25,032 bases of DNA from a virus. Below, one piece after another: positions 1 through 25,032 of the stretch. The stretch lies in the IMG/VR virus record IMGVR_UViG_3300025276_000202, positions 1 through 25,032 of that record. One strand, 5' to 3'. The notes beneath the pieces were generated by a model, which did not search any database, was not told the DNA's origin, and saw nothing but the letters and a program-made list of their open reading frames with translations. A program made the position numbers and the translations under genes. The first letter of the stretch is position 1, and the number at the start of each line of letters is the position of its first letter.

Positions 1-807
1 CCTCGCACAGAGAAGGGTGAGCTGATCTGTCCAGAGCGTTTCGGGCCCGATGAAGTTGCAGATCTCAAGCGACTGCTTGGCGTTTATGGAACCGCCGGTC
101 AGCTCCAGCAAGATCCGAACCCAGCCGAGGGTGGCATACTCAAGACGGATTACATCGAGATGTGGCCTTGCACCAAAGGATTGCCACCCTTCGAGTACAT
201 ACTGCAAAGCTATGACTGCGCCTTCACAGAGAAGACTACCGGCGACCCCACAGCGTGCAGCACCTGGGCGATCTTCACTCATGCAGGCCAGCACCACGTT
301 ATGCTGATTGATGCGTGGGATGAGCACCTTAGCTATCCAGATCTGCGAGAGCGCGCGATCAAGGACTGGAACACTGAATACGGAGGCATGACAAAAGACA
401 GTCAGTTCTCTAGACCTCGACGCGCAGATAGAATTCTGGTTGAGGCTAAGGCTTCGGGCCAGTCATTGCTGCAAGACCTGAGATTGGCCAAAGTACCGGC
501 TATCGGATACAACCCAGGCAATGCCGACAAGGTCAGCCGTGCTCACCAAGCTGCGCCAACCCTAGAGCTCGGCATGGTGTGGATACCTGAGTCGAAGAAA
601 AACCCAGGTCATTTCGTCAGCTGGGCGAATGACTTCGTAAAGCAGCTGTCGAAGTTTCCGGTTGCACCGCACGATGACTACGTTGATACTTTCACGCAAG
701 CCATAATTTACTTTAAGAATGACCGTTGGTTTGAGCTACCTCAAGCCAGAGACCCTGACGAGCGCCGTGTCGAACAGACTGTAAGGGCCAATCCGTATGC
801 AGCTTAG
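1..807 (+). CDS. terL: Terminase large subunit, C-terminal part (5' end outside window)
   Basis: This is the nuclease half of the DNA-packaging motor, which cuts concatemeric phage DNA at the portal. The reading frame is open from base 1, giving 268 visible residues; the ATPase domain lies upstream of the window. The segment around residues 7-48 has the usual linker pattern of terminases (PERF near 11, GQLQQDP at 33-39, EGGI at 43-46). The RNase H-like nuclease follows. Its three acidic sites are visible: D72 in SYDCAF, E148 in VEAKASG, and D225/D226 in HDDYVD. This matches the Asp-Glu-Asp layout of T4 gp17-like nucleases. The protein ends at a TAG, and the next gene starts ten bases later. 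The first ATG in this frame, at 160, is internal to a conserved domain and is not a true start. The family call is near certain. Confidence 0.95.
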   Translation, partial: PRTEKGELICPERFGPDEVADLKRLLGVYGTAGQLQQDPNPAEGGILKTDYIEMWPCTKGLPPFEYILQSYDCAFTEKTTGDPTACSTWAIFTHAGQHHVMLIDAWDEHLSYPDLRERAIKDWNTEYGGMTKDSQFSRPRRADRILVEAKASGQSLLQDLRLAKVPAIGYNPGNADKVSRAHQAAPTLELGMVWIPESKKNPGHFVSWANDFVKQLSKFPVAPHDDYVDTFTQAIIYFKNDRWFELPQARDPDERRVEQTVRANPYAA

Positions 808-816
808 GAGTAAACA

Positions 817-3800
817 ATGTCGCTGAAAGATGACCTGAAGTTAAACAAGCCAAGGCGCACGCCTAATCACGCGACGAAGTCTCACGTTGTGAAGACCAAC
901 GTAGACGGCAAGCCTAAGATGATCAGGTTTGGCGAGCAGGGTGCGAGCACCGCTGGAGCGCCGAGCCCTAACGATTCGGCAGCGGATAAGGCCAAGCGCA
1001 AGTCGTTCAAGGCCAGGCACGCATCTAACATTGCCAAGGGTCCGGCGTCTGCCGCATATTGGGCTGACAAAGTAAAGTGGGCTGAAGGCGGCGCGGTTGA
1101 AGAGAAAGAGATATATCAAATACCTCCCTCGTATCTTGATATTGCCGGTGATGTTGTATTCGACACTGTCTCTGGATTAGTTGGCCCTATTGCTGCGTCA
1201 GCGGCATCTCTGGGCGAGCAGGCATTCACTGATAACACCATTGAGGAAATGGCTCAGAACAACGAGGCTTACAACGCAGCTCTAAACTACATTCCAAGAA
1301 CTGCTGAAGGCCAGGCGACTAGCGACTACGCCATGGGAAAGCTGGGCGAAGGAGTGGCTTACCTAGCTGATACGTACAACGAGAACAAAGACTACCTGGG
1401 TCGCCTGGGACCAATCCCTGGCATGATCGACTACGGCATGGAGAAATACAACGAGCTCGAACCAGAGACTCAGTTTGCTACAGAAAACTTGCTAACGGTA
1501 GGCGAGGTTATCCCCGTCGGTAAAGCTGCCGGAATGGCCAAACGTGGCGCCGCACAGGGCGCACAGAGCGTCAAGCGAGGCGTGGAAAATGCGCTTGATT
1601 TAGCGAGCCGAATTGAGATTGATACGAATGTACTTGGTACGGTTGGCGGTAACATTACCGTAAGGCCAAAAACACCAGGCTTGGATAACTTACTTAAAGT
1701 TGAAAGTGGCGGCAATTTGAATGCCACATTGATTGGTAAGACCGGCGATACGTTTAGCATTCCTAGCGGCAAAGCTGTTTCAGAAATGACTATGAAAGAA
1801 CTGGAAAGTTTGCAGGGTGCTAGAGGTTCTGGAAGTTATCACGCATGGTCCAAGAGCAACATGCCTGAAGGAACAGAGGCATTCAAAGGAGGCTTAGGAT
1901 CGACGCCTGTAGGCAAATATCAATTCGTTGGAAATACGTTAAAGGATTTAAAAAATCGAGGTGTGTTGGCAAAACTAAACATAACCGATGATACTGTCTT
2001 TGATGAACAAACGCAGGATAGATTGTTTCTGGCTTTGGCTGAAGAACGTCTTGCTCAAGCCAGCAATGCCAAAGGCAAACGAGATGCAATGCGGAATACG
2101 TGGGAAGGCTTAAAGAGCAGTACCGACAAAGAGGTAGATATTGTTATCGCTGAGATTGAGGCCGGTAAACTTAATGGCAGTGCGGATACGGCTGCTGTAT
2201 TAACGGATACTCCTCACCGCCTAACGTCAACTGCCCGTGAAGTTGCAGATAAGCGAATTGCTCTGGAGAAAGAGATGGCTCTGTTAGAAGCGGAGAGATC
2301 TGGAAAAGCTCTAAAGCGTGTTGGATCGCAAGTTAAAATTGATGACCTGGCAAAAACTTTTGATACGGATCACATAGATGTACATGGCCGAAAGCTAGAT
2401 CCGACAGTAGCGGCGGATCAATTAATAGCTGCAAGAATCATTGCAGCTGACATCGACGCACAGATGACGCAAGCCAACTCTGGTGCGGGATGGTATGATG
2501 CAGATGTTGAGAAGACCTTTGAGATGTTGGGCGCGATACCTGGTCTCGAAGATTTACAGAATAATGAGACCAAAAGAATAATCTGGTCGGCTCTTGCTGC
2601 GCCCACATCGATCAACCAGAAAGTTATAAACAACACTAAGGCAGCTACGGCTGCTATGTTGACCTACGCACGCACCGGAGAGATCCCAATTGTTGCGCCA
2701 GTCAAGGACGCGACAACCCAAGGCATAAAGAATGCTGGCTGGGGCATGTATGGCGTTACTTCTGTTGAACCTGGTATGAAAGTCATATCGAAGTTGATTG
2801 AAAAGTACGGCGAAGAAGGTTTTGCTGATTGGTGGCTATCACCGCACACTTTAAAAGAACTGACAGACATTAGGAAAGAAGCTGGTTTAGGTGGTGGGCC
2901 TTCTGGCCTAAGTGGTGGCAAAGACAGTATTCACCTTGGAGCTATGGTTCTAGGTGACAAGACAGGTCGCTTCTCTCTGAACATAAATGGCTATGAGGGG
3001 ACCACGAAAGACGTTTGGTATTCTCGTAGCTACAACCGCGCATTTGGGCAAATGTTTGGCGCGAACGACCCGAAGACTGGATTGCCCGTGGTTCAGGGCG
3101 GTCCTAGAAATCAAACTGAACGCAGGCAAATGGAGGCTTTCAACCAGCTGGTTCTTGACAATACTGCGCTAAAAGGATTATCAGAGGCTGATGCACAGGC
3201 AGTTCTGTGGTTCTACGAACAAGGTTTATATTCTCGCTTGGGTGTTCAATCACGCCCAGGCTCATTTAGTGAAGGTGTAGGAGAAGTATATGGGTCTCTC
3301 GGATTACGACAGCCAGTTCGCGGAAGCGATGGCATTGAAATTGAAATTGAACCGCCAACAGCGCTCGACAACTTCCGCGACACCAGTGGAAGCGTCAGGG
3401 CCATCCGCGCCAACAGGCGTGCCAATGCGCGACTCGATAATGGATCAGGTCTTGGCGGAACGACCGGGCCTTACACGCGAGAAGTTGTCGAAACAGATGG
3501 CGGCACTGGGCTACTAAGCTTTACTCCCGACCCTGTTGTTTCCAAGCAATATGAAACAGCAGGTAATTCTCTCCCCGCCATTAGACAAGTAAATTCTGAG
3601 CCTAACGCTGCTACCTATAACGCAGACATGGTAGCTGCTATGGCAGAAAATCCTGCTGGCGCTCAAGTAGAAATAAAAAGCGCTGAAGACCTTTCAGGCT
3701 ACAATCTTTTCCGAACTGAAGCAGGCAGTGGGCTTGCCATTAAGCCTGACGGCGACATAGTAGCTGTGTTCGCCTCTCCTAATGAGCCCCCTCGCGGTTC

Positions 3801-5271
3801 CTACGCAATGCTGCAAGCCGCAGTCCAAGCAGGCGGCAAGAAGCTAGATGCGTTTGATACATTCCTACCTAAGATATACGAGTCAGCCGGATTTCGTCCA
3901 GTAGCGCGTCTTCCGTGGAACGATGAATTTGCCCCGCCAGGATGGGACAAGAAAGTATTTTCTGAACACAACAATGGCGAGCCAGACATTGTCTTCTTTG
4001 TGCATGACTCAAACTACTATGGCGGCGCAAAAGATATCCCTGTTGTTAAAGAATACGACCAAGCTGTTTTACTCCAAGATGAGGCACTGAAAGATATGAA
4101 TAATCCATTAGAAAGTTTTAGGATCGGCGGACTAGCTACAAAGAGCACCCCCATGCCTGTTAACGCTCCAGAAGGTATACAGCCTCTGACTTTGACGAGG
4201 GAGGATGGAGAGCTTCTTGTAGATCTAACTCCTATCATTGGAGACATTAAAGGCGGCATTGAAGGCGCCCAAATAATAATACAGGAATTAAAAGCTGATA
4301 ACCCTAATTGGCTGCTAATAGGAGTGATTGGCGGAGCGACGGTGGCAGGGATGATACCTCTTGTGGGTGTAGGAGCTAAAAAATTAATGATGAAAGGCGC
4401 CAACAAATTTAAAAAAGATAAAGTATTAGAAGAAACTTTAGATATGTTGCCGGTGCAAGAAGCTGAAATAGTTAAAGATTTAACTAATAAAAGCGCAGCC
4501 TATAGATTTGGTCTAACAGACATGGATCAGAACAAGGATATCGCCACTGCTTTTGAAGAAATGGTTGAGGACAATAAAGACTTATACACAGAAGATGTTT
4601 ATCATTTCACTAAAGGCACGACTAGGTCCGTAGGGGATGACGTACTTACAGGTGACAAGTTTGATCCGTCCGGCGGTAATAGCAGGTTTAATAGATTAGG
4701 AACACACGTTGGAACCCCAGAGGCCGCAAATGATCGCTCTGTATTCTTTTTAGGGCCGAATAACGATAGCCCCAAAGGAGGGGGAATAATGCCTTTGCGC
4801 GCAAGAGTTGATAAGCCCTTGCTCAATTCAAGCGGAGAAGTTTTTGGCGAAGAAGACATTATTCCTTTAATGAATAGATATGCTGATGATAACAAAATTG
4901 CTGATCTTGATATAGCTGCGGATATGTTTAGGCAAGAATTAACAGACCAAGGGTATACTCACATCCCGTATACAAATAATATTGAAGGACGCACTGATCT
5001 CGGTGAAAGAACTGAGAGTAAGATAATGCTTACTGACCGCACAGCCGGAGATCCCGCAGTTCTAAAAGGTAAGTTTGGTAAATATGAAGATGTTTACGAT
5101 CCTAGACTTATGAAAGCTGAAGGTGGAGCAGTTAATGCCCAGTATGACGCAGAGAGAATAAATAAAATCGCACAGAGCTTACTAACTGAAAACTTTGCAA
5201 AAGGCGGTCCAGTGACTTATAACGCGAGCAGAATTAATAAAATCGCCAACCGACTATTAGAGGAGCTTTAA
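817..5271 (+). CDS. Giant multi-domain 'polyvalent-like' phage protein (lysozyme-like, unknown domain, GNAT-like, ADP-ribosyltransferase-like)
   Basis: 1484 residues, start ATG after TAGGAG. Visible modules: residues 1-94, a basic module (KSHVVK, IRFGEQG, AAYWADKVKW) that I recall as a stand-alone small protein in other phages; about 285-430, a lysozyme/transglycosylase-like domain with candidate catalytic E296 (KVESGGN) and TPVGKYQF at 363-370; about 480-600, helical and charged; about 540-835, a large domain of unknown function (GWYDADVE, WYSRSYNRAFGQM, LWFYEQGLY); about 825-925, a low-complexity linker; about 929-1070, a GNAT-acetyltransferase-like domain (GLAIKPDGDIVAVF, YESAGFRPVARLPW); 1164-1186, a membrane segment; about 1258-1430, an ADP-ribosyltransferase-like domain (VYHFTKGTTR, LGTHVGTPEAANDR). 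The C-terminus (1443-1481) carries a duplicated RINKIA motif. Lying between terminase and portal, it may be packaged and injected. The lysozyme call is fairly good; the GNAT and ART calls are inference by pattern. Confidence 0.75.
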   Translation: MSLKDDLKLNKPRRTPNHATKSHVVKTNVDGKPKMIRFGEQGASTAGAPSPNDSAADKAKRKSFKARHASNIAKGPASAAYWADKVKWAEGGAVEEKEIYQIPPSYLDIAGDVVFDTVSGLVGPIAASAASLGEQAFTDNTIEEMAQNNEAYNAALNYIPRTAEGQATSDYAMGKLGEGVAYLADTYNENKDYLGRLGPIPGMIDYGMEKYNELEPETQFATENLLTVGEVIPVGKAAGMAKRGAAQGAQSVKRGVENALDLASRIEIDTNVLGTVGGNITVRPKTPGLDNLLKVESGGNLNATLIGKTGDTFSIPSGKAVSEMTMKELESLQGARGSGSYHAWSKSNMPEGTEAFKGGLGSTPVGKYQFVGNTLKDLKNRGVLAKLNITDDTVFDEQTQDRLFLALAEERLAQASNAKGKRDAMRNTWEGLKSSTDKEVDIVIAEIEAGKLNGSADTAAVLTDTPHRLTSTAREVADKRIALEKEMALLEAERSGKALKRVGSQVKIDDLAKTFDTDHIDVHGRKLDPTVAADQLIAARIIAADIDAQMTQANSGAGWYDADVEKTFEMLGAIPGLEDLQNNETKRIIWSALAAPTSINQKVINNTKAATAAMLTYARTGEIPIVAPVKDATTQGIKNAGWGMYGVTSVEPGMKVISKLIEKYGEEGFADWWLSPHTLKELTDIRKEAGLGGGPSGLSGGKDSIHLGAMVLGDKTGRFSLNINGYEGTTKDVWYSRSYNRAFGQMFGANDPKTGLPVVQGGPRNQTERRQMEAFNQLVLDNTALKGLSEADAQAVLWFYEQGLYSRLGVQSRPGSFSEGVGEVYGSLGLRQPVRGSDGIEIEIEPPTALDNFRDTSGSVRAIRANRRANARLDNGSGLGGTTGPYTREVVETDGGTGLLSFTPDPVVSKQYETAGNSLPAIRQVNSEPNAATYNADMVAAMAENPAGAQVEIKSAEDLSGYNLFRTEAGSGLAIKPDGDIVAVFASPNEPPRGSYAMLQAAVQAGGKKLDAFDTFLPKIYESAGFRPVARLPWNDEFAPPGWDKKVFSEHNNGEPDIVFFVHDSNYYGGAKDIPVVKEYDQAVLLQDEALKDMNNPLESFRIGGLATKSTPMPVNAPEGIQPLTLTREDGELLVDLTPIIGDIKGGIEGAQIIIQELKADNPNWLLIGVIGGATVAGMIPLVGVGAKKLMMKGANKFKKDKVLEETLDMLPVQEAEIVKDLTNKSAAYRFGLTDMDQNKDIATAFEEMVEDNKDLYTEDVYHFTKGTTRSVGDDVLTGDKFDPSGGNSRFNRLGTHVGTPEAANDRSVFFLGPNNDSPKGGGIMPLRARVDKPLLNSSGEVFGEEDIIPLMNRYADDNKIADLDIAADMFRQELTDQGYTHIPYTNNIEGRTDLGERTESKIMLTDRTAGDPAVLKGKFGKYEDVYDPRLMKAEGGAVNAQYDAERINKIAQSLLTENFAKGGPVTYNASRINKIANRLLEEL
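3279..3283 (+). promoter_or_regulatory. Shine-Dalgarno AGGAG of the embedded gene
   Basis: AGGAG lies six bases before the ATG at 3290, inside the long 817-5271 reading frame. An SD of this quality and spacing in front of an out-of-frame ATG supports independent translation of the overlapping 75-codon frame. Confidence 0.55.
3290..3517 (+). CDS. Small gene embedded out of frame in the giant-protein gene
   Basis: A 75-residue frame lies in the +1 phase relative to the 1484-residue gene. It has AGGAG six bases before its ATG and ends in TAC TAA. The product looks like a real small phage protein: a hydrophilic N-terminus (SDYDSQFAEAMALKLKLN), a Pro/Ser/Thr-rich middle at 26-45, and a helical C-terminus with RDSIMDQVL and RPGLTREKL (58-66), ending LGY. 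'PGLTREE..'-like endings recur in small phage proteins, from memory. The protein read in the long frame across the same bases is low-complexity (Gly/Arg/Thr-rich) and falls between two recognisable domains, as expected if this frame is the older one. About two thirds of the codons end in G or C. Function is unknown. The alternative is a chance ORF, but the SD and sensible product argue against that. Confidence 0.55.
   Translation: MGLSDYDSQFAEAMALKLKLNRQQRSTTSATPVEASGPSAPTGVPMRDSIMDQVLAERPGLTREKLSKQMAALGY
5143..5265 (+). repeat. Diverged tandem repeat encoding the C-terminus of the giant protein
   Basis: Residues 1443-1456 (YDAERINKIAQSLL) and 1468-1481 (YNASRINKIANRLL) are two copies 25 residues apart. 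Each is preceded by a Gly-Gly-x-Val element (AEGGAV at 1434-1439, AKGGPV at 1461-1466). The copies share AATAAAATCGC at the DNA level but differ elsewhere, so the duplication is not recent. Confidence 0.75.
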
Positions 5272-5272
5272 C

Positions 5273-7867
5273 GTGGCTGAAGAGAACGATATTGAAGTCG
5301 AAGTAGAAGAAATCACGATGGTTGAGCTCCCAATAGAAGAGCTAGATTTTGAAGATACTGAAGACGGTGGCGCAATTGTAAAGATGGAGTCAATCACTGT
5401 TAAGGAAGGTAGCGAGCACTTTGCTAACATTGTAGACGATGTAGACCCCAGTCTTTTAAAGACTTCCATTAATAACTTAATGGAGAAAATTGAGCGAGAC
5501 AAAGAAGCTCGTCAGAAGCGAGACCTTCAGTACGAAGAGGGATTGCGTCGCACCGGCCTTGGCGATGATGCGCCAGGCGGAGCTCAGTTTCAAGGAGCCA
5601 ACAAGGTTGTGCATCCCATGCTGGTCGAAGCTTGTGTTGACTTCTCTGCGCGATTTATTAAAGAAATATTCCCGCCTACTGGTCCAGTTAAGTCTAAGAT
5701 CATAGGTGAGGCAGACAAGTCAAAGGTCAAAAAAGCCCAGCGCAAGACTGAGTTTATGAATTGGCAGACTACTGAGCAGATGGTTGAGTTTCGTTCAGAG
5801 CTTGAACAGCTAAGCACGCAGCTTCCATTAGGCGGCGGTCAGTATATGAAGTTTATGTGGAACGCTCGATTTATGCGTCCCACCTCTGAATTTGTGCCTA
5901 TCGATGATATCTATCTGCCTTTCTCAGCAACAAACTTTTACACCGCAGAGCGCAAAACCCACGTTCAGTACGTCACGCAGATGGAGTACGAAAAGCGTGT
6001 CGAGGCTGGAATGTATGCAGATGTAGATCTGCCTACTCCAAATGATCCAGAATTTAGCGCGGCAGAGCGTGCAAACGAGAAAATTGAAGGCAAGCAGAAC
6101 ACTAGCTATAACGAAGATGGTTTGAGAACGATCTTTGAGATTTACACGTTCATGGACTTTGAAGACGGCGAAGGCTTAGCACCTTATATTTTGAGCGTAG
6201 ACAAGTCTTCTGATAAGGCGCTGTCTCTTTATCGTAACTGGGAAGAGGATGACACCAGGCAGAACGAGCTGCACTGGATTGTAGAATTCCCGTTTGTTCC
6301 TTGGCGGGGAGCTTATCCGATTGGCCTAACGCACATGATAGGTGGATTGAGTGGAGCAGCTACTGGCGCCCTACGAGCTCTTTTGGACTCGGCATATATC
6401 CAGAACGTGCCAACACTGTTAAAGCTGAAGGGTGGACCAAACGGTCAGACGCTAAATGTTCAGCCTACTGAGATCGTTGAGATGGAAGGCGGGGCGTTGA
6501 TTGATGACGTTCGCAAGCTTGCCATGCCACTGCCATTTGCCGGTCCCAGCCCTACTTTGTTTCAACTGCTCGGCTTCCTAGTTGATGCAGGCAAAGGCGT
6601 TGTTCAGACATCGTTTGAGAAGTTTAACGACCAGAATCCGAATGCACCAGTTGGCACGACGATGGCTATCATCGAGCAGGGCATGGTTGTGTTTAGCTCT
6701 ATCCATTCGCGCTTGCACGCATCCATGGCTCGCAGCTTTAACATCCTGCACCGCATTAACTCTATGTACTACACGCAGGAAGAGCTTGATGCGTTAGACG
6801 CTGGCCTGGAAATATCAGCAGAAGACTTTGACGGTCCATCAGACGTTGTGCCTATCAGTAATCCTGCGATATTTAGTGAAGCCCAACGCTTTGCTCAGAT
6901 TCAGGCGATTATGCAGCGTGCTGAAAAAATGCCGCAAATGTATGATCAAAAAGCGGTTGAAGAGTTGTTTTTACAGACGCTCAAGATCCCGCCTTCAGAG
7001 GTAATGCAGCAGCAACCAGGCTCAGAAGATAGAGACCCAGTAAGCGAGAACGTAGCAGCTGCCATGAACCAAGGCATTTACGTTCTGCCCCAGCAAGATC
7101 ACTTGGCTCATTTGCAGGTTCATTTGCCATTCTTAAAGTCTCCAATGTTTGGGTCCAGCCCTGGCATTATGAGCACATTCTTTTATCCAATGGCGTTGCA
7201 CATGCGAGATCATGTATTAAACTATTATCTAGTAGAATCTCACAGTGCTATTGATCAGGCGCAGACTGAACAGTTAATTCCTGAAGAGGCAGAGCAGCAA
7301 GTAGAAGTTATTCTTAAAGTTCAATCTTTTATCGAAGAGCAGCTAGGTGGGTTTGCTCAAGAATTGGCTCAAATTAATGAAACTGCACAGCAGTTTAAGC
7401 CTGAAAATCAGCCTCAACAGCCTGGCGATGCAATAAAAATCGCAGAGCTCAGCGCGCAGATTAAGCAAAGTGAGCTTGCCCAGCGCACAGAACGCGATGG
7501 CGCCAGAATTCAACTGGACAACGCCAAAATGCAAGCAGCTAATGAAATTGCACAACTTAAAATGCAACAGACTGCTGAGATTGAACGCGCTAAACTGGCA
7601 GCTAAGCAAGCTGAGCGTGAAGATAAAGCAGACGCTCAAGGTCTTCAGCAACTTTCTGAAACAGAGCGCAACAACATTAAAGAGATGTCTGAGACAGATC
7701 GACTTAATACTCGTGAGAAAGGCGAGAATAAGCGTAAGGCGGAAGACCTGGCGGCTAGAGAGCGCATGAATGATGCTGACAACAGGACCGCCAAAGAGCT
7801 GGCCAATATGGAAATGGAGTCAGGAGAAAAAACCTCATACACTAGCGGAAAAGGAATTGATCCATAA
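5273..7867 (+). CDS. Portal protein
   Basis: This 864-residue protein is the size expected for a P22/marine-podovirus portal, the dodecameric ring through which DNA is packaged and ejected. The start is GTG, one base after the previous stop, with GAGGAG at 5260-5265 giving good spacing; no upstream ATG fits. The N-terminus (1-50) is strongly acidic. The core has GAQFQGANKVVHPMLVEA, FIKEIFPPTGPVK, FVPIDDIYLPFSATNF, and near 455-500 NPNAPVGTTMAIIEQG followed by SSIHSRLHASMARSF. These are the most typical portal segments of this group as I remember it. From about 715 to 850 it is a long charged coiled coil (Glu/Lys/Gln/Arg-rich), comparable in position to the P22 portal's C-terminal barrel helix. 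It overlaps the next gene by one base (TAATG). The portal assignment is confident; the exact subfamily is not. Confidence 0.9.
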   Translation: MAEENDIEVEVEEITMVELPIEELDFEDTEDGGAIVKMESITVKEGSEHFANIVDDVDPSLLKTSINNLMEKIERDKEARQKRDLQYEEGLRRTGLGDDAPGGAQFQGANKVVHPMLVEACVDFSARFIKEIFPPTGPVKSKIIGEADKSKVKKAQRKTEFMNWQTTEQMVEFRSELEQLSTQLPLGGGQYMKFMWNARFMRPTSEFVPIDDIYLPFSATNFYTAERKTHVQYVTQMEYEKRVEAGMYADVDLPTPNDPEFSAAERANEKIEGKQNTSYNEDGLRTIFEIYTFMDFEDGEGLAPYILSVDKSSDKALSLYRNWEEDDTRQNELHWIVEFPFVPWRGAYPIGLTHMIGGLSGAATGALRALLDSAYIQNVPTLLKLKGGPNGQTLNVQPTEIVEMEGGALIDDVRKLAMPLPFAGPSPTLFQLLGFLVDAGKGVVQTSFEKFNDQNPNAPVGTTMAIIEQGMVVFSSIHSRLHASMARSFNILHRINSMYYTQEELDALDAGLEISAEDFDGPSDVVPISNPAIFSEAQRFAQIQAIMQRAEKMPQMYDQKAVEELFLQTLKIPPSEVMQQQPGSEDRDPVSENVAAAMNQGIYVLPQQDHLAHLQVHLPFLKSPMFGSSPGIMSTFFYPMALHMRDHVLNYYLVESHSAIDQAQTEQLIPEEAEQQVEVILKVQSFIEEQLGGFAQELAQINETAQQFKPENQPQQPGDAIKIAELSAQIKQSELAQRTERDGARIQLDNAKMQAANEIAQLKMQQTAEIERAKLAAKQAEREDKADAQGLQQLSETERNNIKEMSETDRLNTREKGENKRKAEDLAARERMNDADNRTAKELANMEMESGEKTSYTSGKGIDP

Positions 7868-8559
7868 TGGCATTTCTACAAGGCAACATACCGCACTTTA
7901 AGTGCTGGGTCAGGAAAGAATACACTCACAACCATGAGAAGTTTCATGGCGAGTGGATTCATGCGATGGCCGTAGCTGTAACCACGCTGCCTAATAGATG
8001 TTTAAGCTTCCAGATTATATTTACTGGGGCTGAAACTTATGACACAGATGAATCTAATGTTCATGGTGGAGCAATGTGGGCAAGAATGCCTATAACTGCT
8101 CTAATGGGGGACACTCCGGTTGACGAGTGGCCAGAGCCGATGTCTACACATGACGCCCAACCTTGGGACTGTGCATCTCGCACTCACAGCGTCTATGTTC
8201 TAGACCGATGTACGCCAGCTCCTTGGCTGGCAAAGATTGACGGGGAGTTTTATCCTGCCAAATACTATTTTACTGTGGACTATACCGATTCAGAAGTTGC
8301 AGACGATCCAGCTCAACATAAGCAGGCGCACGTTCTAGAACTTCTTGATGCAGGAAAGTGGACAGGTAATATAGTAGCCTTACCTAACAATAGAGTTCGT
8401 GTAAGCCACCCAGCTTGGTTTGAACTAGGAGAAGGTGCTCCTGATTTTAGACCTTCTCAACACATCCATTACAGTAAATCTGATCTGGATTACACGTTGG
8501 ACGTTAACCAAGTTTTTGATAACATTTATGCAGAGGAAGAAGATAATGATGAAAAGTAA
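7867..8559 (+). CDS. Conserved phage protein of unknown function after the portal
   Basis: 230 residues, start in a TAATG overlap with the portal stop, so probably translationally coupled to it. I do not recognise a functional family. The sequence is rich in aromatic residues, His and Trp (FKCWVRKEYTHNHEKFHGEW near the start; AWFELGEGAPDFRPSQHIHY near the end), with alternating beta-type segments, no signal peptide and no membrane helix. The C-terminus is acidic (EEEDNDEK). It looks like a folded, soluble beta-rich protein, and its place between portal and scaffold suggests a role in the head or in head assembly. A head-tail joining or minor virion protein is possible, but nothing in the sequence proves it. 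Confidence 0.7.
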   Translation: MAFLQGNIPHFKCWVRKEYTHNHEKFHGEWIHAMAVAVTTLPNRCLSFQIIFTGAETYDTDESNVHGGAMWARMPITALMGDTPVDEWPEPMSTHDAQPWDCASRTHSVYVLDRCTPAPWLAKIDGEFYPAKYYFTVDYTDSEVADDPAQHKQAHVLELLDAGKWTGNIVALPNNRVRVSHPAWFELGEGAPDFRPSQHIHYSKSDLDYTLDVNQVFDNIYAEEEDNDEK

Positions 8560-8719
8560 AGGTTACGCCAAAGGCGGTAAAACCAAAGGCGGCAAAATGA
8601 AGAGCAAGGGCTACGCCAAAGGCGGTGCAGTCAATATGAGTTCTGATGCAGTTCCGCAGCACAAGCGTATGGCAGCTGGATATAAAGTTAATAAGACTTC
8701 TAGCACTACTAACTCTTAA
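8546..8719 (+). CDS. KSKGYAKGG small basic protein
   Basis: The likely start is the ATGATG at 8546/8549 behind AGAGGAAGAAG, giving 56-57 residues that begin MMKSKGYAKGG. It overlaps the end of the preceding gene in another frame. A longer version from further upstream has no better support. The first 30 residues hold two copies of KSKGYAKGG separated by KTKGGKM, then AVNMSSDAVPQHKRMAAGYKV and a Ser/Thr tail. It is very basic and glycine-rich, with no membrane helix. A relative with three tandem copies of the same motif is encoded at 14500-14817. Similar KGYAKGG proteins are common in marine phages by memory, but I know of no function; DNA-associated internal protein or virion assembly tag are guesses. 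Confidence 0.7.
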   Translation: MMKSKGYAKGGKTKGGKMKSKGYAKGGAVNMSSDAVPQHKRMAAGYKVNKTSSTTNS

Positions 8720-8732
8720 TAAGGAGAATTTC

Positions 8733-8918
8733 ATGGCTATTCGACCAGGTTTGTACGCAAACATTGATGCCAAACAGAAGCGCGTTGCCGCTGGTAAAAA
8801 AGATCCAGCTACGGGGAAACCTGAAAAAATGCGTAAGGTTGGGGCCAAAGGAGCGCCTGCCAAAGGTGCGTTTAAGGCTGCGGCTAAAACGGCGAAGAAA
8901 CCTAAGAATAATGCTTAA
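8733..8918 (+). CDS. GLYANI small basic phage protein
   Basis: 61 residues from ATG 8733, which sits behind AAGGAG with good spacing; longer in-frame starts upstream lie inside the previous gene and lack an SD. The product begins MAIRPGLYANIDAKQKRVAAG, then has EKMRKVGAKGAPAKGAFKAAAKTAKK. It is Lys/Ala-rich and strongly basic, probably partly disordered. The GLYANI...KR..AG and EKMRK.G.KGAP elements are a pattern I recognise from many aquatic phages, where the protein remains uncharacterised. Its stop overlaps the next start (TAATG). Lying among portal and scaffold genes, it may be a packaged DNA-binding or assembly protein, but that is inference only. Confidence 0.75.
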   Translation: MAIRPGLYANIDAKQKRVAAGKKDPATGKPEKMRKVGAKGAPAKGAFKAAAKTAKKPKNNA

Positions 8919-9115
8919 TGAATATAGACTCTAAACTTTTAAACCTTCTCAAAGCAAACCAAGCAGAATTTGCGCTTGAAGCTTTGAGGAGGCCACAAAA
9001 ACGCGATACTTTCGAGTACGGGTATCGAGTTGGTATGGTTGCAGGTTACGAGGCAGCTATTGATGTACTCTTGAACTTAATAGATGAGGATAAAAATGGA
9101 ATCCAAGACTTATGA
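8918..9115 (+). CDS. Small helical protein of unknown function
   Basis: 65 residues, coupled to the previous gene by TAATG and overlapping the start of the GroES-like gene. It reads as mostly alpha-helical: LLNLLKANQAEFALEALRR, then EYGYRVGMVAGYEAAIDVLL and an acidic end. The middle part (YGYRVGMVAGYEAAIDVLLNLI) resembles a short amphipathic helix pair of the kind seen in many small phage proteins ('F.yG...G...G...al..l'). No catalytic or metal-binding motif is visible. Tight coupling on both sides supports it as a real gene. Function unknown. Confidence 0.7.
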   Translation: MNIDSKLLNLLKANQAEFALEALRRPQKRDTFEYGYRVGMVAGYEAAIDVLLNLIDEDKNGIQDL

Positions 9116-9515
9116 GGACGCACTTGCGGAGGCTTTCCCAGCAGTAAATGCTGGAATACGGCCTTTCGGTAGCCGCGTTCTGATCCAGATACGCACAGCA
9201 AAAAGCAGAACAGCTGGCGGCATCATACTAACCACTGATACTTCTGAAACAGAGAAGTGGAATACTCAGATTGGTAAGGTAGTTTCTGTTGGGCCTTTAG
9301 CTTTTAAAAATCGTAATACGATGGAAAGTTGGCCCGAAGGTAATTGGTGTTTGGAAGGCGATTTTGTGAGAGTTGCTAAATACGGTGGAGATCGGTGGGA
9401 AGTTCCTATTCCTGATGCTCCCCACGGTGAATCAGCAATGTTTGTAATTTTTAATGATCTTGACATTATGGGTAGCGTTGAAGGCGACCCACTTAAAGTT
9501 AAGGCATTCATCTGA
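9096..9515 (+). CDS. groES: GroES-like phage co-chaperonin
   Basis: 139 residues from ATG 9096, preceded by GAGGAT; the in-frame ATG at 9084 would place that SD inside the gene. From residue 21 it follows the Cpn10 pattern: IRPFGSRVLIQI, then AGGIILT at 40-46, then GKVVSVGP. The AGGI-I-L-T stretch matches the GroES mobile-loop segment (AGGIVLTG in E. coli GroES), whose hydrophobic tripeptide binds GroEL. The remainder (LEGDFVRVAKYGGDRWEVP, FVIFNDLDIMG) matches the barrel strands and the usual DIL/DIM ending. A C-terminal extension of about 15 residues and a 20-residue N-terminal extension go beyond a minimal GroES. Phages such as T4 (gp31) use their own co-chaperonin to fold the capsid protein, and this gene sits just upstream of scaffold and capsid genes. 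Confidence 0.88.
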   Translation: MESKTYEDALAEAFPAVNAGIRPFGSRVLIQIRTAKSRTAGGIILTTDTSETEKWNTQIGKVVSVGPLAFKNRNTMESWPEGNWCLEGDFVRVAKYGGDRWEVPIPDAPHGESAMFVIFNDLDIMGSVEGDPLKVKAFI

Positions 9516-9530
9516 TAAAGGAGATGAGTA

Positions 9531-10487
9531 ATGAGTGACGAAAAAGAAGATACTGTCTTAATTGAAGACGATGGACCCGAAGATAAAAAAGAACAAATTA
9601 TTATTGTCGAAGACGATTCAGATAACTCTGAGGACGACAATGATGAAGATGAAAGGGTTACATCAGCATCTGAAGACGATGACGACGATCAATCTGAGCG
9701 CTCGGCTATTCGAGATCGTAGGCGGAAAGAAAAGCAGGATCGCAAAGAACGGCGCGAAACTGCAATCAAGCGCGATAAAACCGAGCTTGATTTCTTACGG
9801 GGTCGAAACGACGATCTTGAGAAGCGCTTAACCACGCAAGAGCAACGCGCGCATGCTCAAGAGCTCAACGGTATTGATCAAGCAATCGCCCAGGCTCAAA
9901 AAGAAGTAGGAATGGCGGAGCGAGTTATCGCCAAAGCGGTTGAAAACAACAACGGCAATGACGTTACTAAAGCGATGAAGTATCGTGATGAGGCCATGAA
10001 TAAGGCGCAGCAGCTTAAATTTAACAAACAGCAAGCAGCAAAAAACGTCAACACGGCACCATCTGTTGATGACCGGACAATGCATTATGCTCAGGAGTTT
10101 ATGAAAGATAACCCTTGGTATGATTCTAATGGTCGAGATGAGGATTCAGCTATCGTTATGGCTATTGATCAATCTCTTAGTCGTGACGGATATAATCCAC
10201 AAACTGAAGAGTATTGGGATGAGCTGACGGCTAGATCTGCACGCAGACTTCCAGAGCGCTTTGGCGAGGATGAAACTTCACAAAGAACATCCAAGACTAC
10301 ACGCAAGGCCAGAGGTGGCCCGGCGGTAGGTTCAGGCAAAGAACATGCTCCAAGCTCGACCAGGAAAGAGATTTATATTAGCCCAGAGCGAAAGGCTGCT
10401 TTAGTTGAAGCTGGTGTTTGGGATGATCCGGTACTGCGCACTAGGTACGTTAAAAGGTACGCGGCGTATGACAAGACGAACTCTTGA
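9531..10487 (+). CDS. Capsid scaffolding protein
   Basis: 318 residues behind a strong AAAGGAG. Residues 1-58 are extremely acidic (runs of Asp/Glu such as EDDDDDQ), 60-165 are a charged coiled coil (RRRKEKQDRKERRE, LRGRNDDLEKRL), and the C-terminal half contains EFMKDNPWYD, a Thr/Ser/Lys-rich hinge and a basic end (SPERKAALVEAGVWDDPVLRTRYVKRYAAYD). An acidic head, helical middle and basic C-terminal end is the classical scaffold layout, and the gene stands two genes upstream of the major capsid protein. The basic tail would be the capsid-binding part in P22-like systems. Scaffolds are poorly conserved, so the call rests on composition and order. Confidence 0.75.
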   Translation: MSDEKEDTVLIEDDGPEDKKEQIIIVEDDSDNSEDDNDEDERVTSASEDDDDDQSERSAIRDRRRKEKQDRKERRETAIKRDKTELDFLRGRNDDLEKRLTTQEQRAHAQELNGIDQAIAQAQKEVGMAERVIAKAVENNNGNDVTKAMKYRDEAMNKAQQLKFNKQQAAKNVNTAPSVDDRTMHYAQEFMKDNPWYDSNGRDEDSAIVMAIDQSLSRDGYNPQTEEYWDELTARSARRLPERFGEDETSQRTSKTTRKARGGPAVGSGKEHAPSSTRKEIYISPERKAALVEAGVWDDPVLRTRYVKRYAAYDKTNS

Positions 10488-10502
10488 TCAAAAATAAATC
10501 AC

Positions 10503-10525
10503 TTGCATTAATGACTGCATATAAT
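10503..10525 (+). promoter_or_regulatory. Possible promoter (perfect -10 TATAAT) before the capsid block
   Basis: The 77-base gap after the scaffold gene is AT-rich and contains TATAAT at 10520-10525. TTGCAT at 10503-10508 resembles a -35 box but is only 11 bases away, too close for a standard sigma-70 promoter, and no good -35 exists at 17 bases. The site could still work as a -10-dependent or phage-modified promoter. Confidence 0.3.
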
Positions 10526-10564
10526 ACATAATAAATCAATCGCTGAATGAAGGAGCGACTAGAC

Positions 10565-11101
10565 ATGAGTAAAACAGACGAACGAGTGAAAAAATCCGTA
10601 GACGAAGGACGGGAAAATCGTGCGATGGTAGATCGCACACATTCCGAAAATCGAGAAGTCACAGAAAGTGAGCGGGTAGAAATGTTCCGTCAACAATTAT
10701 TTCAGACTTCATTGCCTGATTTACCGGAATTACCTGGCTGGCATATGTGCTGGCTAACAACGACTAACCCACGCGACTCCATCCAAGCTCGTATCCGTTT
10801 AGGTTATGAGCCCGTTAAGCCAGAAGATGTTCCTGGCTGGGAATATGCCTCCCTTAAAACAGGTGACTGGCAAGGATTTATTGGGGTTAACGAGATGCTG
10901 GCTTTTAAATTGCCTATCTCTTTGTACGAAAAGTTTATGATGGAAGCCCATCATCACGCTCCGAACAGAGAAGAAAGCAAGTTAACAGAAACGGCTGAAT
11001 TCCTGAAGCAGCAGGCTGAAGGGCAAGGCAGTAGCATCGTGCAAGGTGACGGAAATAAGGGTCTTGGAGTAGAGCGATCAGGTCAATTTGACCTGGTCTG
11101 A
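10565..11101 (+). CDS. Conserved head-module protein of unknown function
   Basis: 178 residues from ATG 10565, nine bases after AAGGAG; the in-frame ATG at 10547 lies before that SD and is unlikely. The N-terminal 45 residues are charged and helical. The core reads LPGWHMCWLTTTNPRDSIQ, RIRLGYEPVKPEDVPGWE, GVNEMLAFKLPISLYEKFM and EAHHHAP, and the C-terminus is Gly/Gln-rich and probably flexible. I recognise the 'HxCWLTTTNP...R.RLGYEPV' pattern as a recurrent protein located between scaffold and capsid genes in aquatic phages, but no function is known to me. The position suggests a head protein or assembly factor. It contains a His cluster (HHH) but no full metal-site motif. Confidence 0.7.
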   Translation: MSKTDERVKKSVDEGRENRAMVDRTHSENREVTESERVEMFRQQLFQTSLPDLPELPGWHMCWLTTTNPRDSIQARIRLGYEPVKPEDVPGWEYASLKTGDWQGFIGVNEMLAFKLPISLYEKFMMEAHHHAPNREESKLTETAEFLKQQAEGQGSSIVQGDGNKGLGVERSGQFDLV

Positions 11102-11133
11102 CGAGCAATCTATTTAACCAAAGGAGCAACAGT

Positions 11134-11727
11134 ATGTCAACGACTACTGAAGCATTTGGCTTCCGAGCATCGTACCACAACAGTGGTCGAATCACGGCTA
11201 AAGCCTATACTATCGCCTCTGGGTACAATCAAAATGTATTCTCAGGTGATCCGGTGAAATTAGTTGATGCAGGCACTATTCAACTAGCAACCACTAATGG
11301 AACTCGTGCCGGTAACGCAGCGGCTACCCTAAATCTGGGTATCTTTGCTGGCGTTCAGTACGATGACGCATTAGGCAAACCAACTCTCTCGCCATTTTGG
11401 CCAGCGAGTGCCACAGCAACAAATGTTATCGCGTTCGTTTATGACGATCCAGAGATTATATTTGATGTTGAGTACCCTAACCCAGCCGCAGGAACTACGA
11501 TTCAAACTGCTGTTGGCGAAGAGTGCGACTGGACTGTAGCTTCACCTGGCGGCTCAACAGCCACTGGTTTATCTTCTACTTCCTTAACTGCTATCCAAGC
11601 TGGAACTGGTCAATACCAGATTACAGGCGTTGCGGGTGGTCCCAATAACTTGATTACAGATGCATTTGTAAAGGTCTCAGTTCGTATAAATGAGCACCAG
11701 TACAAAGCTTCCGTAGCATCTGTATAA
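11134..11727 (+). CDS. Putative capsid decoration/stabilisation protein
   Basis: 197 residues behind AAAGGAG. The sequence is beta-rich and has no enzyme motif: FGFRASYHNSGRITAKAYTI, FSGDPVKLVDAG, GIFAGVQYDD, SPFWPAS, FVYDDPEIIFDVEY, VSVRINEHQY. This pattern (GDPV...G...GVF.G..Y.D...WP...DDP...FEV...IN.H) belongs to a widespread family that I remember immediately upstream of capsid genes. A head-decoration role fits its size, fold type and position, but I cannot confirm it from sequence. It lies 14 bases upstream of the major capsid gene, and both have strong ribosome binding sites, consistent with high-copy products. Confidence 0.6.
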   Translation: MSTTTEAFGFRASYHNSGRITAKAYTIASGYNQNVFSGDPVKLVDAGTIQLATTNGTRAGNAAATLNLGIFAGVQYDDALGKPTLSPFWPASATATNVIAFVYDDPEIIFDVEYPNPAAGTTIQTAVGEECDWTVASPGGSTATGLSSTSLTAIQAGTGQYQITGVAGGPNNLITDAFVKVSVRINEHQYKASVASV

Positions 11728-11741
11728 GGGAGGTCTAAAAA

Positions 11742-12656
11742 ATGGCTACTCCAATGAGAAGTACAGACTTCCGTTCGATAGTTGAGCCAATACTCAACGA
11801 AGTTTTCGACGGAGTTTACGAGCAACGCGCTGATGAGTGGAAAGCAGTTTTCCGCGAGCAAAAAGGCATTCCACGCAACTACCATGAAGAACCAGTTCTT
11901 TACGGTTTTGGCGCGGCTCCTGAATTGCCTGACGGCATGGCTGTCACTTATCAATCAGGCGGCATCTTGTTTGTGCAGCGTTATCTTTACCATGTCTATG
12001 GCCTTGCGTTTGCATTGACCAAAGTATTGGTTGAAGATGGCGATCACATTCGTATCGGTCAAACTTACGCCAAGCATTTGGCGCAATCTTTGATTGAGAC
12101 AAAAGAAACATTAACTGCCAATGTATTGAACCGTGCGTTTAACGCGGCCTTTACAGGTGGTGATGGTGTTGCCCTGAGTGCAAATAACCACCCGATTGTG
12201 CAAGGTACTTTCAGCAACGTGCTTACTCAAGCCGCTGCTCTTTCACAAACTTCACTTGAGCAGATGCTCATTCAAATCCGTAACGCTGTTGACAACAACG
12301 GTAAGCGTATTCGTTTGACACCTACTCAAATTGTTACTGGTCCAAGCAATGTCTTCCAAGCGGAAACTCTGCTAAAATCAGTATTGAAAGCTGGAACAGC
12401 TGACAATGACATTAACCCAGTTAAATCAATGGGTCTTTTGGCAGATGGTCAAGCAAACCTTTCCCGTATTACTTCTACCACCGCATGGTGGGTTCAGACT
12501 GACGCTCCTGAAGGCTTAAAGCTTCTCATGCGCCGTGGTCTTGAGAAGTCTATGGAAGGTGACTTTGCGACTGACTCTATGCGCTACAAAGCGACAGAGC
12601 GTTATACAGTTGGCTGGACAGACCCTCGTGGTGTGTTTGGTACACCAGGGGTATAA
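11742..12656 (+). CDS. Major capsid protein (HK97-fold, Mu gpT-like)
   Basis: 304 residues following a very strong ribosome binding site (AAGGGAGGT). The order scaffold, decoration-like, capsid is classical. Recognisable segments are STDFRSIVEPILNEVFDGVY at the N-terminus, FVQRYLYHVYGLAFALTKV, FTGGDGVALSANNHPI near 137-153, LEQMLIQIRNAVDNNGKRI, and TPTQIVTGPSNVFQAETLLKS. The 'FTG.DGVAL....HP' and 'nGk.i...P..ivv.p.l...A..lLkS' elements are shared with Mu gpT-like capsid proteins, which have the HK97 fold. No N-terminal delta domain or protease site is evident. It should be the most abundant virion protein. It is followed by a stem-loop at 12665-12696. Confidence 0.88.
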   Translation: MATPMRSTDFRSIVEPILNEVFDGVYEQRADEWKAVFREQKGIPRNYHEEPVLYGFGAAPELPDGMAVTYQSGGILFVQRYLYHVYGLAFALTKVLVEDGDHIRIGQTYAKHLAQSLIETKETLTANVLNRAFNAAFTGGDGVALSANNHPIVQGTFSNVLTQAAALSQTSLEQMLIQIRNAVDNNGKRIRLTPTQIVTGPSNVFQAETLLKSVLKAGTADNDINPVKSMGLLADGQANLSRITSTTAWWVQTDAPEGLKLLMRRGLEKSMEGDFATDSMRYKATERYTVGWTDPRGVFGTPGV

Positions 12657-12664
12657 ATAAAAAG

Positions 12665-12696
12665 GTTCCTAACTCTAGCTCCATAGGGTTAGGAAC
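12665..12696 (+). terminator. Stem-loop directly after the major capsid gene
   Basis: GTTCCTAAC (12665-12673) and GTTAGGAAC (12688-12696) form a perfect nine-base-pair stem, extendable by T-G and C-G pairs to an eleven-pair stem with a ten-base loop. It starts nine bases after the capsid stop. No clean T-run follows (GCCCTACAGAATTTAATTT), so it may be a partial terminator, RNA-processing signal or 3' end stabiliser of the capsid mRNA rather than a full intrinsic terminator. Confidence 0.55.
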
Positions 12697-12720
12697 GCCC
12701 TACAGAATTTAATTTGGCTG

Positions 12721-12752
12721 TTGACAGCTTAGGCTGACGACATGCAGACAAT
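12721..12752 (+). promoter_or_regulatory. Possible promoter with perfect -35 TTGACA
   Basis: TTGACA stands at 12721-12726 in the 132-base gap after the capsid stem-loop. The best downstream -10 is GACAAT at 12747-12752, four of six matches but 20 bases away; nothing good lies at 17. The placement after a stem-loop makes a promoter reasonable, but the -10 is weak. Confidence 0.3.
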
Positions 12753-12788
12753 AGCCAAAACCTTTAAATCGCATGTGAGGAATTTAAG

Positions 12789-13271
12789 ATGGGTAATACA
12801 ACTTTTTCGGGTCCAGTAACTTCGACCAACGGATTTATCGGCAATTTAACTGGTAACGTAACCGGTAACGTAACCGGCAGCATCAGCGGCGGAAAGATAG
12901 TTAATCCTACCTATTCGCATGTAGCTGTAACAGCTAACGCTACTGCAACGCTTACGGCAGATAAAGTTGCCGCAGGATACATCACATGTACTTCGGCTGC
13001 TGCCACTACTCTAACATTGCCTACTGGTACTTTATTGGGTACAAAGTTAGGCGCATCAAAGGGTACTATATTTGACCTGTACATTGATAACACCGCAGGT
13101 GCGAACGTAGTAACTATCGCAGTTGCCACAAATGGTATTATATCAGCTCTAGGTGCTGCCGTCGCTGCCAGCGCTGGTCTTAAAACAATTCCTGCTGGCG
13201 TGACTGGTCAAGCAAAATTTACTCTTATGTTCTCTAGCGCGACAGCGTACACATTTACTCGTGTTGCATAA
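12789..13271 (+). CDS. Beta-rich virion structural protein with TGNVTG repeats
   Basis: 160 residues with GAGG before the ATG. The N-terminus (about 1-36) reads FSGPVTSTNGFIGNLTG followed by NVTGNVTGS repeats, which is typical of phage fibre or decoration N-termini. The rest is a compact beta domain: ATTLTLPTGTLLGTKLGASK, TIFDLYIDNTAGANVVTIAV, KFTLMFSSATAYTFTRVA. No enzyme motif, Cys or membrane segment. I recall similar 'GPV.S.NGF.G' proteins just after the capsid gene in other phages, where they are virion proteins of unknown role; a head decoration or fibre is likely. It is flanked by two hairpins (12665-12696 and 13274-13291), so it may be transcribed as its own unit. Confidence 0.65.
   Translation: MGNTTFSGPVTSTNGFIGNLTGNVTGNVTGSISGGKIVNPTYSHVAVTANATATLTADKVAAGYITCTSAAATTLTLPTGTLLGTKLGASKGTIFDLYIDNTAGANVVTIAVATNGIISALGAAVAASAGLKTIPAGVTGQAKFTLMFSSATAYTFTRVA
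12852..12875 (+). repeat. Two perfect copies of a 12-base unit (GGTAACGTAACC)
   Basis: The in-frame tandem unit encodes GNVT twice (GGTAACGTAACC at 12852-12863 and 12864-12875). It is a likely slippage hotspot that could vary the length of the N-terminal TGNVTG stretch. Confidence 0.85.
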
Positions 13272-13273
13272 CT

Positions 13274-13293
13274 AATCCGCTTCGGTGGATTTT
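13274..13293 (+). terminator. UUCG-tetraloop hairpin with short T-tract
   Basis: AATCCGC-TTCG-GTGGATT forms a seven-pair stem (one G-U) closed by the exceptionally stable C(UUCG)G tetraloop and runs into TTTT at 13290-13293. It begins three bases after a stop codon, in the only gap between two genes. It fits a weak intrinsic terminator or an mRNA stabiliser; the T-run is short. Confidence 0.6.
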
Positions 13294-13312
13294 GAACTTA
13301 GAGGAGTAAATC

Positions 13313-13960
13313 ATGCGACCAATTAAAATAGGCACACTTACGCCAACAGGTGTTTCCCCAATCTGGTTCAATGGGAACGGGCTCACGAGTACCGGTGCGG
13401 CGGTTGCCGTACAGACAACCAGCACATTCGATGGACTTGCTCATAGGGTGACATTGACCGCTCCCGTTCAGGCCACCTTGGCAGGTGTTGCATTCACGAT
13501 TGTCGGGACTAATGCTAATGGCGCTGCTCAGACTGAAGTGATCGCAGCTGGGCCTGGAAGCGGCGCAACAGTGAGTGGCACTCAGTTTTTCCTTACTGTT
13601 GAAACTATACAGCCTAGCGCCACTATGGGTGTTCTCGTCGTGTCGGTAGGTTTATTGTCTGAAGCTGTCGGTTACTGGGTAAATTTAGAAAACACGATGT
13701 CTGCGCCGATGGTTATGGTCGGCGTTACTGGAACCATCAATTATAGCGTGTTTCAAACCCCTGCTAATATCTTTGATGCTCCAGAGCGAGATGCGATCTA
13801 TACGTCCATAGGAATGCCGATTACGGGCCTTGCCGCTGCTACAGCTAATGCTTTGGCCGCAGGTGGCGAAAGTTGTCGAGCGATTATGCTCCGCGTTAAC
13901 TCATTTAATCCTGGCGCAACCATCACGGTGTACATCAACAACTCCGGTGGAGGTTACTGA
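13313..13960 (+). CDS. Beta-rich virion structural protein
   Basis: 215 residues behind GAGGAG. It has no enzymatic motif and is composed of Ala/Gly/Thr/Val-rich beta strands: HRVTLTAPVQATLAGVAFTI, VGTNANGAAQTEVI, FFLTVETIQPSATMGVLVV. The 'F.I.GT...G..QTE...G...........F..V..I.....' pattern recurs in phage head/tail structural proteins in my memory and in fibre-like accessory proteins. C-terminal region: SCRAIMLRVNSFNPGATITVYI. It lies between the capsid-proximal proteins and the connectors, so a head-surface or neck protein is the best guess. Its stop overlaps the next start (TGATG). Confidence 0.65.
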   Translation: MRPIKIGTLTPTGVSPIWFNGNGLTSTGAAVAVQTTSTFDGLAHRVTLTAPVQATLAGVAFTIVGTNANGAAQTEVIAAGPGSGATVSGTQFFLTVETIQPSATMGVLVVSVGLLSEAVGYWVNLENTMSAPMVMVGVTGTINYSVFQTPANIFDAPERDAIYTSIGMPITGLAAATANALAAGGESCRAIMLRVNSFNPGATITVYINNSGGGY

Positions 13961-14487
13961 TGACAATTAAGTACATGGAAGAGTTCGATTTTCCTTCAGA
14001 TTTTGGTTTTACTAAATCATCAGAACCGGCCAAAATGAGTCTTGGCGGTATGAATAATATCCGTGACGAGGAGGCTCGCGTTATTGGCGTTCAGGACAAT
14101 GCCAAAGATGAAATGCGTAGAGTTGAAGGCCGCAGATCAAATGACGCGGCTGAGCGTAAAGATAAGCGCGATCAAATGGCTCGTGTCGGTTCTCGTGAGC
14201 GAAATGCGCGTGATGAAATGACTAGGCTGCGAGGAGAAGCTGAAAATGAAATTAGAAAAGGTTTCTATGCAGCTTCAGGTGGTGGCAAAAAAGACTGGAT
14301 AAAAGGTGCTGTAAAAAAGCCAGGCGCCCTTCGTGAGTACATGGACACTCCTGAAGGGCAAAGCATCTCAAAAAGTAAACTAAACAAGGTTGCCGCCGGA
14401 GAACCGGCGACTTCAGGTGGTCCTAAACCATCAGCCAAAACAATGAAGCGAGCTAATCTAGCTAAATCATTTTCTAAAATGAAATAA
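13960..14487 (+). CDS. Charged helical protein with heptad-spaced repeats and KPGALR C-terminal domain
   Basis: 175 residues, coupled by TGATG. Residues 33-92 contain four copies of an N-x-(R/K)-D-(E/Q)-x-x-R-(V/L)-x-G unit: NIRDEEARVIG (33), NAKDEMRRVEG (47), KRDQMARVG (69) and NARDEMTRLRG (82). Aligned Asp residues are 36, 50, 71 and 85, with spacings of 14, 21 and 14, all multiples of seven, as expected for a coiled coil. The C-terminal part has KKDWIKGAVKKPGALREYM followed by a Ser/Lys-rich tail. I recognise 'W..GA.KKPGALR' as a recurring domain at the C-terminus of small phage proteins, of unknown function. A virion or assembly-linked protein is likely from context. No enzyme motif is visible. 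Confidence 0.7.
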   Translation: MTIKYMEEFDFPSDFGFTKSSEPAKMSLGGMNNIRDEEARVIGVQDNAKDEMRRVEGRRSNDAAERKDKRDQMARVGSRERNARDEMTRLRGEAENEIRKGFYAASGGGKKDWIKGAVKKPGALREYMDTPEGQSISKSKLNKVAAGEPATSGGPKPSAKTMKRANLAKSFSKMK

Positions 14488-14499
14488 GGAGACTTAGAC

Positions 14500-14817
14500 A
14501 TGGGTATGAAATCAAAAGGATATGCTAAAGGTGGCATGAAATCCAAAGGGTCAGCTAAAGGCGGTATGAAATCCAAAGGCTACGCTATGGGCGGTATGAA
14601 ACAGGGCTATAATGCTCGTTTAGACGATTCAATGGGATCTAGGAATGGATCAAAGAATCAATCTATGGGTTCTCGCCGCAATGAAAGCAAGGGTATGGAG
14701 AAGTCCATGGGAAACCGAGCATATTCAGGTAATATGAGCAGTGCTCAAGGATATAAAAGTGGCGGCTCTGTAGACGGGTTTAAGAAAATGGGAACCATGA
14801 AGAACAGTTGGGATTAA
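14500..14817 (+). CDS. KSKGYAKGG tandem-repeat protein
   Basis: 105 residues after AAGGAG. Residues 3-32 are three ten-residue copies: MKSKGYAKGG, MKSKGSAKGG, MKSKGYAMGG, then a decayed MKQGYNA. The rest is rich in Ser, Met, Gly, Asn and Lys/Arg (DDSMGSRNGSK, SMGSRRNESKG, SMGNRAYSGNMSS) and holds a further SGGSV element near 88-92 (GYKSGGSVDGF). It is basic and probably disordered, with no fold motif. It shares the KSKGYAKGG motif with the 8546-8719 protein, so the two are related. A 67-base gap without a clear promoter separates it from the next gene. Function is unknown; DNA-interacting internal protein or assembly tag are possibilities only. Confidence 0.7.
   Translation: MGMKSKGYAKGGMKSKGSAKGGMKSKGYAMGGMKQGYNARLDDSMGSRNGSKNQSMGSRRNESKGMEKSMGNRAYSGNMSSAQGYKSGGSVDGFKKMGTMKNSWD
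14506..14595 (+). repeat. Three 30-base in-frame tandem repeats
   Basis: Units at 14506-14535, 14536-14565 and 14566-14595 all begin ATGAAATC(C/A)AAAGG and end GG(C/T)GG(C/T). They differ at a few, mostly silent, positions, so they are under protein-level selection rather than freshly duplicated. A degenerate fourth copy starts at 14596. This is not a CRISPR: there are no spacers. Confidence 0.9.
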
Positions 14818-14884
14818 AACCATCTGTCTTTATAGGGTATGCTGTATCAGCAACCGTATTAGTTAAAACAAATATGGAAACTGT

Positions 14885-15895
14885 ATGGCATACTCAGGCA
14901 ACATTGGCGTAAAAACTTTCAACGCCCTGAAAGTAGTAGATCACGCTTTCAGGCGGTGTCGTATGCCTGCGCAAGCGATAACCTCTGAAATGCAAGAGTA
15001 TTCTTTAGATTCTCTTTCTTTTATGTTGGACGAACTTGCTAACATACGCACGCCTGCTTGGTGCATAGAGAAGCAAATACTTCCTTTGTACGAAAATAAC
15101 CAAATTGTTACTCTCCCAAGAGGAACAATAGACGTTTTAAACTTAAATCTAAATGTTCTTCAAGCGCTAAGCGGCACTGTAACGACCACAAATACCTCTT
15201 ATTTAGTCAACTTCACAACTCCCACAATTGTTAATTTCATTGGAATTAAGTGGTCTGCTAACGCTATTCCAGTAACTTTTCAGACTAGCACAGACAACAA
15301 TACTTGGACTACAGTAGGAACCTCAACCAGTTTAAACATATCCACAGCAACTACAGCGGTTGCCGGTAATATTACTTGGTCAGAAATAACTGGAGCTGTA
15401 GCAAGGCAATACTTCCGAATAATACCTACAGATGGCGCTTCTACAATTTCGTTTAGCACTATCACCCTGGGCAACATGCCTCAATCAATTCCCTTGGGAA
15501 TCTTGAGCAGAGATAACTATGTAAATCAAAGTAATTTAGTGTTTTCTGGGCGTCCAAGCAGTTTTTATTATCAGAGAGATATTCCACAGCCTATTGTTAA
15601 TTTATGGCCTGCGCCTAACCTTGCTTCCGAAAAATATCAATTAGTGCTCTGGCGTCATCGTCAAATAATGGATACTGATAACCTACAGCAAGAAGTAGAA
15701 ATACCTAATCGTTGGTTAGAAGCTATAATAAATGGTTTAGCTGCTAGAGTCTGCGCTGAAACACCCGCCGCAGACGCGCAACTTATGCCAATGCTTGATG
15801 CGAAAGCCACAATTAGTATGCAAAGGGCTTGGGACGGTGATAATGATGGATCTCCAATTCAAATTAATCCAGGAATAGGGGCTTATACAGCATGA
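14885..15895 (+). CDS. P22 gp4-like head-to-tail connector with an inserted beta domain
   Basis: 336 residues; the start has only a weak SD (TGGAAA) but fits the start of the conserved core. The N-terminus (VVDHAFRRCRMPAQAIT, YSLDSLSFMLDELANI, IEKQILPLYENNQIVTLP) and the C-terminal part (FYYQRDIPQPIVNLWPAP, EKYQLVLWRHRQIMDTDN, EVEIPNRWLEAIINGLAARV) match the pattern of gp4-like connectors, which seal the portal and dock the tail in short-tailed phages. Between them, residues about 97-200 form an extra beta domain: FIGIKWSANAIPVTFQTSTD, NNTWTTVGTS, ITWSEITGAVARQYFRII. The 'W..V......YFRI' style resembles F5/8-type (discoidin) sugar-binding modules. The connector call is reasonable; the insert's function is inference. 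The C-terminus overlaps the next gene by four bases (ATGA). Confidence 0.72.
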   Translation: MAYSGNIGVKTFNALKVVDHAFRRCRMPAQAITSEMQEYSLDSLSFMLDELANIRTPAWCIEKQILPLYENNQIVTLPRGTIDVLNLNLNVLQALSGTVTTTNTSYLVNFTTPTIVNFIGIKWSANAIPVTFQTSTDNNTWTTVGTSTSLNISTATTAVAGNITWSEITGAVARQYFRIIPTDGASTISFSTITLGNMPQSIPLGILSRDNYVNQSNLVFSGRPSSFYYQRDIPQPIVNLWPAPNLASEKYQLVLWRHRQIMDTDNLQQEVEIPNRWLEAIINGLAARVCAETPAADAQLMPMLDAKATISMQRAWDGDNDGSPIQINPGIGAYTA

Positions 15896-16197
15896 GCATT
15901 TACCTCAATCCAATGGGCCAACCCACTTTTGGCATAGGTATTTGCGCCAGATGCTCAATTAAATTCCTATTGTCTGAGCTTTCTCCTGACCCTAACTTCC
16001 CTGGATTAATGGTTTGTGCGGCTGATAAAGACGAATATGACCCTTATTTGTTGCCAGCTAGACAACCAGATCAAATTGTTTTGCCTTTCAATAGACCCGA
16101 TAAAAATATAGACACTCACCCAGCTGGCATAATTCAAGAAGCAGGCGATGAATTTATTGTCACTGAAGACGGCAATAAGTTCTTGGAGATGAATTAA
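15892..16197 (+). CDS. Small Cys-containing connector-associated protein
   Basis: 101 residues, four-base overlap with the connector gene, next gene overlapped by TAATG. The N-terminal half has GICARC (Cys18 and Cys21) and VCAADKDEYDPY (Cys43), like the 'C.RCG...L..L......GL.VC..D.D..HP' pattern of small phage proteins near connector genes. Only three Cys residues are visible, so it is a partial zinc-knuckle pattern; a fourth ligand could be Asp or His. The C-terminal half is rich in Pro and Asp (LLPARQPDQIVLPFNRPDKN) and ends with a small beta segment (DEFIVTEDGNKF). No function is known to me. Coupled translation suggests that it works with the connector. Confidence 0.65.
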   Translation: MSIYLNPMGQPTFGIGICARCSIKFLLSELSPDPNFPGLMVCAADKDEYDPYLLPARQPDQIVLPFNRPDKNIDTHPAGIIQEAGDEFIVTEDGNKFLEMN

Positions 16198-17771
16198 TGA
16201 CAGTTAATGTTCCTAGTAATCTAATACCCAGTAGAGTTACGCAGCTCCCAACTGCTCCAGTGGCATCGCCAGAAGGCTTACTTCTATTTACTTATGAAGG
16301 AGCAAGCTATCAGATTCGTGCTGGAGACCTTTTACAAGTTACCGGCGTTCCAACTACGCGAAAAGTGCTTGCAGGCACTGGAATGACAGGAGGTGGCTCA
16401 TTAGCCACTGACGTAACCCTAAGCATAGCTAATGGCGGTGTAGGTACAGCACAGCTTGCAAATAGCGGAGTTACCGCCGCAACCTACGGAGATGCTGGTA
16501 ATATACCTGTTGTTACCGTAGATGCGACTGGTCGTGTCATGGCAGTGACTTCTGTACCAGTATCTGTCGCAGGATACGTTCCAACTGCACGCCAGATAAT
16601 AGCTGGACCTGGCCTAGAAGGTGGCGGAAACCTTAATGCAAATGTTACTTTAACTGCCGACTTTGAAGATACAGCACCACTGACCGGAACTACAAACGGC
16701 TCAGCGGGAACTCTAACAGAGCTTTCTAGAGGCGATCACCGACACCCTCCTGTAAACCTTGCCGATCAAAACCAAATTGATGGCACGCTGCCGATTGATC
16801 AAGGTGGTACAGGCAGTAGCTTAACGGCTGTTCCTGGCGCTATTGCTTACGGAAATGGCGGTCAAATATCTTTAGGTTCCGCAGGACTTTCTGGACAAGT
16901 TTTAATTTCTGGCGGCACAGGCGCATATACTTGGGGTTCCGCATTAGTTCAGTCTGACCAAGCAGCCAATACTTTCTTTGGAGGACCAGCTTCTGGAGGC
17001 GCAGCTGCTACGGCTTTTAGGGCTTTAGTTAACGCCGACTTACCAACTTCTGCAGCAACCGCTGGAACTTACGGTTCTGCTAATTTAATACCAATTATTA
17101 CAGTAAACTCTAAAGGTGTAGTAACCAACGCCACAACCACTGCGTTCCAGACAGGATTGGCGTTCCAAGGCTTGTGGAATGCAACAAGCAACACGCCCAC
17201 ATTAGCTTCAAATACTGGAACTCAGGGTCACTATTATATAGTAAGCGTTGCAGGAACAACTAATCTTAACGGAATAACCGACTGGCAGGTTGGTGACTGG
17301 GCAGTGTTTAGTGGCTCGGTTTGGCAGAAACTAGATCAATCGAACACTGTTATATCAGTAAACGGACAGACAGGAGCTGTAAATCTCACTCAAATAGCCA
17401 ATGTGGCAGGTGGTGCAGCTAACCGAATAGTATATAATACTGGAGCAAACACTACTAATTTCTTGGACGCTCCTACAGTTACTGACACATTCCTAAAATG
17501 GAATGGCTCTGCTTTTGTTTGGACTACAGCTGTGACATCAGCGGTGGCTAGCTTTAGTGCAGGATCTACAGGACTAACACCAAATACAGGATCAACAGGT
17601 GATATAACTTTAGCTGGGACACTTGCCCCTGCTAATGGGGGAACAGGCTTAACTTCTGCGGGAACTTCCGGTAATATTTTAACCAGCAACGGCTCAGCAT
17701 GGGTTTCACAGGCTCCGACAGCTGGGGTAACAACAGATGATGTTATAGCTTTAGCTGTGGCTTTGGGGTAA
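16197..17771 (+). CDS. Tail fibre / receptor-binding protein with Gly-rich repeats
   Basis: 524 residues, TAATG start. The N-terminus (about 1-50) may attach to the virion (VTQLPTAPVASPEGLLLFTY). Then come beta-repeat motifs: LAGTGMTGGGSLATDVTLS and the related IIAGPGLEGGGNLNANVTL, a GDHRHP motif, and GTLPIDQGGTGSS. Towards the C-terminus is PANGGTGLTSAGTSGNILTS, then NGSAW. The GTGG.G/GTGL and GDHRHP patterns are hallmarks of trimeric phage fibres as I remember them. A middle region (WQVGDWAVFSGSVWQKLD) resembles a fibre carbohydrate-binding insert. The ending (DDVIALAVALG) is short. It is probably a side fibre. A SGN(I/V)LTSNG(S/T) box recurs in the 18346-20112 protein. Confidence 0.75.
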   Translation: MTVNVPSNLIPSRVTQLPTAPVASPEGLLLFTYEGASYQIRAGDLLQVTGVPTTRKVLAGTGMTGGGSLATDVTLSIANGGVGTAQLANSGVTAATYGDAGNIPVVTVDATGRVMAVTSVPVSVAGYVPTARQIIAGPGLEGGGNLNANVTLTADFEDTAPLTGTTNGSAGTLTELSRGDHRHPPVNLADQNQIDGTLPIDQGGTGSSLTAVPGAIAYGNGGQISLGSAGLSGQVLISGGTGAYTWGSALVQSDQAANTFFGGPASGGAAATAFRALVNADLPTSAATAGTYGSANLIPIITVNSKGVVTNATTTAFQTGLAFQGLWNATSNTPTLASNTGTQGHYYIVSVAGTTNLNGITDWQVGDWAVFSGSVWQKLDQSNTVISVNGQTGAVNLTQIANVAGGAANRIVYNTGANTTNFLDAPTVTDTFLKWNGSAFVWTTAVTSAVASFSAGSTGLTPNTGSTGDITLAGTLAPANGGTGLTSAGTSGNILTSNGSAWVSQAPTAGVTTDDVIALAVALG

Positions 17772-17780
17772 GGAGATAAA

Positions 17781-18113
17781 ATGGCAAACGTATTTACGAG
17801 AAAAGTTTCTAGGGGTGTAGGCACTGCTTTAACTTCGGTGGGATCATATACCGTAGGAGCTTCAACTCAAACCACTATAATTGGATTAACGGTGGCCAAC
17901 ACGAGCGCTGCAACAGTTAATATTGATGTCACTTTAAACGATGGCACTAACGACACCTATTTAGTTAAGGACGCTCCTGTCCCAGTAGGAGGGGCTCTAG
18001 TACCCATAGGAGGAAACCAGAAAGTTGTTTTAATAACGGGCGACTCAATAAAAGTTAACTCAAGCGCGGCATCATCAGTTGACGCTGTCTTATCGATCCT
18101 GGAGATAACATAA
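17781..18113 (+). CDS. Beta-sandwich virion protein
   Basis: 110 residues, AAGGAG before the start, start nine bases after the previous stop; ends in a TAATG overlap. The sequence is beta-rich with no enzyme motif: TTIIGLTVANTSAATVNIDV, NDTYLVKDAPVPVGGALVPI, KVVLITGDSIKVNSSA, VDAVLSILEIT. This pattern (GL..AN......I.V.......YL.KD.PVP.G..L....G..KVVL..GD.I.V.SS) is one I associate with small virion proteins found among fibre genes in aquatic phages, perhaps a fibre adaptor or head decoration. Context puts it inside the fibre cassette. Function not established. Confidence 0.62.
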   Translation: MANVFTRKVSRGVGTALTSVGSYTVGASTQTTIIGLTVANTSAATVNIDVTLNDGTNDTYLVKDAPVPVGGALVPIGGNQKVVLITGDSIKVNSSAASSVDAVLSILEIT

Positions 18114-18346
18114 TGTCTAATCCTTATATTGGTAATACTCCAACTAACGTACCGTTAACTACGGATCAATTAGCTAACGGAATCGTCACTACGGCGAAAT
18201 TAGCTTCCCCCATAGCGCCTACGATTGTAGGAGGAACTATAAATAACACTCCAATAGGTGCAACGACCAAAAATACTGGAGCATTTACGGCAGTGACTGC
18301 AACAACAGTGACTGCAACATCAGGAATTTCAGGAGGTACATTCTAA
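18113..18346 (+). CDS. Short tail-fibre-like protein
   Basis: 77 residues, coupled on both sides by TAATG overlaps. It reads LTTDQLANGIVTTAKLA and then GGTINNTPIGATTKNTGAF and TAVTATTVTATSG, a Thr/Ala/Gly-rich 'GT.N.TPIG..TP.TGAFT.LTAT' run typical of fibre shafts and of short tail fibre pieces. It has no folded-domain signature, so it may be a spacer, trimer-forming shaft fragment or a remnant. I cannot rule out that it is a separate piece of a formerly longer fibre; no frameshift is needed to join it to the next gene because their overlap is clean TAATG. Confidence 0.6.
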   Translation: MSNPYIGNTPTNVPLTTDQLANGIVTTAKLASPIAPTIVGGTINNTPIGATTKNTGAFTAVTATTVTATSGISGGTF

Positions 18347-20112
18347 TGCCACAAACAGGTTACACACCAATTCAATTGTATCGTACAGCCACTGCTTCAG
18401 CAGCTCCCAGTGCGGGAAATCTGAATGATGGAGAGCTGGCTCTTAACACTAATGATGGTAAATTATTCTTCAAGAATTCATCTGGGGTGGTCACGGTACT
18501 TGCAGATGTCACCCCAGCTCCTGGCGGTGTTTCATATGTAGCTAAAACTGCTAATTTTACAGTTTCAAACTTGCAAGGTGTTCTTGCCAACACAAACGGT
18601 GGAGCCTTTACTGTTACTCTACCTGCTTCGCCAACATTGGGCGATCAAGTTATTATCGCTGATGCAGGCGGTGTTTTTGGAACAAACAACTGTATAGCAG
18701 GTCGTAATGGTTCAACTATCGAAGGAACTGCAGCTGATTTAAACCTAAATATTAACGGTGTCTCTGTGCAGTTTGTGTACAGCGGCTCAACTTGGGAAGT
18801 CTACGCGCAGGTAGGGGGCAATGGTGGAGACGCTGTTACGCTTACTGGCACCCAGACCCTGACTAACAAGACATTAACAGCTCCAGTTTTAACAGCTCCA
18901 GTTTTAGGAACTCCTGCTTCTGGAGTATTGACAAACACAACTGGACTACCATTAGCTACTGGAGTCACTGGCACATTACCTGTTTCCAACGGTGGCATAG
19001 GGGCAAATTCTCTAACCGCTAATAATGTGGTTTTAGGTAACGGCACATCAGCCGTACAGGTTGTAGCCCCCAGTACATCAGGTAATGTTCTTACTTCTAA
19101 CGGCACTACATGGCAGTCAACGGCTCCTGTAGTGGCTAGTACAACTTTAACACCAGTTGTATACCTCACTACCACTAATTTTACTGTTCCTTCTGGCGTT
19201 ACCAGTGTTAGGGCGTATGCGGTTGGAGGCGGTGGTAATGGTGGAAAGCCGCCAGCAGGTAATTATTATAACACTAGTGGTGCTGGAGGAGGTATGGCTT
19301 ACGGTGATATAGCCGTTTCCCCCGGTGACACCTTAAATCTGGTGATCTCATCTAAAGTCGCAACTGTAGCAAAAAGTGGGGCAACACTGTTGACTGGAAA
19401 TCCGGGAGCCAATGGGGCTGATGGAACATTAACAAACGCTGCCGCAGGTACTGCGGTTAAAGCCGGATCAGTGACTAATGGCGGTGCTTATTCAGGTGGA
19501 GCTGGAAGCAATATGAACGCCACCAGTGGTCCAGGCGGTGCAGGAGCGGGAAGTCCTCTTGGCGTAGGATGTGCAGGGGGAGCAAAAGATGGAGCAGGTG
19601 GTATAGGAAACACCACTTGGAATAGTTATTCCGGTGGGGGAGCTGGGTCTGGAACTACTGGAGGCGGTACAGATTATGTTTCAGGGGGCGCAGGCCCAAA
19701 TCAAAGAGGTAGAGACAATGTAATATATCCATATTTCACAGACCCTTTGATTGCAGGATGCACTGAACCGGGAGTAAGGTCTAACAGCAACAATGCAAGC
19801 TGGTTTTACGGTTATCCTCATTATACTCCGACAGGTGTTGGAGGAGGGTTTGATCAAAGAGCTGGTACAAGATCTCACGGAAATGCAGGATCTTTTGGTG
19901 GAGGTGCGGGTTCACCCCAAGGTGCTGGCGGTGCTGACACTTTCTCAGGTAACGGAGGAATGTTATGCGGTGGCGGTGGCTCTGGTAGCACAGGAACTGT
20001 AACGGCGGGAAATGGCGGATATGGCGGCGGCGGCGGTGGAGTATATGATGCCAATGGTTCTGGCGGCACAAGAGGCCTCGGCGGTGCAGCATGTATTGTT
20101 TTAATTTACTAG
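18346..20112 (+). CDS. Tail fibre/adhesin with glycine-rich C-terminal domain
   Basis: 588 residues. N-terminal region (about 1-50) reads IQLYRTATASAAPSAGNL and GELALNTNDGKLFFKN, a common fibre start. Next is a beta module (TLGDQVIIADAGGVF, NGSTIEGTAADLNLN), then a shaft with TQTLTNKTLTAPVL and TGLPLATGVTGTLPVSNGG. The C-terminal half, from about 285 (TVPSGVTSVRAYAVGGGGNG), is extremely glycine-rich with GGG runs and ends GGAACIVLIY. This composition and the 'VP.GV.SVRA..VGGGG' lead match glycine-rich adhesin domains (Gly_rich_2-like; polyglycine sandwich in phage S16 gp38). Host-receptor binding is the likely role. It is followed immediately by a fibre chaperone gene. Confidence 0.75.
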   Translation: MPQTGYTPIQLYRTATASAAPSAGNLNDGELALNTNDGKLFFKNSSGVVTVLADVTPAPGGVSYVAKTANFTVSNLQGVLANTNGGAFTVTLPASPTLGDQVIIADAGGVFGTNNCIAGRNGSTIEGTAADLNLNINGVSVQFVYSGSTWEVYAQVGGNGGDAVTLTGTQTLTNKTLTAPVLTAPVLGTPASGVLTNTTGLPLATGVTGTLPVSNGGIGANSLTANNVVLGNGTSAVQVVAPSTSGNVLTSNGTTWQSTAPVVASTTLTPVVYLTTTNFTVPSGVTSVRAYAVGGGGNGGKPPAGNYYNTSGAGGGMAYGDIAVSPGDTLNLVISSKVATVAKSGATLLTGNPGANGADGTLTNAAAGTAVKAGSVTNGGAYSGGAGSNMNATSGPGGAGAGSPLGVGCAGGAKDGAGGIGNTTWNSYSGGGAGSGTTGGGTDYVSGGAGPNQRGRDNVIYPYFTDPLIAGCTEPGVRSNSNNASWFYGYPHYTPTGVGGGFDQRAGTRSHGNAGSFGGGAGSPQGAGGADTFSGNGGMLCGGGGSGSTGTVTAGNGGYGGGGGGVYDANGSGGTRGLGGAACIVLIY

Positions 20113-20124
20113 GAGGAATATTTG

Positions 20125-20514
20125 ATGTTTATACTATTTGAAAATGGAGAAGAGCATGAGTCCCTTCAAGTTGACCCTTACACTGTTTTTCCTGCACCTT
20201 ATGCAAGTCGGTTTCGTCCTTTAGAGTCTGATGATTCTGCCGACACTGTTGAGCCTTGTAATAGGTCTTATGTATATGAGGATTTAGGTGCAACTGTAAA
20301 AAGAACACTGGTGATCACTCCTATTTCGGCAGAAGAAAATAGATTTAAAAGAGATCAATTCTTAGCTTCAAGTGATTGGACACAGGCTGAAGATGCCACG
20401 ATTACTAATAAGGCTGCTTGGGTTGAATGGAGACAACAACTTAGGGATTTACCAGCCCATGCTAATTGGCCTGATCTTAAAATGGCCGATTGGCCCATAG
20501 CTCCTGGAGTATAG
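20125..20514 (+). CDS. Tail fibre assembly chaperone (Phage_tail_APC-like)
   Basis: 129 residues from ATG 20125 behind AGGAGG; a TTG at 20122 is a less likely start. The C-terminal half carries the pattern of phage tail assembly chaperones: RFKRDQFLASSDWTQAEDAT, then KAAWVEWRQQLRDLPAHANW and DWPIAPG. Such proteins fold or trimerise the fibre encoded just upstream and are usually its direct neighbour, which fits the preceding glycine-rich fibre. The N-terminal half (MFILFENGEEHESLQVDPYT) is probably family-specific. A second member with the same C-terminal pattern is at 23816-24325. Confidence 0.75.
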   Translation: MFILFENGEEHESLQVDPYTVFPAPYASRFRPLESDDSADTVEPCNRSYVYEDLGATVKRTLVITPISAEENRFKRDQFLASSDWTQAEDATITNKAAWVEWRQQLRDLPAHANWPDLKMADWPIAPGV

Positions 20515-20516
20515 AA

Positions 20517-21188
20517 ATGGCAAATTTATCAGATATAATCACACCAACAAACATTGTTACTGCGACAGGCACGATAACGATGACCAACAAAACCTTAACT
20601 TCTCCTGTTTTAGGCGGAACAACAACTACAGCTTCAGGAAATATGATTGTGTCCCCGGCAACACAAATAGTAGAAGTGAAAGGCGATGGGTCTAGCGTAG
20701 AAGGGCAAATTAGACTTAACTGCCACGCTAACACGCACGGGCAAACGGTCAAGGCACAGCCCCATAGCGCAAGTGTTACCAATACAATGTTGCTTCCAGC
20801 AGGGGCTAATTCAACTTTAGTCAGTTTAGTATCTTCCGACACGCTAAAAAATAAAACATTACAGGGTTATGCGGAAATCACTAACGCCATTGGCAATGCT
20901 ACAGGTGCTAAGACTATCGACTTGACACTGGGTAACAGCGTAACAGCCACTACTACTGGTGCTACGACATGGACATTTTCCAACCCCGCTGCCAGTGATG
21001 AGCTTTCTTCTTTTAGTATTAAATTAATCAATGGCGGTTCTGCAACTCAAACTTGGCCCACTACAGTAGACTGGCCCTCCGCTACCGCTCCAACTTTAAC
21101 AACAAGCGGAACTGATGTTTTAGTATTTATTACCTGCGACGGTGGTACTACTTGGTATGGTTTTGTAGCAGGACTCGCTTTAGCGTAG
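20517..21188 (+). CDS. Short tail-fibre / receptor-binding protein
   Basis: 223 residues from ATG 20517, nine bases after GGAG and two bases after the previous stop. N-terminal shaft: IVTATGTITMTNKTLTSPVL. A middle segment (DGSSVEGQIRLNCHANTHGQ, TVKAQPHSA) is followed by LLPAGANSTLVSL. The C-terminal domain (ATTWTFSNPAASDELSSFSI, KLINGGSATQTWPTTVDWPS, VLVFITCDGGTTWYGFVAG) is a well-known fibre tip pattern: 'TF.NPA.S....SF.L.L.NGG..T..WP..V.WP....P.LT..G.DVLVF.T.DGG.TWYGF.AG'. It is probably a receptor-contacting fibre. Confidence 0.7.
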   Translation: MANLSDIITPTNIVTATGTITMTNKTLTSPVLGGTTTTASGNMIVSPATQIVEVKGDGSSVEGQIRLNCHANTHGQTVKAQPHSASVTNTMLLPAGANSTLVSLVSSDTLKNKTLQGYAEITNAIGNATGAKTIDLTLGNSVTATTTGATTWTFSNPAASDELSSFSIKLINGGSATQTWPTTVDWPSATAPTLTTSGTDVLVFITCDGGTTWYGFVAGLALA

Positions 21189-21199
21189 AGGATTAAAAA

Positions 21200-23788
21200 A
21201 TGCCGAGTACTAAAAAATTATTAGAAGCCGCCGCTGGCAGTGCTGGCGGCGCGGGCCTTGATGTAGCTGATGTGTTCAGCACTTATTTGTACACTGGTAC
21301 TGGTAATACTCAGTCTATATTCAACGGAATTGACCTTGGCCCAAACACAGGCGGCTCAATATCATTGCAAGCATCACCTGATGGCTTAGAGATACCACAG
21401 TCTGCGGATTTTAATTTTGGAACAGGAGACCTTACCTGCGAAGCATGGATTTATTTAGAAGGCACTAGTGCAGACTACCGCACCATGTTTGGCTTTGATC
21501 TTAATGGCGGTCTATTGTTTGAAGTCTACCAAATGAAGTTGGACTTTGGTATCAGAGGAGGATCAAACACTCTTAGCACAAACGCTGTTCCTGCGAATCA
21601 GTGGAACCATGTTGCTATTGTCCGTTCGTCTGGTACAGCCTACTGGTTTATTAACGGAGCGTTGGATAAAACTCAGGCGAATTTTACCAATACCTTTAGC
21701 AACGCAACAAAGGCGCTTATCGGTGATTATTCACAAGGCGGTGTTAACTTTGACGGCTCTATAAGTAATCTCAGAGTGAGTAATGTTGCTAGATACACCT
21801 CAGCATTTACGCCTAGCACAACGCCCCTTACAAGTGACTCAAATACTGTTTTGTTAATAGGTCAGAACCCTGATCCCTTTCTTGACAATTCACCTAGCAG
21901 TCATTCAGTTTCTACATACGCATCACCCGCAAAGTCAGGTATGGGTCCCTTCAATGGAACTGCCGGCGAAGGTGGGATGATTTGGTTTAAGCAAAGAAGC
22001 GGAACCTATAATAATACTATCTTTGACACCGAAAGATGGACATCTAGTGATGGTAAGGGATTGTTTACTAATTTAACAAACGGAGCAGGTAATATCAACG
22101 AGTTGGCTGCTTTTAACTCAAACGGCTTTAGTGTCACTTCTAACGGATATATCAACACCAGTAATAGTACCATGGCATCGTGGACATTTAGAAAATCTCC
22201 TAAATTTTTTGATGTTCAAACCTATGTTGGAAATGGTCAAGCTTCAAATAATATATCACACGATCTAAATAGCATTCCAGCTTTTGTTATTAGTAAGCGC
22301 ACAGATAGCACTGGTAACTGGAACATAGCAGCAAGGCAGTCCGACGGTAAGTATGTTTCTGGGGCTGGCTCATACCCAACAGCATTAAACTTAACCGCTG
22401 TGGCAAACGCTATTACTGGCACTAATGGTGCTTCTGATATGAATTTAACATCTACTACCTTTGACGCAAAAAGGCTTACTGGGTGGAACAGCAACGACGG
22501 AAGTGGCAATCCTAGTAATATAAATACTGCGTCATACGTGGCGTATTTATTCGCCCATAACGACGGTGACGGCGATTTCGGCTCTGATGGTGACCAAGAT
22601 ATCATCAAAGTTGGTTCGTTTACAACGTCAGGTTCTACATTTATTAATTTAGGCTGGGGACCTCAGTGGGTGCTTATCAAGAATACAAGTGTTGCTGGTG
22701 GTTGGTACATATGGGACACCATGCGCGGATGGCAAAACGGAAATATTGGAAATAATAATGATCCGTTTATTTATGCAAATAGTAACCAAGCTGAAGCTGG
22801 TTTTAATGGGTTAGATGTAGGTTATCCAACGGCTACAGGTTTTCAAGTATTAAGCTTTGGGGCAGGAAATTATATCTACATGGCAATCCGTGCGCCTATG
22901 ATTAAAGAGCCAGAGGCTGCTACTGAGGTGTTTAGTATGCAAGCTACTGGAAGCTCAGGTCTGCCAATTTACAAACCTGCTAATGGTGCTAATACCCTTG
23001 TTGACTTTGCTTTTATGAAACCAACGGGTGTAGGGCCGTGGTATTCCTCGGCTAGGCTTATTCAAAATTCATACCTTCAGCTTGAATCCACTGCCGTTTC
23101 AGCAAATAGCACTAACTTTGGATTTGATTACAGTCAGGGTTGGTATTCTGGCGGTGATAGCCCACGACAGGCTTGGATGTGGACACGTGCAAAAGGCTAT
23201 ATGGATGTCGTGGCATACACGGGAAATAATACAGCTGGCCAAGTTATCCCGCATAGCCTCTCAGTTCCACCTGAGATGATCTGGACGAAGTTGCGTGATA
23301 CTGGTGCAAATAATTGGTCGTGTTGGCATAGTGGCTTAGGTAACAAAGAGTTTTTAATACTAAACAGCAATGCGGCTAAAGGGTCTAATAACAATGGAGC
23401 AGGATGGCTTCCCACAGCCACAACATTTAATGCCGATTATTATATGGGAGGAGCAAACTACGCTACAAATCAAATCGCCTATCTCTTCGCAACACTAGAT
23501 GGCATATCTAAGTTAGGCTCAGTCTCACACTCAGGAAGCTCAACAAATGTTGATTGTGGCTTTAGCAATGGCTCTAGTTTTGTAATGTTAAAACGTACTG
23601 ATGCTGCTGGAGATTGGTATGCCTGGGATAGTACTAGAGGTATAGTTGCGGGTAATGACCCATATATGATATTTAACTCAACAGCAGCACAAGTTACCAA
23701 CACGGATTACATAGACCCACTATCATCAGGCTTTACAATCACAGGTAACTTTACTGACGGCACTTACATATTCTACGCAATCGCATAA
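21200..23788 (+). CDS. Large tail adhesin with LamG-like domain and A-B-A-B repeats
   Basis: 862 residues, GAGGAT before the ATG. Residues about 52-225 form a laminin-G/concanavalin A-like sandwich (ADFNFGTGDLTCEAWIYLEG, QWNHVAIVRSSGTAYWFING, ISNLRVSNVARYT), usually a glycan-binding fold. The C-terminal 530 residues contain two kinds of repeat in A-B-A-B order: A at 338 (DVQTYVGNGQASNNISHDL) and 669 (DVVAYTGNNTAGQVIPHSL); B at 468 (IIKVGSFTTSGSTFINLGWG) and 769 (ISKLGSVSHSGSSTNVDCGF), each with a W-Y-x-W-D motif (WYIWDTMRG, WYAWDSTRG). Such repeats occur in cyanophage and other aquatic phage adhesins as I remember them. No enzyme site is visible. It is followed by its chaperone gene at 23816. 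Confidence 0.75.
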   Translation: MPSTKKLLEAAAGSAGGAGLDVADVFSTYLYTGTGNTQSIFNGIDLGPNTGGSISLQASPDGLEIPQSADFNFGTGDLTCEAWIYLEGTSADYRTMFGFDLNGGLLFEVYQMKLDFGIRGGSNTLSTNAVPANQWNHVAIVRSSGTAYWFINGALDKTQANFTNTFSNATKALIGDYSQGGVNFDGSISNLRVSNVARYTSAFTPSTTPLTSDSNTVLLIGQNPDPFLDNSPSSHSVSTYASPAKSGMGPFNGTAGEGGMIWFKQRSGTYNNTIFDTERWTSSDGKGLFTNLTNGAGNINELAAFNSNGFSVTSNGYINTSNSTMASWTFRKSPKFFDVQTYVGNGQASNNISHDLNSIPAFVISKRTDSTGNWNIAARQSDGKYVSGAGSYPTALNLTAVANAITGTNGASDMNLTSTTFDAKRLTGWNSNDGSGNPSNINTASYVAYLFAHNDGDGDFGSDGDQDIIKVGSFTTSGSTFINLGWGPQWVLIKNTSVAGGWYIWDTMRGWQNGNIGNNNDPFIYANSNQAEAGFNGLDVGYPTATGFQVLSFGAGNYIYMAIRAPMIKEPEAATEVFSMQATGSSGLPIYKPANGANTLVDFAFMKPTGVGPWYSSARLIQNSYLQLESTAVSANSTNFGFDYSQGWYSGGDSPRQAWMWTRAKGYMDVVAYTGNNTAGQVIPHSLSVPPEMIWTKLRDTGANNWSCWHSGLGNKEFLILNSNAAKGSNNNGAGWLPTATTFNADYYMGGANYATNQIAYLFATLDGISKLGSVSHSGSSTNVDCGFSNGSSFVMLKRTDAAGDWYAWDSTRGIVAGNDPYMIFNSTAAQVTNTDYIDPLSSGFTITGNFTDGTYIFYAIA

Positions 23789-23815
23789 TCAAACTCATAC
23801 CAAAGGATCAATTTT

Positions 23816-24325
23816 ATGGGCGAATATAGAATGAAAGACGGATCACTCAAGTCGCAAGGCGAGATCCGCAAGTTAAACCCTAATGTCTCAATACCTAAAG
23901 TTTGGAACGCCGATGTCTGCGCAAGCCTAAACATTGACCCGGTATTGGCAAGCCCAGCAGCTACCACAACGGCATATCAAATATCTGTGCGTGACGGCGT
24001 TGAGCAGGACGCCAGCGGAAACTGGATGGAGAAATACGTTGCCCGTGAGATGTTTGCTGATACTACTGATCAGGACGGCGTAAAAACCACCAAGGCGCAG
24101 CACAAAGCCGCATATCAGGCCGGGCTAGATGCAACGGCGGCTGAAGGTCACCGCACAACTCGCAATAAACTTTTAGCTGATAGCGATTGGACACAAGTTA
24201 ATGACAGTCCACTAAGCAACGAGTTAAAGACTGCTTGGGCAACTTATCGTCAAGAGCTTCGCGGATTAAGCGATGCAGACGCATGGCCAAACTTGGCAGA
24301 TGATGACTGGCCTATTGCACCGTAA
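23816..24325 (+). CDS. Second tail fibre assembly chaperone (Phage_tail_APC-like)
   Basis: 169 residues, seven bases after AAAGGAT. The N-terminal part reads like other fibre chaperones of this kind (YRMKDGSLKSQGEIRKLNP, then WNADVCASLNIDPVLASP and KYVAREMFAD). The C-terminus repeats the family pattern, RTTRNKLLADSDWTQ, AWATYRQELRGLSDADAW, PNLADDDWPIAP, and is clearly homologous in pattern to the 20125-20514 protein despite a longer N-terminus. It follows the 862-residue adhesin directly, suggesting each chaperone serves the fibre in front of it. The role is inferred from family knowledge. Confidence 0.75.
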   Translation: MGEYRMKDGSLKSQGEIRKLNPNVSIPKVWNADVCASLNIDPVLASPAATTTAYQISVRDGVEQDASGNWMEKYVAREMFADTTDQDGVKTTKAQHKAAYQAGLDATAAEGHRTTRNKLLADSDWTQVNDSPLSNELKTAWATYRQELRGLSDADAWPNLADDDWPIAP

Positions 24326-24360
24326 TTTTGGCAATATCATAAGGATGTTAGGAATAAAAA

Positions 24361-24765
24361 ATGCTTTCTGCCATTAATGCTCTTATAGGACCGGTTTCAT
24401 CGTTATTGGATAAAATAGTTGTGGACAAGGATCAGAAAGCTGCCTTGGCACATCAGATCGCCACGATGGCTGATAAACATCATCAAGAGCTGATGCTGGC
24501 GCAAATATCTGTTAATCGGGAAGAGGCAAAAGGTAACTGGTTTCAATCATCTTGGAGGCCAGCAACTGCTTGGGTTTGTGTAGCAGGGTTTGCCATTAAT
24601 TTTTTGGTTTCTCCATTGGCGGCTCCATTTGGAATAATTGTTCCTCAAGCTGATACAACAGTAATGCTTCCAGTTCTAATGGGTATGCTAGGACTAGCTG
24701 GCGCCAGGACGTTTGAACGTGCAAAAGGATTGGAAAAATCTAAACCTGTTAGTGGAGAGAAGTAA
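24361..24765 (+). CDS. Holin (GTA holin 3TM-like)
   Basis: 134 residues, preceded by TAGGAATAAAAA. Residues 1-20 are amphipathic or membrane-associated (MLSAINALIGPVSSLLDKIV), 21-60 are soluble helix with the typical QISVNREEAKGNWF, and WRPATAWVCVAGFAINFLV (65-83) and TVMLPVLMGMLGLAGAR (100-116) are membrane segments, followed by TFERAKG. 'QI.VN..EA......F...WRP...W' is the signature of the 3TM gene-transfer-agent-type holins. It forms membrane pores that time lysis. No separate endolysin is seen in the window, so the lytic enzyme may be the lysozyme-like domain of 817-5271 or a gene outside. A start with few SD matches limits confidence in the exact N-terminus. Confidence 0.8.
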   Translation: MLSAINALIGPVSSLLDKIVVDKDQKAALAHQIATMADKHHQELMLAQISVNREEAKGNWFQSSWRPATAWVCVAGFAINFLVSPLAAPFGIIVPQADTTVMLPVLMGMLGLAGARTFERAKGLEKSKPVSGEK

Positions 24766-24766
24766 T

Positions 24767-25032
24767 ATGAGCTATACTATGACATACGACAGCTTGTTAG
24801 TTGATCTTCGCCGTTACTTAGAGCGAGGATTTACTGAAGCTAGTGATCAAATAGTATTTGATCAGCTCCCAAGGCTTATCACCCTGGGCGAGCGTCGTAT
24901 TGCTCGTGAGCTTAAAATAGAAGGCTTTATTAGAGCAGTAAACTTACCACTCTCAATTGGTGTTTCAACATATTTAAAGCCGGATCGTTGGAGAGATACC
25001 GCATCAATGAATGTGGCTGGTAAATCAATATT
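24767..25032 (+). CDS. Head-tail adaptor protein, N-terminal part (3' end outside window)
   Basis: 88 residues are visible, starting one base after the holin stop, behind GGAGAGAAG. The frame runs through the window end. The N-terminus reads MTYDSLLVDLRRYLERGFTE, then VFDQLPRLITLGERRIAREL and KIEGFIRAVNLPLSIGVSTY, KPDRWRDTASMN. I recognise this 'YD.L..DL..YLERG......QLP..I.LAE.RIARELK..GF' pattern as a phage adaptor protein found in aquatic podoviruses, usually next to connector genes. Here it is separated from the gp4-like connector by the whole fibre cassette. Truncated by the window, not broken. Confidence 0.7.
   Translation, partial: MSYTMTYDSLLVDLRRYLERGFTEASDQIVFDQLPRLITLGERRIARELKIEGFIRAVNLPLSIGVSTYLKPDRWRDTASMNVAGKSI

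Follow-up and report, generated by a model that had tools for sequence, protein, structure and literature searches.

Introduction

Genes lying wholly inside other genes have long been known in phages, Rz1, which is nested within Rz, being one of them. Another is gene E, which is located within gene D of phiX174 (reviewed in PMC8227390). Phage polyvalent proteins with ART and GNAT domains are also well established (Iyer et al. 2017, PMC5512222); the main text of that paper contains no occurrence of the word "overlap", and no mention of a nested gene was found in it. The gene described here is nested, widespread and linked to a single effector domain. A search of an open-access literature collection revealed no description of this nested gene family.

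The locus lies within a 25,032-nucleotide stretch of viral DNA (IMG/VR record IMGVR_UViG_3300025276_000202, positions 1 to 25,032), referred to below as the window. We consider it highly probable that a small ORF at positions 3290–3517 (plus strand) is a genuine gene, wholly nested in the +1 frame of the gene for a polyvalent-type virion protein (817–5271, plus strand; 1484 aa). As with E/D of phiX174 and Rz1/Rz, the ORF is contained entirely inside another one, in a different frame and with its own start, and selection is seen on both frames. In contrast to those pairs, the nested ORF has no lipobox or hydrophobic segment and no lysis function is suggested, the surrounding gene encodes a giant polyvalent-type protein, and separate homologues exist in bacteria. 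Inspection of the product for the features of Rz1-type spanins detected no signal peptide, cysteine or hydrophobic stretch, and the host gene is not Rz. The latter resembles the described polyvalent proteins (PMC5512222) in being multidomain, in its location beside the portal and terminase genes, and in the presence of a GNAT domain.

The giant gene and the ORF nested within it

The giant gene is placed 3′ of a terminase fragment and immediately 5′ of the portal gene, a position which fits the view that its product is probably packaged in the virion and injected. The window's giant protein gave no Pfam match. Its residues 459–875 and 875–1094 occur in relatives as separate modules. Module A (approx. 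residues 459–820; 2191–3276, plus strand) ends with ...QAVLWFYEQGLYSRLGV..RPGSFSEG, and its last codons contain the ribosome-binding site of the nested gene. The second module matches phage acetyltransferases and was placed by Foldseek among GNATs (best match E = 1.4e-3, probability 1.00). On the basis of these matches and an AlphaFold model, in which the fold starts near residue 886, the GNAT acetyltransferase module was assigned to approx. residues 886–1105 (3472–4131, plus strand). Several conflict-type domains are combined in this one polypeptide, the GNAT being recognized from acetyltransferase matches and Foldseek and the others from homologues. An ART-PolyVal domain is a Pfam match in the giant protein of Limnohabitans phage DC33, to which part the window's giant protein shows weak similarity (E = 0.005).

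The nested ORF comprises 75 codons, from the ATG at 3290 to the TAA at 3515–3517, covers residues 825–900 of the giant protein, and encodes MGLSDYDSQFAEAMALKLKLNRQQRSTTSATPVEASGPSAPTGVPMRDSIMDQVLAERPGLTREKLSKQMAALGY. It is preceded by AGGAG (3279–3283, plus strand), separated from the ATG by a 6-nt spacer (AAGTAT), so that the frame, its ribosome-binding site and its clean stop are exactly as the first-pass annotation had described them. A TAG (3278–3280, plus strand) in the same frame, four codons 5′ of the ATG, argues against entry into this frame from upstream by frameshifting. The same annotation had read the long frame at this place as a low-complexity linker between two domains. This holds for the greater part of the overlap, which is mostly disordered in the AlphaFold model (pLDDT <50 for most residues); the last third of the nested ORF, however, extends beyond the linker and takes in the N-terminal margin of the GNAT module.

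A structure model of modest quality (pLDDT 69) predicts that the product starts with a long helix, which a flexible central part connects to a helical hairpin. The predicted N-terminal helix (residues 5–26; 3302–3367, plus strand) carries the motif xYDxxFxxAMxLKLxLNR, and the predicted C-terminal hairpin (residues 44–57 and 63–73; 3419–3508, plus strand) includes the motif R..IM..VLA..PGLTRE.L...M..LG[FY], which is common to all types of the nested product. The model had no convincing viral fold match, the sequence has no relative in the PDB, and searches of PHROGs, Pfam and NCBIfam yielded no named family, the matches being below threshold and mutually inconsistent. ISET-FN3_linker (E = 0.0023) was discarded as a candidate family since the match is below the family cut-off.

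Conservation of the nested frame in close relatives

Of synonymous shuffles of the giant gene that preserved both its protein sequence and its codon usage, 0.6–1.1% left the +1 frame open over the codons of the nested ORF (P approx. 0.01), and a single sequence therefore proves nothing. A scan with residues 601–1040 of the giant protein identified 64 loci, 40 of which (L001–L040) share the linker region. In all 40 the +1 frame is open and the +2 frame is full of stops; a start codon is present at the homologous place in each, and most have a GGAG, AGGA-type or similar site upstream. The aligned nested products have xYDQEFAQAMKLKLxLNR and HPGLTxEExxxMxExGF in common, with a variable middle, and each of the 35 distinct relatives conserves the pattern xYDQEFAQAMKLKLxLNR...HPGLTREExxxMxExGF up to the stop codon. 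The signs that the first-pass annotation had named as speaking against a gene did not appear: the nested frame is free of stops in 35/35 distinct relatives, in all of which the long frame is uninterrupted, most relatives retain the ribosome-binding site, and homologues were found. By comparison, a control ORF of 61 aa in the same gene and the same frame, but outside the system (2987–3172, plus strand), is open in only 6 of the 35, is not conserved, and is accompanied by no synonymous constraint at giant residues 724–786.

The distribution of substitutions also changes within the overlap. Pairwise differences at the first, second and third codon positions of the giant frame amount to 0.27–0.30, 0.21 and 0.59 in the flanks and to 0.45, 0.37 and 0.34 in the overlap, where the third position thus becomes the slowest; in the small frame it is the third position that changes most often. 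For sequence pairs that agree in the giant residue, the fraction of identical codons is 0.39 upstream, 0.77 inside the nested ORF and 0.41 downstream (p = 1.3e-22), with steps at the borders of the ORF; these pairwise statistics are uncorrected for relatedness, which does not, however, affect the comparison of the sequences with their own flanks. The comparison of synonymous sites in both frames, proposed in the first-pass annotation, has therefore located the constraint within the ORF, with substitutions that follow the small frame, and the claim of a hidden gene is strongly supported by this dual-coding signature together with the homologues. As judged from these alignments, the nested product, its start and its stop are under purifying selection.

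We can give virtually no credence to the explanation that selection acts on the giant frame alone and that the +1 frame is open through composition. The chance of 75 open codons at this place is approx. 0.01, and it reaches values of up to 0.43 in some GC-rich relatives, where an open +1 frame is thus not unusual. Composition would nevertheless leave unexplained the conservation of the start region, the stop and the peptide, the reversed codon-position pattern, and the freezing of synonymous codons exactly over the nested ORF. The signature in the relatives and the control ORF, which fails the same comparison, refute it.

Three of the close relatives (L038–L040, around 6638–6970) are without the GNAT module; they have kept the N-terminal half of the nested product, while the C-terminal half is different and the end ragged.

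Recurrence of the nested gene in unrelated contexts

In a further set of loci (L042–L061) the same GNAT module is joined to an unrelated upstream module, and a nested +1 ORF is again present, the C-terminal half of which is shared whereas the N-terminal half differs. With few exceptions, the nested ORF ends where the GNAT domain of the polyvalent-type protein begins. The dual-coding signature is repeated in three further groups (types II, III and IV of the nested ORF), among them the relatives of DC33, with identical-codon fractions of 0.76, 0.74 and 0.85 vs. 0.46–0.55 in the flanks. A start and ribosome-binding site of its own are likewise a recurrent property of the nested gene, strong sites being found in unrelated phages (AAGGAG in the relatives of DC33, AGGAG in type II), with the exception of type IV, whose members have no clear Shine-Dalgarno sequence.

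Searches of cultured phages by tblastn gave no match with the window's product, whereas a type III query detected Limnohabitans phage DC33 (PQ492659.1), a cultured short-tailed phage of a freshwater host (PMC12195039). Its giant protein (3133 aa, with Pfam LPD22 and ART-PolyVal) has the same architecture as that of the window. The nested +1 ORF (minus strand, 27569–27781, stop codon not counted), which is not annotated in the record, differs in its N-terminal half; it is preceded by AAGGAG and ends with NPGLTRQEIVEMAEKFGF and the stop codon before the GNAT. Close relatives of DC33 were found in 27 viral contigs. The taxonomy line of the DC33 record files this phage under Inoviridae, but according to the paper it is a tailed phage with dsDNA and belongs to the Caudoviricetes (PMC12195039).

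A scan with the GNAT module of DC33 identified 80 loci, most of which contain a nested +1 ORF whose end lies near the GNAT domain; the groups without it include L208/L209, L214 and L221, and some GNAT-bearing phages gave no match to the nested-protein profile. In the most distant loci (L203, L215 and L218–L220) the motif is weak and we do not insist on homology. Two DNA-motif scans, for PGLTREEA and HPGLTREE, which were blind to the GNAT, revealed five nested small ORFs, all in the +1 frame and each directly 5′ of a GNAT domain. One phage contig (that of L278) carries two giant genes, each with a GNAT and its own nested ORF.

At another locus (L197, around 3938–3968) a stop interrupts the giant frame where the nested gene usually ends, and the nested frame reads on; apparently a single base change alters both frames and leaves the GNAT in a separate frame of 215 codons.

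Separate homologues in bacteria

A scan of bacterial and archaeal genomes revealed non-nested homologues in two bacterial contigs, in accordance with the expectation of the first-pass annotation that relatives might encode the product as a separate gene. The copy in a Rhodobacteraceae single-cell genome (L114, 5953–6162) lies behind GGAGG and reads MSKQ...YDQEFSQAMKLKLKLNRE...ADIEEIMRAMKEMGF up to its stop codon. An alphaproteobacterial MAG (L113) contains two copies, one at 5326–5544 (minus strand) and one that extends from 6001 to the contig end, by which it is cut. The nested-protein profile matched the contig-end copy with E = 1.5e-10, the L114 copy with E = 6.9e-9 and the other L113 copy with E = 3.6e-6. 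At the L114 and contig-end copies the other frames are closed by stops. None of the bacterial copies has a GNAT gene nearby in the stretches read. No further separate copies were found in 298, 295 and 385 additional sampled genomes; the other profile matches in these wider bacterial samples were rejected, as they lie inside unrelated proteins.

The separate copies indicate that the product can stand alone. Its recurrence at an equivalent position in numerous phages of marine and fresh waters, together with these bacterial genes, means that the hidden gene almost certainly encodes a real protein which annotation has missed.

Two readings without such a protein have to be weighed against this evidence. 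Synonymous constraint alone could arise from a DNA or RNA element (a packaging signal, RNA structure or promoter). This is extremely improbable here, because the third position is the one most often substituted in the small frame, residues being kept while nucleotides change, the nested frame has no stops, the same peptide motif is encoded by different DNA and in separate genes, and the window contains no Rfam match. It is also very improbable that programmed frameshifting in the giant gene yields a product of which the +1 frame forms the tail. All the nested frames are indeed +1, and some relatives have this frame open some way 5′ of the start; however, in-frame stops immediately precede the start both in the window and in many relatives, conservation begins at the start codon, the ribosome-binding sites are kept, and the contig-end homologue of L113 starts at the same place.

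Weak matches resembling the SAM-V riboswitch were observed in both bacterial contigs (L113, 5928–5997, and L114, 5071–5138; 30.1 and 32.7 bits, respectively, with a cut-off of 41). One ends directly before a separate small gene, whereas about 0.8 kb separates the other from the copy downstream; at the loose threshold, matches were obtained in control genomes as well.

Origin of the overlap

The first-pass annotation had proposed that an originally separate small gene was retained when its neighbors fused across it. Several observations are consistent with this history, but no phage with the ancestral separate order was found. That the giant frame grew over an older separate gene is plausible, since separate copies exist, the small-gene unit travels with the GNAT domain, and the stretch over which the small product is conserved shows disorder and poor conservation in the giant frame.

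The reverse, in which the small gene was born by overprinting within the giant gene and the bacterial copies escaped later, has somewhat less than an even chance of being correct. In its favor, the nested forms are widespread and the separate copies rare, and in the window it is the giant frame whose codon usage is better. The small frame, however, has the better codon usage in 10 of the 14 sequences compared, codon usage thus speaking clearly for neither origin. The disorder and lower conservation of the giant frame over the overlap count against a birth within the giant gene.

Possible function

The nested product accompanies the GNAT domain whatever lies upstream, and its N-terminal half varies with the upstream module, which makes service to the GNAT-bearing protein (packaging, chaperoning or restraint) the likeliest role, at a probability well below one half. 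From this linkage we tentatively propose that it may be a dedicated small partner of the giant protein (a chaperone, packaging adaptor or inhibitor). Internal initiation by ribosomes on a late structural mRNA would yield a protein of approx. 70–85 aa, in which the conserved C-terminal helical hairpin (PGLTREE...M..xGF) is combined with an exchangeable N-terminal part. Such a partner could handle the giant GNAT-bearing protein during its synthesis and capsid loading, and overprinting would prevent partner and effector from being parted when the module is transferred from one phage to another.

It is a rather doubtful, more specific proposal that the gene encodes an inhibitor or chaperone of the very effector module which it overlaps, both being compressed into the same nucleotides. 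If so, phages that swap the GNAT by recombination would necessarily carry its handler along, with the N-terminal half re-adapted to each upstream module. A special case of the partner role, which we regard as unlikely, is an antidote that would curb the effector's GNAT or ADP-ribosyltransferase activity late in infection. The close linkage to the GNAT across unrelated upstream modules would agree with this, and the GNATs of polyvalent proteins are thought to modify proteins (PMC5512222); the bacterial copies, however, have no adjoining GNAT in the stretches read, and a role directed at the host may fit them better.

As ORFs located wholly inside longer ones are not predicted by gene callers, a conserved family of genes has apparently escaped notice. 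Since it is linked to a domain of proteins thought to be injected into hosts, it may provide a handle on their restraint or packaging. The family also provides an example from nature of domains being shuffled by way of dual-coded DNA, and DC33 offers a cultured phage for testing the gene.

Other features of the window

Between the portal and capsid genes, the window encodes a GroES-like co-chaperonin (9084–9515; Pfam Cpn10, E = 3.1e-9). Two further ORFs (14500–14817 and 8435–8719) specify low-complexity peptides with repeated KSKGYAKGG-like units.

Follow-up and report, generated by a model that had tools for sequence, protein, structure and literature searches.

We analyzed a 25,032-nt stretch of a marine phage record (hereafter, the window), in which a single giant gene lies between the genes for the terminase large subunit and the portal protein. 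Judged from its sequence relatives, the gene in this slot is a polyvalent cassette with constant ends, variable cargo, and a tag-like linker. The encoded protein is probably a phage effector cassette that is ejected with the DNA and whose modules act on the wall, the membrane, bases, and host proteins. New here are the assignment of one of its domains as HhH-GPD-like and the cassette layout, in which the ends stay constant and a short motif recurs. The features of the locus are as follows.

1..807, + strand: terminase large subunit, C-terminal part, truncated at the window edge (phrog_38, E 6e-38)
817..5271, + strand: polyvalent protein gene, 1484 aa (open frame, ribosome-binding site, conserved slot)
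817..1092, + strand: N-terminal module, residues 1-92, net charge +11 (phrog_7595, E 3e-30)
1078..1098, + strand: first module-edge motif, WAEGGAV, residues 88-94 (motif counts)
1114..1602, + strand: hydrophobic-segment module, residues 100-262, with the segment at 109-127 (hydropathy; duplicated before a second cargo in some relatives)
1666..2196, + strand: lysozyme-like domain, residues 284-460, conserved Glu296 (profile match, alignment)
2329..3354, + strand: HhH-GPD-like domain, residues 505-846, invariant Lys715 and Asp732 (structure model, VIA-align, conservation)
3466..4092, + strand: GNAT-like acetyltransferase domain, residues 884-1092 (homology to phage acetyltransferases and minor capsid tails)
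4315..4371, + strand: hydrophobic segment, residues 1167-1185, probably membrane-spanning (Kyte-Doolittle mean 2.06)
4588..5106, + strand: ART-PolyVal-like domain, residues ~1258-1430 (hhalign profile-profile comparison)
5116..5268, + strand: C-terminal tail, residues 1434-1484, GG motif plus short helix, twice (tail profile in most slot proteins)
5273..7867, + strand: portal protein (phrog_1216, E 3e-13)

A functional gene between terminase and portal

The 1484-aa protein is encoded by a single uninterrupted frame that begins with ATG and is preceded by AGGAG, a good ribosome-binding site. The original prediction of one open reading frame (ORF) between terminase and portal was borne out by the frame, the ribosome-binding site, and the PHROG matches on both flanks. 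The terminase of the window was 88-94% identical to those of close relatives. Promoter and terminator scans around the ORF yielded only background levels, and no tRNAs or RNA families were found in the window. Direct searches of Pfam, NCBIfam, and the PDB with the whole ORF returned no significant match, and no peptidase domain was recognized in the protein.

Comparison with relatives revealed that the modules of the ORF diverge mostly at synonymous sites (dN/dS, 0.04-0.40), and the ORF is therefore a functional gene. An assembly chimera or artefactual fusion was ruled out by the same slot and synteny on many independent contigs and by the purifying selection. The base composition differed between the parts of the ORF, with a GC3 of 0.67 for the N-terminal module and 0.33 for the ART part, a pattern compatible with a mosaic origin.

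Two neighboring genes were also recorded. The gene directly 3' of the portal gene (7867-8559) matched phrog_3704, which is annotated as ferredoxin in the host-takeover category (E 7e-27), and the ORF at 9084-9515, situated between the portal and the major capsid protein, has the position and synteny of the co-chaperonin GroES genes of Caulobacter phage RW and pelagiphage HTVC023P.

Constant ends and exchanged cargo

A portal search of IMG/VR identified 207 related loci, 80 of which were examined; the slot set comprised 36 distinct complete ORFs with a portal identity of at least 60%. These ORFs ranged from 237 to 1881 aa. The N-terminal phrog_7595 module was present in 29 of the 36, the GG motif occurred within the final 60 residues in 34, and nearly all ended in a YD/YN...I...I helix. 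The two 237-aa proteins, L096 and L123, consist almost solely of the two constant ends. Among loci with portals 79-94% identical to that of the window, the middles of the slot proteins were exchanged wholesale: the lysozyme was replaced or missing, the ART was missing or replaced, and the hydrophobic module was duplicated before a second cargo. Pfam cargo in 30 slot proteins included ART-PolyVal (6), DUF6973 (5), SLT (2), Zeta toxin, CHAP, PcfJ, and methyltransferase domains. Between the window and L003/L005, the synonymous divergence was 1.4-1.6 for the terminase, portal, and GNAT versus 0.6 for the HhH domain; the lower value of the HhH domain, in this one pair, is as expected if the modules move separately.

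The nearest isolates by portal are Caulobacter phages (49% identity), which carry a tRNA-Val and no annotated ORF in the slot; in phage RW, the tRNA-Val gene (L277:10963-11036) fills the terminase-portal gap in which the window group has its giant gene. The slot of CRP-901 contains no ORF, and that of HTVC023P encodes a 201-aa basic protein.

The claim of a basic N-terminal module was confirmed, residues 1-92 being a member of phrog_7595. This module exhibited a dN/dS of 0.04-0.08 and has relatives at no fewer than 597 loci in IMG/VR. In the majority of the 80 loci examined from this set, the relative was a stand-alone protein of ~92 aa ending in ...VKW; the fused forms pass straight into A[ED]GGxV. 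In loci L187-L192, the module is embedded within a giant protein. The stand-alone copies are found among virion genes: one in KBS-S-2A lies between the minor head protein and the coat protein, and other stand-alone copies lie between P22-like tail accessory and stabilization genes.

The proposed membrane segment was likewise upheld by the strong hydrophobicity of residues 1167-1185. Absent from the original prediction were a second and weaker hydrophobic segment (109-127), the repeat in the C-terminal tail, and the recurring GG motif. The module carrying the second segment is duplicated in L002, L098, L107, and L114, with one copy per cargo, as if each effector brought its own membrane-crossing unit.

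A repeated motif at the module edges

The repeated motif, [YFW]-A-x-G-G-x-V followed by a helix, punctuates the module edges. In 52 representative slot proteins, [YFWM][ASR]xGG occurred in 170 copies, compared with 9.7 expected (maximum of 18 in 200 shuffles). A stricter form of the motif occurred 29 times per 10,000 aa in slot proteins and 1.0 times per 10,000 aa in the remaining genes of those contigs, and the exceptions outside the slot proteins were mostly small basic KGYAKGG proteins. None of 118 copies fell inside a recognized domain, although such domains make up 21% of the residues; the motif thus marks module edges. The window also contains two small basic ORFs (8560-8719 and 14500-14817) with tandem KSKGYAKGG units that bear the same GG motif.

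The motif may serve as a loading tag, as a cleavage site, or as a hinge that gives the protein the flexibility to thread through the portal; it may also be a recombination scar kept by selection. We tentatively put forward, as a reading with somewhat less than even chances, that the repeat of [YFW]AxGGxV plus helix is a dedicated cargo signal, either a virion-loading tag for arbitrary effectors or a polyprotein cut site. No description of the motif was found in the literature searched.

An HhH-GPD-like domain

The original prediction had described a large unknown domain at residues 540-835. The domain proved to be real and was conserved in every relative found to carry it (residues 505-846), and the label "unknown" no longer applies because its model matches the HhH-GPD superfamily. 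The AlphaFold model had a pLDDT of 89 and a pTM of 0.86. VIA-align matched it to 14 chains with Z of 7.5-11.9, all of the HhH-GPD superfamily, and the next chain scored 2.6; helical folds can yield middling Z values in VIA-align, and the fold match is accordingly of moderate certainty. The matches comprised Mja Ogg, DUF2419/Qng1, MagIII, MutY, AGOG, and the phage PUGT. Foldseek with the model alone was weak (E 0.14), and hhalign of the domain against six bacterial HhH-GPD members was nonsignificant (E 0.74), with the aligned part being the hairpin-Asp stretch. A PDB sequence search with the domain returned no match, and tblastn searches for it in phage isolates yielded only chance matches.

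Lys715 and Asp732 were invariant in 39 sequences and also in ten very divergent ones. Their spacing would correspond to that between the hairpin Lys and the catalytic Asp in Nth and other bifunctional glycosylases. On the basis of the model, residues 505-846 probably have an HhH-GPD-like fold and a chemistry directed at nucleic-acid bases. The same domain was present in bacterial and prophage giants of 2565-3249 aa together with LPD22, ART-PolyVal, or PBECR5, and in phage DC33 and viral models named polyvalent or ART-PolyVal-like.

The domain might instead be a nucleosidase or base-modifying enzyme, similar to DUF2419/Qng1 or to phage amino acid:DNA transferases, whose substrates are modified nucleosides in tRNA or phage DNA, and not a DNA glycosylase. 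DUF2419 was the second structural family (Z 9.9), the phage PUGT was the best Foldseek match (VIA-align Z 7.5), and an amino acid:DNA transferase appeared weakly in a viral library search with the domain. However, the top VIA-align match was an 8-oxoguanine glycosylase/lyase (193 of 205 residues, Z 11.9), and the invariant hairpin Lys presumably fits a bifunctional glycosylase/lyase, which counts against a nucleosidase. We therefore regard this alternative as rather doubtful.

In one relative with the same slot (L113:367-4227), a different domain (residues ~300-790) occupies the position of the HhH-GPD-like domain. Its sole alignable stretch retains the Lys and the Asp at 15% identity, and it is perhaps an alternative enzyme of the HhH-GPD fold.

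Lysozyme-, GNAT-, and ART-like domains

A lysozyme-like domain had been proposed at residues 285-430. The region at ~284-460, aligned with phage relatives (some annotated as endolysin or lysozyme), matched lambda lysozyme (1am7) at the profile level (E 2.9e-4), and Glu296 was kept wherever the alignment covered the site; profile similarity to lambda-type lysozymes and the catalytic Glu were thus both present.

Two lines of evidence backed the GNAT-like domain, namely its homology to phage acetyltransferases and its presence in fused minor capsid proteins; profile matches were weak. Residues 884-1092 shared 36-39% identity with the C-termini of minor capsid proteins from Microbacterium phages and with a portion of the DC33 giant; they were also related to Streptomyces phage proteins annotated as acetyltransferase. 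In a Methanobrevibacter virus, the domain again lies within a minor capsid protein, and Pseudomonas phage Alpheus encodes it in a gene of its own, located upstream of that for RNA polymerase. Pfam GNAT matches in the relatives were consistent but weak, and the only PDB entries below E 10 were two acetyltransferases (E 0.1 and 0.5).

One explanation for the whole protein is that its main role is in virion ejection or in piercing the wall, similar to T7 gp16 or a lytic internal protein; the active parts would then be the lysozyme and the membrane segments, with the remaining domains being structural or decayed passengers. Wall-lytic domains do recur in the slot (lysozyme in the window, SLT and CHAP elsewhere), and the gene lies beside the portal. 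However, certain slot relatives, such as the 1125-aa L003-L005 and the 237-aa L096, have no recognized lytic domain, and strong purifying selection acts on the HhH and GNAT modules (dN/dS, 0.10-0.17), which retain catalytic-type residues. These findings render the explanation unlikely.

The ART-like domain stood at the profile level and found no backing from structure prediction. When compared with 24 ART-PolyVal sequences by using hhalign, the region scored a probability of 93.4% (E 2.6e-7), versus 0.1-0.2% for control profiles. The structure prediction, made on two sequences, yielded an unusable model (pLDDT 38.7). The active site of ART-PolyVal is His-Tyr-Asp (PMC5512222). By eye, the YH motif was present in the window protein, and the strand-2 LGTHVGT lacked a tyrosine, which seems to have been replaced. 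Searches with the region returned nothing in phage isolates and a single relative in IMG/VR. A 634-aa protein (L010:5971-7875) starts with an ART part 84% identical to that of the window and continues with an AEGG motif and an SLT lytic transglycosylase.

Proposed packaging and mode of action

The reading of the gene product as a polyvalent protein was correct in architecture, domain types, and genomic position. One polypeptide combines at least two unrelated domains (lysozyme, HhH-GPD-like, GNAT, and ART-like), its gene, flanked directly by those for the terminase and the portal, is situated close to late or virion genes of a phage of the portal-terminase type, and it has domains in common with other polyvalent proteins. 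We infer that the 1484-aa protein is packaged and injected. A role as an injected virion protein is consistent with the slot beside the portal and with the occurrence elsewhere of the N-terminal module among head proteins and of the GNAT fused to them.

The protein could alternatively be a late-expressed cytoplasmic effector that is never packaged and is directed, for example, against competing phages, with its adjacency to the portal being incidental. Relatives of the GNAT do exist as ordinary nonvirion genes, but fused wall-lytic domains are ill-suited to a cytoplasmic protein, the N-terminal module belongs to a virion-region family, and the GNAT is fused to head proteins in other phages. 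We consider this alternative very improbable.

For an ejected effector cassette, we propose the following sequence of events. The protein would be synthesized late, together with the head proteins, and the phrog_7595 module and the helices of the C-terminal tail would probably anchor it within the virion, at the portal or close by. Comparison of slot proteins shows that cargo is exchanged at the module edges marked by [YFW]AxGGxV. Upon infection, the protein would be ejected alongside the DNA; the lysozyme domain would open the peptidoglycan, and the hydrophobic segments would aid inner-membrane crossing. In the cytoplasm, the HhH-GPD-like enzyme may act on DNA bases or a related nucleoside substrate, and the GNAT and ART-like domains may modify host proteins, resulting in cell takeover or a disarmed defence. 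Hijacking of host proteins by the ART and GNAT domains of polyvalent proteins has been proposed (PMC5512222 and PMC7824862).

Comparison with known systems

According to the text of Iyer et al. (2017, PMC5512222), polyvalent proteins include lysozyme, GNAT, and ART domains, with GNAT typically beside ART. Similar to those proteins, the window protein combines many unrelated enzyme domains in a late-gene context. In contrast to what that text describes, it has a constant N-terminal module, a tail, and a repeated GG motif, and no zincin peptidase was recognized in it. The HhH-GPD-like domain goes unnamed and the term "glycosylase" is absent in the text of the same paper, whose supplementary tables may list the HhH-GPD-like domain under another name; an HhH-GPD polyvalent domain was not found in the literature searched.

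MuF polymorphic toxins (Jamet et al. 2017, PMC5576092) likewise join a constant virion-linked part, a link that is probable for the window protein, to variable effectors in a gene of the packaging module. The window protein differs from them in that it has neither MuF nor VG15, its constant part being phrog_7595 and the C-terminal tail, and in that it carries multiple effectors per polypeptide. Identity with MuF toxins was rejected, given that the ORF had no Pfam match and that MuF was not listed among the 30 slot proteins.

The giants of Limnohabitans phage DC33 and Polynucleobacter (L086) share the HhH-GPD-like domain with the window protein, and that of DC33 additionally carries the same GNAT and an ART-PolyVal. 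Both differ in being 2565-3125 aa long, in carrying LPD22, and in having no phrog_7595 module that we could find. Packaging and delivery with DNA, proposed here, have been demonstrated for host-takeover enzymes packaged in the head, such as T4 Alt, and for P1 DarA/Hdf (PMC12810830), whose sequences are unrelated to the window protein. The Rac acetyltransferase of LUZ19 (PMC7552054) is a phage GNAT for host takeover; a kinship of the window GNAT with Rac was rejected at the sequence level because no relation to LUZ19 Gp28 was detected.

Significance

These findings provide a probable fold and chemistry (HhH-GPD) for a widespread polyvalent-protein domain for which our searches revealed no Pfam model. 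The selection and loading of injected proteins by phages are understood for only a small number of systems. The slot offers natural matched constructs, with near-identical portals, cargo ranging from almost none to several modules, constant ends, and a repeated short motif, and a loading or processing signal is therefore directly testable in phage. If the motif is a cargo signal, the locus would amount to a plug-in delivery cassette of natural origin, with the 237-aa L096 as its nearly empty version.
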